A stretch of 64,000 bases of DNA from Pseudanabaena sp. lw0831 (GCF_016584665.1 NZ_BBJB01000016.1:124001-188000); one strand, 5' to 3'; positions 1 through 64,000 are shown, counted from the stretch's first letter. A program made the numbers and translations. Notes: a model not told the origin generated them from the letters alone.

Positions 1-36
1 ATTCTTGTAACATAGTTAGTAGTGATGACTAAAATT

Positions 37-1431
37 CTAGATAAACTTTATCTTTTGAGCTGCATATAAACACATTTTCAATAAGACTAAACCTTCTTTA
101 ATATGTTGAATGTTTGATTGCCCATACGTACGAGGCATGTACCTTACAGGAATATCTTGAATCTGTAGTCCTAATTTGGCAGCTCCAAAAAGTAAGTCAA
201 AGTCGCCAAAGGGATCGAAATCTCCAAAATAACTGCGGTTTTGAGCAATTCTTTCATAGTGAATTTTTTTTAAAACCTTGGTTCCACAGAGCGAATCTTT
301 GATCTTTGTATTTAATAGATACGATAGCAACCAAGCAAAAAAACGATTTGCCATACGATTTAACCATGGCATCGTATCTTCAGACACAGGATATATCAAG
401 CGACATCCATTAGCAAATTCACAACGGCCTGAGGCGACAGCGTTAAAGAAATAGATTAGATCTTCTGGGCGAACAGTTAAATCAGAGTCTAAAATAATCA
501 GGATGTCTCCTTGAGCCATGGCAAAACCCTCTCTTACAGCATTACCCTTGCCTTTACCTGTTTGCTGACAAGTCTTGATATCCCATTTATCTTGATACTT
601 GTTTTTTACTCGCTGAATCTCCTCCCAAGTATCATCATTAGAATGTCCTTCAACAAAAATAATCTCTGTATGCTTACCTAGCCTTGGCATACGAGTAATA
701 CAGCTTTCAATATTTCCTGACTCGTTACGAGCTGGAATGATTACAGAGCAAGTCAACTCTCTGGCATTTTCTTGAGCTTCATAGGTATTAATACGCGGTC
801 TAGCAATAATATATTCGGTTAAGCAGATCTGATTAAATATAGGTAAAGGGGCAATAAACTTGTTAACAATAAATGAAATCAGAGGAATATTTCTAGGGAG
901 TAAGCACCTTTTACCATGTTTAATTACTTCAAAACCCGCCAAATTAAATAAGTTTTCAATATCCTCCAAATTTAGCCAATTCAGAGAAGATACAGGCATT
1001 CTTTGTTTAAGGAATGTAGCTAATCTAAGAACCAATTCCCATCCAGGGTTGTGAAAAGTTAAGATCACTCTAGTTGATGAATGAGACATTTTTGAGAGAT
1101 TAGTAAAAACTCTCTGAATATCACCAACATAACTGATCGTATTTGCTAGTAATATATAGTCAAACAAATCATTGCTTATAAATTCTTCAGCATCAATAGC
1201 TTCAAATTCAAGATGATTATATTTTTGTTTAGCATTTTCAACCGCCAAGGGATTTACGTCTATCCCCAGCCCATAATCTGGCTTTACTTTATCTAGCAAA
1301 TCACCTAAGCCGCTGCCAACTTCCAGTATATTAGTGCGTGGCTGAACCCAAAACTGGTAAAAGAACTCTATGTCTTGATAATAATATGAGTTTCTATTTC
1401 GCCATTTCTGAAGCTGTTTGTAGGTAAACAT
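37..1431 (-). CDS. Methyltransferase-glycosyltransferase family 2 fusion
   Basis: This protein joins two enzymes. Residues about 1-200 are a class I SAM methyltransferase, with the SAM-binding motif LEVGSGLGD near residue 36 and an acidic GLGIDV strand after it. Residues about 228-464 are a GT2 glycosyltransferase of the dolichyl-phosphate-mannose-synthase type: it starts at SVIIPARNESGN and has the metal-binding ILDSDLTV near residue 314. No C-terminal membrane bundle is visible, so the GT domain probably acts at the cytoplasmic face. It is the last gene of the polysaccharide locus and lies 13 bp after a GT-C membrane glycosyltransferase, so it may make a polyprenyl-phosphate-sugar donor for that neighbour. 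The domains are clear; the sugar and the methyl acceptor are unknown. Confidence 0.85.
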   Translation of the reverse strand: MFTYKQLQKWRNRNSYYYQDIEFFYQFWVQPRTNILEVGSGLGDLLDKVKPDYGLGIDVNPLAVENAKQKYNHLEFEAIDAEEFISNDLFDYILLANTISYVGDIQRVFTNLSKMSHSSTRVILTFHNPGWELVLRLATFLKQRMPVSSLNWLNLEDIENLFNLAGFEVIKHGKRCLLPRNIPLISFIVNKFIAPLPIFNQICLTEYIIARPRINTYEAQENARELTCSVIIPARNESGNIESCITRMPRLGKHTEIIFVEGHSNDDTWEEIQRVKNKYQDKWDIKTCQQTGKGKGNAVREGFAMAQGDILIILDSDLTVRPEDLIYFFNAVASGRCEFANGCRLIYPVSEDTMPWLNRMANRFFAWLLSYLLNTKIKDSLCGTKVLKKIHYERIAQNRSYFGDFDPFGDFDLLFGAAKLGLQIQDIPVRYMPRTYGQSNIQHIKEGLVLLKMCLYAAQKIKFI

Positions 1432-1444
1432 GAAGATCTAAAAT

Positions 1445-3106
1445 CTAGGGATTAACTTTCTTATACAATAGTACATGTGATTGATCGTCAGCGAATGTTT
1501 CTCTTGTAAATTTCTGACTTCTTTGAATACGTTCAAGAATAGGTAGAGAAACTAAATTAAGTGGATTTGCAGCTTCGGCTTGCGATCGCGGCTGCAAAGT
1601 AGCAAAGTAATTTATATTTAAGTCAAAAAGTCTTGCCCAAGCTCTGTCCATATCCTTTTCAGCATATCCCAATGAAGTGTAGTAACAACGAAATTCTTTT
1701 TTTAGTTGTTGTTGAGCAGAAAAATATGATGCTGAGTTAGCATTAAACCAAGGAAGCTCTAAACCAATGATGTTATACCTATCTTTCTCGGTTTCATTTT
1801 TACAAGTAGTGTCTACTAATTTAGATAGTAATTGCTTATTCGTACTACTTCTATCAATTGGATACAACCAGTATGATAAATTAGGATCTTCTGGAGTAAT
1901 ACCTAGTGATTGTGTTTGAACTACAAATAGTTGTAAAACCAGTACAAATCCAGTAAAAAATACTAATAACTTTTGCCTTGCTCTTTTCAGCATCCAAGCT
2001 ATTAATACTGCTAAGTAAGGTAATAAAGGTAGCAGATATCTATTTTCTTGATTAACCTGAAAACTAAAGCAAGCTAAAACCAGTATTATTTGCAATAAGG
2101 AAACAATGGTTGTCAGATCAAAATATCCCAGTCTCGGTGTCTTAGTTATCTTTTTAAAATCATAAAAACTTTTTGCTAAGGCTAATATTAAAACACCAAT
2201 CATGAGAAACAGGGTAATGGGTGCAAAAAAACTCTTTTGAAATGCCCCTAACCAGTAGTGTAGTTTATATAAGAAACTAGCTTTTTCACCATACAGTAGA
2301 GAGGCTTCGCCTGAAGATGCTTGGATAGAGAAATACAGAATATTCTGGAGATTTTTCCCATACCATAGTAAAAAACTAGTCAATAGAATAAAAGTAGAAA
2401 TATACAAAGGCTTATGACTTGACCAAAGACTTAATTCTTTTGAGTTTAGCTGGTCTGAAGACTTATTTTGGAATGATTTTTTAAATATATAATAGACAAT
2501 TATAAGTATTGACCCAAAAGTATATAAAGGATAAGTTACCTTAGCAAGCATTCCTAGTGAAATAGCACTGATTAAATGCAACAATACTCTTCTCGCTTTC
2601 CACTGAGGACTAAAAACCATAATTAGGATAGTCCAAGACACAGAAGTAGTTTGTAATGGCTCAACGAGGTACTGGTGACTTAAGGCTACTGATAAAGGTG
2701 CAGAAGAAGCAAAAAGACAACAAATCAGAGAAATTAAACGACTATTCGTTAACTTTAAAATCGTATGGTATGTGAGCAATAAAACAGTAAATTGAGTTAG
2801 TACAATCGATAACAGTAAACCAACTTCAATTGAACCAATAATCTGACCAAAAGGGACAAACAATTGACCTAACCAAGATACTGCGGGTGCTTTAATGCTA
2901 AAAGCCGCAATCATATCTTTAAACCATTCTAAAGGAGAATGCGTTAAACGATAGAATAACTCTACTGATACTTGAGCATACCAAGCTTGATCCCAAGGCC
3001 AAACTCTCTGATCTAAACCTGCCCATATAATACTTGGAACAACTAATAGGAATAATGTTGAATAGATAGATAAGTTACTTGGTTTGGTCAATTGTGCAAT
3101 TTTCAT
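1445..3106 (-). CDS. ArnT/PMT-like polytopic membrane glycosyltransferase (GT-C fold)
   Basis: The protein has 553 residues and about ten to twelve hydrophobic segments. An acidic first loop (WPWDQAWYAQ) follows the first helix, the typical place for the catalytic Asp of GT-C enzymes that use polyprenyl-phosphate sugars, such as ArnT and PMT. The C-terminal 130 residues are soluble and presumably periplasmic. It would transfer a sugar to lipid, glycan or protein outside the membrane. It starts only 1 bp after the stop of the upstream methyltransferase, and the likely donor-making GT2 follows it. The GT-C class rests on topology and the acidic loop; the substrate cannot be read from the sequence. 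Confidence 0.75.
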   Translation of the reverse strand: MKIAQLTKPSNLSIYSTLFLLVVPSIIWAGLDQRVWPWDQAWYAQVSVELFYRLTHSPLEWFKDMIAAFSIKAPAVSWLGQLFVPFGQIIGSIEVGLLLSIVLTQFTVLLLTYHTILKLTNSRLISLICCLFASSAPLSVALSHQYLVEPLQTTSVSWTILIMVFSPQWKARRVLLHLISAISLGMLAKVTYPLYTFGSILIIVYYIFKKSFQNKSSDQLNSKELSLWSSHKPLYISTFILLTSFLLWYGKNLQNILYFSIQASSGEASLLYGEKASFLYKLHYWLGAFQKSFFAPITLFLMIGVLILALAKSFYDFKKITKTPRLGYFDLTTIVSLLQIILVLACFSFQVNQENRYLLPLLPYLAVLIAWMLKRARQKLLVFFTGFVLVLQLFVVQTQSLGITPEDPNLSYWLYPIDRSSTNKQLLSKLVDTTCKNETEKDRYNIIGLELPWFNANSASYFSAQQQLKKEFRCYYTSLGYAEKDMDRAWARLFDLNINYFATLQPRSQAEAANPLNLVSLPILERIQRSQKFTRETFADDQSHVLLYKKVNP

Positions 3107-3107
3107 T

Positions 3108-3836
3108 TTATGGCTTAAAGATGATCGATATACAGTCTAAATTGTCATGAATAAATTGCTGCTTGACAATTTTTAGCCCAACTTCATTACAATAGTCAAC
3201 AAATAGTTCTGCAGTCATGTTCGTTCTCCACCCAGGATTTTGCATCCAATCATGGCTTGAATTGATCACACCGTAATTGGAATGGTGGACAAATCCATAG
3301 CCACCAGATTTCAAAACCCTGAAAAATTCTTTAATATAATCCTTGACGACTAATTTATCAAAGTGAACCATCGCATCCCAAGAATAGATAAATTGGATAG
3401 TGCTACTACTAATCTCTTTCAAGGTGTGACCATCATTCACATAATAAAAGAAAGAGCATTTTTCGTCTCTCTCTCCAAATCTCTTCTTGCAAGCATCTAT
3501 ACAACTTTTATTGACATCGACAAGATGAATTTGTTTTGCATATTCTTTTAATTTATTTGTGTTACGCCCATGTCCTGAAGCAAGATCAATACAAATACTT
3601 AAATCAAAATCTTTAATATTTACATATATATATTTATCCCATTGATCATCCATGGAAGAAGGTTGTTCTGCTAAGTCGAAATAGGTTACGTCTGGACTAA
3701 GAAGAACGTCATGAGCATCTCTACACTCTTGAATCTGTTTATACATGATATTATCTTTCTCCTCAGCTACTGGCAAAGTAGTAACATTTGACTTAGATGA
3801 AAAGAGGTCTTGAATAGATCTTATTAAATCTTTCAT
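3108..3836 (-). CDS. Class I SAM-dependent methyltransferase
   Basis: This is a 242-residue protein with a methyltransferase core starting near residue 85. The SAM motif is CIDLASGHGRN, followed by the acidic IHLVDVN strand and the post-motif SWDAMVHF. The first 60 residues are variable and may bind a partner or acceptor. It lies among sugar-modifying genes and is translated just ahead of the GT-C gene, so O-methylation of the glycan or its end is a reasonable inference. The 131 bp upstream (3837-3967) are AT-rich and hold no gene that I can see. Confidence 0.75.
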   Translation of the reverse strand: MKDLIRSIQDLFSSKSNVTTLPVAEEKDNIMYKQIQECRDAHDVLLSPDVTYFDLAEQPSSMDDQWDKYIYVNIKDFDLSICIDLASGHGRNTNKLKEYAKQIHLVDVNKSCIDACKKRFGERDEKCSFFYYVNDGHTLKEISSSTIQFIYSWDAMVHFDKLVVKDYIKEFFRVLKSGGYGFVHHSNYGVINSSHDWMQNPGWRTNMTAELFVDYCNEVGLKIVKQQFIHDNLDCISIIFKP

Positions 3837-3967
3837 AAGGTAATTTAAATCGTATGGATATATCTAAAATTTAACAATAATGTAGATGCTATCTTATTGA
3901 TGAATGAAAAACAAGTGTTTGGAAATGAAGTTAAAGATTTAAACTGTTTACTTCTACTAAATGTAGT

Positions 3968-4900
3968 CTAGGAAACATGCGGTATAAGGTATGACTTTAC
4001 GACACGCATTAGTAGATGTACTGATTTCTTAACTCCAACATCAATAGAAAATTTCCAAGTCAAATCAATTGCATCTCTCCATAATTTAAGCTTTAATAAT
4101 TCTGATATTGTACCATTAGCAACTTCTCTAAGAAAGTAAGCTTTATCCATCTTCTTTAACATTTCTTGTGCTTTTAAATTCGCAAATTCCATTGACCTCA
4201 TCTCATTTTCATGGCAAGCTTGAGCAAGGTACACATAAAACAACTGTTCCCATTTTCGACTCAGCGTCATTCCTGTGACGGAGAATCGGTATCTTAGGAG
4301 TGGTTCTGTAATGTTAGTTAGGGGATATATCTTGCTAACTCGCAGCCACAGATCATAATCTTCAGCATTCTTAAACTCAGCCTGATAACCACCAAGGTCG
4401 CAAATTTTATTGCGCCTCATCATCACTGAAGGATGATACATACAGTTATATTGCAACAGGGTTTGTTTGATTTGTTCAGCTTCAGATGGAAGTTCTACTA
4501 AGCGATCAAATTCTTGCTTAGCTCCCATGTGATAAACATAGCTGCCAACAACTGTAACCTCTGGATGACCATGCATGTAATCATGCTGAATTCTAAGACG
4601 TTGGGGCAAAGATTCGTCATCTTGATCCATTCTTGCAACAAAATCTGATTGCGCTAAGCTAAGCCCTTCGTTCAGGGTTCTAGCTAGTCCTATATTGACA
4701 TCATGAAAAACTGGGTTGATCCTTGAATCCTTCTCCGCGTATTGACGAATAATAGAAGCAGAGTTGTCAGTGGAACAGTCATCAATAATTATTAATTCAA
4801 ACTCTGTCATATTCTGACAAAGGATGGATGCGATCGCTTGAGATAAAGTTAAACCTCCATTATAAACTGGGAGTAAAACCGAAACCTTTACTGATTCCAT
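3968..4900 (-). CDS. Glycosyltransferase family 2
   Basis: This 310-residue single-domain GT-A enzyme opens with VSVLLPVYNGGLTLSQAI. It carries the nucleotide-binding IIIDDCSTDNS and the metal-binding VARMDQDDESLP; the later DYDLWLRVSK is a typical acceptor-side motif. It is soluble and presumably builds the repeat unit at the inner membrane. Its start overlaps the end of the upstream epimerase gene by 13 nt, so the two are probably translationally coupled. Sugar specificity cannot be predicted. Confidence 0.88.
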   Translation of the reverse strand: MESVKVSVLLPVYNGGLTLSQAIASILCQNMTEFELIIIDDCSTDNSASIIRQYAEKDSRINPVFHDVNIGLARTLNEGLSLAQSDFVARMDQDDESLPQRLRIQHDYMHGHPEVTVVGSYVYHMGAKQEFDRLVELPSEAEQIKQTLLQYNCMYHPSVMMRRNKICDLGGYQAEFKNAEDYDLWLRVSKIYPLTNITEPLLRYRFSVTGMTLSRKWEQLFYVYLAQACHENEMRSMEFANLKAQEMLKKMDKAYFLREVANGTISELLKLKLWRDAIDLTWKFSIDVGVKKSVHLLMRVVKSYLIPHVS

Positions 4901-5826
4901 AGTATTTGCTCACATAAAGCTGCTAAACCTTGTTCAAGTTTAATTAAAGGTTCCCATGATAAATTCTCATAAGATTTTTTTATGTCTAATACTATCCATG
5001 ATGGCAACTGATTAGTAGTCTGGCTTGTTTGCCATAATTCTTTTGTTATGGGAACACCAGTAAGTTTTTCTATTAAATCTAAGATTTGATTAACTGAATA
5101 GCCTTTTCCACTTCCCACATTGTAAACTTCAAAGGAGGATTGTTTATGTATAACCAGCTCAAACATACGACACATATCCTCTAAATGAATATAATCTCTG
5201 ACATTATTAGGATCGCCGTAAATTTTTACTGGTTGTCGATGAAGAACTTGATTTAAAGCTACTCCGATTAAACCTTGCATACGCTCTGATGGTAGCAAGA
5301 CTCCGTATGGGTTGCCAATTCTGAGGGAGGTGGCTGTTAACCAACTTTGTTCTGCACCCAAACGCAAATAATTTTCAACAGTAAGTTTTTGAATTCCATA
5401 AGAAGATGAAGGTTCGCAGGGATCAGATTCTTTAAAAGATTGACAATTGGGAGAATGCTTATAAATAGCGCCTCCACTACTGGCATAAATTAGATGAGGA
5501 AATGATCCATAGTCTCGAACTGCTTGTAATAAATTGAGTGTAGGAACTAAGTTTAGTAATGTATCACTAGAAATATCTTTGTTTGAAGTAAGAGGTGTAT
5601 TAGTATGTGCAAGATGGATGATTAAATCGAGATTTTTAACAAAATCTGCACAAATTTGATTAGAGCTTAAATCTCCCTCAATCCAAACTACTTTGCCACA
5701 ACTTTTGATTTTTTCTGGTGATATATTTCTGCTTAAAGCGAACAATTCATACTTTTCTAGATTCATTAAATATTTTAACAAGTATGACCCCAAAAAACCT
5801 AATGCTCCAGTAATTCCAATTTTCAC
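4888..5826 (-). CDS. NAD-dependent nucleotide-sugar epimerase/dehydratase
   Basis: This 312-residue extended-SDR protein begins with the Rossmann motif GITGALGFLGSYLL. The catalytic YxxxK is seen as SYGIQKL, preceded by the YASSGGAIY serine strand. The RDYIHLEDMCRMF stretch is typical of UDP-glucose/UDP-galactose 4-epimerase relatives. It would convert one activated sugar into another in the cytoplasm. It sits between the large multi-GT gene and a GT2, and overlaps the latter. GalE-type activity is one possibility, but a 4-ketosugar reductase is equally compatible. Confidence 0.82.
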   Translation of the reverse strand: MKIGITGALGFLGSYLLKYLMNLEKYELFALSRNISPEKIKSCGKVVWIEGDLSSNQICADFVKNLDLIIHLAHTNTPLTSNKDISSDTLLNLVPTLNLLQAVRDYGSFPHLIYASSGGAIYKHSPNCQSFKESDPCEPSSSYGIQKLTVENYLRLGAEQSWLTATSLRIGNPYGVLLPSERMQGLIGVALNQVLHRQPVKIYGDPNNVRDYIHLEDMCRMFELVIHKQSSFEVYNVGSGKGYSVNQILDLIEKLTGVPITKELWQTSQTTNQLPSWIVLDIKKSYENLSWEPLIKLEQGLAALCEQILWNQ

Positions 5827-5888
5827 TATGTATACCTTTAGTAAATCACAAGTTGTTTTTCAATAATAATTAATATTAACTATTCACT

Positions 5889-8800
5889 TTACCTAAATAT
5901 ATTTTGAATCAATAATTCTTCAAACAAGCCTATATATTTACTTTGGACAATATTAACATCAAGAAACTCTACAGCGTAATTTCTTGCGTTTTTCCTCATG
6001 CTTAGATAAAGTTCCTTGTTTGCAATCACTTTTTGAATACAATTTACAAAACTTTCTACATCACCAGATGGACATAGAAATCCATTGTATTCATCCTTAA
6101 TGATTTTCGTCAACCCACCAACTGATGAGGCAATAACAGGTACACCCATCGATAAGCTCTCTAAAACAGCATTTGGTCTCCCATCAATTTGAGATGGCAA
6201 CACAAGTAAATTAGAGATTTTTAGATAGTTTCTTGTGTCTACAAAGCCAGGTAGATATACTTTATTCTCTAATCCGTATCTTTTAATTAGCTCTAATGTT
6301 TCATGATACAAATTGCCATTGCCAGCCATAACAAAATAAAGCAAATCATCGTTTTTTAAATGATTTACAATTTCCACAAACAGTTTGGGACATTTTTCCT
6401 GTGAAAATCTGCCTAAAAAAGAAATGATAAACTTGTCTTTGGGAACCAAATCATCAACTAATTCAATATTATTGACTGTGTTAGGGTTGAAATAATTTGT
6501 ATCGACTCCGTTGTTAATTAAACGAACTCTATCGGATTGCTCTTGATGCTCTAAGAGAAGACAATTTGCAACGGCTTCATTCTCAGCAATATTCATGTCA
6601 ATGAAGCTAGAGTATCTACGATTATTGTTGATATGTCCAAATTCATTATATAGTTGATCAACAATTTTAATGTCTGGAAACTTATCTTTAATATCTGGCA
6701 ATATTTCGTAAAAGTAGCTTGAGCCAGAAAGAAAAATAATTTCTATACTTTGAGATTCAATTAGATAAAAAACTAGCTCTTTCCAGATTTCAGGTTTAAG
6801 TAATTTGCATAGATCGTATATTTTTGGAGTAAGCTCTTCGTACTTTGAAGTGTTATCACCCATGTCTGGAGTTGCTTTAGATGTTGTACAAACTGTTACA
6901 TCAAAGCCTTGAGTCTTTAATGTTTTAATCAGTTGCAAAATTACTGTATCGACCCCCCCAGTTGTCATCCAAGGCAAAGCAAACAAAATATTGTTTTTCT
7001 TGCTCTCTTCAATAGAATTCTCTCGAAAAGTAGGCTGTAAATTTACAAAGCTATTATTGACAATATATTTCTTTCGATTACGCTTAATTTCTTTAATGGT
7101 CTTCCTATTAATGTATAGCGTTTTGTGATTATTCTTTACTTGTTTATATAAATCATCATGCTTTTCAAGAGCAGAAGATATCATTGAATGTCCATGCTTT
7201 CGATACAAAAATAGTGGTTCATCGATTTTAGCTCCCGTCCCTCCGGCTTTGGCGATCGCTAACCAGAAATCCCAATCTTCATAACCATCAACCATTGACT
7301 CATTGTAGCCTCCTACAGTCTCCCAAATACCACGCTTGAACATTGCTGAAACATGTAGGCAGTTTTGAGTCATTAAAGAGTCAATATCAAATTCTTTAGT
7401 TGGTATTGTAGTTTGACTATCACCAAATTCTTGAACCCACGTATAGCAAACATCTACATTTTCAGTTTCGAGCTTAAACAAGCATTTCTCTAAGTATGTA
7501 GGCTTAAGCAAATCATCAGCATCTAGACAGCAAATATACTTTCCTTTCGCTTCTTTGATACCATTGTTGCGAGCTGCAGGAAGCTTGAGATTGTTAGTTC
7601 TAAATATCTTTGTTTTGGGTTTGTTTAAACTGTTTAATAACATTATCGTATCTGGATCGGTTGACCCGTCATCAACAACAATAATTTCAAAGTTTGTGAA
7701 AGTTTGAGCTAGAACTGAATCAATTGCATCCTCTAAATATTGACCATAGTTGTAGCAAGGGATAATTATACTAACCAGTGGAGTATTTTTATCCCATTGC
7801 TCTTGTGCAATTTCTACTAAAATATCTTTCTCAGCATTAAACTTATTGATAAGGATTTGATAGAGAGTCTGTAACGATAAACCCTGATCCTCATTGATTA
7901 AGCCTATTTGTCTTCTAAAATCGAACCACTTTTCTCTTATTTTCCAGAATTTACTGCTTTGTATTGCCTCTAAATTAATTTTTGCTTGTTGTAGTCGAGA
8001 TTTTGTTTGTTGTAGCTGAGATTCTGTCTGTTGTAGTTGAGATTTTGTTTGTTGTAGTTGAGATTCGGTTTGCTGTAGTTGAGAGCGCAGTTGAGGGTTT
8101 GTAAATTCAAGTTGAAATTGTAACTGGGATTTAACTTGTTCTAGATTAAAGCACAGAGACTCTTGCTGATGTTTTAACTCCTGCAAATCATAAAAATTGA
8201 CATTTGCAATTTCAATGCTATGGCTGTTAAGGTAATCCTCAATAAAGGTAGATGATATTGATTTGTTAACATCTAGCAGAACAAATGTTTTATTGTCTGT
8301 ATCAATTGCTTGCTTGACATATACTTCATTTTGAGTAAGATCAGGATTAAAAACTGTTTTTATGTTTGAATAAATTTTTTTAATTAATTCTGAAATTCGG
8401 ACTACTTCTAAAGTGCTTTCATTAAATATACAGGCTATCTCTGCTGGGAAAATTGTTTGGCAAAGCAAAGATTCAATTTGATAAATTAATTTTGAAATAT
8501 TATCCTTGGCTGAAACATAAATAACAACAGAAATATTAGAATCACTTTTGGGGATATCAAAAAAACATAGAGGTATTTCTTGATGAACAGAAGTATTTTT
8601 AGTGTCTAGAATTGGTTTTAAGCTGAGCCGACAACCATTTAAAAATTGCTGATTTAAATCATTTAAATCAGACATCTGAGCATGACGATTGCTATAAATA
8701 TTCTGAACCTTATTAGCTGGTATATTAACAATTTTACTTTCAGCATAACAAATCATTTGAGGCGAGGATAGAGGTCTAAGTGCTAGCTGTGTCTCTAGAG

Positions 8801-9392
8801 TATTGGGGTTGTTAAAAGCTCTGTTAAAGACAACAAGATCGTAAATTTCTGATGTTCTAAATATATGGCCGTCAAGGGACATAGGATATCCCCAATCTGA
8901 ATTCTTAGGATATTCTTGCCAGTTCCATACAAGATCATTTTCAAATGAGGGAGGAGGTGAAAAGATGTTTGAAGTATAGCAGTATTTAATTTGGGGAGAA
9001 AGTCTCAATGATAAACAAAGAATACTGAAGTCATTAATAAATGCTTGAAATGTTGTATCTGTCAGATCGACAAATGATTTAAAGACTAAATCATCAACCA
9101 GAAACATTGTATAAGGCTGATTATTCCTAAGGCAATTTAGAACTATATTTTTAAAGGAATCAGCGGCAACCTGCTCTTGTGATTCTGACCAATAGTTGAA
9201 TGAAGGGGATTGCCGCTTTACTATTTCGTAACCTTGTTGGTATTCATTATTAGTGTAACTATAAATAATATGGACAGAGTAAGACTGCCAATCTTGAAGA
9301 TATATTTTTAAACTTCTTAGTAATAGATCTAACTGACAAGCTCTGTTTTTACTAAAAATAATGATATTTAACATGGCTTTATCAACTGACAC
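5889..9392 (-). CDS. 1167-residue multidomain glycosyltransferase (GT-A-like, coiled coil, GT2, GT4)
   Basis: Several glycosyltransferase modules lie on one chain. Residues 1-275 look like a GT-A-type domain (NIIIFSKNRACQLDLL at the start, FLVDDLVF as a DxD-like motif). Residues about 285-405 look like a shorter degenerate GT2. Residues 405-485 are coiled coil with heptads of QLQQTES/QLQQTKS, closed by SSKFWKIREKW. Residues about 535-770 are a canonical GT2 (SIIIPCYNYGQ, DDGSTDPD, LDADD), and about 800-1160 a GT4 (GGVDTVILQL, FLGRFSQEKCPK, PSQIDGRPNAVLESL). One protein may thus add several sugars in order. The start is GTG, its G shared with the upstream TAG; an ATG at 9374 is an alternative. 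Confidence 0.82.
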   Translation of the reverse strand: MSVDKAMLNIIIFSKNRACQLDLLLRSLKIYLQDWQSYSVHIIYSYTNNEYQQGYEIVKRQSPSFNYWSESQEQVAADSFKNIVLNCLRNNQPYTMFLVDDLVFKSFVDLTDTTFQAFINDFSILCLSLRLSPQIKYCYTSNIFSPPPSFENDLVWNWQEYPKNSDWGYPMSLDGHIFRTSEIYDLVVFNRAFNNPNTLETQLALRPLSSPQMICYAESKIVNIPANKVQNIYSNRHAQMSDLNDLNQQFLNGCRLSLKPILDTKNTSVHQEIPLCFFDIPKSDSNISVVIYVSAKDNISKLIYQIESLLCQTIFPAEIACIFNESTLEVVRISELIKKIYSNIKTVFNPDLTQNEVYVKQAIDTDNKTFVLLDVNKSISSTFIEDYLNSHSIEIANVNFYDLQELKHQQESLCFNLEQVKSQLQFQLEFTNPQLRSQLQQTESQLQQTKSQLQQTESQLQQTKSRLQQAKINLEAIQSSKFWKIREKWFDFRRQIGLINEDQGLSLQTLYQILINKFNAEKDILVEIAQEQWDKNTPLVSIIIPCYNYGQYLEDAIDSVLAQTFTNFEIIVVDDGSTDPDTIMLLNSLNKPKTKIFRTNNLKLPAARNNGIKEAKGKYICCLDADDLLKPTYLEKCLFKLETENVDVCYTWVQEFGDSQTTIPTKEFDIDSLMTQNCLHVSAMFKRGIWETVGGYNESMVDGYEDWDFWLAIAKAGGTGAKIDEPLFLYRKHGHSMISSALEKHDDLYKQVKNNHKTLYINRKTIKEIKRNRKKYIVNNSFVNLQPTFRENSIEESKKNNILFALPWMTTGGVDTVILQLIKTLKTQGFDVTVCTTSKATPDMGDNTSKYEELTPKIYDLCKLLKPEIWKELVFYLIESQSIEIIFLSGSSYFYEILPDIKDKFPDIKIVDQLYNEFGHINNNRRYSSFIDMNIAENEAVANCLLLEHQEQSDRVRLINNGVDTNYFNPNTVNNIELVDDLVPKDKFIISFLGRFSQEKCPKLFVEIVNHLKNDDLLYFVMAGNGNLYHETLELIKRYGLENKVYLPGFVDTRNYLKISNLLVLPSQIDGRPNAVLESLSMGVPVIASSVGGLTKIIKDEYNGFLCPSGDVESFVNCIQKVIANKELYLSMRKNARNYAVEFLDVNIVQSKYIGLFEELLIQNIFR
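7983..8092 (-). repeat. 21-bp in-frame tandem repeat coding for coiled-coil heptads
   Basis: About five copies of a 21-bp unit encode QLQQTES / QLQQTKS / RLQQAKI. The unit is a multiple of three and equals one heptad, so copy changes would lengthen or shorten the coiled coil without shifting the frame. Copies differ by a few bases, mostly silent or Lys/Glu exchanges. Confidence 0.85.
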
Positions 9393-10312
9393 TAATTAAC
9401 ACTTTGTTTTTCTGCTAATACATGATAGCCAAAGCATAGTAATTCCGAAGAATTATTATTCTCTTGATTAATAATTTCTAAAAGAGATAATGACTGATAA
9501 ATTGTATTATGGTCTAGTTCAGAAAAATTATAATTGGCATATCGCTGAGCAACATAATTTACACGCCTTAATTCCTGTGCTACATAATCAAAGAAGTTTC
9601 CATTGGTTTCTATCTTAAGTATCTCAAAACCATATTTTCTTAAGTTTGTCTCATAAAAATATCTGTTAAATCCTGAATAAAAATGATATGGGGAAAAATG
9701 AGTTAAACTGCAAAATGGAGCTGTTAAAATTAGTTTGCCGCCGGGAACAAGTAGACGCTCAAATTCTTGTAAAGCTCCTAATGGATCTGGGAGATGCTCA
9801 AATACTTCTGAGCATAAAACAACATCAAAAGATTGGTCTGGTTCAGGGATAGATACTATATCACTAACAATGTCAATATTGTTTTGATCCCAATTCCCCA
9901 TCTGCAGTCCTTTAAGATCTCCTTGTCCATGATAGCTATCGAAGTCTTGACCAACATAGTTTAAATGCTGACAGGATTTTCGATGTTGTTGTTCACCACA
10001 CCCAGCATCTAGTATCCTTAATCCAGCAGGTAACTCTCTAAGTTGTTGCTCAATCCATTGATTACGCGGTTGCTCATTTATAGTACCTATTTGAGCAGGA
10101 GTAGAATTATTGTAGGCTTCTGAGTTTGATATCCCCAGATTGTCAGAGTCAACTAAAGCATTATCAAATTGATTAGGCTCTGATTTTAAAAATTTTTTAA
10201 ATTTAATCCAAGCATTTCTTAGCTTCCAAAACTTACTACTTTCCATAGCTGCAATTTTTTGTTGAGCTACTTCAAGTTGTTGTAACAGTTCTAGCTGTTT
10301 TGATTGCCTCAT
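9392..10312 (-). CDS. SAM methyltransferase with N-terminal coiled coil and SSKFWK motif
   Basis: The first 23 residues are a short coiled coil (LELLQQLEVAQQKIAAM). The motif ESSKFWKLRNAWIKFKKF follows at residues 24-41, and nearly the same motif ends the coiled coil of the downstream multi-GT protein. A Methyltransf_11-type domain starts near residue 93 (GLRILDAGCGEQQHR), with SFDVVLCSEVFEHLPDP as the post motif. It probably methylates a sugar or terminates the chain. It overlaps the next gene by 1 nt. The shared motif suggests both proteins dock on the same partner or membrane, which is inference. The 183-bp gap upstream (10313-10495) shows no gene. Confidence 0.82.
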   Translation of the reverse strand: MRQSKQLELLQQLEVAQQKIAAMESSKFWKLRNAWIKFKKFLKSEPNQFDNALVDSDNLGISNSEAYNNSTPAQIGTINEQPRNQWIEQQLRELPAGLRILDAGCGEQQHRKSCQHLNYVGQDFDSYHGQGDLKGLQMGNWDQNNIDIVSDIVSIPEPDQSFDVVLCSEVFEHLPDPLGALQEFERLLVPGGKLILTAPFCSLTHFSPYHFYSGFNRYFYETNLRKYGFEILKIETNGNFFDYVAQELRRVNYVAQRYANYNFSELDHNTIYQSLSLLEIINQENNNSSELLCFGYHVLAEKQSVN

Positions 10313-10495
10313 AAATACCTAACCGTTTAAAAGTTATTCTTTAAATGTTTATGCAAGACATTAGATTAAATTACAAATACATCTTAATTTATCTGATTTA
10401 TTCTAATGTTAATCGACCGAAGCTATTAAATTGATTTAGATAAGAAATTGATAGCTTGTATTCATCGCAATAATATGTTTGAAGCATAGTAATTA

Positions 10496-11248
10496 TTAAA
10501 CAATCAATTCAGAGTGGTTAACATTACTAAGATATGATTCAACTACTTTATTTGCGTCTCCAGTTAATTTTATTGTGCCTTTATTCATCCAAATTGCTTT
10601 TACACAAGATTCACGAATAAATTCCATGGAGTGAGACACTACTAAGATAGTCACATGAGAATCCCAAAATTTATCTAAACGCTTCTTGCATTTATTCTTG
10701 AAACTTTCATCTCCTACAGATAGAACTTCATCTAGTATTAAGATATCTGGCTGAACATCTGTAGCGATCGCAAATGCTAGGCGAGCTACCATACCTGATG
10801 AAAGTCCTTTCACAGGGACATTTTCGTATTCTTCTAACTCTGCAAACTCAAGTATCGATTTTGTTCTTTCTGTCATTTCTGCTCTAGAAAAGCCTAGAAG
10901 CACCCCGTACAAGAGAATATTTTGCTTGACTGAGATTTCTGCATCAAACCCAGCCCCTAATTCAATTAAAGGGGCGATATTGCCACGTACCCTAACCGTG
11001 CCAATTTTGGGTTCTAAAATCCCAGAAATTACTTTTAGTAGCGTGGATTTACCAGCGCCGTTACCACCAATAATCCCAATTTTCTCACCCTTCTCTACCA
11101 CAAAGTCAATCTTATCAAGTACTAGCTTTCTTTCAGGATGACGATATTTACCTTCTAATACAGATAGTATAGTTTTCTTGAGATCGTAGGAAAACTCTTC
11201 TTGAGTTCTGCGCCACAAACTAACCTGTTCTAGCCGAATAACTTCCAT
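10496..11248 (-). CDS. Polysaccharide ABC exporter ATPase (Wzt/TagH type)
   Basis: This is the 250-residue nucleotide-binding subunit of an ABC-2 polysaccharide exporter. The Walker A motif GGNGAGKST is near residue 59, the signature is LSSGMVARLAFA, and the Walker B is DILILDEVLSVGD. The first 40 residues (VSLWRRTQEEFSYDLKK) are typical of the Wzt/TagH/KpsT group. At 250 residues it lacks the C-terminal glycan-binding domain found in long Wzt proteins, so export may not need recognition of a terminal modification. It pairs with the permease at 11792-12595. With that permease it would flip a lipid-linked glycan to the periplasm. Confidence 0.9.
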   Translation of the reverse strand: MEVIRLEQVSLWRRTQEEFSYDLKKTILSVLEGKYRHPERKLVLDKIDFVVEKGEKIGIIGGNGAGKSTLLKVISGILEPKIGTVRVRGNIAPLIELGAGFDAEISVKQNILLYGVLLGFSRAEMTERTKSILEFAELEEYENVPVKGLSSGMVARLAFAIATDVQPDILILDEVLSVGDESFKNKCKKRLDKFWDSHVTILVVSHSMEFIRESCVKAIWMNKGTIKLTGDANKVVESYLSNVNHSELIV

Positions 11249-11351
11249 CTATCGTAAATCCATGATTTTCGATTGTGAACCTTGAAAATGTAACGTGAAG
11301 ATCATAATATCAAAGAATCTACTGTTTAAGAAATTTTTTGCAATTACAAAG

Positions 11352-11753
11352 CTATTTTTTCCAGACTACTAGTATTACTCCAAGCATAATAAAGCTCAAA
11401 CCAAATAGACGGCTAAGAGGTATTGATTCCTTGAAGAAGAAGTATCCAAGCATTACAGAAAAAACATAGATTAATGAACCAGAAGGAGCAGCTATACTAA
11501 GATTAACTCTAGTAAGAAGGAGGATATAGGTCAAAGCCCCTAGCCCATAGAAAGCCAGTCCTCCAATTAATTCAGGTATTGTAATAATACTGAGGATATG
11601 ACCAAAAGCGTTGCTAACACTAACTTTTCCTAATTTTATTGCACCTAATTTTAAGAAGAACTGCCCCCCCACACTCGCCAAAACTGACATGAGTAGCAAA
11701 CTAAACTCTTGTGGTGTCAACGCTTTATATACTCTAAATGAATAACTGTACAA
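11352..11753 (-). CDS. Small EamA/DMT-type four-helix membrane protein
   Basis: The protein has 133 residues and four hydrophobic helices, with the DMT-like stretches LASVGGQFFLKLGA near the start and FGLSFIMLGVILVVWKK at the end. It resembles half-size ArnE/ArnF-like subunits that translocate polyprenyl-phosphate sugars. It lies between the two ABC exporter genes, so a role in moving a lipid-linked sugar for the GT-C enzyme is plausible. The start is unclear: TTG at 11753, or TTG at 11720, which gives a sequence starting TPQEF that fits the family better. Confidence 0.7.
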   Translation of the reverse strand: MYSYSFRVYKALTPQEFSLLLMSVLASVGGQFFLKLGAIKLGKVSVSNAFGHILSIITIPELIGGLAFYGLGALTYILLLTRVNLSIAAPSGSLIYVFSVMLGYFFFKESIPLSRLFGLSFIMLGVILVVWKK

Positions 11754-11791
11754 AATTTTAGTGCATCAACCTAGATTCAAATATTCCTTGC

Positions 11792-12595
11792 CTAGAGTAA
11801 ATCCATAAACTGAGATCGAGATCGCTGAAAGTACAAGAAGCCAAATCCTGCAAAAATCATACCACTTAAGAGTGCGGTCAAGATCAGCGTAACATCTGGC
11901 AGATTGCCAGAGAGAGTTATTTGACGAAAGCTTTCAATAATTGGAGATAATGGATTTAAATTCACAAATGGCTGAACAGATTTCGGCACGATCTCGGCGG
12001 GATAAAATACAGGACTGCTAATCCAGAGCATAAAGACCAATAGTTCATAAAAATATGGCAAGTCCCTGTAAAAGACATACAAGGCGCTTACAAAAAATCC
12101 TACACCAATACAAAATAATACCAATGCAATGAATGGTAAAAATATAGCGAAGACATTAATCAAGCTTTTTGATTTGATTAATGCAACAATCGCTAGAAGA
12201 AGAAAAGGTCCCAGAACAAACTGAAAAATATTTGCGGCGATCATGGAAATCGGGAAAACGCTTACAGGTAAACGGATTTTATTTAGTAAGCTACCATTAC
12301 CAACAACACTGACTAGAGCCTGTGATGTAGAGGAAGAAAAGAAATTGATTACTACTAACCCTGTAAAGGCAGCTAGGATATAGTTCCAAATTGACCCATA
12401 ATACTGAGAGAATGTCTTGCCAAAAATGACTGAATATAATGCAGTCATGATTAAAGGGTTGAATAATGACCAATATATTCCCAGAAATGAGCCTCGATAA
12501 CGAACATTGACGTTGCGGCTGACCAAAACATGAAGTATTTCCCAAAAATGTCTTAATTCAGGACTAACATATTTATTAACTAATGACAGATTCAT
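11792..12595 (-). CDS. ABC-2 polysaccharide export permease (Wzm/TagG type)
   Basis: This 267-residue permease has about six helices and the family start VSRNVNVRYRGSFLGIYWS, followed by LFNPLIMTALYSVIFGKTF. The RDLPYFYELLVFMLWISSPVFYP stretch before the last helices is characteristic. It forms the membrane channel for the ATPase at 10496-11248, and a small EamA-type gene separates the two. With ABC export present and no Wzx or Wzy visible, the glycan is probably completed in the cytoplasm before export. The 224 bp upstream (12596-12819) are AT-rich without a visible gene and may hold an internal promoter. Confidence 0.92.
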   Translation of the reverse strand: MNLSLVNKYVSPELRHFWEILHVLVSRNVNVRYRGSFLGIYWSLFNPLIMTALYSVIFGKTFSQYYGSIWNYILAAFTGLVVINFFSSSTSQALVSVVGNGSLLNKIRLPVSVFPISMIAANIFQFVLGPFLLLAIVALIKSKSLINVFAIFLPFIALVLFCIGVGFFVSALYVFYRDLPYFYELLVFMLWISSPVFYPAEIVPKSVQPFVNLNPLSPIIESFRQITLSGNLPDVTLILTALLSGMIFAGFGFLYFQRSRSQFMDLL

Positions 12596-12819
12596 TGACA
12601 GTCAAGACCTCATAATATTGATAAGATAGTTTAATGTATGCACTATGCTAATAGTGTTTTACCATTAATGTGTGTTTGTTGGCTCAGGATACTAGTTAAC
12701 AATGCTCTTTAAGTTAAATATTGATATTACTTTCAGGTATTGATTTCAATTAAAACTGATGCCCTAAGTCTGTTCAAAATATTTGAAACGGTTATCAATT
12801 ATTGTCAATCTAAATATTT

Positions 12820-14511
12820 TTATGAAAGTAACCACTTATCTTTCTTGATAAAGATAGTATTGATATATGTATCAGCATAAACCATGTACCCTTTACTTTC
12901 TAAAAACTGAATAATGTGTATGTCTTTCACCCCGTTACCAGTTTCGGAGAAAGAAATAGTTTCAACACAAATTATCAACGGAGAACTCTGTTCATAATTT
13001 ATAGATTGTAAGATTTTCAGGTCAAGTCCCTCAACATCTAAAGATAAGAAATCTGGAAAAACTCCTTTGCAACAGTTCTGTATAACATTTGGAATCACGT
13101 CTACTTTAGTCTTTGAGATCGCGACTATTTGATGATTATTTTCTCGAGTGCAATTTTCTGCCTCTTCTTTAGAAAATGTATTTAACGTAGGAGTTGAGAT
13201 AATGTAAAAATCTCTAGCTCCTTGCACATCGTCAATCCCAATATTTAAGTTAATATCTTCTGCCCGAGAGGATTTAAAACTTTCAAACAGCTGAGGATCA
13301 GGCTCTATGTTGATACCTCTACTACCATTTTGATAGAACAAGGCTGTATTGCTAAGATACTCTGGATGATAAGCTCCAATATCAATGTAGGATGGTATTT
13401 GGATTCCAATAGCATCAAAAATAAACCTAATAATTAAATCTTCACCTGATTGTGAGTAAGATATTTTAGAGTGGTTTTTTTCTTCTTTTATAGAACTTTC
13501 GTTGATTCCATGGGCAAGGTAATTCTTAGTTATTTCTCCTTTTTTAAGCTTTGCTTGGCGAATCTTTTTTACTACCCAAACCAAATTAGAATCAAGCATT
13601 ATTAGAAGTTCTACAGTAAAGAATTTAAGCTTATTGAAAATGTTAATATCTTTATAATTTTTTTCATGCCAAAGAAATAGTCGAGAAGTTGTAATTAGAA
13701 CTTTGCGTACAAGCTTAACTTTATCTTTTAAGCTAATAGTGCTTGTGAAAATTAAGCTGATTTGTTTCATGATATATGGACTGTATACAAGCATTCTATC
13801 TACTCTTGAATCGACAGCTTTAATAACATACTCCGTATTATCTACTCCAGCTATGTAGAGCGCTTTGTCCAGACTGTTTAAAACTTCCACTTGTCCGTTG
13901 AGCAAAATTTTAGTTAATATAGAGCAATCAGCAAAATCAAAGCAGAAATCATCATAATTCTGTTCATAATTCCGTATTAATGATTCTTTGAGATGTAACC
14001 CATAAAACATACTTGGTGCAGGAGAATCTAAAAATGCACTCACATTTTCCGCTCTTGAGTTATTTCTAGAGATGTTTGGTAAAACTATTTCCTCAGTCAG
14101 ATTATTATTTCTATACAAAAGACTCATTTTTGGGAAAACAAGTGTCGTGTGGTCATCAAAATTGGCTAAACATACTTGAATGAATTCAGGCTCCCACTCA
14201 TCATCATCAGCAGCCCACATAAAATATTTACCCATAGCTTGCTTAAGCACGAATAAAAAATTAGCCCCTGCCCCTTTATTCTCTATTTGCCTAAAGTAAT
14301 GAATGCGAGCATCTTTTTTTTGAAATTCTTTAACTACTATTTCTACGTTGGGATCTGTAGAGCAGTTGTCGGACACAATAATCTCAAGATTTAGATGAGT
14401 TTGTTGAGTAATACATTCTAAAGTTCTTTTAAGACCATCGGGACGATTATATGTCGGAATACCAACACTAACTAAAGGCTGTTTTTTAAGTTCATCAATA
14501 TTATTCGTCAT
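12820..14511 (-). CDS. Glycosyltransferase family 2 fused to FkbM-type methyltransferase
   Basis: Residues 1-250 are a GT2 domain (VSVGIPTYNRPDGLKRTL, IIVSDNCSTDP, WAADDDEWEP). A helical linker of about 90 residues follows. Residues about 345-560 are an FkbM-family methyltransferase, with SYSQSGEDLIIRFIF at its entry, the SAM motif YIDIGAYHPE, and DFLSLDVEGLDLKIL. FkbM enzymes O-methylate sugars or carbamoyl-like groups. The fusion could add a sugar and methylate it in one complex. It starts inside the stop of the CmcI-like gene (TAATG), so the two are translated together. Confidence 0.87.
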   Translation of the reverse strand: MTNNIDELKKQPLVSVGIPTYNRPDGLKRTLECITQQTHLNLEIIVSDNCSTDPNVEIVVKEFQKKDARIHYFRQIENKGAGANFLFVLKQAMGKYFMWAADDDEWEPEFIQVCLANFDDHTTLVFPKMSLLYRNNNLTEEIVLPNISRNNSRAENVSAFLDSPAPSMFYGLHLKESLIRNYEQNYDDFCFDFADCSILTKILLNGQVEVLNSLDKALYIAGVDNTEYVIKAVDSRVDRMLVYSPYIMKQISLIFTSTISLKDKVKLVRKVLITTSRLFLWHEKNYKDINIFNKLKFFTVELLIMLDSNLVWVVKKIRQAKLKKGEITKNYLAHGINESSIKEEKNHSKISYSQSGEDLIIRFIFDAIGIQIPSYIDIGAYHPEYLSNTALFYQNGSRGINIEPDPQLFESFKSSRAEDINLNIGIDDVQGARDFYIISTPTLNTFSKEEAENCTRENNHQIVAISKTKVDVIPNVIQNCCKGVFPDFLSLDVEGLDLKILQSINYEQSSPLIICVETISFSETGNGVKDIHIIQFLESKGYMVYADTYINTIFIKKDKWLLS

Positions 14512-15260
14512 TATTTCACTCTCTTTAAATACCCATCTGGTGCAACTGTAATCAAAAGTTTGTGCTCAATACTTTTGTCGATCTCAAACTCTGGATGAGA
14601 CTTGAGGTATTCCCACACTGCTGTTTTAGGATTGTTGCCTACTCCCCAAGGGCGATCGCTAAACATTTCATTAGGCAAATCCTCGATCGCAGTATCAAAT
14701 ACCACACAGTAGCTACCTACTGATGTTAGCGGTGCATAAGCTTTTAGTTCGGCAAGTACATGCTCATGGGTGTGATTACTGTCCAAGAAGACTAAGATCT
14801 TTTTTTTGCCAACAGCTTTTACCTTGACTTGCTCAATAATTTCAGGTGCAATGCTAGACCCTTGAATCATAGAAATCCTCTTGAACATGGGATGCGCTTC
14901 AATGACATCTCGATTGTGAGCGCGAATATCAATATCTAATCCCAATACTTCAGCATCTTGGCAACCACCACAAATAGCATTAAGTTCTAATATCGAAGCT
15001 GAAAAGATTAGAGAGCCGCCATGAGCAATACCAGTTTCAACAATTAAATCAGGCTGCACTTTCCAGATTAACTCTTGCATTGCCAACATATCCTGTGGAT
15101 ACTGAATAATTGGACGACCTAACCAAGAAAAATTATAAGTATACTGATATGGTGCAGAATCCAGCATAAACTGAATAGCCGAATTCTTTGCTTTATCATC
15201 CTTGCCTAGACCTTCAATATTAATAGACTTAGATTGCTCAAATTGTTCGATAGGATTCAT
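14511..15260 (-). CDS. CmcI-like cephalosporin-hydroxylase-family protein (probable sugar O-methyltransferase)
   Basis: This 249-residue protein has the CmcI family hallmarks: a substrate-side RPIIQYPQDMLAMQELIW, the SAM-type motif LIVETGIAHGGSL, and an ILVFLDSNHTHEHVL strand with conserved Asp and His. Despite the name, close relatives include rhamnosyl O-methyltransferases, and a methyltransferase role fits this locus best. It is linked by ATGA to WbqC upstream and by TAATG to the GT2-FkbM fusion downstream. The family is clear; the reaction is inferred. Confidence 0.85.
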   Translation of the reverse strand: MNPIEQFEQSKSINIEGLGKDDKAKNSAIQFMLDSAPYQYTYNFSWLGRPIIQYPQDMLAMQELIWKVQPDLIVETGIAHGGSLIFSASILELNAICGGCQDAEVLGLDIDIRAHNRDVIEAHPMFKRISMIQGSSIAPEIIEQVKVKAVGKKKILVFLDSNHTHEHVLAELKAYAPLTSVGSYCVVFDTAIEDLPNEMFSDRPWGVGNNPKTAVWEYLKSHPEFEIDKSIEHKLLITVAPDGYLKRVK

Positions 15261-15976
15261 GCTAAAAATTCTTCCCAGTAAATTGTCGATGACTTAATAT
15301 ATTCTTTCCCTTGTTTACCGATATTAGCAATAAGATCTAGTATTGATACATGAGGGTTAAATGTAGCAAATTGCTGTGGATAAGGCAATTTGAGATAATT
15401 CATATACTCTACCCTAATACCGTTATTCTCGAAAAGAGAATGATCTAAATAATTTTTAGCTCCATGTCCAGTAATGTAATGAGTCCCATTTAAATATTTA
15501 ACTATCTGATATACCCTCTCAGAATTACTACCTTCTATCCCCAGTTTAGAAGCAGTGTAAAAACTTTTATCTTTCGCAATATCAAAGTAATCAATACTAA
15601 GTTCTATACTTTTTATAGAGACTTCTGCAATAGTATGAAGATGGCAATCAAAAAGATTAGTTACTAAATCTAGCATTTCCTTAAGATAAGGTGCATTTTT
15701 ATAAGATTGTTTAAGCAATTCTAGATGTTGGTTTTGCCAATCCCTTTGATTATCTATCTCTAATTCATTAATCAAAACACCTAGTTTTAAATTTTTTAGA
15801 GGAACTGTAAGCCAGTTAAATCCTCTTGATGAATTAGTTTTGATCTGTACACGATTAGTAAAACTACCTTTAGAAAACTGCACATCATCATAATTTACGT
15901 AAGCATCACATAAATTCACCTGCTCGAACATTCCGACCCAAGGGAAATACATTGGTTGAGATATAACAATCTTCAT
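15257..15976 (-). CDS. WbqC family protein
   Basis: This 239-residue WbqC-like protein is recognised by its start, IVISQPMYFPWVGMFEQ, and by DAYVNYDDVQFSKGSF, NRVQIKT and the later YITGHGAKNYL. The biochemical activity of WbqC proteins is not firmly established. They recur in O-antigen and capsule loci that make modified amino sugars. Here it lies 17 bp after the hexapeptide acyltransferase and near the ACP and FkbH genes, so a part in attaching an acyl group to an amino sugar is worth considering. That role is inference from neighbourhood only. Confidence 0.85.
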   Translation of the reverse strand: MKIVISQPMYFPWVGMFEQVNLCDAYVNYDDVQFSKGSFTNRVQIKTNSSRGFNWLTVPLKNLKLGVLINELEIDNQRDWQNQHLELLKQSYKNAPYLKEMLDLVTNLFDCHLHTIAEVSIKSIELSIDYFDIAKDKSFYTASKLGIEGSNSERVYQIVKYLNGTHYITGHGAKNYLDHSLFENNGIRVEYMNYLKLPYPQQFATFNPHVSILDLIANIGKQGKEYIKSSTIYWEEFLA

Positions 15977-15992
15977 ATTTAGATAAACTTAT

Positions 15993-16508
15993 TTAGAACT
16001 TCCGCTTTCTAGCAGGATTACCCATAAGTTGTATGTTGCTGTCTATCCACCTGCCATATACTACAGAATTGGGCGCTACACTACAGTAATCTCCCAATTC
16101 TGTGCCTGGCATAATGATACTACCAGCACCTATCCATACACCTTTCCCGATTTTAACAGGTTGATACTTTAAGGAGGTTTCCGCAAGAGAACTTGTACTC
16201 CTATTTCCATATTGGGTCGTCAAAACTACATTAGGTCCAAAATGTGTAGCATCTCCAATCTCGACTCCGCCTTCTCCTAATATAGTACTGCCCATCCCTA
16301 TAGCAACATCATCACCCAAAATCACCTTCATCCCGCGTCTAGAACCATAAATGTAGACACCAGATTGGAGAGTACACTTATGTCCAAATGAAATAGTGTC
16401 TATATACTTCAGAGTGACTGCCTTCTCCATAAGCACATCATAACGATAGGCAACTTTAAAATTATTGAGCCAAAGCCTAAATTGATGTTTAATGTTCTTC
16501 AACAACAT
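15993..16508 (-). CDS. Hexapeptide-repeat (left-handed beta-helix) acyltransferase
   Basis: The protein has 171 residues. From about residue 45 it consists of hexapeptide repeats ([LIV]GxxxxI type, e.g. VILGDDVAIG, VEIGDATHFG, VKIGKGVWIGAGSIIMPG), closed by the usual MGNPARKRKF end. Such proteins are trimeric O- or N-acyltransferases. The gene begins 3 bp after the stop of the free ACP gene, so acyl-ACP rather than acetyl-CoA could be its donor. That would fit FkbH and MaoC-SDR upstream but is not proven by sequence. Confidence 0.85.
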   Translation of the reverse strand: MLLKNIKHQFRLWLNNFKVAYRYDVLMEKAVTLKYIDTISFGHKCTLQSGVYIYGSRRGMKVILGDDVAIGMGSTILGEGGVEIGDATHFGPNVVLTTQYGNRSTSSLAETSLKYQPVKIGKGVWIGAGSIIMPGTELGDYCSVAPNSVVYGRWIDSNIQLMGNPARKRKF

Positions 16509-16510
16509 AA

Positions 16511-16744
16511 TTAAGAGTTTATCAATTCTGAAATGGCAATTTTGATTAGCTTGTAGTTTAATAAATCACCAATTTGTTCATCATCAAAAACAACTGTAAA
16601 CTCCTCCTCCAATGCAACCACCAAATTCATATGATGCAAGGAGTCCCAAATTTCAATGGTATCTGGAGAAGCATCTTCAGAAATAGAATCAGCTTCAACC
16701 TCAAACACTGCCGCCATTACTTGTTTAATTCTTTTGTCAATCAT
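16511..16744 (-). CDS. Free-standing acyl carrier protein
   Basis: This is a 77-residue ACP starting at the ATG at 16744 (MIDKRIKQVMAAVFEV). The longer reading frame to 16801 only adds a non-conserved hydrophobic stretch. The phosphopantetheine site is Ser35 in WDSLHHMNLV, and the acidic helix II (ALEEEF) is present. It lies between an FkbH-like gene and a hexapeptide acyltransferase, the usual place for a dedicated carrier that holds a small activated acyl group. It is clearly not the fatty-acid ACP of the cell, judging by its divergence and location. A TATAAT-like box lies just upstream, but I do not rely on it. Confidence 0.9.
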   Translation of the reverse strand: MIDKRIKQVMAAVFEVEADSISEDASPDTIEIWDSLHHMNLVVALEEEFTVVFDDEQIGDLLNYKLIKIAISELINS

Positions 16745-16803
16745 ATTTAACTCAATATTATACAGACTATTTAAAAATAAACTTAAAAACAAAAAACTCA
16801 TTC

Positions 16804-18513
16804 TTATAGTGAATTTAATGATAAACGATATTCAGTCCTAGAATCACTAGCAGATAAAATGTCAAAGCCATTTTTTTCATAGAAGTTAGCTACTTGCATA
16901 TTCTTAGAGGTTTTCGCATAATTTGCAAAGATATGATTTATACCTAATTCTTTTAGGTCATTAATAATAAAGTTAACAAAGTTAATTTCTATATTACGTC
17001 CCAATACTCTACAACTCAATAAGAATGTATCTATTTCTGCTTCGGTATGATTGATAGCGATAATTGCCAACCCTGTAAGACCATAATCTCCAAATTTGTC
17101 GCTCACTTCCATAACATAGATACGATGATCGCCGCCTTCTAATAAATCTTTGATTTCTGTTTCTGTATATCGTTTAGTTGTAAGATTAAATTGATTAGTC
17201 TTTTGAGTAAGTTGAGATGCTCTTGTTAGATGATCTGAATGATTAATATGAATTGATAGTTTAAGCTCTAGTGAACTTAAGTATTCATCTACTGATGCAA
17301 ACTTTTTTCTTTCATTCTTTCGCCGAGCCTCATAATGATACATTTCTAGCCTTTTTTTATCTTCAGCGGTTTGAGATGGCTTAAAAAATAGAGAAGTTGT
17401 CTCTCGAAACAAAGAAGGATAAGTATAAATTAGCTTAGGAACTTGTAAAGTTGTAACTTCTGGCAAATTACTTTCCACACAGCTTATCTCAAATGACGAA
17501 TCATCTACAAAAACTAAACTATCAGCACCAACATTTAAATCTTCAATTAATTCCTGTAAGTTTTTATCTTTGCTCTGCCAATTTATCTTTTTTGCAAAAA
17601 TATCCCTTTCACTCAAAGTAAAATCAGATCTGGATTTCCATATCTCATCTAGATCTGATTCATTATTTTTACTGCATAAACAAACTATGACTCCATCTTT
17701 TGACAAATTTTTAATTAAATGATGTACCTCTTCAAAAAAAATACCATTTTTGTCATTAGTAGACAATGAAATCCCATTTAATCCATCTTCCCCAATAATA
17801 CCTTTCCACAATGTATTATCACAATCTAAAACTAGTACTTTCTTACTTTTGCCATTAACGGAAAGAATAAGAGGAGATATAAATTGTGCATAACATTTAA
17901 AGAACTCTATACTATAGAGAGACTTAGAGGAATAGTAGTAACGAAAATCAACACTTCTTTCTATGGAAACTTGGGCAAATAGCTTGTCTATAGGTATCAA
18001 AAAAAAGTTGCTTGGAAGATTGCTACTAATATACTGGTTTAGTTCATTACAAATCTCATCAAACTGGTTTGCACGCAAAAAATGTTGATTAAATATTAAT
18101 GTACTAAATTGATTGAAAATAACTAAAGGTGTTGTAGACAAGGAATAAAATACGAAATCAATTTCTTGCTTTACTTTTACAATCAGTGCTGCTATCTCCT
18201 CTGAAGTCATTGTTAATGATTTATATTGCAGACCATCTATTATGTTTGCTAATTCCCAAAATACAATTACCACATTAGAGTCGGCATAGGTTTCACTATT
18301 CTGAACAATATTATCGTAGTCTCCAAAATTGACTTTTGCATTAATTGCTTGACTTCTGATTACAAACTCTAAAATATCATTAAGCTGTGATGTAATTATG
18401 TTAGACAACACAGATATTGTGTACATTGGTGAATTTGACAAGCTTTCTCCGAGCACTTTGTTCTTGGATAATATTTCAGTGTATTTTAAATCCTTAAGCA
18501 CCAGTGTTTTCAT
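16804..18513 (-). CDS. FkbH-like HAD-IIIC protein (acyl loading onto ACP)
   Basis: This is a three-part protein of 569 residues. The N-terminal 210 residues are SGNH-like (GDYDNIVQNS). A HAD-IIIC phosphatase domain follows, with the DxD motif LDCDNTLWKG near residue 228 and SLVFVDDSSFE later. The C-terminal 140 residues are GNAT-like (YGLTGLAIIAI, NFYEKNGFDIL). Known FkbH enzymes take a glycolytic C3 acid and load it as glyceryl-ACP. The neighbouring ACP is the obvious partner. I chose the ATG at 18513 because family members start near this point; the upstream TTG at 18582 adds a sequence without family character. Confidence 0.87.
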   Translation of the reverse strand: MKTLVLKDLKYTEILSKNKVLGESLSNSPMYTISVLSNIITSQLNDILEFVIRSQAINAKVNFGDYDNIVQNSETYADSNVVIVFWELANIIDGLQYKSLTMTSEEIAALIVKVKQEIDFVFYSLSTTPLVIFNQFSTLIFNQHFLRANQFDEICNELNQYISSNLPSNFFLIPIDKLFAQVSIERSVDFRYYYSSKSLYSIEFFKCYAQFISPLILSVNGKSKKVLVLDCDNTLWKGIIGEDGLNGISLSTNDKNGIFFEEVHHLIKNLSKDGVIVCLCSKNNESDLDEIWKSRSDFTLSERDIFAKKINWQSKDKNLQELIEDLNVGADSLVFVDDSSFEISCVESNLPEVTTLQVPKLIYTYPSLFRETTSLFFKPSQTAEDKKRLEMYHYEARRKNERKKFASVDEYLSSLELKLSIHINHSDHLTRASQLTQKTNQFNLTTKRYTETEIKDLLEGGDHRIYVMEVSDKFGDYGLTGLAIIAINHTEAEIDTFLLSCRVLGRNIEINFVNFIINDLKELGINHIFANYAKTSKNMQVANFYEKNGFDILSASDSRTEYRLSLNSL

Positions 18514-18614
18514 AAGTTCAAATAAATTCAAATCAAATTTAATATAAATTAAATCATTAAATATTGAACAAAATAATGACAATCAATAACCATGTCTTTA
18601 TTTTAGGTAATACA

Positions 18615-19817
18615 TCAAATCATTACTTGTCCTCCATTCACACGCAAAGTCTCTCCAGTCATAAAATCAGACTTGTCAGATGCAAGAAAAGCGATCGCGT
18701 GGGCAATATCTTCAGGATTTGCCAATCTCCGTAGAGGTGTTTTTGCTGCTGTAACCAACCTCACTTTCTCTGGTATATTAGCAATTAACTCAGTCTCCGT
18801 CATGCTTGGCGAAACAAAATTAACACGAATACCTCTTGATGCTAGTTCCACTGCTAGAGACTTACCAAAACCATATAAAGCAGCTTTTGCAGTGATATAT
18901 GGTAGTAACTCTGGAGGAGGAGTGCTCTCAGTATATTGTGTTTCCAGAAATACTATCTTTCCATACTTAGCTTTCTCCATAATTGGAAAACAAAGATTTA
19001 ATAGAAAAAAATTACTTTTAATATTAATATCAATTTGTTTCTGTATATCTTCCCAATCTAAATTCTCGATTTTAATATTGGGCAACTTAAGTGTGGCACA
19101 GTTAACAACTACTGTTAAAACGTCAAACTTGCGCTTAAAAAATTTGATTAGTTCTTTTACATCTTCTTCTTTAGTTACATCTGCTTTACAAGTCTCAGCC
19201 TTTACATTTAATTGCTGTAGTTGCTGTTTCAATTCTAATGCACCAGCATGATCACTAAAGTAATGGATTAAAACATCAAATCCCTCTTTTGCTAACATTA
19301 GTGAAGCAGCTTTTCCTATACCACCTGTAGCACCAACTACCAAAGCAACTTTGTTTTTGTTAGACGTAGAAACTTCTTGTTCTTGTGTTGGAACAATTTC
19401 TTCTATTATCTTTACTTTAGCAACACCAGTAGTTACTTTCTGTTTGTCTTGGTTGTATATATCAGTCTGGATTTCAATGGTTTGCAACTTATCATATTTT
19501 TTTATGACTTCGGCAGTAATAGTTAAATCATCACCAACACGCACAGGCATAAGGAATTCTAAACTTTGAGAGAACCATAATGCCCCATCTCCTGGAAGTC
19601 TTGTACCAATAATTGTAGAGATAAACGATGCACCCAACATCCCATGAACAACAGGTTTCTTAAATGTTGTTTTAGCTGCATAAGCCTTGTCTGTATGCAG
19701 CTTATTATCATCACCTGTAAGCTCTACAAATCTATCAATATCATCTTGAACAACCTTATGACTAATTTCAGCCCTATCTCCTATCTGAATCTGTTCAAAT
19801 CTACTCATAGTTTTCAC
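18615..19817 (-). CDS. MaoC dehydratase-SDR reductase fusion
   Basis: Residues about 5-135 are a MaoC-like hot-dog domain (AEISHKVVQDDIDRFVELTG, VVHGMLGASFIS, with the hydratase Asp/His in place). Residues about 155-400 are a FabG-type SDR with VVGATGGIGKA, the YITAK catalytic pair near residue 306, and a C-terminal MTGETLRVNGG. The pair could hydrate an enoyl thioester and reduce or oxidise a 3-hydroxy/3-keto acyl group. The context (FkbH, ACP, acyltransferase) suggests it builds a hydroxyacyl decoration for the glycan. It overlaps the upstream methyltransferase gene by 8-17 nt, depending on which of two ATGs is used. Confidence 0.87.
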   Translation of the reverse strand: MKTMSRFEQIQIGDRAEISHKVVQDDIDRFVELTGDDNKLHTDKAYAAKTTFKKPVVHGMLGASFISTIIGTRLPGDGALWFSQSLEFLMPVRVGDDLTITAEVIKKYDKLQTIEIQTDIYNQDKQKVTTGVAKVKIIEEIVPTQEQEVSTSNKNKVALVVGATGGIGKAASLMLAKEGFDVLIHYFSDHAGALELKQQLQQLNVKAETCKADVTKEEDVKELIKFFKRKFDVLTVVVNCATLKLPNIKIENLDWEDIQKQIDINIKSNFFLLNLCFPIMEKAKYGKIVFLETQYTESTPPPELLPYITAKAALYGFGKSLAVELASRGIRVNFVSPSMTETELIANIPEKVRLVTAAKTPLRRLANPEDIAHAIAFLASDKSDFMTGETLRVNGGQVMI

Positions 19818-20739
19818 CCCTAGACACTAACGCACAATAGTTAATGGTAATTTTACGCTTGACTATTTCCTCCATCGGTAAAGACTCTACTGGACAAACT
19901 CTCTCATCCAAAATCTTTAATCCACAATTCCTAAACATTTTTCTTATTTCATCTACAGAATGGAAATGATAGATATGATCAATTGCAGGACAATTTACGC
20001 AGGTAGAGATAAATCCTTTGCCATTCTCTGCTAGTAAATTGTGGAATTGATTTAAAAGCTTATCAGGGAAACTCACATGTTCAATTACTTCACCCATTGT
20101 TATAAAGTCATATTTATGCTCAAGACTCAATGACAACATATCTTCATTGTAATAAGTTATATTTAATTTATTATTGGCATGTAATTCCTGCATAATCGAC
20201 TTAGTGATTTCTATAGAAGTTGGGCTAATGTCTACAGCAATATACTTATTACAATCTTGGAGTGTGCTTACAGCTTGACTCAAAAACAGTCCGTGCCCAG
20301 GTCCTATCTCAAGATAGCTTGTTGTATCTTTACTATAATTTTTTAGAGCTGATTTTAAGCATGAAAACATTTCATAATGACTTTCCCATAGAAATTGTGA
20401 TATTGCTAACCCAATCATGTATGACTTCATTTCTTGAGGATTGTTATATACATTATCAAATGTTTCTTTAGAGATCTCAACTGGATATTTCCCAGATCTC
20501 ATAAAAGAGACTTGACACCTCATCATATCGTTACACATTTTTAAATATGCATTTACAGCATACTCAACAGGAATATTTTGACTGTCTAAATAGTTAGTAT
20601 ATTGCTGTGTAAACTCTTCTGCTTCATTAAAAAAAGAATTGGTTTGACTTCCCAAATAGCTCTCTAATTTCTTTTTTTGGAAAGGAGCTTTTTGATATAT
20701 TAGGCTTAGTAATTTACTAAAATGCGAATAATTATTCAT
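19801..20739 (-). CDS. Class I SAM-dependent methyltransferase
   Basis: This 312-residue methyltransferase has a helical N-terminal half (residues 1-130) without recognised motifs. Its SAM domain starts at YLEIGPGHGLFLSQ near residue 140. IAVDISPTSIEI and FITMGEVIEHV are motifs II and III. The coupled start of the MaoC-SDR gene (overlap) suggests they act on the same acyl or sugar intermediate. It may methylate the acyl chain or a ketosugar; sequence alone does not decide. Confidence 0.78.
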   Translation of the reverse strand: MNNYSHFSKLLSLIYQKAPFQKKKLESYLGSQTNSFFNEAEEFTQQYTNYLDSQNIPVEYAVNAYLKMCNDMMRCQVSFMRSGKYPVEISKETFDNVYNNPQEMKSYMIGLAISQFLWESHYEMFSCLKSALKNYSKDTTSYLEIGPGHGLFLSQAVSTLQDCNKYIAVDISPTSIEITKSIMQELHANNKLNITYYNEDMLSLSLEHKYDFITMGEVIEHVSFPDKLLNQFHNLLAENGKGFISTCVNCPAIDHIYHFHSVDEIRKMFRNCGLKILDERVCPVESLPMEEIVKRKITINYCALVSRGENYE

Positions 20740-20804
20740 ACCAAGTAGTTTAGAGCGATAGAGTTTTTACAACATTTCTACAAAATAAATATATAAACTT
20801 CTTT

Positions 20805-21959
20805 TTATAAAAAGAGTATAGAAGATACTGTCTCTTGCCATTTTGGAAATCCTGATACAACCTGTTGGGCAATCTTAGGATTTAGTCCTACATAAATGAC
20901 TTTAATTTCTGTAGGCAATTCACTATTAGGAATAATTGACTTATTAAAAGTCGTTGTTCCATGTAAAAGAGGATTTTGATCGATAAAGCATTGAATATCA
21001 TCTAGATTGTTAAGGCATGTGGCAATAAAGCTACCATAAACTCCAGCCCCGTATATCGCAGCTTTTTGTCCACTGACAGACTGCTCAAACTGGCAAATTT
21101 TATCTTGCAGCGTATTCCAGTAATTGGCTGTCTCTTGCGCGGCATTTACCACATTTGCTAAATCTATGGAGTTAATCTGGAATTCTAGAGATTTCTGTGA
21201 AACCTTCTTACCTATAGCAATGTAAGCCCCAAAATGCGAAGAAACATCAATTTCAACAGTTTCAAAACCTGCTTTTGCAAACAGATACCTCAAAGACGCA
21301 TCACTATAATGATGTACATGGTCAGCAACTATAAAATCACCTGTATTCTCAAAGACGTTAGGCACAATACAATAAAAATGTCCACCATCCTTTAGCAAAG
21401 TATTAATATTACGCAGTTCCTTGACGGGATCTGGAGTATGTTCAAAGGCAAAGAATGAGGTAACTACATCAAATTTTTCATGCCACTCTTCTTTTGTTTG
21501 GTAAGAAGCATAATGATCCGATGGTAAAAACTGTTCCCACAGGTTGACATACATTTGACTTACATCGAATAAGTATGTCTCAACAGAGGGTTTCTGAAGA
21601 CCTAGACGCTTCATTACTGTACCCTTAGCACAGCCATAGTCCAATACTTGCATCTCATCCTCAAAGTTAATCTTTGAGAGTAAAGTATTTACCTGATGCT
21701 CCTGTCTAAAGATTTTTTTGCCATCAACTACTTTATATAAAATGTCATCTTCATCGCTTTGATTAAAAAATTTATATTGTTTATCATAGTAAACATCAAT
21801 GTTTTCAATTTCTTTAGTTTGAATATGTCCTATCTCTTCATTAAAATAGACAACCGTTTTTCCTTCATAGGTTTGACTTAATGATGTAACAGATAGACTA
21901 CCTTGGGATTGGTAGATAGGTGTTTGCAACGGTTTTCCAGTTAATGCACAGATGGTCAT
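20805..21959 (-). CDS. SAM methyltransferase with C-terminal Rossmann (C-methyltransferase-like) domain
   Basis: The protein has 384 residues. The N-terminal part (about 1-90) is reminiscent of the entry domain of sugar C-methyltransferases but lacks the paired cysteine motifs. The SAM domain is clear (VLDYGCAKGTVMKRL, VVTSFFAFEHTPDPVKEL). Residues about 290-384 form a small nucleotide-fold domain (AAIYGAGVYGSFIA, IYVGLNPKIAQ), as in C-methyltransferases of TDP/CDP ketosugars. It may therefore be a second ketosugar-modifying methyltransferase of the locus. Confidence 0.78.
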   Translation of the reverse strand: MTICALTGKPLQTPIYQSQGSLSVTSLSQTYEGKTVVYFNEEIGHIQTKEIENIDVYYDKQYKFFNQSDEDDILYKVVDGKKIFRQEHQVNTLLSKINFEDEMQVLDYGCAKGTVMKRLGLQKPSVETYLFDVSQMYVNLWEQFLPSDHYASYQTKEEWHEKFDVVTSFFAFEHTPDPVKELRNINTLLKDGGHFYCIVPNVFENTGDFIVADHVHHYSDASLRYLFAKAGFETVEIDVSSHFGAYIAIGKKVSQKSLEFQINSIDLANVVNAAQETANYWNTLQDKICQFEQSVSGQKAAIYGAGVYGSFIATCLNNLDDIQCFIDQNPLLHGTTTFNKSIIPNSELPTEIKVIYVGLNPKIAQQVVSGFPKWQETVSSILFL

Positions 21960-22013
21960 AGTAGTTGATTTTAAGTTTAGATGATTAGAGATAACTTAGA
22001 TAAAAATGTAACT

Positions 22014-22859
22014 TTAATCTATAACTAACTCAGGATGAATGTCTTTAAGTTGTGTGCCATTGGCGACACAGCCAGTCCAATTAATGCTAATTCCGCTAGG
22101 ATCTTCAAAACTAAAGTACCTAAATTGCATACTCCAACGAGACCTTTCAGATATATTAACACCCGATGAATGTAAAGTAAGAAAATCCATTAACACCAAA
22201 TCCCCAGGTTCTGAAAGTGGCGCGACAGTACCGTATTGAGCAATTAAAGATGCTTCATTTTCTAGACGCATCGCATATGCTCCTGTTTTCTCGAGATTGT
22301 CTGGATCTTTTAAATAAGATCGCCGCAATCCACCAAGATGAGATCTTGGACAGATCTTTACAGGTCCCATTCCAGAGGTTAGAGCGACTAAGGGACTCCA
22401 GAAAACTATGCCATCTATACTTCTCAACTGATCTCGATATTCATAATGCCACAAGGAGCGATATCTCTCTTCGTGTGGGTTGTCAATACGGATACCATAT
22501 CCTGCGGCAGCGATCGCTGGAGTATCAGTATTTCGTAATTGCATAAATATTTGATCGTTTTTTTCTAAACTAATCAAACGCATAAAAGCAGGTATCTGTT
22601 TAATGGCATCATATACCTCACCTCCATATCTGCGATTAACGGAAATTAGCTTTTGATATCCATAGTCGAAGGTCTTAGGAGAAAATTCTTTAGCTTCAAC
22701 CTCAATATGATATTTCTCAAAAAGAATTTTTAAGATTTTCCATATACCGTACTGTATAGGCTCTATTTCTAAACTACAGTCATAAAAGCCTTTGATTACA
22801 ACGTAGCCATATTCTTTGAAATCTTTTACTTGTTCTTTTGTAAGTAAATTATTTAGCAT
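22014..22859 (-). CDS. Phytanoyl-CoA dioxygenase (PhyH) family protein
   Basis: This is a 281-residue Fe(II)/2-oxoglutarate oxygenase fold. The proximal metal motif reads LWHYEYRD, that is H-x-E where the family usually has H-x-D. The distal ligand is in FLTLHSSGVN, and the 2-oxoglutarate Arg is in RSRWSMQFRYF. If active, it would hydroxylate or oxidise a sugar or acyl intermediate. The gene overlaps the DegT aminotransferase by 7 nt, so its substrate is probably in the same pathway. The E-for-D change may alter chemistry or only be a conservative swap. Confidence 0.83.
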   Translation of the reverse strand: MLNNLLTKEQVKDFKEYGYVVIKGFYDCSLEIEPIQYGIWKILKILFEKYHIEVEAKEFSPKTFDYGYQKLISVNRRYGGEVYDAIKQIPAFMRLISLEKNDQIFMQLRNTDTPAIAAAGYGIRIDNPHEERYRSLWHYEYRDQLRSIDGIVFWSPLVALTSGMGPVKICPRSHLGGLRRSYLKDPDNLEKTGAYAMRLENEASLIAQYGTVAPLSEPGDLVLMDFLTLHSSGVNISERSRWSMQFRYFSFEDPSGISINWTGCVANGTQLKDIHPELVID

Positions 22860-23974
22860 CTAGATAGAATTTTTAATTTATTGGAAACGCACTCAATAAC
22901 AAAAGATAGATCTTGATTGCTCAAATCGTTATAGCTAGGTAGATTAATCGAGCGTAATGGAATATTCCATGAGTTAATATTAACTTCTTTATCCTCAAAC
23001 ATCAATAAACTTGATAGAGGATGAAAGAATACTCTTGCATCTATATTTTCTGATTTAAAAAGAGATTGCAATTGTTCACGAGTAACACCAGTTTGTTTGT
23101 CAAATACTATTGTGGGCATCCATGCACCATTGATCATTCCTTCTGGTTCAGGGTTCATCGACACACCATCAAGACACTCGAGATGATCTTTATAGAATTT
23201 TAGGATTTCGCGCTTACGAGTAATTAGTTCATCAATTCGCTGCATTTGACCATAGCCGATCGCAGCTTGAATATTTGACATCTTATACTTAAAGCCGACC
23301 ATATCTGCCCAAAACTGTTTAGTTTGTCCTCTAGCACGCCCATGATTAGAGAGTGTAAGTACAGTCTCATAAAGGTCAGCATCATTGGTGACAAACATTC
23401 CCCCTTCGCCAGTAGTAAGCGTTTTTGTACCATGAAAGGAAAAACTACCAAACTTACCCATACTGCCAGCTCGCTTACCATGATAGACAGAGCCGATCGC
23501 TTCAGCCGCATCCTCAATGATAGGAATGCCATACTTTTCACCAATCGCTAGCAACCGATTCATGTCACATAAATTGCCATATAAATGAACCGCTACAATT
23601 GCCTTAGTTCGTGGCGTAATTGCTGCCTCCGCTAAGTCAGGATCGATGCACCAACTATCGGGCAATATATCTACAAATATTGGCTTAGCACCCAAATGTA
23701 CTATTGGAGCAGCCGTTGCAATCCAGTTAGTGTCAGCCATGATCACCTCATCGCCTTCACCAATTCCCACTGCTGACATTCCCATGTGCAAAGCACCTGT
23801 ACAGCTTGAAGTTGCGATCGCATATTCCACACCTAAATGTGATTTAAAAGCTTCTTCAAAAAGATTTATGTATTCGTAACAGCGATCGCCCCAACCATTT
23901 CGAGCAGCATCGGTGGCATACTCGACTTCTAGCTCCGTGATAGATGGTTTAGTGTAATAAATGCGCGGTTTCAC
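22853..23974 (-). CDS. DegT/DnrJ/EryC1/StrS-family sugar aminotransferase
   Basis: This is a 373-residue PLP enzyme with the standard motifs: ATSSCTGALHMGMSAVGIG, DTNWIATAAPIVHLGAKP, IIEDAAEAIGS, and the PLP lysine in FSFHGTKTLTTGEGG. It resembles perosamine- and viosamine-type 4-aminotransferases. The preceding genes make a CDP-4-keto-6-deoxysugar with a C-methyl group, so it would produce a 4-amino sugar that could then be N-acylated by the ACP cassette. It starts 31 bp after the RfbC-like gene. Family certain; substrate inferred. Confidence 0.92.
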   Translation of the reverse strand: MKPRIYYTKPSITELEVEYATDAARNGWGDRCYEYINLFEEAFKSHLGVEYAIATSSCTGALHMGMSAVGIGEGDEVIMADTNWIATAAPIVHLGAKPIFVDILPDSWCIDPDLAEAAITPRTKAIVAVHLYGNLCDMNRLLAIGEKYGIPIIEDAAEAIGSVYHGKRAGSMGKFGSFSFHGTKTLTTGEGGMFVTNDADLYETVLTLSNHGRARGQTKQFWADMVGFKYKMSNIQAAIGYGQMQRIDELITRKREILKFYKDHLECLDGVSMNPEPEGMINGAWMPTIVFDKQTGVTREQLQSLFKSENIDARVFFHPLSSLLMFEDKEVNINSWNIPLRSINLPSYNDLSNQDLSFVIECVSNKLKILSRC

Positions 23975-24005
23975 TTGTGTTTATTTGGTTGAGGATACAT
24001 CTTAG

Positions 24006-24542
24006 CTATTTAAAGCTGTGCAATGGATAGCTTAGATCTTTTGCGGAAATTATCGGTTGATTCGTAACATGCCACTGAATGGCAAAGGCTGGATCATCCC
24101 ACCTAATGCCTTTAGCTACATCTGAATGATAAAAATCAGACATTTGATAAAAGATCTCAGTATTATCTTCTAAAGTCATAAATCCATGTGCAAATCCTTC
24201 TGGAATATATAGCATCTTACGATTATCTGCACCTATCTCAATTGCAAACCATTGCTTAAAAGTAGATGAATCGTCACGAATATCAATGATTACATCATAG
24301 ATTGAACCTTTAGTACATCTAACTAATTTTGCCTCTTCGTGGGGTTTTGCTTGATAGTGCATTCCGCGCAAAGTTCCTTTCTTAGTATTAAAAGAAATAT
24401 TGCACTGCACTAAGTTAGGGTTTAAACCGCGATCTCTAAATTCCTGTTGACACCAAGATCGTGCAAAAAAACCGCGATTATCGGAGATTGGTTCAATTTC
24501 GATAACATAAGCTCCTTTGAGCTTAGTTTCTATAAACTTCAT
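24006..24542 (-). CDS. dTDP-4-dehydrorhamnose 3,5-epimerase-like protein (RfbC paralogue of the CDP branch)
   Basis: This cupin-fold epimerase of 178 residues starts at the ATG at 24542, which overlaps the stop of the upstream C-methyltransferase as ATGA. The longer frame to 24590 has no family sequence. Seen motifs are IEPISDNRGFFARSW, LRGMHYQAKP (catalytic His region), and IPEGFAHGFMTL. A second, canonical rfbC lies at 30808, so this copy probably serves the CDP-ketosugar made by RfbG, for example as a 3- or 5-epimerase on the C-methylated sugar. The difference GMHYQ against the usual GLHYQ is conservative. Confidence 0.88.
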   Translation of the reverse strand: MKFIETKLKGAYVIEIEPISDNRGFFARSWCQQEFRDRGLNPNLVQCNISFNTKKGTLRGMHYQAKPHEEAKLVRCTKGSIYDVIIDIRDDSSTFKQWFAIEIGADNRKMLYIPEGFAHGFMTLEDNTEIFYQMSDFYHSDVAKGIRWDDPAFAIQWHVTNQPIISAKDLSYPLHSFK

Positions 24543-25774
24543 TCCAACACCTCTACCTCTGGGATTGGCATTATAAATTTGCCACCCCACTCACGAATAT
24601 AGGATAGTTGTAAGCAAATCTCATCCTTGAGATTCCAAGGCAAGATGAGTACATAATCGGGTTTAGTCTCTGCAATCTTGTCAGGAGGGTAGATCGGAAT
24701 GTGAGTTCCTGGCAAGAATAATCCTTGTTTATGAGGACTGCGATCGCAAGTATAGTCAAGTAAATCTGTGCGAATACCACAATAATTCAGCAGGGTATTG
24801 CCCTTAGCTGGAGCGCCATAACCAACAATAGTTTTACCATTGTTTTTGAGTTCAATTAGAAAGCTGAGTAACTTGCGTTTAGTGGACATTACTTGATTAC
24901 TAAACTGAAGATAAGTATCAACTTTGTCTAATCCAGCTTGATGCTCTTTTTCTTTTAATAATCTAACGCGATCGTTAACTATAAATTTTTGATTGTGTTC
25001 ATGTATGCCATATATACGCAGTGAACCACCATGAGTAGATAATTCTTCGACATCAAATAAAGTTAACCCATGACAAGCAAATATTTTTTCTACAGTGGTA
25101 AAAGACAAATAGGAAAAATGTTCGTGGTAAATAGTATCAAATTGATTTTGGTTAATTAACTGCCATAAATGTGGGAACTCCATGGTTAAGACTCCCTCAG
25201 GCTTCAAAATAATTTTCATTCCTGCCACAAAATCATTAATGTCAGGAACATGAGCTAAGACATTATTTCCTAGTAATAAATCAGATGATTTGCCAAGATT
25301 AAATAATTCTTGTGCAGTTTGCGCCCCAAAAAATTTAACTAGCGTAGGGATACCCTTAGACTCAGCAACTTGAGCAACATTGGCGGCTGGTTCGATCCCC
25401 AAAATAGGAATGTTTTGTTCTTTGAAAAACTGTAAAAGATAACCATCATTACTAGCTATTTCAATGACTAGACTAGATGTATTAAGATTAAATCTGTCAA
25501 TCACCAGATCGGTGTACTTTTTAGCATGATTCAACCAGCTATCTGAATAGGAAGAAAAATAAGCATAATCACTAAAAATATGATCAGGAGATTCAAATTC
25601 TTCTAACTGTACTAATAGACATTGTTCACAGACATAAGTATGAAGAGGATAAAACTTCTCTGCTTTGTTTAACTGGTCTAATTTTAAATAGGAGTTAGAT
25701 AAAGGCGACATACCTAAATCGACAAATGTATGTTTTAAACTGGTTTTACAAAATCGACATTTTCCTTGGGGCAT
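24539..25774 (-). CDS. Zinc-finger sugar C-methyltransferase (TylC3/NovU type)
   Basis: The protein has 411 residues in the three-part layout of ketosugar C-methyltransferases. An N-terminal zinc-binding domain carries CRFCKTSL and CEQCLLVQLEEF. A SAM domain starts near residue 100 (LVIEIASNDGYLLQFF). The C-terminal domain has VGYGAPAKGNTLLNYCG and the DRSPHKQGLFLPG and IPIY motifs. Such enzymes add a methyl to C3 of a 4-keto-6-deoxy sugar. It follows rfbF and rfbG directly, so the acceptor is likely CDP-4-keto-6-deoxyglucose, giving a branched-chain sugar. Confidence 0.92.
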   Translation of the reverse strand: MPQGKCRFCKTSLKHTFVDLGMSPLSNSYLKLDQLNKAEKFYPLHTYVCEQCLLVQLEEFESPDHIFSDYAYFSSYSDSWLNHAKKYTDLVIDRFNLNTSSLVIEIASNDGYLLQFFKEQNIPILGIEPAANVAQVAESKGIPTLVKFFGAQTAQELFNLGKSSDLLLGNNVLAHVPDINDFVAGMKIILKPEGVLTMEFPHLWQLINQNQFDTIYHEHFSYLSFTTVEKIFACHGLTLFDVEELSTHGGSLRIYGIHEHNQKFIVNDRVRLLKEKEHQAGLDKVDTYLQFSNQVMSTKRKLLSFLIELKNNGKTIVGYGAPAKGNTLLNYCGIRTDLLDYTCDRSPHKQGLFLPGTHIPIYPPDKIAETKPDYVLILPWNLKDEICLQLSYIREWGGKFIMPIPEVEVLE

Positions 25775-25814
25775 AACTATTTAATATTTCTTGAAATTTG
25801 GATTTTCTCTAAAG

Positions 25815-26882
25815 TTATTTAAGGCTAAATTGATTAATTTGATGAGCAGTAATATCTCTCATATTTGCTCCAGACTGCAAAGATTTTGTCCAGTCAATGA
25901 CCCAAGCTAAGGCAGTTTTTACCTCTAACTTTGGTTGCCATTTTAATTGACTATGCGCTTTAGAGCAATCTAATTTTAAATAGTGAGCCTCATGGGGTTG
26001 TAATGAAGTTTCCTGAACCCAATCTGCTTCTTTACCCCACAGATTTGCCATCTGCTCAACAATCCAGCCAACGGTCTGAGCATCAGATTCATTAGGACCA
26101 AAATTCCAAGCACCTGCGTAACCTACGCCATCATTATATAAATGCTCTGCTAAGGTAAGGTAGCCAGATAAAGGTTCAAGCACATGTTGCCAAGGACGAA
26201 CCGCATGGGGGTAGCGGATAATTACTTTCTGTCCAGTCTGCCAAGCCTTGAGAATATCAGGAATCAAGCGATCGCTTGACCAATCACCACCACCAATGAC
26301 ATTACCTGCGCGAGCGGTGGCAATGCCAACTCCATGTTGTGCATAATCTTGAGGATGGAAGAAAGAATTACGATAGGCAGATGTTACCAGTTCAGAGCAG
26401 CCTTTACTGCTGCTGTAAGGGTCATAACCTCCTAGAGCCTCATTCTCACGATATCCCCAAACCCATTCCCGATTTTCATAACATTTGTCCGAAGTTACGT
26501 TAACTAGGGCTTTTACACCTCCCACTTGGCGAACTGCTTCCAGCACATTTACTGTACCAATAACATTAACAGCATAGGTCTCAGCAGGATTTTTGTAAGA
26601 TTCACGTACTAAAGCTTGGGCTGCCATATGAATTACAATTTCAGGCTGATGTTTTTTTACTGTTTTTACAAGATGATCTAAATCTCGAATATCACCAACT
26701 ATCGAAGTAATGCGATCGCTGACCTGAGCTAAATCAAATAAACAAGGCTGTGTATGGGGTGACAAACTATAGCCAACGACCTTAGCTCCTAAAATTTGTA
26801 GCCAAATTGATAGCCAACTACCTTTAAAGCCAGTATGCCCCGTCACTAAAACTCTTTTATCTTGCCAAAACTCTAAAGTCAT
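25815..26882 (-). CDS. rfbG: CDP-glucose 4,6-dehydratase
   Basis: This is a 355-residue extended SDR. It has VLVTGHTGFKGSWLS at the NAD site, the YDPYSSSKGCSELV catalytic pair, ARAGNVIGGGDWSSDRLIPD, and the RPWQHVLEPLSGYL signature of CDP-glucose dehydratases. It converts CDP-glucose to CDP-4-keto-6-deoxyglucose. I chose the ATG at 26882, which shares its A with the rfbF stop (TGATG); ATGs at 26888 and 26897 would overlap rfbF slightly more. The next gene is the C-methyltransferase. Confidence 0.94.
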   Translation of the reverse strand: MTLEFWQDKRVLVTGHTGFKGSWLSIWLQILGAKVVGYSLSPHTQPCLFDLAQVSDRITSIVGDIRDLDHLVKTVKKHQPEIVIHMAAQALVRESYKNPAETYAVNVIGTVNVLEAVRQVGGVKALVNVTSDKCYENREWVWGYRENEALGGYDPYSSSKGCSELVTSAYRNSFFHPQDYAQHGVGIATARAGNVIGGGDWSSDRLIPDILKAWQTGQKVIIRYPHAVRPWQHVLEPLSGYLTLAEHLYNDGVGYAGAWNFGPNESDAQTVGWIVEQMANLWGKEADWVQETSLQPHEAHYLKLDCSKAHSQLKWQPKLEVKTALAWVIDWTKSLQSGANMRDITAHQINQFSLK

Positions 26883-27649
26883 CACCATACTTTCCAAGGA
26901 GCGCTAGCAGTTTCCCATAGGCTTTCCAAATAATTTTTATCTCTAAGAGTATCCATTGCTTGCCAAAAACCATAATGATTAAAAGCAGACAATTCCTGTT
27001 TATAGGCAATCTTTGGTAAAGTCTCTGACTCCCAACTGGTCTGATCGCCTTCTAATAAATCAAATACTTCTGGTTCCAAAACAAAATAACCTCCATTAAT
27101 CCATCCACCATCCCCTTGAGGTTTCTCTTGAAAATTTAAGACCAAGCCTTGCGCTATATTAATATTTCCATAGCGTCCAGGAGGTTGGACTGCTGTAACA
27201 GTAGCTAGATGTTTCTGCTTATGATGAAAAGAAATTAATTCTTTGATGTTGACATTACTTACTCCATCACCATAGGTAAAACAGAAGGTGTCACTACCTA
27301 CATAGTTTTTCACTCTTTGGAGCCTTCCCCCCGTTTGAGTGATTTCACCTGTATCCACTAAGGTCACACGCCAAGGTTCTGCTTTTTTTTGATGCACTTC
27401 CATTTGATTGGACTGCATGTCAAAAGTAATATCAGACATGTGTAAAAAATAATTAGCGAAATATTCCTTAATTACATATCCTTTATAGCCACAACAAATA
27501 ATGAAATCATTGATTTCATAGGCTGAATAAGTTTTCATGATGTGCCATAAAATGGGCTTGCCACCAATCTCCACCATTGGCTTTGGTTTGAGGTGGGTTT
27601 CTTCGCTTAACCGAGTCCCTAAACCGCCAGCTAAAATTACAGCTTTCAT
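26882..27649 (-). CDS. rfbF: Glucose-1-phosphate cytidylyltransferase
   Basis: This is a 255-residue nucleotidyltransferase starting at MKAVILAGGLGTRLSEETHLKPKP. The cytidylyltransferase-specific features are KPMVEIGGKPILWHIMK and the FCFTYGDGVSNV strand. It makes CDP-glucose from CTP and glucose-1-phosphate, committing sugar to the CDP branch. A 160-bp gap separates it from rfbA upstream, so an internal promoter is possible here. Length and motifs are normal for the family. Confidence 0.95.
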   Translation of the reverse strand: MKAVILAGGLGTRLSEETHLKPKPMVEIGGKPILWHIMKTYSAYEINDFIICCGYKGYVIKEYFANYFLHMSDITFDMQSNQMEVHQKKAEPWRVTLVDTGEITQTGGRLQRVKNYVGSDTFCFTYGDGVSNVNIKELISFHHKQKHLATVTAVQPPGRYGNINIAQGLVLNFQEKPQGDGGWINGGYFVLEPEVFDLLEGDQTSWESETLPKIAYKQELSAFNHYGFWQAMDTLRDKNYLESLWETASAPWKVW

Positions 27650-27809
27650 TTAGATTTTTACCAAATTTTTGCTAATTACAAACTCTACAGTGCTTCCATT
27701 TGTTGGTCTAACATATGGCATTTCATTACTAACAGCAAGTAATCTCTCCAAAACATTAGTTAGGAGTGAGTCTACAAAAGTCGCTCTCCTAAATTGATCT
27801 ATGTATTTT

Positions 27810-28883
27810 CTATGTGATTTCTAGTTGGGAGTCATCGCCCACAAGAAACCTCAGAGCCTGTGGACGCTTAGGGGAAACTTTCATCGACACTCTTTGTCCG
27901 ATCACACTATCGACGATGCGTTGATGGATACCTGTGATTTTGGTATCACTAAGGATAACGCTATGTTCAATATCGGTTTCGATGATCGTAACGCGATCGC
28001 TAATACTGGTATAGGGACCAATGTAAGCATTTTCAAGATGGCAATTTTCGCCAATAATGACTGGTCCGCGAATTTTGCAACCAATAACTTGAGAGCCGAT
28101 ACCAATTGCTACGCGCCCACTAATACTACTGTCACTATCGATCTCTCCCAGATTCTGAGATTTTAATCTGGCATCAAGAACAATTTGATTAGCGGCAAGA
28201 ATATCATCTTTTTTGCCTGTATCTAACCACCAGCCCTCTAGCTCGGATGCTGATACATTTTTGTGAGTATCAATTAGTTGTTGGATCGCATCAGTGATTT
28301 CTAGCTCACCTCTAGCCGATGGGGAGATTTGGGCGATCGCCTCATGAATTGTCTTTTTAAAGAAGTACACCCCAACTAAAGCCAGATTTGATTCAGGCTG
28401 TTTTGGTTTTTCGACTAATTTGATCACTTTACCATCAGTATCAACAGTTGCCACGCCAAAAGCACTAGGATCAGCGACTTGGCGTAATAAAATCAACGCA
28501 TCTAGCTGCTTTTGGTTGAAATTGGTCAAAAATGTGTCTAATTGCGATTCGATCAGGTTGTCACCAAGAAACATAATGAAAGAGTCGTCACCAAGAAATA
28601 GCTGGGAGATCTTGACAGCATGGGCTAAACCTGCGGGTTTATCTTGAAGAATATAGGTAATATTTGCACCGAAGCGATCGCCATTACCTGTTTTGCTTTT
28701 TACTTCATCGCCAGTTTCGGGACTGATAACAATACCGATATCGTTTATGCCAACGGCGACAATACTTTCGATACAGTACCAAAGGATTGGTTTATTGGCA
28801 ACGGGTACTAACTGCTTTGCACCTGTATAGGTCAGTGGGCGTAATCTTGTACCTTTGCCACCAGAGAGAATTAGAGCTTTCAT
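27810..28883 (-). CDS. rfbA: Glucose-1-phosphate thymidylyltransferase (long form)
   Basis: This is a 357-residue enzyme with an N-terminal nucleotidyltransferase domain (LILSGGKGTRLRPLTYTGAKQ, FLGDNLI, GWWLDTGKKDDIL). A C-terminal left-handed beta-helix of hexapeptide repeats runs from about residue 250 (VAIGIGSQVIG, VIIGENCHLE). The long form is common in cyanobacteria and actinobacteria. It makes dTDP-glucose for the RfbB-RfbC-RfbD route. It is 42 bp from rfbD upstream. Some long-form relatives prefer UTP or other nucleotides, so dTTP is the best but not the only reading. Confidence 0.9.
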   Translation of the reverse strand: MKALILSGGKGTRLRPLTYTGAKQLVPVANKPILWYCIESIVAVGINDIGIVISPETGDEVKSKTGNGDRFGANITYILQDKPAGLAHAVKISQLFLGDDSFIMFLGDNLIESQLDTFLTNFNQKQLDALILLRQVADPSAFGVATVDTDGKVIKLVEKPKQPESNLALVGVYFFKKTIHEAIAQISPSARGELEITDAIQQLIDTHKNVSASELEGWWLDTGKKDDILAANQIVLDARLKSQNLGEIDSDSSISGRVAIGIGSQVIGCKIRGPVIIGENCHLENAYIGPYTSISDRVTIIETDIEHSVILSDTKITGIHQRIVDSVIGQRVSMKVSPKRPQALRFLVGDDSQLEIT

Positions 28884-28925
28884 ATTTTTGAATAGTAAAT
28901 GCTAGATAAAAATCACTAAGTGTTC

Positions 28926-29795
28926 TTATCTAGCTTGAATATAGGCTGCAAGAGCTTCTTGCCAAGGACGCATATGAAAATCAGTAATTTTGGGCAACTG
29001 ATTACTAATTAATGCTGAGTTCATCGGTCTGGTAGCTTTAGTAGGAAAATCCGAGGCAGGAATAGCTTCAATGGGATAATGAATACTAGCAAGACGAAGC
29101 GCCGCACTAGCAAATTCATGCCACGAACAACTCCCTGAATTAGCGCCATGAATGACCGATGTTGCGCCTTCTTGCAAAAGTACATCAAGCAATCTGGCCG
29201 CATCATAGGTATAGGTTGGCGACATAAATATGTCATTAACTACCTTGATTTGATCGCTAGCCTTGGCTTTTTTAATCATTGTTTCGACGAAATTACCACC
29301 CTTACCGCTTGCCCCCGCTTTCCCAAAGACACTGGAGATTCGCAAAATTAGCGATCGCTCAAGGGTTTGTTGGACTAGGTATTCCCCCGTAAGCTTGGAT
29401 GTGCCGTAGATATTAATTGGGTTAGGAATATCGGACTCTGTGTAAGGAGGTTGGCGATCGCCACGAAACACATAATCGGTACTGATGTACACACACACAG
29501 CGCCAATATCACGACAGGTTCGCGCCACATTTAACGCGCCGATCGCATTGACATCAAAAGCTGTATCCACTTCTTGCTCACAGTCATCGACACGCACATA
29601 GGCAGCACTATTGATCACCACATCAAATTTCTGGCTGGTTAAGACTTGATCAACAATGTCAGACTGTCTAATGTCAATATCGGATCGAGTTAAGGCGGTG
29701 AGTTGATAGCGATCGCATTGTGAAAAATGACTAGTAATATCCGAGCCTAATTGTCCATTTGCGCCAATTAAGGCAACTCTTAGAGGTTGACTCAT
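28926..29795 (-). CDS. rfbD: dTDP-4-dehydrorhamnose reductase
   Basis: This 289-residue SDR performs the last step to dTDP-L-rhamnose. The NAD(P) motif is ALIGANGQLGSDI and the catalytic pair YGTSKLTGEYL. The VCVYISTDYVFRG and PPYTESDIPNP stretches are diagnostic. I chose the ATG at 29795, which overlaps the rfbB stop as ATGA; the longer form to 29807 adds four residues. Downstream, rfbA follows after 42 bp. Confidence 0.94.
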   Translation of the reverse strand: MSQPLRVALIGANGQLGSDITSHFSQCDRYQLTALTRSDIDIRQSDIVDQVLTSQKFDVVINSAAYVRVDDCEQEVDTAFDVNAIGALNVARTCRDIGAVCVYISTDYVFRGDRQPPYTESDIPNPINIYGTSKLTGEYLVQQTLERSLILRISSVFGKAGASGKGGNFVETMIKKAKASDQIKVVNDIFMSPTYTYDAARLLDVLLQEGATSVIHGANSGSCSWHEFASAALRLASIHYPIEAIPASDFPTKATRPMNSALISNQLPKITDFHMRPWQEALAAYIQAR

Positions 29796-30811
29796 CGGGC
29801 ATACCACTGGTTGTAATGTTCTTGGAATACTTTCTTATCTTTGACTGCTTGCCACCAGTCAGAGTTTTGTTTGTACCAAGCTACAGTATGTGCCATACCG
29901 CGTTGAAAGTCCCATTGACGTTGCCAACCTAATGCTTCAGTTGCACTAGGATCGACGGAATAGCGGTAGTCATGTCCAGGACGATCGCTGACAGATTGCA
30001 TTAAGGATTCGGGGCGATCGAGCAGCCCTAAAATAGTTTTGGCAACCTCGATCCCATTGACTTCCATACGCGCACCAAGGTTATAAGCTCTACCACTTGT
30101 ACCTGCGTGCAGCACAGTATCAATGCCTGAGCAATGATCTTCAACATAGAGATAATCACGGACGGCGGAACCATCACCATAAATAGGTAAGGATTTTGAC
30201 TCTAGGGCATTGGTGATGAAGAGAGGAATAATTTTTTCAGGATATTGATACAGCCCGTAAGTATTCGATCCACGGGTAATTAACACATCTAAACCATAGC
30301 TAATACCATATGAGAAGACTAAATGCTCCGCTCCTGCTTTGGAGGCAGCATATGGACTACGAGGGGATAGGGTATCTGACTCTAGAGAATGGCGATCGCT
30401 ACCGACTAAATCTCCGTAGACTTCATCGGTGGAAACATGGAGAAAGCGTTTGATTTGATGTTTTCTTGCCGCTTCCAATAATAGTAATGTGCCTTCGATA
30501 TTGGTTCGGATGAATGGTAGTGGATCTCTCAGGCTGCGATCGACATGGCTTTCGGCAGCAAAATTGAGAATTGCATCGACACCCTTTACGGCTTTGTCCA
30601 CATCTTCAGGATTAGCAATATCGCCTTGGACGAAAGTAATGCGATCGCTAATATCCTTGAGATTATCTAAATTGCCTGCATACGTAAGCTTATCTAAGAC
30701 CACAATCTCCCAACTGGAATGATGGGTGAGGGCGTAATGTACATAATTAGAGCCGATAAAACCCGCCCCACCTGTAACAAGTACCTTTTGAAATTTTTCT
30801 ACTCGACTCAT
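29792..30811 (-). CDS. rfbB: dTDP-glucose 4,6-dehydratase
   Basis: This 339-residue extended SDR has VLVTGGAGFIGSNYVHY, the HVSTDEVYGDL strand, the SPYAASKAGAEHL catalytic pair, and RGSNTYGLYQYPEKIIPLF. It converts dTDP-glucose to dTDP-4-keto-6-deoxyglucose. Its ATG overlaps the rfbC stop (ATGA) and its stop overlaps the rfbD start, so the three rhamnose genes are translationally coupled. Length is normal. Confidence 0.96.
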   Translation of the reverse strand: MSRVEKFQKVLVTGGAGFIGSNYVHYALTHHSSWEIVVLDKLTYAGNLDNLKDISDRITFVQGDIANPEDVDKAVKGVDAILNFAAESHVDRSLRDPLPFIRTNIEGTLLLLEAARKHQIKRFLHVSTDEVYGDLVGSDRHSLESDTLSPRSPYAASKAGAEHLVFSYGISYGLDVLITRGSNTYGLYQYPEKIIPLFITNALESKSLPIYGDGSAVRDYLYVEDHCSGIDTVLHAGTSGRAYNLGARMEVNGIEVAKTILGLLDRPESLMQSVSDRPGHDYRYSVDPSATEALGWQRQWDFQRGMAHTVAWYKQNSDWWQAVKDKKVFQEHYNQWYAR

Positions 30812-31353
30812 GCAAACAACTCAGTTTCTTTTAGTAATTTACCAACAGCATCTTTAGCAGACAAAACTGGGGGGTGATCCAGTTGCCATGAGATCGCCAA
30901 TTCAGGATCGCTCCACAATAAACAGCGCTCCTCACTAGGAGCATAGTAATCTGTAGTTTTGTAGGAAACCTCGGCAATTTCAGACAATACAACAAAGCCG
31001 TGAGCAAATCCTGCGGGAATCCATAGTTGCTGATAGTTTTCTGCACTAAGAATATAACTTACCGATTTACCAAAAGTTGGAGAACTTTGTCGTAAATCTA
31101 CAGCGACATCTTGAATTATTCCTGCTAAAGCTCTGACTAATTTGCCTTGCGGCTTGCCAATTTGATAATGTAATCCTCGCAATACATTTTTTTGAGATCG
31201 TGAATGATTGTCTTGGACAAAGGTGAGATCTAAACCTGTTTTTTCGACAAAAACCTGGTGGTTGTAAGACTCATAAAAAAAGCCGCGCTGATCACCAAAC
31301 ACCCTAGGTGTAATTAGTAAAATATCAGGAATTGCTGTGATTTCAACTTTCAT
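30808..31353 (-). CDS. rfbC: dTDP-4-dehydrorhamnose 3,5-epimerase
   Basis: This 181-residue cupin-fold epimerase has PRVFGDQRGFFYESY, VLRGLHYQIGKPQGK with the catalytic His, and IPAGFAHGFVVLS. The ATG at 31353 fits the family; the frame extends to 31380 without conserved residues. It is the first gene of the 31 kb minus-strand locus and faces a divergent glycosyltransferase gene across a 183-bp region with a strong palindrome. It supplies dTDP-rhamnose synthesis together with rfbB, rfbD and rfbA. Confidence 0.95.
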   Translation of the reverse strand: MKVEITAIPDILLITPRVFGDQRGFFYESYNHQVFVEKTGLDLTFVQDNHSRSQKNVLRGLHYQIGKPQGKLVRALAGIIQDVAVDLRQSSPTFGKSVSYILSAENYQQLWIPAGFAHGFVVLSEIAEVSYKTTDYYAPSEERCLLWSDPELAISWQLDHPPVLSAKDAVGKLLKETELFA

Positions 31354-31446
31354 GCAAATATTGCGAGACATCAACCCCAAAATTATGTCTTAAAATCACC
31401 CATTTACTGCACTACTCTCTTCCCGCCGAAATAATAGACGTTGTAA

Positions 31447-31468
31447 AGTTAAGAACTAGTTCTTAACT
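31447..31468. promoter_or_regulatory. Perfect 22-bp palindrome in the divergent rfbC/GT2 promoter region
   Basis: The half-site AGTTAAGAACT is followed directly by its exact reverse complement, without a spacer. It lies 94 bp upstream of the rfbC start and 69 bp upstream of the divergent glycosyltransferase start. A loopless perfect palindrome at this place looks like an operator for a dimeric regulator rather than a terminator. No regulator gene is adjacent. Confidence 0.55.
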
Positions 31469-31536
31469 AGGAAAGGATTAAGCCCAAAGACACTTAGGGT
31501 TATAATCCTTTTTGCGATCGCAATAGGAGAAACACA

Positions 31537-32463
31537 GTGTCGGAAATGTTGTGGTCAGTGGTTGTACCAACTTATAACCGTCTACCGATTTTACAAAAAT
31601 GCCTTGCTGCATTAGAAAAACAGACCGTAACCCAGCCATACGAAATTTTGGTTGTTGATGATGGCTCATCGGATGGCACGGTTGAGTTTTTGACAGCTAA
31701 TAGCGATCGCTATCCACACCTGCGACTGTTAACGCAAGACCATGCGGCTGCGGCTACTGCCCGCAACTATGGCATTGATGCTGCACTTGGTAAATACATT
31801 GCCTTTGTCGATAGTGATATCACGGTTAATCCTGAATATCTTCAAGCTCATACTGAAACCCTTGCCCAAGGCGAAAAAGTTTATAGTTATGGACGGATCA
31901 TAGATACTAGTAATCTTGAATCTCCTGACTCTGAGGCTGTCTCAGCGATACCATATTTTACCGCTGCTATTTTCGATACTTGTAATTTAGCGATCGCCCG
32001 TAAATGGTTATTGGAAGCAGGAAAATTTGATACTGGGTTCTTCCAATATGGTTGGGAAGATTTTGAGCTAGGAATGCGGGTTAAAAAATTAGGCTTAAAA
32101 CGTTTGACCTGTGCGGGGGCGATCGCCTTCCATTACCATGCTAAGTTTTCGATCGACAAAATGCCTCGGTTACTCGATCTCGAAGAACAACGCGGTCGAA
32201 TGAGCATTATTTTTTATCAAAAACATCCCACTTTAGAAGTCAAGTTAATGATCCAAAAAACTTGGCTGCATTTAGCTCTTTGGGGAATTCTCACTCTTGG
32301 AGGGACGCTCAACGATCGCACGCTCAAGCCTTTATTAACATGGCTATGCGATCGGGGTAAATCGGAAGTTGCGATGGAAATCTTTCGGATTTATATGAAT
32401 TGGTACACGGTAATTTGGATGTATCGCAATTGGGATAAAGAAAGCAAGTTAATGTTCCGTTAA
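31537..32463 (+). CDS. Glycosyltransferase family 2
   Basis: This is a 308-residue GT2 enzyme with [46 protein letters not shown] and the acceptor-side [19 protein letters not shown] start is placed 8 nt after an AGGAG ribosome site; an ATG four codons further in is possible. It is transcribed away from the polysaccharide locus but probably adds a sugar to the same or a related glycan. Its stop overlaps the uvrC stop tail to tail (shared TTAA), so no separate terminator lies between them. Confidence 0.88.
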
Positions 32464-34379
32464 TCATTATTGCTGGCGTGATGGAAATGATCGTAAATAT
32501 GTTGTGCTAACTTCTTGCCGATACCGTCGGTTTCGGCGATCTGTTCGACTGTTGCTTGGCGGATATAATCAACGGAATGAAATTTTTCCAGCAGAATCTT
32601 TTGCCGATGATGCCCTAGACCAGTGATTTGATCGAGGTGCGATCGCTGCATTCTTTGACTGCGTTTTTTGCGATGAAACGTAATTGCAAAACGATGGGCC
32701 TCATCGCGCAAACGGCGCAATACTTGTACTCCTGCTCGTTCTGGATCGCCACCAATTAATGGATCAGACTGTTCTGGCAAAAAGATTTCCTCGCGTTTTT
32801 TTGCAAGGCTAATTACCGTCAGGCGATCTCGTAAACCCAACTTATCAATAATCTTCATTACCGACGAAAGTTGTCCTTTCCCACCATCGATCATTATTAA
32901 GTCAGGGAAATCACCCTCACTCATACTCCCCTCTCCCAAAGGGGGAGAGGGGCTGGGGGTGAGGGATTCCATTTCAAAAGCCGAATACTTCCTAAACCTT
33001 CTTGCAATCACTTCTGCGAGACTGGCAAAGTCATCAGAATGACCAGTCTGAATGTCTGGATTACGGATTTTGTAATGTCGATAATGTTGTTTCGCGGGAA
33101 TACCGTCGATAAAGACAACTTGACTCGCCACGGCATCGGAGCCTTGGATGTGAGAGATATCATATCCTTCGATCCGATGTGGCAAACTCTCAAGATTGAG
33201 AATTTCGGCTAAGTCTTCCAATCCTTGTAAATTACGATCGCTTTGTTTTTGAATCCGCGCTAATTCATACTGAGCATTGCGTTCCACCATTTCGATTAGT
33301 TCGGCTTTGAGTTGTCTTTGTGGTGTTGCGATCGCCACTTTGCGCCCTTTGCGATCGCTGAGCCATGCTTGCAAAATCTCCACTTCAGGAAGTTCCAATT
33401 GGGTATGTACCTCATTGGGGATTTCGACAGGATCGCAGTTTTGATAATGCGCTTCTAAAGTGCGTTGCAAAATCGCCTCAGGTACATCGCTTTGACTATC
33501 GGCAACAAAGGCTAATCGTCCGACAAGTCGCCCTGCTCGAATCTGGAATAGCTGAATGCAGGTATGTTGCTCATCCTGTGCCATGGCGATCGCATCGCGA
33601 GAAACGGTATCATCGGGCAGAGATACCTTTTGATTGGTTCCTAGATTTTGCAAAACTTGAATGCGATCACGGAGATCGGCAGCCTTCTCAAATTCTAAAG
33701 CCTCTGCCGCAGATTCCATTTTCTCGGTAAAAGTCTCAATCAACTCACTGGATCTACCTTGAAAAATCATGGCAACTCGCAGCATGATTTTGCGATATTC
33801 TTCTGGTGAAATTAGCTCCTGACATACCCCCGGACATAAGCCCATGTCATAGTTTAGACAAGGTCGATCCTTAAACATTGGTATTGGTCTTTGACGCAGT
33901 GGAAAGGCGCGTTTAATAATTCCCAAAGTTCGTTTGAGATTGAAGACATCCACGTATGGTCCATAATACTTATCCTTAGTTCCACCCATCTTCCGTTTGC
34001 GGGTAATAAAAATGCGCGGATAGTCCTCTGACCAAGTAATGCAGACGTAGGGATATTTTTTGTCGTCTTTGAGAAGGACGTTGTAATAGGGTTGATATTG
34101 CTTAATTAGATTCGCTTCGAGGGCGAGGGCTTCAGCTTCGGAGTCGGTGACGATAAACTCGATTTCATGGACTAGCTGCACCATCATCGCGATGCGAGGT
34201 GACAAATCTTGACTACTGCGAAAATACGATCGCACGCGATTGCGTAGAGCCTTAGATTTGCCGATATAAATCACACCATCATGGCGATCGCGCATAAAAT
34301 AAACTCCCGCTTCTAGAGGTATTTCTTTTAAACGCGCCTGTAATTTTTCGGAATCTTGCAGTAATTGCTCAGTCATCAT
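32460..34379 (-). CDS. uvrC: Excinuclease ABC subunit C
   Basis: UvrC makes the dual incision in nucleotide excision repair. Seen are the GIY-YIG nuclease near residue 25 ([21 protein letters not shown]), the UVR helix pair ([15 protein letters not shown]), the RNase-H-like C-terminal nuclease ([29 protein letters not shown]) and two C-terminal helix-hairpin-helix motifs ([23 protein letters not shown]). At 639 residues it is a little longer than usual, partly because a palindromic DNA repeat is translated in frame at about residues 472-489, in a linker between conserved blocks. Confidence 0.96.
32912..32966. repeat. Palindromic interspersed repeat inserted in frame in uvrC
   Basis: The core is a 10-bp stem (CCCCTCTCCC / GGGAGAGGGG) around a 5-nt loop, with outer arms CCCTCAC and GTGAGGG. 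On the coding strand it reads [12 protein letters not shown], a phrase typical of translated cyanobacterial interspersed repeats of this C/T-rich type. It lies between two conserved uvrC blocks and keeps the frame. Confidence 0.75.
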
Positions 34380-34391
34380 CCAATTATACCC

Positions 34392-34621
34392 AAAGGCTGT
34401 TTCGCCCGCTATGCGGGCGAAACTAGCCGCGCAGCCAGAAGCCCTGCACTCAAGTGCAGGCTAAGAGCTAAAACCCGTTTCAACGGGTTGCGAAAACCAG
34501 CATCGCAAACTTGCACTCAAAGCTAGGCTTGAGTGTCAAACCATTTCAGCGGGTTACTTAGAAGTCTTTTTTAGTCTGCTTCAGCAGACTTGAGCTTTTA
34601 GCCAAGAACTTGAGTTCTTGG
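34392..34621. repeat. Cluster of short perfect hairpins between uvrC and aroC
   Basis: The gap holds at least five hairpins: 34400-34422 (10-bp stem, loop TAT), 34443-34460, 34472-34489, 34573-34590 and 34602-34621. The last four have 8- or 9-bp stems with only two unpaired bases. Their sequences differ from each other. The last one begins 2 bp after the aroC stop and could act in termination. No coding sequence is seen here. Confidence 0.75.
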
Positions 34622-34623
34622 AT

Positions 34624-35706
34624 TTAAATACTTACTGTTTTTTGGCTGAGATAGCGATCGCACAACACCAAAGCCACCATTGCCTCCACCATTGGCACGG
34701 CGCGAGGTAATACACAAGGGTCATGGCGACCTCGACCTGTGAGTGTGGTATCTTCACCCGTGACTGATACCGTCTTCTGCTCTAGCAAAATTGTCGCAGT
34801 GGGCTTAAAAGCAACTCGTAAAATGATATTTTCGCCGTTGGAAATGCCGCCTTGAATGCCGCCAGAATTATTAGTACGAGTGCGGATGCGATCGCCTTCC
34901 ATGTAGAACTCATCGTTATGCTCACGACCAGTTAAGCGAACACCATCAAATCCTGAACCAATCTCAAATCCCTTACTGGCTGGCAAAGACATCACTGCTT
35001 TGGCTAGATCCGCTTCCAATTTGTCAAATACAGGATCGCCCAAACCAACAGGTACATTTCGCGCCACACATTCGATGATGCCGCCGACGGAGTTGCCATC
35101 GCGACGGATTTTGTCGATGAAGTCGATCATTTTTTCCGCCATTTCAGGATTGGGACAGCGCAAAATGTTACTTTCCACTTGTTCCATTGTGACTGTATTC
35201 GGATCGATATCAGGCGCAACCATGTCTTTAACCTGTTTTACATAGGCAATGATTTCGACACCTGCGGCTTGTTTGAGGATTTTTTTAGCGATCGCACCTG
35301 CGGCAACCCGTCCGATCGTTTCCCTCGCCGAAGATCTACCGCCGCCTTGCCAATTACGAATGCCATATTTTGCTTGATAGGTGGCATCAGCATGGGATGG
35401 GCGGAACTTTTCAGCCATTTCGGAATAGTCTTGGCTACGAGCATCTTTGTTCTGCACCAAAATCATGATCGGTGTGCCGAGGGTTTTCCCTGCAAATACG
35501 CCTGACAAGATCTGAGCGCGATCATCTTCGCGGCGTGGGGTGACGATTTTGCTTTGTCCTGGTTTACGGCGATCGAGGTCAATTTGAATATCGGCTTCGC
35601 TCAGTTCTAGTTGTGGTGGGCATCCATCGATGATCGCTCCCACGCCCCCACCGTGAGATTCCCCAAAAGTCGTGACGCGAAATAAAGCCCCGAATGTACT
35701 GCCCAT
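34624..35706 (-). CDS. aroC: Chorismate synthase
   Basis: This 360-residue enzyme converts EPSP to chorismate, the last shikimate step, using reduced FMN. All three family signatures are present: [17 protein letters not shown] at the start, [20 protein letters not shown] in the middle, and [18 protein letters not shown] later. Length is normal. It is monocistronic as far as visible, with repeats on both sides. Confidence 0.97.
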
Positions 35707-35765
35707 GTTTAAATTTTGAATCCTAAAAAATACTAAAAATTAATGATGACCTAAGTTTGACCATT

Positions 35766-35869
35766 AAGTACCTCAGCATAATTAAATATAAAACCCCAAG
35801 AATCTGTACCGCCCGCTTAGCGGGCGGTACAGATTCTGGTTCTGGATTTTTAATTATGCTGAGGTACTT
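35766..35869. repeat. 104-bp nested palindrome (MITE-like) upstream of aroC
   Basis: Outer perfect arms of 21 bp (35766-35786 with 35849-35869, starting AAGTACCTCAGC) enclose an inner perfect 18-bp hairpin (35799-35816 with 35820-35837) with loop TTA and a GC-rich CCGCCCGC core. The two arm levels are separated by short unmatched segments of unequal sequence. It lies in the 482-bp gap between aroC and the CHAT gene, where no gene is seen. Confidence 0.85.
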
Positions 35870-36035
35870 ACTTAATTTTAACGTTAGTTCGACGAAGCCG
35901 AAAACATATGACTGCGATCGCTTCATATCGCTGCTCATTTTTTGCTTAACAAATAGTAGAAATTGCTGAATAAAAATCCTTTACTGTTTCAGGACTTCAT
36001 GATAATTTAGTCGGTAAGATAAGTTGTTGGAATTA

Positions 36036-36117
36036 AACGTAGGATGGGTTAGCGATAACGTAACCCATCATTGACAACTAATTGATGCGTTACGTTTCAC
36101 TAATGCATCCTACATTT
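36036..36117. repeat. GTAGGATG...CATCCTAC interspersed repeat
   Basis: Outer arms GTAGGATG (36039) and CATCCTAC (36106) enclose two inner stems, GATGGGTTA/TAACCCATC and GATGC/GCATC. This is the arrangement of a widespread cyanobacterial intergenic repeat with GATGGGTTA and GATGCGTTA halves. It ends about 70 bp before the CHAT-haemagglutinin start, so it may lie within that gene's leader. Confidence 0.75.
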
Positions 36118-36188
36118 AATCAAGCCTTCCTACTTAGATCTACTTTTTGCTGACAGTAGTTATTAATTTTTCTCTGGTGTGAGTTGAA

Positions 36189-39100
36189 ATGAGAAACAAA
36201 TTTTGTCTACTTTTGTCAGCGATCGTTTCCTTAAGCATCGCCCATTCTACCCAAGCCCAGATCGCAACTGATGGCACTACGGCTACTCAAGTAAATGGCA
36301 ATGCGATCGCTCCAACAGGAGCAGGCACGGTCAATGGCAATAATCTTTATCATAGCTTTGGTGAATTTAACGTACCGCAGTCGGGAGTAATCTTTAATAC
36401 TGGAAACTCTGCGGTCAATGGCGCTGACGTTCGCAACATTATCAATCGGGTTACAGGCGACAACCCCTCTGCGATTTTAGGCACGCTTGAGAGCCGTCAA
36501 GCTTTTCCTAATGCTAATCTTTATCTCATGAATCCCAATGGGATTGTATTTGGACAAAATGCCCGTTTAGATATTGGTGGCTCCTTTCATGCGACTACAG
36601 GCACTGCTTTGGGCTTCGATAGCGGCACTTTTAATGTTGATAGAAATTCTCTTAGCTTTCCCAATGGTGATCCGAAAACGATTCGCTTTGCGATCGCTCA
36701 ACCTGCTGGGCTTATCAATCAAGGTAATTTAGCGGTAGATGCTGGTAAATCGATTACTTTTACTGGCGGCAGCATTATCAATACAGGCACATTGACGGCT
36801 CCTAGTGGCAATGTTGCTTTAACTTCTGTGGCAGGAAATAGTCTAGTTGAGCTGCGATCTCCTGATGCAGTTTTAGGTCTGCAAGTGACAAACAATGCTA
36901 TTCCTACTAACTGGAATGGCAAGATTACGGAGTTACCCAAATTAGCGGAGCTACTTACTGGCAAAGTACCAGAAGCCAATCAGGTGGTGGTTAAAGCTGA
37001 TGGTTCGCTGGCTCTAGTAGCAACTCCTGCGGCTACCGATATTGCGGTGACCAATGGGATGGCGATCGTTTCGGGGCGAGTTGATGTATCTTCTCCAGCA
37101 TCAAAGGCAGGCAATGTTGGGATTTTTGGTGAAAAAGTAGGATTGGTGAATGCTCAGATTGATGCGTCTGGAGCACTTGGCGGCGGGACAGTTTTAATTG
37201 GTGGAAATTTTCAGGGTAATGGCATAGCGCCGAATGCGTTGAGAACTTTTGTAAGTGCGAATTCCAAGATTGATGTTAGTGCGCTTTTGCGTGGAAATGC
37301 TGGCACTGCGATCGTTTGGTCTGATCTCAACACCAGATTTCTTGGATCAATTATTGCCAAAGGTGGAACTCTTTCTGGTGATGGAGGACTTGTGGAGGTG
37401 TCAGGTAAACAGAACCTTGATTTCAGAGGAACTGTAAATACCTTTGCTCCCAAAGGAAAAATTGGCACATTACTGCTTGATCCGACAGATATTAACATCA
37501 TCGGTACTGGTGGTTCGTTTACAGGTGGATTGACTGATGTAGATCAATTTAGTGACATCGATCAAGGTGGAAATACACTGGATGTAAATTTCATTAATAC
37601 TGCATTAGCGAATGTCACTTTACAAGCAACGAATGACATAAATTTTAATACTCCTGTGGCAATTGCTTTGTCTGGTGTCGGATTGACGGCTCAAGCCAAC
37701 AGAGATATCAATTTTAACGATAGTATTACCACAAATGGTGGAGCAATTAACTTTAGCGCGGGGCGCAATATTACAGGTACGGCTGGAACGGGAAATCTAA
37801 TTACAAATGCAACTAATGCTGGGGATATCAATCTCACTGCTGGTGGAAATATCAGTGTAAATAGCTTCCAAGCGATTCCTCCGACAAATGGAAATGGCGG
37901 CAATGTAATTGTGCAGGCAGGCGGAAACATTCAAACCACAGGGGTTGCCAATATTTTTAACGAAACTATTACAACAAATGTTGGGACTACTTTTAGTGGT
38001 AATGCAGGAAATATTTCCCTGACGAGTATAAACGGAGCCATCAACGTTAGTTCTGGGCGAGTTACTGCTACAACTCCTACAGGAAATAGTGGCAACATTA
38101 CCTTTCAGTCATTTGGCAACATTAAGACAGGTACTAATACTCTAGATTCGGTGAGTTCCTTTGTTGGGACTGGTAATGCAGGAAATATCTCCCTGACGAG
38201 TACAAACGGAGCGATCGACGTTAGCTCTGGGCGAGTTGCTTCTTCTGCAACTGATGGTAAGAGCGGTAATATCACATTGCAAGCATTCGGTAATATTATT
38301 ACTGGAGCAGGAGTATTTCCAAATGCTGCTGTGTCTTCCATTATCGGTTTCGGTGGTACTGGGACTCCTGGCGCGATTTCGATAACTAGTACGAATGGCG
38401 CGATCGATACGAGTTTGGGAGATATAGATGCTGGAAATTCAAATATTGGTAATGCTGGTAATGTTTTCTTTCAAGCGGCCAGTAATATTGTTACTTCTAA
38501 TGTAACCGCTGCAACATTTGATGCTAGTGGCAACGGCGGAAGAATTAGTCTCATCAGTCAATTTGGTTCTATTAACACTACATTAGGACAACTCAATGTG
38601 GGAGCTTTAGGCAATGGTGGAAGTATTTTCCTTCAGGCGTTAGGAAATGTCACAACCAGTAATCTTGCAGCAAGTAGTCTTTTACTTGGTAACGCAGGAT
38701 CTATCTCTGTAACTAGCACTAGTGGAGCGATTAACACGACCCTCGGTAATGTTAGAGCAAGGATCAATGGAGGGAATGGCAATGGAGGTATTATTAATTT
38801 TCAAGCATTTGGGGACATCACTACAAATGAAATTTTGGCGACAGGCACATTAGGCGGCGGTACTATCAACCTGACTAGTACAGGTGGCGCGATTAATACA
38901 ACTACAGGAGATATTAATGCTAGTTCTATCAGTGGCAATGGGGGCAATATCAACTTCAAAGCCCGCAATAGCATTACAACCACTAATCTTAATACCAGTA
39001 GCGATCTTGGTGTTGGCGGCAATATTAGCCTCGATCCCATCGGTGACATTGTTCTAACCTCTGCAAATACATCGGGATCGATTCAGGGTGGTAATTTCTT

Positions 39101-40706
39101 CGCATCCTCAACAGGCGGAAGTATCAGGGTTACTGGCTTTGTGTCTAGTGTATTTGCCGCTTGTGCAGGATCGAGTATTTGTTCTGCTAGCAATAGCGGT
39201 GGCACAGGCGGTCAGATATTTCTGAGTCATGGTGGACTTAACCCATTTGTGATTGGCAATTCTAGTACTAATGGAACCGCAGGTATCGTTACTACAGGAT
39301 CTTCCACCTTAGCTCTAGGAAGCATTATTCCCGTCGGCACAAGTATTTTTGCGCAAGGCAATATTCTTGTCGCGCCATCAGGTAACACAATATTTACCCC
39401 ACCAAAGATTTTAGTCAAGGTAAATACTGTTGATATAGAGAAGAACGATTTGCTCGCAATCAGAGATGTGATGAAAAAAGAGGTCGATCGCTTCTTAAAA
39501 GAAGAAAAATTAGACAAAGCTTTTGAGGCGATCGAAAAAGCCTATATCTCTGAGTTAGGGATTTTCTTGGGGGAACCTCTCAAGCTGCCAACTTTAACCA
39601 TCAACCAAGCCCAAGATATATTAAGCGATGTCTCAAAGCGATCTGGAAGTCCCTCTGTGTTGATCTATCCGATTATGCTGAACGATCGCATCGAGATTCT
39701 GGTCATTCCGCCTAAGGAACTTGGCAAACCCTTTCATCGCTATACCAACTATGCTAACGAAGAGGAAATCATTACAGTTTTGACGGATTATCGAGCCAGC
39801 CTCCGCGATACAAGCTCTCTGGACTATTTAGAACAGGCGCGAAAGCTTTATGACTGGGTGATGCGTCCGATTGATACTCAACTGCAAGCACTAAAAATTG
39901 AAACAGTTGTATTTGTGATGGACTCTGGCTTACGAGTGATCCCTCCTGCGGCTCTTCATGACGGTAAACAGTTTTTAGTAGAGCGCTATGCTTCGGCAAA
40001 TATTCCCGCATTACGGGTGACTAGACTAGAAGAGCGCGATCGCAAAAACACGCGGGTTTTAGCAATGGGTCTGACAGAGGCAAGAGAAGGCTTGAGTGCA
40101 TTGCCAGCCGTGGAAGTGGAAATTAGAACGATTACTACTCAGGTGTTAGCTGGGACTACGTTTTTAGACCGAGACTTTACAGTCAATAATCTTCAATCGC
40201 AACGTGGTAAAGAGAAATATGGAATTCTCCATTTAGGAACGCATGGAAAATTCTTGCAAGATCGATCTAATGAGTCGTTTATTCAGTTTTGGAATGGGAA
40301 GCTACGATCCAGCCAAATCCCTAGTCTAAGATTTGATCAACCTGTGATCGATATGCTGACCTTAAGTGCTTGTGAAACTGCTGTTGGCAACAATCTTGGT
40401 ATCAGTGGCTTGGCGGTTGAGTCAGGGGCTAGAAGTATTCTTGCATCTCTGTGGACAGTATCGGATGCGGGGACAGCGCCTTTGATGATTAGTTTTTACA
40501 AGGCTTTCCCTGATGCGCTGAGTAAGGCTACGGCTCTAAGAAAAGCACAGCTTGATTTGATAAATGGGAAAGTCAAGATTGTGAATAATCAAATTGTCGG
40601 GGTTGAAGGTTTAGCTGCGATCGCATTGCCAAAGGGAACTGGAAATGTCGATATCAGCCACCCTTTCTTTTGGTCATCTTTTATTTTGGTGGGTAATTGG
40701 CTATGA
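36189..40706 (+). CDS. Two-partner-secretion exoprotein with C-terminal CHAT protease domain
   Basis: This 1505-residue protein starts with a signal peptide cut near AHSTQAQ. A TpsA secretion domain follows (residues about 25-260: HSFGEFNVPQSG, YLMNPNGIVFGQNARLDIGG). A beta-helix region comes next, with repeats such as AGNISLTSTNGAIDVSSGRV. A charged helical linker leads to a CHAT domain (about 1190-1505) with His1352 in LHLGTHGKF and Cys1395 in LSACETAVG, both in the right motifs, ending in the family HPFFWSSFILVGNW. CHAT domains are caspase-like cysteine peptidases. It pairs with the TpsB transporter gene 128 bp downstream. Confidence 0.92.
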   Translation: MRNKFCLLLSAIVSLSIAHSTQAQIATDGTTATQVNGNAIAPTGAGTVNGNNLYHSFGEFNVPQSGVIFNTGNSAVNGADVRNIINRVTGDNPSAILGTLESRQAFPNANLYLMNPNGIVFGQNARLDIGGSFHATTGTALGFDSGTFNVDRNSLSFPNGDPKTIRFAIAQPAGLINQGNLAVDAGKSITFTGGSIINTGTLTAPSGNVALTSVAGNSLVELRSPDAVLGLQVTNNAIPTNWNGKITELPKLAELLTGKVPEANQVVVKADGSLALVATPAATDIAVTNGMAIVSGRVDVSSPASKAGNVGIFGEKVGLVNAQIDASGALGGGTVLIGGNFQGNGIAPNALRTFVSANSKIDVSALLRGNAGTAIVWSDLNTRFLGSIIAKGGTLSGDGGLVEVSGKQNLDFRGTVNTFAPKGKIGTLLLDPTDINIIGTGGSFTGGLTDVDQFSDIDQGGNTLDVNFINTALANVTLQATNDINFNTPVAIALSGVGLTAQANRDINFNDSITTNGGAINFSAGRNITGTAGTGNLITNATNAGDINLTAGGNISVNSFQAIPPTNGNGGNVIVQAGGNIQTTGVANIFNETITTNVGTTFSGNAGNISLTSINGAINVSSGRVTATTPTGNSGNITFQSFGNIKTGTNTLDSVSSFVGTGNAGNISLTSTNGAIDVSSGRVASSATDGKSGNITLQAFGNIITGAGVFPNAAVSSIIGFGGTGTPGAISITSTNGAIDTSLGDIDAGNSNIGNAGNVFFQAASNIVTSNVTAATFDASGNGGRISLISQFGSINTTLGQLNVGALGNGGSIFLQALGNVTTSNLAASSLLLGNAGSISVTSTSGAINTTLGNVRARINGGNGNGGIINFQAFGDITTNEILATGTLGGGTINLTSTGGAINTTTGDINASSISGNGGNINFKARNSITTTNLNTSSDLGVGGNISLDPIGDIVLTSANTSGSIQGGNFFASSTGGSIRVTGFVSSVFAACAGSSICSASNSGGTGGQIFLSHGGLNPFVIGNSSTNGTAGIVTTGSSTLALGSIIPVGTSIFAQGNILVAPSGNTIFTPPKILVKVNTVDIEKNDLLAIRDVMKKEVDRFLKEEKLDKAFEAIEKAYISELGIFLGEPLKLPTLTINQAQDILSDVSKRSGSPSVLIYPIMLNDRIEILVIPPKELGKPFHRYTNYANEEEIITVLTDYRASLRDTSSLDYLEQARKLYDWVMRPIDTQLQALKIETVVFVMDSGLRVIPPAALHDGKQFLVERYASANIPALRVTRLEERDRKNTRVLAMGLTEAREGLSALPAVEVEIRTITTQVLAGTTFLDRDFTVNNLQSQRGKEKYGILHLGTHGKFLQDRSNESFIQFWNGKLRSSQIPSLRFDQPVIDMLTLSACETAVGNNLGISGLAVESGARSILASLWTVSDAGTAPLMISFYKAFPDALSKATALRKAQLDLINGKVKIVNNQIVGVEGLAAIALPKGTGNVDISHPFFWSSFILVGNWL

Positions 40707-40834
40707 CTTATCATCGCTTTGCGATCAAACCTGAACAAAGTTTTTTATGATCGTAAATTGCTGTAATTGTTGTGTATAGTAATGCGATCGCAATCTTTGG
40801 GCTACAAGATTCGTGTAATTTATCAATTTGAGGT

Positions 40835-42574
40835 GTGAGGGTGAGTCAAAATTTGAACCGTCTAATCAAAGCAAGCAGCAAGATTATTATGATCTTGCTA
40901 CCAAGCCTACTGCTCATTGGATTGCCTAGCGAGGCTCAACAAGTCCCCTCATCTTTCCCATTAACTCGCCCACCAGAAGCTTTATCCCCAAAGCTACCCG
41001 TTAAACCACAGACTCCAATCCTCACATCCCCTTCAACAAGTCCACAAGACAATCCATCACCCCCTTCTGTAAATGAAGTCTTAATTCCAGTCAAGCGAAT
41101 TGATGTTTTGGGAAGTTCAATTCTCACATCAGTAGAAATTGAAACACTTGTGTCGCCGTTACAAAATAAATCGGTTACGCTCAGCCAATTGCAGGAAGTT
41201 GCCGATAAAATTACGCAAATCTATCAAGATCGAAACTATATTACTTCTCGTGCTGTCCTTACGCCGCAAGATATTAAAGATGGTGTGGTCACAATTCAAG
41301 TTAGAGAAGGAGCTTTGGAGCGAGTTGATGTCAAGAGATCGGGAGATGTAATTGGCAGGTTAAATGATAGCTATATCCGCGATCGCATCCTGCAAGCAGC
41401 ATCAACGCCTCTAAACTTTACTTATTTGGAAGACGCACTTCAGCTATTGCGATCTGATCCTTTAATTGGGGACATTCGAGCTAATTTAACTACTGGCAGC
41501 CAGCAAAATCAGAGCATTTTGCAAATTACGTTTAGCGAAGCAAAGTCTCTGAGCATCCGTCCATTTTTTGATAACTATGGCAATACTTCCACAGGGATCT
41601 ATCGCGCTGGCGTGAATTTGCAAGAACTTAACACGACAGGTATTGGGGACTCGACTTTTGTTGGCTATACCCGCTCTGGCAGCTCAGATGTTTATCAACT
41701 GAATTATCAATACCCGATTAATCCTAAAGGTGGAACCCTAGTCTTTAACTTTTCTGCAGGTCAAAACCCGATTACTGAGAAGCCTTTCGATAGCTTGAAT
41801 ATTCTCACAGATTCGCAAACCTATGAGTTAGCATACCGTCAACCATTATTGCGATCGCCCCGTGAAGAGTTTGCCCTTGGCGGCAGTATTGCTTTTGAGA
41901 ATAGTGGCTCCTATTTTGGTAATCGATCATTTAATTTTCAAAATTTCAAGTTTGATGATGGGCGATCGCAGTCCAGAGTTTTACGATTTAGCCAAGATTA
42001 TTTAAACCGCGATCCAGATGGTGCTTGGGTATTGCGTTCCACCCTAAATCTGGGTCTAAATATTCTCGGAGCAACGATTCGCAATGATGGTTCGCCTGAT
42101 GGTAGGTTTTTCTATTGGATTGGTCAAGTTTTGAGGGTGCAACGTCTTGGTAATGATAAAGATACCTTGGCTTTCTTTCGCTTCAATATGCAGTTTTCGG
42201 GAGATCAGTTGCTGTCTCTTAATCGGTTTAGTATTGGTGGTTATCAATCTATTCGCGGCTATCGCCAAAATCAACTGGCCGGCGATAGCGGGCTTCAGGC
42301 TTCAGTAGAGTTCCAATTTCCCGTGGCACGAGATGAAGAAGGAGTATCTATTGTGAAGCTATTACCTTTTGTGGAAGCTGGCACAATTTGGAATTCTTCA
42401 GGTGTAAATTCGACAACTCAGTCATTGTTTGGTCTGGGCTTAGGTGCAATCTATCAACCACTTCGCAATCTAGTTCTGCGTCTTGACTATGGAATTCCTT
42501 TAGTAAATGTCTCTAACTCAGGCAATAATTTGCAAGATTCAGGACTTTACTTCTCTGTAAACGCAAATTTTTAA
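40835..42574 (+). CDS. TpsB outer-membrane transporter (ShlB/FhaC family)
   Basis: This 579-residue outer-membrane protein has a signal peptide (ending near LPSEAQQ) and a proline-rich linker. A POTRA domain follows (about 80-155: VKRIDVLGSSILTSVEIETL, ITSRAVLTPQDIKDGVVTIQV), then a 16-strand barrel of the ShlB type with the conserved GGYQSIRGYRQNQLAGD hairpin. It ends in the aromatic residue Phe. It would export the CHAT-domain exoprotein encoded upstream. The start is GTG; a second GTG two codons on is an alternative. The spacing suggests one operon. Confidence 0.92.
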   Translation: MRVSQNLNRLIKASSKIIMILLPSLLLIGLPSEAQQVPSSFPLTRPPEALSPKLPVKPQTPILTSPSTSPQDNPSPPSVNEVLIPVKRIDVLGSSILTSVEIETLVSPLQNKSVTLSQLQEVADKITQIYQDRNYITSRAVLTPQDIKDGVVTIQVREGALERVDVKRSGDVIGRLNDSYIRDRILQAASTPLNFTYLEDALQLLRSDPLIGDIRANLTTGSQQNQSILQITFSEAKSLSIRPFFDNYGNTSTGIYRAGVNLQELNTTGIGDSTFVGYTRSGSSDVYQLNYQYPINPKGGTLVFNFSAGQNPITEKPFDSLNILTDSQTYELAYRQPLLRSPREEFALGGSIAFENSGSYFGNRSFNFQNFKFDDGRSQSRVLRFSQDYLNRDPDGAWVLRSTLNLGLNILGATIRNDGSPDGRFFYWIGQVLRVQRLGNDKDTLAFFRFNMQFSGDQLLSLNRFSIGGYQSIRGYRQNQLAGDSGLQASVEFQFPVARDEEGVSIVKLLPFVEAGTIWNSSGVNSTTQSLFGLGLGAIYQPLRNLVLRLDYGIPLVNVSNSGNNLQDSGLYFSVNANF

Positions 42575-42577
42575 AAC

Positions 42578-42617
42578 CCAAAAAGAAGGGTAGAAGAAGC
42601 GCTACCCTTCTTTTTGG
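42578..42617. terminator. 16-bp hairpin directly after the tpsB gene
   Basis: A perfect 16-bp stem (starting CCAAAAAGAAGGG) with an 8-nt loop begins 4 bp after the tpsB stop. The right arm contains five Ts, as in intrinsic terminators. It probably ends the secretion operon. Confidence 0.65.
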
Positions 42618-42663
42618 AACCAGTTTTTGTGGCGCGACTTCGCCGCGCCACAAAAACTGGTTC
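42617..42663. repeat. 20-bp perfect hairpin abutting the Uma2 stop
   Basis: Arms GAACCAGTTTTTGTGGCGCG and its reverse complement surround a 7-nt loop. It shares one base with the preceding hairpin and ends 2 bp before the stop of the convergent Uma2 gene, so it may serve as the terminator of that gene. It belongs to the GC-cored hairpin type seen elsewhere in the window. Confidence 0.75.
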
Positions 42664-42664
42664 T

Positions 42665-43321
42665 TTATGAGTTTATCTGTTGTCTTATCCATTTCCTAAA
42701 CTCACGGATCAATTTGTTGTCATCATTGGATACTGACTGTTGCAAAAATCGATTAAGAATCTCACTAGAAACCATCGGGAATGCAAAACTGAAATCGTTT
42801 TCCAAATATGCGTCGCCTTGCAATTTATAGATGCGGATACTTGAATCGCTATATTTCCATATTTCTGGTACATCTAGATCTCTATAAATTGCAAATCTAC
42901 GATCGCTAGGACTAGTAATATCAACTTCAACGACCAAATCAGGAGGTGGATCGATCTCAAGGTCAATTTCACGACCACTAATGCGATCGCTGTTTTGAAT
43001 ATAAAAACAACAGTCTGGCTCTACACCTACAGCTAAGTCTTCTCGATTTAGTCTTGTCGAGCCAAATCCCCGAATGCCTAAATCTAATTCTTCTGTTAGT
43101 GCAATAACTATTCTCTCTAGGATGTAGTTGATGGTTTCATGCAATCCCAAAGGCATTTGTATTTCTAAAACTCCGTGATAATAAGCTAAATGAATAGATC
43201 GCTGGTCGCCCATATCAGTCAGCATGGCTTGGTAGGTTTGCCAACTAATATTTGGCAGTACAGCGTTATTAGCTGGTGCTGCTGCAATTTCTGGTTTGGA
43301 TATGATGGATGTAATAGTCAT
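42665..43321 (-). CDS. Uma2 family (DUF820) PD-(D/E)XK-like protein
   Basis: The protein has 218 residues of the Uma2/DUF820 family, abundant in cyanobacteria. The fold motifs are VGVEPDCCFYIQN, DPPPDLVVEVDITSPSD (nuclease-type Asp and Glu), and an IYRDLDVPEIWKY strand. The usual catalytic Lys position is not obvious. Function in the cell is not established; a restriction-like or mobile-element-linked nuclease has been proposed for the fold. It is convergent with the secretion operon and looks like a solitary accessory gene. Confidence 0.85.
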   Translation of the reverse strand: MTITSIISKPEIAAAPANNAVLPNISWQTYQAMLTDMGDQRSIHLAYYHGVLEIQMPLGLHETINYILERIVIALTEELDLGIRGFGSTRLNREDLAVGVEPDCCFYIQNSDRISGREIDLEIDPPPDLVVEVDITSPSDRRFAIYRDLDVPEIWKYSDSSIRIYKLQGDAYLENDFSFAFPMVSSEILNRFLQQSVSNDDNKLIREFRKWIRQQINS

Positions 43322-43431
43322 AGCGGTTTGCTACTACGATTTCATTAAGGTTGATGAAAATTTGAGATGCGTTATATAACTTTTAGCACAAAACTACAAA
43401 ATGGCTCTCTGAATTAAATATATCTGTAGCC

Positions 43432-43470
43432 AAACCAAGAGAGAGTTGCGGCGCAATTCTCTCTTGGTTT
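43432..43470. repeat. 18-bp hairpin with GGC loop
   Basis: Arms starting AAACCAAGAGAGAG and their near-perfect complement (one G-T pair) surround a three-base loop. It lies between the Uma2 start and the petD terminator hairpin and may add to termination of petBD transcripts. Confidence 0.7.
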
Positions 43471-43477
43471 TTATCTA

Positions 43478-43512
43478 AAAAAGGGTTTCGAGCATTGCTC
43501 GAAACCCTTTTT
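43478..43512 (-). terminator. Terminator-like hairpin downstream of petD
   Basis: A perfect 16-bp stem (AAAAAGGGTTTCGAGC and complement) with loop ATT lies 20 bp after the petD stop. In the transcript direction the stem is followed by a short T run. It is the likely end of the petB-petD transcript. Confidence 0.7.
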
Positions 43513-43531
43513 GTTTAGATTAATGTGATGC

Positions 43532-44017
43532 TTAGAACAAGCCTAAAGTCAAAGACTTGTCAATTGGCATTGTGGAGCCAATTCCTAACCAAAGAGTAAC
43601 AGCAGTACCAAACAAGAATACAGCCATCGCTACAGGACGACGGAAAGGATTTTGAAACTTGTTTACATTCTCAATGAAAGGAATGAGAATCAAACCGACA
43701 GGAATCAAACTTTGTAGCAATACTCCTAACAATTTATTAGGAACAATCCGCAAAATTTGGAATGCAGGATATAAGAACCACTCTGGCAAAATTTCCAAAG
43801 GAGTTGCGAATGGGTTTGCGGGTTCGCCGACCATCGTGGGGTCAAGCACAGCCAAACCAGTAATCAAAGCGATCGTGCCAGTAATTACAACTGGGAACAT
43901 GTACAACAGGTCATTTGGCCAAGCTGGTTCGCCGTAGTAGTTGTGACCCATGTTCTTTTCCAACTTTGCACGCAAAATTGGATCATTTAAATCGGGGAGC
44001 TTCTCAGTCTTTGCCAT
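43532..44017 (-). CDS. petD: Cytochrome b6f complex subunit IV
   Basis: This 161-residue subunit IV has three membrane helices and lies in the thylakoid b6f complex, which oxidises plastoquinol and passes electrons to plastocyanin or cytochrome c6. The family start ([31 protein letters not shown]) and end (KSLTLGLF) are intact. At the quinol-oxidation site the motif reads PEWF (residues 78-81) where PEWY is the usual form, with TTC as the codon. It follows petB by 83 bp, the normal cyanobacterial pair. Confidence 0.97.
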
Positions 44018-44100
44018 TTTATTGCTCTATATTATTGCGTTATAATTTTCTAAAATTATCTAATAGGAAAATCCCATAAGTGTTTCTAGGATAAGAAACC

Positions 44101-44748
44101 TTACAAAGGACCAGAAATACCTTGCTTACGGATCATCAAGAAGTGAGCAAGCATGAATACCGCAATCAGCCAAGGCAATACAAAGGTGTGTAAGCTGTAA
44201 AAACGGGTAAGAGTTGGTTGACCAACGCTTTGACCACCGCGCAATAGTTCAACTAATGTTCCACCAACAACAGGAATTGCATCAGGTACGCCAGATACGA
44301 TCTTAACTGCCCAGTATCCTACTTGATCCCAAGGTAAGGAGTAGCCTGTTACACCAAAGGTAACAGTGATTACAGCAAGGATTACGCCAGTGATCCAAGT
44401 CAATTCGCGGGGCTTTTTGAAACCGCCTGTTAAATACACGCGGAAAACGTGCAAGATCATCATCAATACCATCATGCTTGCCGACCAACGGTGGACTGAG
44501 CGGATCAACCAACCGAAGTTAACGTCGGTCATAATGTAGCGCACTGAGTCAAATGCTTCGGTTACGGATGGCTTGTAATAAAAGGTCATCGCGAAACCTG
44601 TCGCGAACTGAATCAGGAAGCAGGTGAGGGTGATGCCACCAAGACAGTAAAAAATATTGACGTGAGGGGGAACGTACTTACTAGTAATGTCCTCAGCGAG
44701 CGCCCCGACTTCAAGGCGATCGTTAAACCAATCGTAAACTTTACTCAT
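44101..44748 (-). CDS. petB: Cytochrome b6
   Basis: This 215-residue, four-helix haem protein of the b6f complex is complete. The haem ligands His86 and His100 in helix B are in place (SVHRW, MILHVFR), the helix D histidines appear in FYSLHTF and [10 protein letters not shown], and Cys35 that binds haem ci is in IFYCLGG. Length is standard. It is the first gene of petB-petD and is divergent from a GNAT gene; the 135 bp between them must hold both promoters. Confidence 0.98.
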
Positions 44749-44883
44749 GTAATTGAAAGACCCAAGATTGCTGAACTATTTAACAATTTTTTGATAGCTG
44801 TAATATATTTTAATGCTTTTGACAGATGTAAGCAAACTCAAACATAGTTTTTTAACAGGTTTTTAAAAATATATATAACAATT

Positions 44884-45471
44884 ATGAACGATTTACCTGA
44901 TAAATCTACCGACAAGGATAGCGATCGCGATCGCCCCGAAAGCAGTAGCATCTCCATTCGCGAGATGAATATCGATGATATTGCACCGATTTTTCATTTA
45001 GGAGAGCAATTATTTACTAGCGATCTCTATCCATATCTCTATCGCACATGGGACGAGTGGGAGGTGATCGGCATGTATAACACTGACTCAGAGTATTGCT
45101 TAGTTGCCGAAGTTGATGAGCAACTAGCAGGATTTATTCTTGGCACAATTATCATTAAGGCTTCATGGAAATATGGATACATTACTTGGCTAGGAATTAG
45201 CCCAAATTTTCAGCGTCGGGGTATCGCAGATCGCCTAGTCGATAAAATCGTTGAGCGGATGATCGAGGACAATGTAAGGTTTATGCTCGTTGATACCGAT
45301 CCTGCAAATACGCCAGCGATTAATTTCTTTACCCGCAAAGGTTTTGGTAATGCCAGAGAACATGTTTTCTTGTCGCTAAATCTCGCCAAACACGAATATT
45401 ACGGCAGACTAATTAATTACGAACGCGATAAAGCAGATCGCAATCGTCCTCGCCTTCGGCGGCGCACTTAG
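44884..45471 (+). CDS. GNAT family N-acetyltransferase (RimI-like)
   Basis: The protein has 195 residues. After a charged 20-residue leader, the GNAT core starts at ISIREMNIDDIAPIF. The acetyl-CoA loop is WLGISPNFQRRGIADRLVDKI and the C-terminal strand holds NTPAINFFTRKGFGN. Its long ARG-rich tail (DRNRPRLRRRT) is unusual but soluble. It may acetylate protein N-termini or a small molecule. It is a solitary gene between petB and ilvC. Confidence 0.87.
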   Translation: MNDLPDKSTDKDSDRDRPESSSISIREMNIDDIAPIFHLGEQLFTSDLYPYLYRTWDEWEVIGMYNTDSEYCLVAEVDEQLAGFILGTIIIKASWKYGYITWLGISPNFQRRGIADRLVDKIVERMIEDNVRFMLVDTDPANTPAINFFTRKGFGNAREHVFLSLNLAKHEYYGRLINYERDKADRNRPRLRRRT

Positions 45472-45504
45472 AGACAGCAAAGCAATAAATGATCCAAATA
45501 AAGC

Positions 45505-45547
45505 CCAAAATTATTGTGGTGGGCAAAGCCCGCCGCAATAATTTTGG
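45505..45547. repeat. 20-bp hairpin with AAA loop after the GNAT gene
   Basis: The left arm (CCAAAATTATTGTGGTGGGC) pairs with the right arm, with two G-T pairs, around loop AAA. Outer flanks (AATAAAG / TTTTATT) extend the symmetry imperfectly. It lies 34 bp after the GNAT stop and may terminate it. Confidence 0.75.
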
Positions 45548-45613
45548 ATTTTATTATTCTAAATAGGTCTCTTAAAGATATTTAAAGAGTTGTGGCGATT
45601 TTTGTTAGACTAG

Positions 45614-46699
<1,086 letters not shown>

Positions 46700-46708
46700 T
46701 CTCATCGG

Positions 46709-46751
46709 TTAAACAAAAAAAGCGGCACAAAGTGCCGCTTTTTTTGTTTAA
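46709..46751. terminator. Bidirectional terminator between ilvC and the PBP2 gene
   Basis: A perfect 20-bp stem (TTAAACAAAAAAAGCGGCAC and complement) with loop AAA lies 9 bp after ilvC. It reads as a GC stem plus a seven-T run from either side, so it can end both convergent genes. Its last bases overlap the PBP2 stop. Confidence 0.88.
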
Positions 46752-48574
46752 TTAGTCTCCGCAGGAATTGGCGGATTATAGGGTGAGTTGGGCTTATTTT
46801 TGATTTGCATATAAGCCTCAATCGTCTGTACAGCCAAAGGAGCAGCGATCGCACTGCCACCACCACCACCTGCGTTCTCTGCAAAAACTGTCACCACAAT
46901 TTCTGGCTTCTCATAGGGGGCGTACAGCGTAAACCATGCATGGTTGGGGCGGGGAGGGTCTTGAGCAGTGCCAGACTTACCTGCCATAGAAATTTCCAAT
47001 GAATTTAGAGACGAGGCAGTACCGAACTCAAACACAGATTTTAAAGCCTTTTGCAATGCTGCCAAATTTGATGGCGATATATTCAGAGATTGTCGCCATT
47101 CCCTTGCATCATTATCGTCCAATAGCAAATGGGGTCTAATTTTAAATCCGCCATTAGCAACAGCAGCAGTCATCATCGAAACTTGAACAAGATTAGCCTG
47201 CACATCACCCTGTCCAATCGACATATTCAGAGTATTGCCGACATACCAAGGTTCGCCAATTACCCGCTTTTTCCATTCTTCGTCAGGAACTGTACCTTTG
47301 GTTTCTTCCTCTTTTATTTCAATGCCTGAATATTCACCATAACCAAATTTATGCGACCACGCGGCAAGGTCTTTCTCACCCACACGCATACCTACCTGTC
47401 CAAAGAAAGTATTGCTGCTGTATGCCATCGCCTCATAAAAACCAATTGTGCCAAACCCCGCTTTGTTGTGATCCCAAAATTGAAAACCACCCACATCAAG
47501 ATAGGGGTAGGTCGCAAGGACATCATTTATACCAAATTTGTTGGTTTCTAAACCTGCGGTCATGGTTACGACCTTAAATGTACTAGCGGGCGGATATACC
47601 TGCAAGACTCGATTTACAAAAGGATGGTCTTTTTCTTGTAAGCGTTTCCAAGTTGCGTCAGAAATCTTGCCCGAAAACAGATTTGGATCAAAGGCGGGAT
47701 GACTAACCATGGCGAGTATTTCCCCATTATTAGGATTCATCGCGATAATCCCGCCTTGCTGCTCGCCTAAAATTTTCTCAACTGCTTTTTCTAAATCTAC
47801 GTCAATTGTCATTTTGACGGCGTTACCCGCTTTAGGTGGTTTTTGACCTAAAATTCGCAGTACCTTGCCAAAAGCATCGACTTCTACCTGTTGTCCGCCC
47901 CATTCGCCACGTAGATGATTTTCAAAGGCATATTCCACACCTGCTTTACCAATCACATCCCCAGGGCGATAACCTTTTTCGCGTAATTTGGGTAACTCTT
48001 CGGCAGTTAGTTCTCCTGTATAGCCCAGCACATGAGCTGCGACATCACCATTGGGGTAATAACGCACTGCTTCAGCCTCAACTTTTACCCCTGGTAATTC
48101 AAGGCTATGCTCGGAGAGAACAGTTACAAGTTTTGGACTAATCGATGTAGAAATTCGGACTAGGCTCGGTGAGTTATAGCCTTCCTGTTCAAGCTTATCG
48201 GTAATTGTCTGTGCCGAAACGCCAATTAACCCAGCTAAACGATTAATAATTGGTTGCCATTTGTCTTTAGATTGAGCGATCGGCCATAGGTAAACTACAT
48301 GCGCTAAGCGGCTTGAAGCAAGAATATTACCTTTGCGATCAAATAGTCTCCCCCTCTCTGGAGGTTTCGCAATTAATCTGATCCGATTATTCTCGGCAAG
48401 TTGTTGATTTCGATCGCCTTCAATCAGTTGCAAGTAAAAAAGTCGTCCGCCTAAAATCCCAATTAACACTAATACACTTAGCAAAAATAAAATAGCCGCC
48501 CGCATCCCTTTTCCCATCGTGCGAGTGTTTTCGGTGGGATTAAAAGGAGAAATTTTTCGCTGCGTAAAAGTCAT
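46748..48574 (-). CDS. mrdA: Penicillin-binding protein 2 (peptidoglycan D,D-transpeptidase)
   Basis: This is a 608-residue class B PBP with one N-terminal membrane helix (about 25-48), a dimerisation domain, and a transpeptidase domain. The active-site motifs are PPASTFK (SxxK), YSSNTFF (SxN) and AGKSGTAQ (KSGT). It cross-links lateral-wall peptidoglycan during cell elongation. It is convergent with ilvC and divergent from the RsbW-like gene. Its C-terminal tail is short and polar. Confidence 0.93.
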   Translation of the reverse strand: MTFTQRKISPFNPTENTRTMGKGMRAAILFLLSVLVLIGILGGRLFYLQLIEGDRNQQLAENNRIRLIAKPPERGRLFDRKGNILASSRLAHVVYLWPIAQSKDKWQPIINRLAGLIGVSAQTITDKLEQEGYNSPSLVRISTSISPKLVTVLSEHSLELPGVKVEAEAVRYYPNGDVAAHVLGYTGELTAEELPKLREKGYRPGDVIGKAGVEYAFENHLRGEWGGQQVEVDAFGKVLRILGQKPPKAGNAVKMTIDVDLEKAVEKILGEQQGGIIAMNPNNGEILAMVSHPAFDPNLFSGKISDATWKRLQEKDHPFVNRVLQVYPPASTFKVVTMTAGLETNKFGINDVLATYPYLDVGGFQFWDHNKAGFGTIGFYEAMAYSSNTFFGQVGMRVGEKDLAAWSHKFGYGEYSGIEIKEEETKGTVPDEEWKKRVIGEPWYVGNTLNMSIGQGDVQANLVQVSMMTAAVANGGFKIRPHLLLDDNDAREWRQSLNISPSNLAALQKALKSVFEFGTASSLNSLEISMAGKSGTAQDPPRPNHAWFTLYAPYEKPEIVVTVFAENAGGGGGSAIAAPLAVQTIEAYMQIKNKPNSPYNPPIPAETN

Positions 48575-48745
48575 ATTGATTAGGTAAAGATTTTTAAGGA
48601 AGATTTTTTCGCTAGAATATATAGATAAATCTATTGTATGGCGATCGTGAATTTAATTAATTCCATTGCATGTTTAGTGAATATTTTTGCTATTCACAAA
48701 GCACAAAAGCAAGCTACAGCCGTCTTTCAGAGGAGTTAAAAGTCC

Positions 48746-49186
48746 GTGATTGTGACACCTGTGCGTCCATTAGGGCGAAAGTGGAGAAATCTCAGTTTTA
48801 CTTCAACGCTTTATCTTGTCCCAGTACTAGACTTGTTGCTTGACGAAGTCCCGTCAGAATGGCAAGCAGAGTTACGGTTAGGTTTGCAAGAAGCATTAGT
48901 TAATGCTGTAAAACATGGAAACTCTCTTGATCCATGCAAGCAAATCACTGTTAAATTTTCGATAGTTTCACAAATGTACTGGTGGGTAATTACGGATCAG
49001 GGTGATGATCTGAAGTCATCTAGTTGTTCAGGCAAAGATGATCCTACCCCATGCCAAGACCTTGAATGTGGTAGAGGCTTTTATATATTACGCAAGATTT
49101 TTGAACAAGTGCAGTGGGATGGTGTGGCGCATCGTTTGACGCTGTGCAAGCGGATTGATCGATTAAGTAAACCGATGATTTTTTAG
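48746..49186 (+). CDS. RsbW-like ATP-binding anti-sigma/serine kinase protein
   Basis: This 146-residue HATPase_c_2 protein has the N box EALVNAVKHGNSL, G1-type ITDQGDDL and G2-type GRGFYILRKIFEQV motifs. Such proteins are RsbW/SpoIIAB-like serine kinases that bind anti-anti-sigma factors or sigma factors. The start is GTG after an AGAGGAG-like ribosome site. No partner STAS or PP2C gene is adjacent, so its partner is encoded elsewhere. The Cys-rich insert around residues 90-105 is less common. Confidence 0.85.
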   Translation: MIVTPVRPLGRKWRNLSFTSTLYLVPVLDLLLDEVPSEWQAELRLGLQEALVNAVKHGNSLDPCKQITVKFSIVSQMYWWVITDQGDDLKSSSCSGKDDPTPCQDLECGRGFYILRKIFEQVQWDGVAHRLTLCKRIDRLSKPMIF

Positions 49187-49424
49187 ACTTCTAGCTGGAC
49201 AGAAAGCTGTACATTGAGCCACCTTTTCTTTACTCTAGTAGCGATCGCTATAATAATCAGAATTAACAGAGATAAAACTAGCAATTCTTATTGCTGAAAC
49301 AGATGCATAAAAAAACACCAAGATTTGTTTTCCTAGAGACAAAATCGTATATTTAATAACATAAAGTTTAAGATAAGGTTATGCAGATCTCAATAACTAT
49401 CTTTGCTAAGGCGAAATTAAACGT

Positions 49425-51710
49425 ATGACACCGATGACATTATTAGCTGAAGCTCCAGTAGATCGTTTAGGTCATCCGATTGATGATGAAATAGATTGCG
49501 AAAACGTACGGGAATGTAATACGGTAGTAGATGCATGGATTCCAGACTGGCTGAGAATTAGTTGGGAGAAATCGCAAAGGGGTGAAAGTTTAGATAATGA
49601 AGATGTTGTTGGTCGAGCCTTAGATTTTGCCTATAGACTTCATGATGGTCAGTGCCGTGCGTCGGGGGAGCCTTACATATTACATCCGATCTCCGTTGCT
49701 GCAATTTTAAAAGATTTAGGTGGCAGTAATGCGATGATCGCCGCAGGTTTTTTGCATGATGTGGTTGAAGATACGGATGTATCTTGCGATCAGATCGAAG
49801 AAATGTTTGGGAAAGAAGTCCGACAATTGGTTGAAGGGGTCACCAAATTATCGAAACTGAGTTTTGAGAGTAAAACTGAAAGCCAAGCCGAAAATTTTCG
49901 CCGCATGTTTCTAGCAATGGCTCAAGACATTCGCGTGATTATCGTGAAGCTTGCCGATCGCTTACACAATATGCGAACGCTGGAGCATTTGCGTCCAGAG
50001 AAACAAGTATTAATTTCTAGAGAAACGAGAGAGATTTTTGCGCCTTTGGCTAACCGTTTGGGGTTAGGGCAAATTAAATGGGAATTGGAAGATATTGCTT
50101 TTAAATATATTGAGCCAGATCGGTATCAAACAATGGTGTCTCTGGTTGCCGAGACCCATCAGGATCGCCAAGAGCAGTTGACAGAAGTGACGCGGGTGTT
50201 AGCCGATCGCCTAAAGTCGATGGAAATTGATGATTTTGAAATTAGCGGTAGACCGAAGCATCTGTATGGCATCTATCGCAAAATGGAACGCCAAAAGAAA
50301 CAATACAATGAGATTTATGACATTCAAGCGGTTAGAGTAATCGTCAATACCAAAGAAGAATGCTATCGGGTTCTTGCTGTTGTTCACGATCATTTCTGTC
50401 CGATTCCTGGTCGGTTTAAAGATTACATTGGTTTACCTAAACCAAATCGCTATCAATCGTTACATACGGCTGTGATTGGACCAAAAGGTCAACCTGTTGA
50501 GGTACAGATTCGCACATGGGAAATGCATCATATTGCTGATTATGGAATTGCGGCGCATTGGAAATACAAAGAAAGTAATTCGACTAGCAGACCGCTTAAG
50601 GGAGACGATCAAAAATTTACTTGGTTGCGTCAGTTGGTCGAATGGCAGCGCGAACTGAAAGATCCTCAAGAATATCTTGATAGTGTTAAGGAAGATTTAT
50701 TTGATAGCGAAGTTTATGTCTTTAGTCCCAAGGGCGATGTGTATTGCTTGCCACGAGGCTCGACACCTGTAGACTTTGCCTATCGGGTGCACACTGAAGT
50801 TGGCAATCATTGCTCTGGTGCATTGGTAAATAATGTGATGGTTCCTTTGCAACGCCCGCTTAAACATGGCGATATTGTCACAATTCTCACCCAAAACAAT
50901 GCGCATCCCAGTACCGATTGGATTAATTTTGTTGCTACTAATTCGGCAAAAAGCAGAATTCGGCAATGGTTTAAGCGATCGCGCCGTGATGAAAATCTTG
51001 CACTAGGACGCAGTGCTTTAGAGCGAGAATTGGGCAAAAATGGCTTGGAAGCATTGCTTAAATCTGACCAGATGCAAAAACTTGCTGAGCGCTGTAACTA
51101 TCACAATGTTGAGGATCTGATCGCGGGTATTGGCTATGGTGAAACTTCAGTTAATTCTGTAGTTAATAAACTGCGCGAACATCAACATAATGATCGTTAT
51201 TTCAATCCTCAAAAGTTTGAATCGCGACATGAACCTGCTCCTAGTAGTAGTTCCAAATCGCCAATTTTGGGGCTGGAGGGGATGGTTTACTCGATCGCAG
51301 GTTGTTGCGCTCCATTGCCTGGGGAAACAATTACAGGAGTGGTTGCGTTAGGTAGCAATCGTGGCATCACAATTCATCGTCATGATTGTAATAATTTGGC
51401 AAATATTCCTAGCGATCGCTTGTTGCATGTTGGTTGGAATCAGAATAAAGAGTCCGATCATGTCCAAACCTATGCCATTGATATTCGGGTGGAAACCATT
51501 GATCGTGTTGGTGTACTGCGAGATATTTTGACTCGTCTATCGGACAACAAAATTAATGTCCGTAAGGCAAATGTACAAACCAAAAAAGGTAAGGCAGCGA
51601 TTATTGATTTAAGTATTGATATTAGCGATCGCCATCAATTTGATCGGGTTTGCAATCAAATTAATAAAATGTGTGACACTCTTTCTGTTTCGCGCCTTGT
51701 TGCAGAATAA
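49425..51710 (+). CDS. Bifunctional (p)ppGpp synthetase/hydrolase (Rel/SpoT)
   Basis: The protein has 761 residues in the long RSH order: HD hydrolase (about 65-220, FLHDVVEDTDVS, LADRLHNMRTL), synthetase (about 260-380, SGRPKHLYGIYRKM, RFKDYIGLPKPNRYQSLHT), TGS (VYVFSPKGDVYCLP), a zinc-finger-like region with IAGCCAPLPGE, and a C-terminal ACT. The HD and synthetase motifs are both intact and RFKD fits bifunctional enzymes. It controls the stringent response. Upstream, 49187-49424 holds no gene; a TATAAT-like box after a HIP1 site near 49249 might be its promoter. Confidence 0.95.
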   Translation: MTPMTLLAEAPVDRLGHPIDDEIDCENVRECNTVVDAWIPDWLRISWEKSQRGESLDNEDVVGRALDFAYRLHDGQCRASGEPYILHPISVAAILKDLGGSNAMIAAGFLHDVVEDTDVSCDQIEEMFGKEVRQLVEGVTKLSKLSFESKTESQAENFRRMFLAMAQDIRVIIVKLADRLHNMRTLEHLRPEKQVLISRETREIFAPLANRLGLGQIKWELEDIAFKYIEPDRYQTMVSLVAETHQDRQEQLTEVTRVLADRLKSMEIDDFEISGRPKHLYGIYRKMERQKKQYNEIYDIQAVRVIVNTKEECYRVLAVVHDHFCPIPGRFKDYIGLPKPNRYQSLHTAVIGPKGQPVEVQIRTWEMHHIADYGIAAHWKYKESNSTSRPLKGDDQKFTWLRQLVEWQRELKDPQEYLDSVKEDLFDSEVYVFSPKGDVYCLPRGSTPVDFAYRVHTEVGNHCSGALVNNVMVPLQRPLKHGDIVTILTQNNAHPSTDWINFVATNSAKSRIRQWFKRSRRDENLALGRSALERELGKNGLEALLKSDQMQKLAERCNYHNVEDLIAGIGYGETSVNSVVNKLREHQHNDRYFNPQKFESRHEPAPSSSSKSPILGLEGMVYSIAGCCAPLPGETITGVVALGSNRGITIHRHDCNNLANIPSDRLLHVGWNQNKESDHVQTYAIDIRVETIDRVGVLRDILTRLSDNKINVRKANVQTKKGKAAIIDLSIDISDRHQFDRVCNQINKMCDTLSVSRLVAE

Positions 51711-51739
51711 GCAGAGCTTTGTGATTCTTCAATCATTTT

Positions 51740-52354
51740 ATGAAAGCAATAAAAAACATGAACTTTCAAACTATCGATCTTAGTTCAGTGATCACCCTAA
51801 CTCGCGAAGATTTCGTCAAGCTCTGCGCGGCAAATCCTGATATGAAACTAGAACGTACAGCCAAAGGAGAATTGATCGTTATGTCCCCAACTGGTGGCGA
51901 AACTGGCAGTTTTAACTCTGACCTAAATTACGACCTAGTAGCTTGGAATCGATCTTATCCAATAAGTAAAACTATCGGCAAAACCTTTGATTCATCGACA
52001 GGGTTTAGTTTGCCGAATGGTAGCGATCGCTCTCCTGATGCGGCATGGATTTCTCTCGCAAAATGGGAATCGCTCACGAGTGAACAACGAAGGGGTTTTT
52101 TGCCTCTCTGTCCTGATTTTCTAATCGAGCTTTTATCGCCGAGTGATTCATGGAAACAAGGAGAAGTAAAGATGCAGGAATATATGGACAATGGCTGTCT
52201 TTTGGGATGGTTGATCGCGCCTAAACTTAAACGAGTTGCTATCTATCGCAAAGGACAACCAGTGGAAATTTTGGATAATCCCAAAATACTTTCTGGGGAA
52301 AATGTATTACCAAATTTTGTTTTAGAAATTGGCAATATGTTGGCATGGAGTTAA
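51740..52354 (+). CDS. Uma2 family (DUF820) PD-(D/E)XK-like protein
   Basis: This 204-residue second Uma2 protein differs strongly from the one at 42665. It has LTREDFVKLCAANPDMKLERT at the start, RSPDAAWIS and PDFLIELLSPSDSWKQGEVKMQEYMDNGCLLGWLI, which preserves the nuclease-type Asp, Glu and possibly Lys. It starts 29 bp after rel; whether it is cotranscribed is unclear. An internal ATG six codons in is possible. Function unknown beyond the fold. Confidence 0.87.
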   Translation: MKAIKNMNFQTIDLSSVITLTREDFVKLCAANPDMKLERTAKGELIVMSPTGGETGSFNSDLNYDLVAWNRSYPISKTIGKTFDSSTGFSLPNGSDRSPDAAWISLAKWESLTSEQRRGFLPLCPDFLIELLSPSDSWKQGEVKMQEYMDNGCLLGWLIAPKLKRVAIYRKGQPVEILDNPKILSGENVLPNFVLEIGNMLAWS

Positions 52355-52380
52355 AGGTAATATTGCTAACAAAGTTGAGT

Positions 52381-52761
52381 CTATTCAGATTTCGACAATA
52401 TTTTATTAACTTCATCAACAAATCTTTTGGCATTATCTAGCGATGTTTGAGCTACTGTATCATCTGCTAAAAAGTTAGCTTTATAATCGCTAGCCTGTCT
52501 CAGTTCATAGGTATCACCCAAAAAGCTGCCGATCTCAGGATTCATTTTTCCTGTATTCACAAAATGTTGCCCTATTAACTTTATTACGGCTCTATGTGTA
52601 GATGTATCAAATCCTTCAAGAAGCAATAGAGCTTGAGCCGAGTAAAACATTGCATAGTAAGATCGCGATATGCAAGAGCGATAGCGTTTCCCATTGTATA
52701 AAAATTCTGCCGTCTCTAATTCTTCCTTAGACAGCGATAAGTATTGTGTAATCTCACTCAT
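52381..52761 (-). CDS. HEPN domain protein (toxin-type partner)
   Basis: This 126-residue all-helical HEPN protein is recognised by ELETAEFLYNGKRYRSCISRSYYAMFYSAQAL and the late ELRQASDYK motif, which holds the conserved Arg of the family. HEPN proteins in such pairs are candidate RNases. Its ATG overlaps the stop of the nucleotidyltransferase gene (ATGA), so the pair is coupled. It is convergent with the Uma2 gene, 26 bp away. Confidence 0.9.
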   Translation of the reverse strand: MSEITQYLSLSKEELETAEFLYNGKRYRSCISRSYYAMFYSAQALLLLEGFDTSTHRAVIKLIGQHFVNTGKMNPEIGSFLGDTYELRQASDYKANFLADDTVAQTSLDNAKRFVDEVNKILSKSE

Positions 52762-53093
52762 AAAACTATTCCTTCTCTTCCCACAACCCTTATAAATGAG
52801 GAAGCCCTACTTAAATATTCTTCTTTAGAAACTGGCAAAATCGAAACTAGCTCATCATAATGCATTAAAAAATAATAGCGAATCGCTGACATGCGGTATA
52901 TTTCTTTTGCAATATCGACAGAATCATTGAGTATTGCCATGACATCAATATCTGAGTCGGATGTTGCTTCACCCCTAGCTTGCGAACCAAAAAGAATTAA
53001 AGAAAATAAGCGATCTCCATATAGTTCAATCAATTTCGCTTTAAGATCTGCTAAAAGAATGGATAATGTTTCATTCTTAACTGCTGTATTCAT
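52758..53093 (-). CDS. Minimal nucleotidyltransferase (MNT, antitoxin-type partner)
   Basis: This 111-residue protein has the Pol-beta-type motif GSQARGEATSDSDIDVMAI, with both metal-binding aspartates. MNT proteins next to HEPN toxins can AMPylate and silence the toxin. The order MNT then HEPN with a 4-nt overlap is the common one. It is a self-contained toxin-antitoxin module in an accessory stretch. Confidence 0.9.
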   Translation of the reverse strand: MNTAVKNETLSILLADLKAKLIELYGDRLFSLILFGSQARGEATSDSDIDVMAILNDSVDIAKEIYRMSAIRYYFLMHYDELVSILPVSKEEYLSRASSFIRVVGREGIVL

Positions 53094-53216
53094 GACTAGG
53101 CTTTAAGCGTTATTTGCTATTAGTATAAACTCTGGTTATGTTATGCGATCGTCTCTTAAATATCTACCAAGTACACATAAAGATAAATATTGCCTGAGAT
53201 TATTTTATGGCAAGCC

Positions 53217-53441
53217 TCAAAGAATTGAGATGAATTCAGCTTTTTCAACAAGTTGTTGTCCTTGGGGCGATTGCACAAATTCGATAAATTGTTTGGCTTC
53301 GGGGCTGTTTTTATCTGGGATTGCTAGGTAAAGATCGCGGCTGAGGGGATAAACTTTTTTCTTGATTGTGTCTTTATTGAGTGGATCGATGCCTTCGATG
53401 GGAACGACTCTGTTAGCCATGCAAGCAACTCCGATCATCAT
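53217..53441 (-). pseudogene. 3'-terminal remnant of a PstS-like phosphate-binding protein
   Basis: The remaining 74 residues correspond to the C-terminal end of PstS-type periplasmic binding proteins: KVYPLSRDLYLAIP followed by AKQFIEFVQSPQGQQLVEKAEFI. A full protein would be four to five times longer, and the next 85 bp upstream show no more of it. No stop or frameshift lies within the fragment, so it reads as a recent deletion relic. It could still be translated but should not bind phosphate alone. Confidence 0.75.
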
Positions 53442-53526
53442 AGACCGATTTAAACAATGTAGCAGATAATTTTAAGAAATTTAGCTACTACATTGTCATC
53501 ATGTTTGGTTAAATTAATTTGAGCAA

Positions 53527-54231
53527 TTACAAGTACCACAGAGCTAGCCCGCCGATGAGACCCAAATCATTGGAGACGATCGCAACTTTGTCAGATAAAT
53601 TTGGCGGTAATGCCAAATTCACTAAGCGAGCGTTGCCGCCACCGATATAAAGTTTGTCGTAATTAAATAATTTATAGAGCGTGGCGATCGCTTCTAACAA
53701 TCTCGTATTCCATATTTCCATACCTACTTGATCGAGAGCTGCTTGTCCTAAAAGATCTTCGTAAGTATCGCGATCGCGCCAAATATGTTGACCTAGTTCC
53801 AGATTTGGCAGCAGCTTACCATTGAGAAATAGCGATGATCCAAAACCAGTTCCTAGAGTAATTACTAGCTCCACGCCTTCACCCGCGATCGCACCGCAGC
53901 CCTGAATATCCGCATCATTAGCAATCCTGATCGGCTTACCTAATTTATTTTGCAACACCTCAGCTAAGGGAAAGCCGTCCCAGTCAGGATGTAAATTAAT
54001 TGCTCCCCTTGTCACCCCATTTTCGACAACACTAGGAAACCCAATGGAAATTCGATCATATTCCCCCAGTTTCTCGATCAAATCGATTAATGTCGCCACG
54101 ATGACATTGGGTGTGGCAGGACGAGGTGTATGAATAAGATATCTCGCTGAGGCATTAGTGCAATCATCTTGCAATATGATTGCCTTGATACTACTTCCAC
54201 CCACATCAATCGCTAGTGTTAACAAACTCAC
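53527..54231 (-). CDS. ROK-family glucokinase, polyphosphate-glucokinase-like
   Basis: This 234-residue sugar kinase of the actin fold has the phosphate loop LAIDVGGSSIKA, a central RIANDADIQGCGA with the catalytic Asp, and ELVITLGTGFGSSLF. Its short length and the start match PpgK-type kinases, which use polyphosphate or ATP to make glucose-6-phosphate. The usual ROK zinc cysteines are not seen, as in PpgK. It is divergent from the NACHT gene. Confidence 0.85.
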   Translation of the reverse strand: MSLLTLAIDVGGSSIKAIILQDDCTNASARYLIHTPRPATPNVIVATLIDLIEKLGEYDRISIGFPSVVENGVTRGAINLHPDWDGFPLAEVLQNKLGKPIRIANDADIQGCGAIAGEGVELVITLGTGFGSSLFLNGKLLPNLELGQHIWRDRDTYEDLLGQAALDQVGMEIWNTRLLEAIATLYKLFNYDKLYIGGGNARLVNLALPPNLSDKVAIVSNDLGLIGGLALWYL

Positions 54232-54285
54232 AGGAATATACTTCTCGTACTAGATAATAGAATTTATTAAAGTAAGGTTTCATCA

Positions 54286-54339
54286 AAACCAATTTTGGAG
54301 TTTTCATCGCCTGATGCGTGAAAAGTCCAAAATTGGTTT
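54286..54339. repeat. 21-bp inverted repeat in the ROK/NACHT divergent region
   Basis: AAACCAATTTTGGAGTTTTCA and its complement with one mismatch flank a 12-nt loop. It lies between divergent starts, 54 bp from the ROK gene and 57 bp from the NACHT gene, so it may fold in a leader or serve in regulation. Confidence 0.65.
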
Positions 54340-54396
54340 CATAATTAGGAATGCTAGCAAATTTTTGTTGAAGTAAGCAAAAAAGGAATTAAGAAA

Positions 54397-56811
54397 ATGG
54401 CTATAGCCTTAATGCTAAGAGCGTCGTCAGATATCCTAAGTAAAGCGCAAGAAGAACTCGCACTGAGAGGATACACACCTCTCCAATTGTCGGCTGAGCT
54501 TAGTCTCGCTGTTCAACTGGTCGATAATTTTCTGAATGGAGAAATTGTCGATCGCAATACCTATAACTTAATTTGTGAAAAGCTAAATATTTCTATAGAT
54601 TCTGTTCAGGATCTATCGGTAGAAAAGTCGATAGAAAACAAAGTTAATCCAAATATTCAAGCCCATATAAATGCAATTAAATCTAATAATACTACACTGA
54701 TAGCAAATTCAAATTCAAGTGATAGCGCAATTATAGAAAAGACCAATCAAAGTGTAAATGATAGCTCGTCTGTAAGTGTAGAGACTGGGCCTGATAAATT
54801 ATTGATGAAAATCCGCAAAGCTATATCTAATGGCTTAGTACGTCAATGCGATCGCCTCAGAATAATTGATGTTAATACGCCACTTCATTTGCATGATTTA
54901 TATACTGAGATTAATATTTTTACTGTTTTACCGAGTAGTCAAAATCTTGATCTAGATGAAGCTTTTGCAAATGTATCTCCTGAGCAATACGATCGCTTTT
55001 ATTTAGCCAAAATTCGTCCATCCACAATTCCAGCAAATCAGGCTCTAGAAGAATCACAACAAATTTTGCTAGTTGGTAGTTTAGGTTCAGGTAAGACGAC
55101 ATTACTTAAATATTGGTCAATGGCTTGCATTTCAGGCAATATTTTGCCTGAATATTTACCTGTGTTTTTACCATTGCGATCGCTTGTTTCTCTTAATGAC
55201 ATCGGTAACCCATTTATATGGTTAAAGCAACAAATTATTAACTATGGATTGTCAGATGAATTTTTAGATAGCAAAGTCTTAGATCAATTATTAAATCAAG
55301 GACGATTGTTATTACTGTGGGATGGGTTAGATGAACTGCCAGAGATTTATCACGCAGAAATTGCGCAAAAAATCTCAAACTTTAGCGATCGCTATCCTAA
55401 GAATCGAGCAGTTCTCGCTACGCGCAATCCGATCTATGGTCATATCCTCGAATCGTTTTCGACATTGGAAGTAGCTCCTTTTGGTGAGACACAAATCGCT
55501 ACATTTGCAAATAAATGGTTTCAAACTACTTGCTCGCAAAAGCCGAAAAAGAATGAAAAGTTTCAACAATTGCTCGCCACAAATCAACCATTGGCAGAAA
55601 TTGCCAGTAATCCTTTATTGCTAACCTATCTTTGTACTGTCTTTAACAGTTGTGATTCTCTTAAAACAAACTTTTATCAGGAAATCTTAGATCTACTATT
55701 GACTAAATGGGAGCAAACTAAATGTTTGCCTAGCTCATCCAATCGAATGTTATCAACTTCTCAAAAGCTAGATTTGCTCTCCTATGTGGCGATCGTGTCA
55801 CTTGATCGGCATGGTTATGTGTGGCAAAACAATCAACTTGAGGAAGACTTTCAGGCTTGTATGGTAGCTAGCCGCAACTTATCTAAATTAGCGATCGATC
55901 ATGATCAGATTTTTCGGATTCTCAAGTGGCAACATAGCCTATTGGTCGAATGCGCGAAAGGAATTTACTCACTCACCCACACTACTCTGCACGACTATCT
56001 TGCCGCCTATCGGATTGCCAACAGCACGCCTACTGCTGCCCAAAAGTATTTGCTAGAGCGGATATATCTCAAGCGTTGGCATGGTGTGATCGTGATGACC
56101 GTCAGCATTTCCCAACAAGCCGATCGCATGTTGAAGACGATGAAACGCAAAATTGATGATTTGGTGAGCCAAGATCCACAATTGCAGTCATTTCTGACAT
56201 GGGTTAATCAACAGTCAATTCAAATTCAAACCCCATATAAGGCGGTGACGATTCGGGCTTTATACCTAGATATTGATTTAGAAAATACCCGATCGCTTGA
56301 CCGTGCTCGGGCCTTAGATATCGCCCATTCTCGTTCTTTGGAACGCGCCCGCGCTAAAGCAATGGGGCTTGACAATACTATGGAAACAGAGGTAGACATC
56401 GATTACACGATTAATCTCGCGCTCAATCTTGACTTAGCTTTATATTTTGCTAATCACGCTGTTTTAGAGCTCGCTTGTACATTGGAGTCAGATCTACATA
56501 GAGGGTTACAGTTTTTGCGTCAGAAATTTCCTGATCCTTATAAAAATCGAGAAACTTTTGCGAAGTGGTGGCAAGCTAAGGGGCTAGATTGGTCAAAAAA
56601 ATTACGCAACTTAATCGTGCAGCATCGCAAAAGTTCGCAAGAATGGCAATTCAGCGAAAACCAACTTAATCAGTTGCGTACATATCATGATGCTAATAAG
56701 CTTTTGATCGAATGTCTGAATAATGCTGAATATGTTAGTCCGTTAGTCAAGAGTCAAATCGAGTCTACATTGCTACTACCTCAAGGCGAGTACAGCATAT
56801 TGCAGTATTAA
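54397..56811 (+). CDS. HTH-NACHT NTPase with C-terminal helical domain (candidate immune/STAND protein)
   Basis: This is an 804-residue STAND ATPase. Residues about 8-70 are a helix-turn-helix-like module found before cyanobacterial NACHT domains (ELALRGYTPLQLSAEL, NYNLICEKLNI-like). A polar Ser/Asn linker follows. The NACHT domain has Walker A LLVGSLGSGKTTLLKYW near residue 227, Walker B LLLLWDGLDELP near 305, and NPLLLTYLCTVF. The C-terminal part begins at FLTWVNQQSIQIQTPYKAVT and contains the repeated RSLDRARALDIAHSRSLERARA. NACHT proteins of this layout include bacterial antiphage sensors; defence is inference. Confidence 0.85.
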   Translation: MAIALMLRASSDILSKAQEELALRGYTPLQLSAELSLAVQLVDNFLNGEIVDRNTYNLICEKLNISIDSVQDLSVEKSIENKVNPNIQAHINAIKSNNTTLIANSNSSDSAIIEKTNQSVNDSSSVSVETGPDKLLMKIRKAISNGLVRQCDRLRIIDVNTPLHLHDLYTEINIFTVLPSSQNLDLDEAFANVSPEQYDRFYLAKIRPSTIPANQALEESQQILLVGSLGSGKTTLLKYWSMACISGNILPEYLPVFLPLRSLVSLNDIGNPFIWLKQQIINYGLSDEFLDSKVLDQLLNQGRLLLLWDGLDELPEIYHAEIAQKISNFSDRYPKNRAVLATRNPIYGHILESFSTLEVAPFGETQIATFANKWFQTTCSQKPKKNEKFQQLLATNQPLAEIASNPLLLTYLCTVFNSCDSLKTNFYQEILDLLLTKWEQTKCLPSSSNRMLSTSQKLDLLSYVAIVSLDRHGYVWQNNQLEEDFQACMVASRNLSKLAIDHDQIFRILKWQHSLLVECAKGIYSLTHTTLHDYLAAYRIANSTPTAAQKYLLERIYLKRWHGVIVMTVSISQQADRMLKTMKRKIDDLVSQDPQLQSFLTWVNQQSIQIQTPYKAVTIRALYLDIDLENTRSLDRARALDIAHSRSLERARAKAMGLDNTMETEVDIDYTINLALNLDLALYFANHAVLELACTLESDLHRGLQFLRQKFPDPYKNRETFAKWWQAKGLDWSKKLRNLIVQHRKSSQEWQFSENQLNQLRTYHDANKLLIECLNNAEYVSPLVKSQIESTLLLPQGEYSILQY

Positions 56812-56864
56812 AAAATTAGTGCGATGGGCGAAGCCCGTCGCACTAATTTTTTTAATACTGCAAT
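56799..56864. repeat. 31-bp hairpin that contains the NACHT stop codon
   Basis: The left arm (56799-56829, starting ATTGCAGTATT) and right arm (56833-56864) pair along their whole length with one bulge and one G-T pair, around loop GAA. The last codons and the TAA (56809-56811) of the NACHT gene are part of the left arm. The core is GGGC-GAA-GCCC. Confidence 0.88.
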
Positions 56865-56910
56865 AGCGATTGCTATACTTTAGGCATTGCTTTAAAGAGA
56901 TACATACCCT

Positions 56911-57807
56911 GTGCTAGAAGTTCGCAAAATCTGTAAATCTTATGGCAAGAAGCAAGTTTTACAGGACTTAAGTTTTGCTATTCAGCCTGGGGAAGTCTAT
57001 GGGTTACTAGGTCCAAACGGTGCTGGCAAAACCACTACGATTAGTATTTTGTGTGGTTTGATCCATGCCGATCGCGGCAATGTCACGATGAATGGGCAAA
57101 ATGCATCCAGCTCAACCCGATCGCTTATTGGCGTTGCCCCACAGGAAAATATTTTTTATAAAAGCTTAACCTGCGAAGAAAATTTGCGATTTTTTGGACA
57201 GCTTTACGGGCTAAGTAATGAAGTTTGTCGGAAACAGGCTCAATATTGTTTGGAGTTAGTGGGGCTAAGCGATCGCGCTAAAAGTATTGCTGATAGTCTC
57301 AGTGGTGGAATGCAACGTCGTCTGAGTATGGCGATCGCTCTTGTGCATCAGCCGCAATTAGTCGTACTTGACGAACCAACTACAGGACTTGATATTGAAG
57401 CCCGTTATGAAGTCTGGGAATTGATTCGTAAACTTAGAAGTCAAGATACTGCCATTTTATTAACAACCCATATGCTAGAGGAAGCAGAACGTCTTTGTCA
57501 GCGTATTGGCATTATCAAGCAGGGGAGTTTGCTTGCTGAAGGTAGCCTCGAAGAACTTCGTAAACATGTCCCTGCTCAAGAAATTGCGATCATTTGCACA
57601 CCCACCGAAGATTTAGCGATCGCCAGAGCGATCGAGTTGGGCTTCGACTATCGCTACTATGGTCGAGATTTGGCTTTTTGGCTACCCAAGGTAATGGAAT
57701 TGAAAGAAATTTTAGAATGTTTTGAAGGCATCGCAATTGACTCGATAATGCGCCAACCCGTCCGTCTTGAAAATATCTACGTAGAAGTCACCCAAGGCTC
57801 TAAATAA
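56911..57807 (+). CDS. ABC transporter ATP-binding protein (CcmA/DrrA type)
   Basis: This 298-residue ATPase has Walker A GPNGAGKTTTISIL, signature DSLSGGMQRRLSMAIAL, Walker B LVVLDEPTTGLD and a C-terminal extension typical of DrrA-like exporters. The start is GTG. No permease follows; a hairpin cluster and a convergent gene come next, so its membrane partner must be elsewhere. A TATACT box after the NACHT hairpin (near 56874) could be its promoter. Confidence 0.9.
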   Translation: MLEVRKICKSYGKKQVLQDLSFAIQPGEVYGLLGPNGAGKTTTISILCGLIHADRGNVTMNGQNASSSTRSLIGVAPQENIFYKSLTCEENLRFFGQLYGLSNEVCRKQAQYCLELVGLSDRAKSIADSLSGGMQRRLSMAIALVHQPQLVVLDEPTTGLDIEARYEVWELIRKLRSQDTAILLTTHMLEEAERLCQRIGIIKQGSLLAEGSLEELRKHVPAQEIAIICTPTEDLAIARAIELGFDYRYYGRDLAFWLPKVMELKEILECFEGIAIDSIMRQPVRLENIYVEVTQGSK

Positions 57808-57818
57808 ATCTAAAGGCT

Positions 57819-57860
57819 GCGCAAAGTTGTAATAGCGCTGTCGCTATTACAACTTTGCGC
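57819..57860. repeat. 19-bp perfect hairpin, loop CTGT
   Basis: GCGCAAAGTTGTAATAGCG and its exact complement around a 4-nt loop, 11 bp after the ABC ATPase stop. It is the first of three hairpins in a row and may end that transcript. Confidence 0.85.
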
Positions 57861-57876
57861 TCAAACCCGAACCGAT

Positions 57877-57917
57877 AATTTTTTAAAAGTGTTGCAAAGC
57901 AACACTTTTAAAAAATT
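57877..57917. repeat. 19-bp perfect hairpin, loop AAA
   Basis: AATTTTTTAAAAGTGTTGC pairs exactly with the right arm. It carries T runs on the left arm and A runs on the right arm, so it resembles an intrinsic terminator for the leftward gene. Confidence 0.85.
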
Positions 57918-57946
57918 TATTGTGGTTAGTTTGATCGTAAATTGCA

Positions 57947-58005
57947 GCAAAACCCAAAATATGAGAGGCGGCGCGAAGCGCCGCCTCTCATATTTTGGGT
58001 TTTGC
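57947..58005. repeat. 28-bp perfect hairpin, loop GAA
   Basis: Two perfectly complementary 28-bp arms (left arm starts GCAAAACCCAAAATATGAGA, with a GGCGGCGC core) surround loop GAA. It lies 18 bp from the stop of the convergent unknown gene and is the longest perfect stem in the window. Confidence 0.9.
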
Positions 58006-58023
58006 TTTGTCTTTGCACCGTAT

Positions 58024-59067
58024 TTAGCTTTCTAAGCTTTGAGCATGGGTAAAAACTGCCTTAGTAAAAGCCAACAGATTTTGCTGGATTTGCAGAGAAT
58101 CTGATGTTACAAGACGATCAAGTGATGTGTAATATGTTGCAGCTAGTTTGGGGCGGCTACCAGCTTTGGTCATCCATAGACCATCCGCCAAACTCGCTCT
58201 AATCTCGACCGTAATATGATTATTGTCTGGTAGCGTAAAGCGATCGGAAATGCCATGAAAAGCCTGAATCTGAGCTTTTGCATCTCCCTTAATCCAAATT
58301 GTCGCTACAAGATAGGGACTCACAGCTTGCAGATCGTTATGACTCACAGATCTGGCTGCATAAATATAAAGTAATTGCAACCAAGGTAAAGGGTAAATGA
58401 CCTCTAAAGCACTATAACCACTTAGCTTAGCGTCGATCTTCATTTCTTGGAAATAATCGATTGTTTGCGCCCATTGCTGACTAAAAGTTTTTGCTACATC
58501 AGGATTAAGAAATAAATTACCCCATTCACGATGCTGCCAAGGTTGCATATCCATGAAATGCATGTATTCAGCAAACTCATGGGCAAGACGCTCTTGCTTT
58601 TGAGCGACCAGAGCATATACATCTTGCCAACAGAAATACGGCATAGATGAATTCACATCATCATATGGCTGGAGATAATATTGTTTTGCTGAAACCCCAG
58701 CTAACATCTCAGGCTCAATGAGACAATAACTATTGCTAATTACTGCTATATAAGTCTTCTTAGGCTGAGACTCAGCCAAAATGAATAATGCGTCTAAGGA
58801 GAGCTTGCTTAGCTGGCTCTCCAAGTAATGATCGCAAAGAATATCAAAATCTTGACACTCTAAAAGTATGTCAGGCTGTATGCCTGATGCATAAAAAGGA
58901 TAGCTAACAGCTTTAACAAAGGTTGAACTTGGCTTGCCTGATCTCTGTGTTAAAAAGTCAACGAAATCTTGACCTAAATCTGGAACATTTTCTAGTAAAT
59001 ATTCCCAAGAAGCAGCAAAACGCTCCTTCTTGTCTAGGTTTGGTGGCAGCAAAAAAATGTTACTCAT
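58024..59067 (-). CDS. Unknown protein, possibly a degenerate PD-(D/E)XK-like fold
   Basis: This 347-residue soluble protein has no family that I can name with confidence. Residues about 65-105 (SGIQPDILLECQDFDILCDHYLES) resemble the motif line of PD-(D/E)XK nucleases, in which Asp is followed by E-x-K; here the position after the strand reads DHYL, without the Lys. The middle is rich in Trp and Tyr; residues 230-347 include LEVIYPLPWLQLL and KAQIQAFHGISD. No signal or membrane helix is visible. It is convergent with an ABC ATPase gene and divergent from another. The nuclease-like reading is weak. Confidence 0.4.
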   Translation of the reverse strand: MSNIFLLPPNLDKKERFAASWEYLLENVPDLGQDFVDFLTQRSGKPSSTFVKAVSYPFYASGIQPDILLECQDFDILCDHYLESQLSKLSLDALFILAESQPKKTYIAVISNSYCLIEPEMLAGVSAKQYYLQPYDDVNSSMPYFCWQDVYALVAQKQERLAHEFAEYMHFMDMQPWQHREWGNLFLNPDVAKTFSQQWAQTIDYFQEMKIDAKLSGYSALEVIYPLPWLQLLYIYAARSVSHNDLQAVSPYLVATIWIKGDAKAQIQAFHGISDRFTLPDNNHITVEIRASLADGLWMTKAGSRPKLAATYYTSLDRLVTSDSLQIQQNLLAFTKAVFTHAQSLES

Positions 59068-59392
59068 AGCTGGGCGCTATCTAGCCTTGTTTCATTACAT
59101 TGTATAGGTTATCTATTGACACATATCTATTCGGAGGGTAACGATTTTTATCTTTCTCCTAAGTAGCCCTGCGCAATTAAAATCCAGATTCAAAACCTAT
59201 GCAGCCCGCTGCAAGGGCGGCATAGGTTTTAAGGTTTTATGTTTAATTTTATCTACCTACTTATATAGACATTTACTCCCTTCTCATTCAAGTATTAATG
59301 ATGTGGGGCAGCAATTCTCATTTTTAAATTAACCCGAACTGACGTTAAAATAATGTTTTAAAGTATGAACTTTGCAGCTTTGATCGGCAGCT
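59068..59392. other. Divergent intergenic region with one imperfect palindrome
   Basis: This 325-bp stretch separates two divergent genes and must carry both promoters. A palindrome at 59192-59230 (AAAACCTATGC arms, 11 bp, GCCC/GGGC inside) with outer AATTAAA/TTTAATT flanks (59173-59249) is the only clear structure. I see no further gene or RNA. Confidence 0.6.
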
Positions 59393-60364
59393 ATGGTAGA
59401 AGTATTGACTAATAAATCCCAGACAGAGACTATTCAGAGCAACGCTATTGTGGCGGATGGTTTGAGCAAAACTTATCGTACTGGCTTTTGGTTAAATCAA
59501 AAAATTAGTTCTTTACAGGATTTTTCATTAACCATTCGCCAAGGCGAGACTTTTGGAGTGTTAGGCCCTAATGGGGCAGGCAAAACCACATTATTAAAGA
59601 TTTTGTTGGGTATTGTGAAACCCACATCAGGAACTGGTGAAATTTTAGGTTACCCCCTAGGCGATCGCACGGCTAAGCAGTCAATCGGCTATTTGCCCGA
59701 AAATGCTTATTACTACGACTATTTGACTGGCTGGGAACTTCTCGATTTTATTGGCAGTTTGTTTGGGGTTGCGCCGACATTGCGCCGCCAGCGCATTGCT
59801 GATTTGCTAGATCTTGTTGGTCTATCTCAGTCAGTGGCGCGGAAAAAACAATTGCGCCAATACTCTAAAGGCATGGTGCAAAGAATTGGCGTAGCACAAG
59901 CTCTAATCAATGATCCCGAAATTGTGTTTCTTGATGAGCCGATGTCTGGGCTTGATCCCGTTGGACGGTATCAGGTGCGAGAAATTATTTTGATGCTCAA
60001 AAATCAGGGTAAAACTGTATTTTTTAACAGTCATATTTTGTCGGATGTCGAATTGATCTGCGATCGCATTGGCATTCTCAACAAAGGCGAACTTGTAGCG
60101 ATGGGAACCTTAAATGAGTTACTTGGTACGGAGCAGTCATATCAGGTTAGTGGACATGGTGGCTCTGAGTTAGAGTTGCAACCTTGGTTAGAGCATTTAA
60201 TTTTCCAGAATGACACTTGGCATGGTCAGTTAGCTAAAGATTTACCAGAGTTTTTGACCTATATCGCTAGTATTGGGGCAAAGGCGATCTCGATCGAGCT
60301 GGCCCGCCAAACCCTCGAAGAATTTTTTATCGATCAAATCAAAGCTTCCCGCCACAAAGAATAA
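59393..60364 (+). CDS. ABC transporter ATP-binding protein
   Basis: This 323-residue ATPase has Walker A GPNGAGKTTLLKIL, signature YSKGMVQRIGVAQAL (an SKG variant of SGG), Walker B IVFLDEPMSGLDP and a long C-terminal domain of about 80 residues. It resembles ATPases of ABC-2 exporters such as gliding or bacitracin systems. No permease gene is next to it. Its TAA is inside the left arm of the following hairpin. Confidence 0.9.
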   Translation: MVEVLTNKSQTETIQSNAIVADGLSKTYRTGFWLNQKISSLQDFSLTIRQGETFGVLGPNGAGKTTLLKILLGIVKPTSGTGEILGYPLGDRTAKQSIGYLPENAYYYDYLTGWELLDFIGSLFGVAPTLRRQRIADLLDLVGLSQSVARKKQLRQYSKGMVQRIGVAQALINDPEIVFLDEPMSGLDPVGRYQVREIILMLKNQGKTVFFNSHILSDVELICDRIGILNKGELVAMGTLNELLGTEQSYQVSGHGGSELELQPWLEHLIFQNDTWHGQLAKDLPEFLTYIASIGAKAISIELARQTLEEFFIDQIKASRHKE

Positions 60365-60398
60365 AGGAAGGCGGCGCGTAGCGCCGCCTTCCTTTATT
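60360..60398. repeat. 18-bp perfect hairpin containing the ABC ATPase stop codon, loop GTA
   Basis: AATAAAGGAAGGCGGCGC and its complement surround loop GTA. The TAA at 60362-60364 is within the left arm, so coding sequence and downstream sequence mirror each other. It probably ends this gene and perhaps the convergent DUF1517 gene. Confidence 0.88.
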
Positions 60399-60431
60399 TG
60401 AATAGCAAAGATTGCATTGCTGTAAAAGCAA

Positions 60432-61520
60432 TTAAATTTGAATCATGTTGCTGTATTCAGTCAGTAGCTCATCGTATGTGAGGCTATCTGTATCTGCTTG
60501 AGGACTCCAAAGTAACTCAAACACTAATAAATGACTAGCTGGGAGCGAAGCGATCGCTTCTAATGCTGTGCGTAATTCTTGCGTATTTCTGATCTCACCA
60601 AATAGAGGTCGATCGTGTTCAGTACCAATCAATAGCGTCACCACAATATAAGCGGATGGGTCTTTGTCTGGAGATGCGATCGCTGTCGATCGCTTAGCAA
60701 CTCGACCACTGACATTCACTAATGTTTCTTCACTAAACTTGGTACGTTCTTCTAGAGACAATTTATTAAAGACTTCTTCAGCTTTGTCTCGATGCACTGA
60801 TTGTGAACTGGATGAAGCATGTGTCCAATTTTCGGGGGTACGCATCAAAGCGAGCGCAGACTCTTGCATCAAAGTCATTAAACCTTCTGGGGAGTCAGTA
60901 TCAACTTCAAGACTTAACTCCGTCAATCTGGCTTGGACTTCACGGGCTTGAGCAAATAGTGCAACTTGGAGTTTGCTAACTGTAAAGGTTTCATTCCCTA
61001 AGTCATTTCCTGCTCCAATCCGTTTAGAACGCATCATGATCGCTCGAATAATAAAGTAAACGATCGCAAAAACAATCAATAAAATTATTACCCAGACAAA
61101 CCAGGACATCCCATTCGACGATGTGGAAGTTGTTGATCGATAAGGATCATAGGATGGGTTATTCGACGAATTATTGATAATTATGGGAGCAACGATAGTC
61201 GAGGGTCTATTTGATGATGGTTGGCTAGGGGGCGTTAATGCATCGCGATCGTTGGAAGGGCTAGATGTTGTGGAGGGTGATGATTTAGCTGGAGTTGATG
61301 ACTTAGATGGAGCTGATGACTTAGAACTACTAGAACTTGAAGGCGCTGAACGGGTGAAAGAACCGCCACCGCTTCGACCAGCACTACTTTTTGCATAGCC
61401 TTGCTGATTTTTGAGCAAGCCTGTATCTAATTTGCGATCGCTTAAGCCTAGCTCTATCCCAAGAACTATGGAAAATACGAGTAGCGTAGATATAAAGAAC
61501 TTAAATTTTTTCTTACGCAT
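60432..61520 (-). CDS. DUF1517 family membrane protein
   Basis: The protein has 362 residues. An N-terminal hydrophobic segment (about 9-25) looks like a signal or anchor. A Ser/Pro/Lys low-complexity stretch (about 45-130, with SSSSSKSSAPSKSS) follows. A transmembrane helix lies at about 143-165 (WFVWVIILLIVFAIVYFII), and a DUF1517 domain runs from about 180 to the end (SKLQVALFAQAREVQARLTE, YIVVTLLIGTEHDRPLFGEI). Members are found in cyanobacteria and plastids, where a thylakoid or envelope location has been reported. Its role is unknown. It is 12 bp from the start region of the response regulator upstream. Confidence 0.85.
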   Translation of the reverse strand: MRKKKFKFFISTLLVFSIVLGIELGLSDRKLDTGLLKNQQGYAKSSAGRSGGGSFTRSAPSSSSSSKSSAPSKSSTPAKSSPSTTSSPSNDRDALTPPSQPSSNRPSTIVAPIIINNSSNNPSYDPYRSTTSTSSNGMSWFVWVIILLIVFAIVYFIIRAIMMRSKRIGAGNDLGNETFTVSKLQVALFAQAREVQARLTELSLEVDTDSPEGLMTLMQESALALMRTPENWTHASSSSQSVHRDKAEEVFNKLSLEERTKFSEETLVNVSGRVAKRSTAIASPDKDPSAYIVVTLLIGTEHDRPLFGEIRNTQELRTALEAIASLPASHLLVFELLWSPQADTDSLTYDELLTEYSNMIQI

Positions 61521-61532
61521 AATATTTTCAAA

Positions 61533-62546
61533 TTATTCAAAAATTTCGATGTAGTCGCGATCGCCCCCAGATTTTTGGGCTTGGAGAAGATATTGCTCAG
61601 CCAAAGAGACAAGTTCATCAAAACTCAGCTCGGGAATCTGTTGATTTTGATTTTCTAAGGCAGTTACCACACCGCCAATACTAATGGTTAAAGGAAATAA
61701 CAACCCTGAAGAAACGGCGATCGGATGACTACGAATACTGGTAAGGAGATTCTGAGAGAGTTGAGTGCCACTTGCAGCATCACCATGGGGAGTGACACAT
61801 ACAAACTCATCTAAACCATGACGATAAATCAAACTATTCGCCATACAACTATGGCTTAAGCGTCCAGAGATCGCATTAATTGCCTCATTGCCGATTTTCT
61901 CACCGTAGGAATCGACAATTGACTTAAACAGATCAATATCAACGATCAATACACTCAAGAAACGGTAACTTTTGTAAGTACCAAATCCTTTAAGTTGCAT
62001 CATCATCTTTGGCATTGCATCTGCAAAGGCTTGCTCACTTAAAACTTTGGTTAAAGAATCAGACAAGCTGAGTGCATCTAGCAAGTCATTATGAGCCAGC
62101 AATCTTTGATTCGTCCATGTTAAGGACTGGGTTAAAGCAGTCAGTCGAAGTCCTGTTCGCAATCTTGCTTTGAGTTCAGAACTATCTATGGGATCGTTGA
62201 GAAATTCATCGACACCAGTATCTAGTCCAATTTGGCGTTGTTGAGAGTTAGCATCTTCGACGATCAAGACAAAATATATTGCCATCAACTCGGGATGCTC
62301 AAGATTTGACTTGCTCCGATGACAAAGTGCTAAACCTGACACGTCTGGAATTGTCCAATCAGCTATGACGATTGCAGGTTTTTTTTGCAGAATTATTTCC
62401 CATGCTTTTTCGCCACTGGTTTCAGTGATGAAATTATATTTTTCAGCCGCTAAAACTTGAGCGATCGCCGATAAAATCTGGCGATCGCCACTAGTGACTA
62501 GAATCAGTGAATTATGACGGTAGTATTTGAGTCTGCGGAAATCCAA
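61533..62546 (-). CDS. Response regulator with degenerate GGDEF domain
   Basis: The protein has 337 residues. The receiver domain (about 15-140) has the phospho-acceptor Asp in VIADWTIPDVSGL and later NDPIDSSELKARL. A GGDEF-type domain (about 165-330) begins at DSLTKVLSEQAFADAM and has VLIVDIDLFKSIVDSYG, but the active loop reads RHGLDEFVCV instead of RxGGDEF. The second Gly is replaced by Leu, so diguanylate cyclase activity is doubtful; it may bind GTP or act as a scaffold. No sensor kinase is adjacent. Confidence 0.85.
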   Translation of the reverse strand: MDFRRLKYYRHNSLILVTSGDRQILSAIAQVLAAEKYNFITETSGEKAWEIILQKKPAIVIADWTIPDVSGLALCHRSKSNLEHPELMAIYFVLIVEDANSQQRQIGLDTGVDEFLNDPIDSSELKARLRTGLRLTALTQSLTWTNQRLLAHNDLLDALSLSDSLTKVLSEQAFADAMPKMMMQLKGFGTYKSYRFLSVLIVDIDLFKSIVDSYGEKIGNEAINAISGRLSHSCMANSLIYRHGLDEFVCVTPHGDAASGTQLSQNLLTSIRSHPIAVSSGLLFPLTISIGGVVTALENQNQQIPELSFDELVSLAEQYLLQAQKSGGDRDYIEIFE

Positions 62547-62609
62547 GATGCTTGCCTCGTCATGTCTTTAATCTAAGGAAATCCAACTTTAGAGAGAAAT
62601 ACTCGGAAT

Positions 62610-63494
62610 TTATTTCTTGCCCCAGCCAAATAGTCCACCTTTCTTGTCTGGGGGCTTTTCTGGTGGTTTTGTCTGTGCACTCACCTGATTAATGTATTTG
62701 ACGGCAGTTGGCTCTTTAGGATCGAGTTTGAGTGCTTTTTGAAAGCTTGCCTTGGCGATCGCCGCCGCATTTTGATTCATTTGCACTAAACCCTTAAGTG
62801 CATACACCTTGGCATTATTTGGATCAAGTTTTTCGGCACTGAGCAGTTCCTTGAGCGCATCAGTCCATTGTTTCTTGCTAATAAATAATTCTGCCATATT
62901 CAGATTACGCAGGGCTGGAGACTGGGCAGGTTTAGCCGCAGGAGTTGCCTCCACATTAGCGCCCTGTCCGCCAACAGGAGCCGCCGTACTACTGCCTGAA
63001 GAAAAGCTAAGACTGGTTTGGGTAAACAAATATACGAGATTTAACTCGCTAAGAGTAGCGGTGTACTCCATAATCGAGTCAAGGGTTTCGTACTGCTTAG
63101 GCGAAACTTGCTCGACATATTGCTTGTAGGTGATCTCATGGGGGATTCGATATAGCTTTTGCGCTATTTCCGAACTGAGAGTAGGAGTTTCTTCTTTTTG
63201 CTTTTTGTTTTGGGCAAACATTCTCAAAGTTGCTAAATATTCACCACGCTCGCGATCGCTGTTTAGTAATTGATAGGCTGGGCTGACCATCTTCGAGAAA
63301 TATTTGGTTGCACTCTCCTTCTCTTCGGAAGTTCGGCCAAATACATCGGGATGCAAGATCTTCGCCAGCTTGAGAAATTTTTTGCGAATCTGAGCTGGCT
63401 CAGTGGTCATTGGTAAACCGAGTATGGCGTAATGATCGCTAATACCGTAACTGGCAAGACCTTTGTTGATTTTAAAGTTTTCTGGCTTTCCCAC
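62610..63494 (-). CDS. J-domain protein with C-terminal TPR repeats
   Basis: An N-terminal J domain (about 20-85) with HYAILGLPMTTEPAQIRKKF and the HPDVF tripeptide would stimulate a DnaK ATPase. A helical middle and two to three TPR-like repeats follow (NLNMAELFISKKQWTDALKEL, AKVYALKGLVQMNQNAAAI), and a basic Lys/Gly tail. I prefer the GTG at 63494, which has AGAGG 8 nt before it, over the GTG at 63503, where the site is too close. Either way the gene overlaps the 3' end of the upstream solute-binding gene by about 90 bp. Confidence 0.8.
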   Translation of the reverse strand: MGKPENFKINKGLASYGISDHYAILGLPMTTEPAQIRKKFLKLAKILHPDVFGRTSEEKESATKYFSKMVSPAYQLLNSDRERGEYLATLRMFAQNKKQKEETPTLSSEIAQKLYRIPHEITYKQYVEQVSPKQYETLDSIMEYTATLSELNLVYLFTQTSLSFSSGSSTAAPVGGQGANVEATPAAKPAQSPALRNLNMAELFISKKQWTDALKELLSAEKLDPNNAKVYALKGLVQMNQNAAAIAKASFQKALKLDPKEPTAVKYINQVSAQTKPPEKPPDKKGGLFGWGKK

Positions 63495-64000
63495 AGGTTC
63501 CACCTCTTAAGTATTTGTTCGAGTTTACCCTCTTGACGCATCTCTGTTAAAGCCTTATCTACAGCTTTTTTAAGTGATACGTCATCTTTGTTGACGATCG
63601 CCACTAGGCGGATCGGAATTAATGGCTCCCCAACAATTATAAAGTTGGGATTGTTGCGTACTTGCCATACTGCCACAGGTTCATCAAGGATCATCGCATC
63701 AAGTTGGCGATCGCGTAGTTGGATCACCATACGATCAAGATCCCGTGAGGAAAAAAGGCGAATGGCGTTGCCTCTATTCTTATTATAGGTTTCGGCGATC
63801 GCTGCACCTCCGCTATTTGCCACAACCCCGACCCGCTTGCCGATCATATCGCGCAAAGACTTAATTTGGGTTCCGTCAGATCGAATCAGCAAGCGCTGGG
63901 CGCTGCGATAGTAAGCCGTAGTTTCAATAAATTTGCCTTTAGTTTCACCTGTTTCTAAGGCTCCTTCTTCACGCGCACTGAGCAGAATATCGACTTGTCG
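63407..64000 (-). CDS. Family 3 extracellular solute-binding protein, 5' end outside the window
   Basis: The frame is open to the right edge, so the N-terminal part and signal are missing; 197 residues remain. RDMIGKRVGVVANSGGAAIAE, QLRDRQLDAMILDEPVAVWQV and LKKAVDKALTEMRQEGKLEQILKRWNLW are typical of periplasmic amino-acid-type binding proteins of ABC importers. The family normally ends near KRWNLW, but here the frame continues about 30 codons into the J-domain gene. The ligand cannot be predicted. Confidence 0.85.
   Translation of the reverse strand, partial: RQVDILLSAREEGALETGETKGKFIETTAYYRSAQRLLIRSDGTQIKSLRDMIGKRVGVVANSGGAAIAETYNKNRGNAIRLFSSRDLDRMVIQLRDRQLDAMILDEPVAVWQVRNNPNFIIVGEPLIPIRLVAIVNKDDVSLKKAVDKALTEMRQEGKLEQILKRWNLWESQKTLKSTKVLPVTVLAIITPYSVYQ

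What the first reader, a model, noticed from the sequence alone, without database searches (positions are those of the whole stretch)
36189..42574. CHAT cysteine protease carried on a two-partner-secretion exoprotein
The exported TpsA-type protein ends in a CHAT domain with His1352 and Cys1395 in canonical motifs, and its TpsB transporter is next to it. Known CHAT enzymes act in the cytoplasm, often after activation by partners. Here the signal peptide and TPS domain predict that the protease is threaded through the outer membrane to the cell surface. It could be a surface peptidase, a contact toxin, or a self-cleaving adhesin that releases its beta-helix.
Basis: partly seen in the sequence, partly recalled or inferred. 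Interest (0 to 1): 0.75.

Follow-up and report, generated by a model that had tools for sequence, protein, structure and literature searches.

The report
Exported caspase-like protease on TpsA exoprotein
A cyanobacterial outer-surface protein of the two-partner-secretion type really does end in an intact caspase-like (CHAT) cysteine protease; this fusion is widespread and strongly conserved in photosynthetic cyanobacteria, and where it is not fused the protease gene usually sits next to the exoprotein gene, which points to an undescribed protease system working outside the cytoplasm.

Summary
Observation confirmed. The ORF at 36189-40706 has a signal peptide, a TPS secretion domain (PF05860, E 2e-34), a beta-helix-like passenger, and a complete C-terminal CHAT protease (PF12770, E 2e-57) with His1352/Cys1395. 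TpsB follows at 40835-42574.

It is not a one-off. TPS and CHAT hits share one open frame in 19 of 19 cyanobacterial genomes checked. In 68 distinct fusions the His/Cys dyad is kept 68/68. The catalytic Cys is the only Cys of the CHAT domain in 65/68, and the only Cys from TPS domain to C-terminus in 33/68 (835-3736 aa), as expected for an exported thiol enzyme.

The premise that CHAT enzymes are cytoplasmic fails here: 20 of 22 complete canonical CHAT proteins of this genome begin with signal-peptide-like sequences (heuristic). 29 of 38 TPS loci in six genomes have a CHAT within 10 kb (2.6 expected). All 25 unfused TPS proteins with a CHAT gene nearby carry a C-terminal cysteine pair; a second, independent TPS-TPR-CHAT fusion exists.

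Best reading: a dedicated extracytoplasmic caspase-like protease that matures, anchors or releases TPS exoproteins, here in cis. Contact toxin is disfavoured. Export, topology, substrate and auto-cleavage are untested.

The parts
36189..40706 (+). TPS-CHAT exoprotein gene (TpsA type), 1505 aa
   Evidence: Single open frame; TPS PF05860 and CHAT PF12770 above Pfam cut-offs
36189..36257 (+). Predicted signal peptide, residues 1-23, MRNKFCLLLSAIVSLSIAHSTQA|Q
   Evidence: Hydrophobic core by simple heuristic; exact cut site placed by eye from the sequence; no dedicated predictor was available
36255..36899 (+). TPS secretion domain, residues 23-237
   Evidence: PF05860 E 1.9e-34; TIGR01901 at 55-138, E 2.5e-20
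36900..39377 (+). Passenger, residues 238 to about 1063, probably a beta-helix
   Evidence: AF2 model of residues 755-1505: short strands in turns with high pLDDT up to about residue 1063; residues 238-754 not modelled; no beta-helix structure was returned in the PDB fold search of this model
39162..39182 (+). Cys992-Cys998 pair (CAGSSIC) inside the passenger
   Evidence: Only Cys of the mature protein besides the nucleophile; pair conserved in close relatives; disulfide is inferred
39384..39443 (+). Disordered linker between passenger and protease module, residues about 1066-1085
   Evidence: pLDDT below 50 at model residues 312-331; poorly conserved in relatives
39444..39830 (+). Helical hairpin and first strands that precede the Pfam CHAT domain, residues 1086-1214
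   Evidence: AF2 models
39831..40697 (+). CHAT protease domain, residues 1215-1503
   Evidence: PF12770 E 2e-57; fold matches Csx29 and separase
40242..40244 (+). Codon of catalytic His1352 (HLGTHG)
   Evidence: His in 68/68 fusions
40371..40373 (+). Codon of catalytic Cys1395 (LSACET)
   Evidence: Cys in 68/68 fusions; the only Cys of the CHAT domain in 65/68
40835..42574 (+). TpsB outer-membrane transporter, 579 aa
   Evidence: POTRA_2 and ShlB domains; next to the fusion in orthologous loci L051-L056

Best explanation
The gene encodes a TpsA exoprotein whose C-terminus is a catalytically competent CHAT cysteine protease. It is exported by the Sec pathway and then engaged by the adjacent TpsB. 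It is the in-cis version of a broader cyanobacterial module in which a TPS exoprotein and an exported CHAT protease are encoded together. The protease works outside the cytoplasm and most likely acts on TPS exoproteins, its own first: it cuts in or near the C-terminal stem or anchor and so matures, sheds or releases the beta-helix, much as LapG does to CdrA or SphB1 to FHA. Shown by sequence: the domain make-up, dyad conservation, cysteine pattern, linkage and recurrent fusion. Inferred: export itself, the side of the outer membrane on which CHAT sits, the substrate, and any trigger. I would put about 0.85 on 'exported and catalytically competent' and about 0.5 on the whole statement.
For: Dyad 68/68 in fusions; CHAT has a single Cys in 65/68, and 33/68 proteins have just that Cys from TPS domain to C-terminus, against about 1% Cys in other ORFs and 0.075% in the passengers. 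CHAT-like proteins of the same genome outside this class carry 1-4 Cys per domain and 4-12 per readable protein. Linkage: 29/38 TPS loci in six genomes have CHAT within 10 kb, 2.6 expected; by my count 9 of these are fusions, so 20 of 29 unfused loci. Unfused CHAT-linked TPS proteins: 25/25 end in a hook-like Cys pair and 25/25 have CHAT downstream on the same strand. Independent second fusion TPS-TPR-CHAT in L186/L187, joined at the TPS C-terminus, CHAT of the TPR type. Fused in 19/19 further genomes checked. A disordered linker joins two rigid modules (pTM 0.62 against 0.91 for the protease module alone). Precedents: LepA, a secreted TpsA protease, and CdrA/LapG (PMC5422565, PMC4694147).
Against: No experiment. 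The linker between passenger and CHAT has no conserved cleavage motif. In the fusions the extreme C-terminal Cys of the hook is absent, and the modelled Cys pair lies inside the passenger, not at its end, so a hook-release model cannot be carried over directly. Many fusions lack a TpsB within the fetched DNA, so TpsB pairing in trans must be assumed for them. The substrate could be another protein.
Confidence: 0.5

Rival explanations
1. Fully secreted surface exopeptidase: the whole protein reaches the surface or medium, the beta-helix is only a stalk, and CHAT digests external or neighbour-cell proteins, as LepA does.
For: TpsA proteases of another fold exist (LepA, PMC5422565). Total length varies from under 900 to over 5000 aa while CHAT stays constant, as for a stalk with an enzyme at one end. 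Short signal-peptide CHAT proteins without TPS branch within the fusion clade, so CHAT can act without the exoprotein.
Against: Caspase-like proteases usually have narrow specificity (own knowledge). The close genetic tie of CHAT to TPS genes is not expected of a general digestive enzyme.
Confidence: 0.2
2. Envelope signalling protease: exoprotein state controls CHAT, which cleaves a periplasmic partner such as DUF928 or the CHASE2 sensor of an adenylate cyclase.
For: DUF928 and CHASE2 genes lie in many TPS/TPR-CHAT operons (L001, L161, L165, L167, L168, L171, L181-L183). A CHAT-like fold occurs in the transmembrane anti-sigma factor DdvA (PDB 8rot).
Against: No DUF928 or CHASE2 gene beside the window's fusion; the association is for the unfused form.
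Confidence: 0.15
3. Contact-dependent toxin: CHAT is the C-terminal toxin of a CdiA-like protein.
For: C-terminal position; caspase-like domains occur as C-terminal toxin or processing domains in polymorphic toxins (PMC3482391).
Against: The C-terminal domain is not variable: it is CHAT in all orthologues found (L051-L056), 96% and 80% identical over the last 405 residues in L051 and L053. No immunity-like ORF follows; TpsB does. No PADLOC match.
Confidence: 0.06
4. Non-enzymatic C-terminal plug or folding core, with CHAT acting only as a stable globular end that anchors the protein in TpsB.
For: CHAT lies at the very C-terminus, two or three residues from the end, in nearly all fusions.
Against: Strict retention of the His/Cys pair in proteins otherwise stripped of Cys; the one degenerate relative, with T/P in place of the dyad, has no signal peptide and carries an AAA-like domain instead.
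Confidence: 0.07

Closest known systems
TpsA/TpsB two-partner secretion (type Vb), e.g. FHA/FhaC
   Same: Signal peptide, TPS domain, long passenger, adjacent TpsB with POTRA and barrel domains
   Different: C-terminal CHAT protease; per PMC5422565 the known maturation proteases of TpsA proteins are not encoded in the TPS operons
LepA of Pseudomonas aeruginosa (TpsA protease; PMC5422565)
   Same: A protease secreted by the TPS route
   Different: LepA is trypsin-like (own knowledge); here the protease is a clan CD CHAT domain at the extreme C-terminus
CHAT proteases: Csx29/Craspase and separase
   Same: Same fold and dyad
   Different: Those are intracellular and partner-regulated (own knowledge); 12-16% identity to Csx29 in the fold alignments; no sequence-level PDB match
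HetF of Anabaena (PMC8406250)
   Same: Cyanobacterial CHAT protein
   Different: HetF is a membrane-anchored divisome protein with N-terminal CHAT and TPR; no TPS domain
CdrA/CdrB with LapG (PMC4694147, PMC7616799)
   Same: TPS adhesin with C-terminal cysteine hook and a cysteine protease that frees it; unfused cyanobacterial TPS proteins beside CHAT have a similar C-terminal Cys pair
   Different: LapG is transglutaminase-like, not caspase-like; the window's protein is fused and lacks the extreme C-terminal Cys
Caspase-like domains in polymorphic toxins (PMC3482391)
   Same: Exported clan CD peptidases in modular secreted proteins
   Different: Found there with variable toxin tips and immunity genes; here constant CHAT, no immunity gene

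Membership tests
TpsA exoproteins (type Vb) | N-terminal signal peptide followed by TPS domain | tested here: met
   PF05860 E 1.9e-34; signal peptide by heuristic
TpsA exoproteins (type Vb) | Beta-helical passenger | tested here: inconclusive
   Residues 755-1063 modelled as consecutive short strands with high pLDDT; the fold search of that model returned no beta-helix structure; residues 238-754 not modelled
TpsA exoproteins (type Vb) | Cognate TpsB with POTRA and barrel domains | tested here: met
   Adjacent ORF 40835-42574; conserved beside orthologues
TpsA exoproteins (type Vb) | TpsB-dependent secretion | not testable with these tools
   Needs a tpsB deletion and fractionation
CHAT peptidases (PF12770, clan CD) | CHAT profile and caspase-like fold | tested here: met
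   E 2e-57; Csx29 and separase as best solved folds
CHAT peptidases (PF12770, clan CD) | Catalytic His and Cys present and conserved | tested here: met
   68/68 fusions
CHAT peptidases (PF12770, clan CD) | Proteolytic activity | not testable with these tools
   Needs purified protein
LepA-type TPS exoprotease | Trypsin-like protease domain | tested here: not met
   Only TPS and CHAT match in Pfam
CdiA-like polymorphic toxin | C-terminal domain that varies between relatives and an adjacent immunity gene | tested here: not met
   CHAT constant in orthologues; TpsB, not an immunity gene, follows
Lap-like protease-released adhesin (CdrA/LapG) | C-terminal Cys hook on the exoprotein | tested here: not met
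   Window protein lacks the extreme C-terminal Cys; its Cys pair lies inside the passenger. Unfused CHAT-linked TPS relatives do have the hook-like pair, 25/25
Lap-like protease-released adhesin (CdrA/LapG) | Transglutaminase-like LapG protease | tested here: not met
   The protease here is CHAT

The most novel reading that the evidence does not exclude
Cyanobacteria use caspase-like proteases outside the cytoplasm as a dedicated counterpart of two-partner secretion: TpsB, a hook-bearing TPS exoprotein, an exported CHAT protease (in trans with TPR, or fused in cis), DUF928 and a CHASE2-cyclase form one envelope system that senses or controls exoprotein attachment by proteolysis, analogous to the Lap system but built from unrelated parts.
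Probability: 0.22. Interest if true: 0.82.

Novelty: new variant of a known kind. Interest (0 to 1): 0.62.

Why it matters
CHAT proteases are studied as intracellular, partner-activated enzymes (separase, Craspase) or as a membrane-anchored division protein (HetF). Here a large conserved branch appears to be exported and tied to surface exoproteins across photosynthetic cyanobacteria. If true, it supplies a protease for TPS maturation or shedding encoded in the same locus or chain, which the TPS review says is not the case for the known systems, and gives directly testable candidates for how filamentous cyanobacteria control adhesion and surface proteins. The combination of CHAT with two-partner secretion or haemagglutinin was not found in the open-access papers searched.

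Tried and rejected
DUF4347, which sits in some TPS proteins (L007, L070, L176, L179), was considered as a second CHAT-like peptidase: profile comparison gave a probability of only 0.24% and its motif reads LHIVSEG, so no claim is made. CdrA-type hook for the fused protein: rejected as a direct match, because the modelled Cys pair lies inside the passenger. Conserved auto-cleavage motif in the linker: none seen. Sequence search of the PDB with the CHAT profile: no hit; fold search was needed. Promoter/terminator scan of 35700-43400: no more sites than in shuffles. PADLOC: no match. Paper on DdvA: not found. Plasmids (tblastn): CHAT relatives all below 60% identity, the best in cyanobacterial plasmids; not followed.

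Full report
Observation. The CHAT model is matched over its full length, and the structure model of residues 1065-1505 is confident (pLDDT 90.3, pTM 0.91) and closest to Csx29/Craspase and separase among solved structures. The host appears to be a Pseudanabaena: G003 lies in the window's genus (group code g1), and its contig of 202024 bases (L059) has the same length as the named record of Pseudanabaena sp. FACHB-1998 (L072).

Anatomy. Signal peptide 1-23 (heuristic), TPS domain 23-237, passenger to about 1063, a disordered linker at about 1066-1085, a helical hairpin and strands, then CHAT 1215-1503. The 755-1505 model shows confident consecutive short strands before the linker, which look like a beta-helix, but the fold search did not return a beta-helix structure, so that label is an inference. 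pTM falls from 0.91 for the protease module alone to 0.62 for passenger plus protease, as for two rigid bodies on a flexible joint. The TpsB ORF starts 128 bases after the stop.

Conservation. Orthologues next to aroC, with TpsB on the other side, occur in other genomes of the genus (L051, L052, L054, L055). In L054 and L056 the frame is split into a TPS ORF and a CHAT ORF. The fusion is widespread: a genome-contig scan kept 80 loci, all from cyanobacteria, most of them TPS-CHAT fusions or short CHAT proteins with an N-terminal hydrophobic segment. In a phylum sample, strong matches lie only in genomes of the window's own class (53 of 146 genomes). In 19 genomes chosen from those with long CHAT frames, all 19 have a TPS and a CHAT hit in one open frame. 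In 68 distinct fusions the dyad is 68/68.

Cysteine pattern. In 65 of 68 fusions the nucleophile is the only Cys of the CHAT domain, and in 33 of 68 it is the only Cys from the TPS domain to the C-terminus, in stretches of 835 to 3736 residues. Other ORFs have about 1% Cys and the passengers 0.075%. CHAT-like proteins of the same genome outside this class carry more Cys. This is what an exported thiol protease under strong selection would show. It is indirect evidence, and relatedness among the sequences means the counts are not independent events.

CHAT outside the cytoplasm is common here. By a simple signal-peptide heuristic, 20 of 22 complete canonical CHAT proteins of this genome begin with a signal-peptide-like segment; the same loose test fires on 63 of 169 other ORFs in the loci, so individual calls are uncertain. 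The one CHAT with the dyad replaced (T/P) lacks a signal peptide, carries an AAA-like domain, and branches inside the clade of fused and short CHATs.

Linkage. In six genomes 29 of 38 TPS loci have a CHAT within 10 kb, 2.6 expected; by my count nine of the 38 are fusions, leaving 20 of 29. Of unfused TPS proteins with a CHAT gene nearby, 25 of 25 have CHAT downstream on the same strand, and 25 of 25 have one Cys in the last 16 residues plus one 36-126 residues from the end, against 5 of 12 of those without a CHAT in the fetched stretch. Some of the 12 are affected by fetched boundaries (L169 is the same cluster as L170, which does hold a CHAT; L185 lies at a contig start), and paralogues are not independent, so that contrast is approximate. 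DUF928 and CHASE2 genes lie in many of these operons. A separate fusion, TPS-TPR-CHAT in L186/L187, joins the two partners at the TPS C-terminus.

Tree. In a quick tree of 138 CHAT domains the fused and short forms make one group (support 89) that also holds the single AAA-type CHAT, and the TPS-linked TPR-CHATs lie outside it. For that run nine CHAT ORFs that directly follow a TPS ORF were labelled as fused, as likely split fusions; with strict labels, in a slightly larger tree, the fused group needs 22 changes instead of 6, so the number of origins is not settled.

Mechanism. The resemblance to CdrA/LapG is in the logic: a TPS exoprotein with a C-terminal cysteine hook and a cysteine protease that frees it (PMC4694147, PMC7616799). 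The TPS review states that the genes of maturation proteases of TpsA proteins appear not to be part of the TPS operons (PMC5422565), whereas here they are. I therefore propose that cyanobacterial CHAT proteases act on TPS exoproteins, in trans in the operons and in cis in the window. For the fused form the analogy is incomplete: no extreme C-terminal Cys, the Cys pair inside the passenger, no conserved cut site in the linker.

Rivals. A general surface peptidase, a signalling protease acting on DUF928/CHASE2, a contact toxin and an inert plug were weighed; the toxin and plug readings fit the data least.

Novelty. The parts are known families and a TPS-secreted protease is known (LepA), so this is a new variant of a known kind. 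The exported CHAT branch and its coupling to TPS were not found in the open-access papers searched. Subscription journals and database annotations were not searched, and public databases may already label such proteins by domain.

Noticed in passing
L107:6560-11224, L110:6587-11245, L113:6335-11047, L132:5513-11047, L135:6329-11251: In-frame glycosyltransferase family 2 domain upstream of an internal signal-peptide-like segment, TPS domain and CHAT in five Nostocales loci; Pfam confirmed the GT2 match in L110, L132 and (partly) L113. A real fusion or a missed internal start is undecided.
   Followed up: partly
L001, L161, L165, L167, L168, L171, L181-L183: Recurrent gene neighbourhood TpsB | TPS - TPR-CHAT - DUF928 - CHASE2 (with a cyclase domain in L001); not every member has all parts.
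   Followed up: partly
L007:3067-6282, L070:2593-7017, L176:7274-14377, L179:5724-8693: TPS proteins with DUF4347; L070 has both DUF4347 and CHAT and, past residue 45, just two Cys, one in each domain. DUF4347 motif reads LHIVSEG..YACN.
   Followed up: partly
L010:1285-4365: AAA_35-CHAT without signal peptide whose catalytic His/Cys are Thr/Pro.
   Followed up: no
TPR-CHAT proteins of TPS operons, e.g. L006:3056-5755, L172:14302-16971: Second Cys about 72-75 residues before the CHAT domain in most TPS-linked TPR-CHATs, absent from the fused CHATs.
   Followed up: no
L186:2873-7753 and L187:3366-8246: Second kind of fusion, TPS-TPR-CHAT in one chain of 1626 aa, with a TpsB gene upstream.
   Followed up: yes
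window 42665-43321 (-): Uma2-family putative endonuclease (PF05685) downstream of TpsB on the other strand, not part of the system.
   Followed up: no
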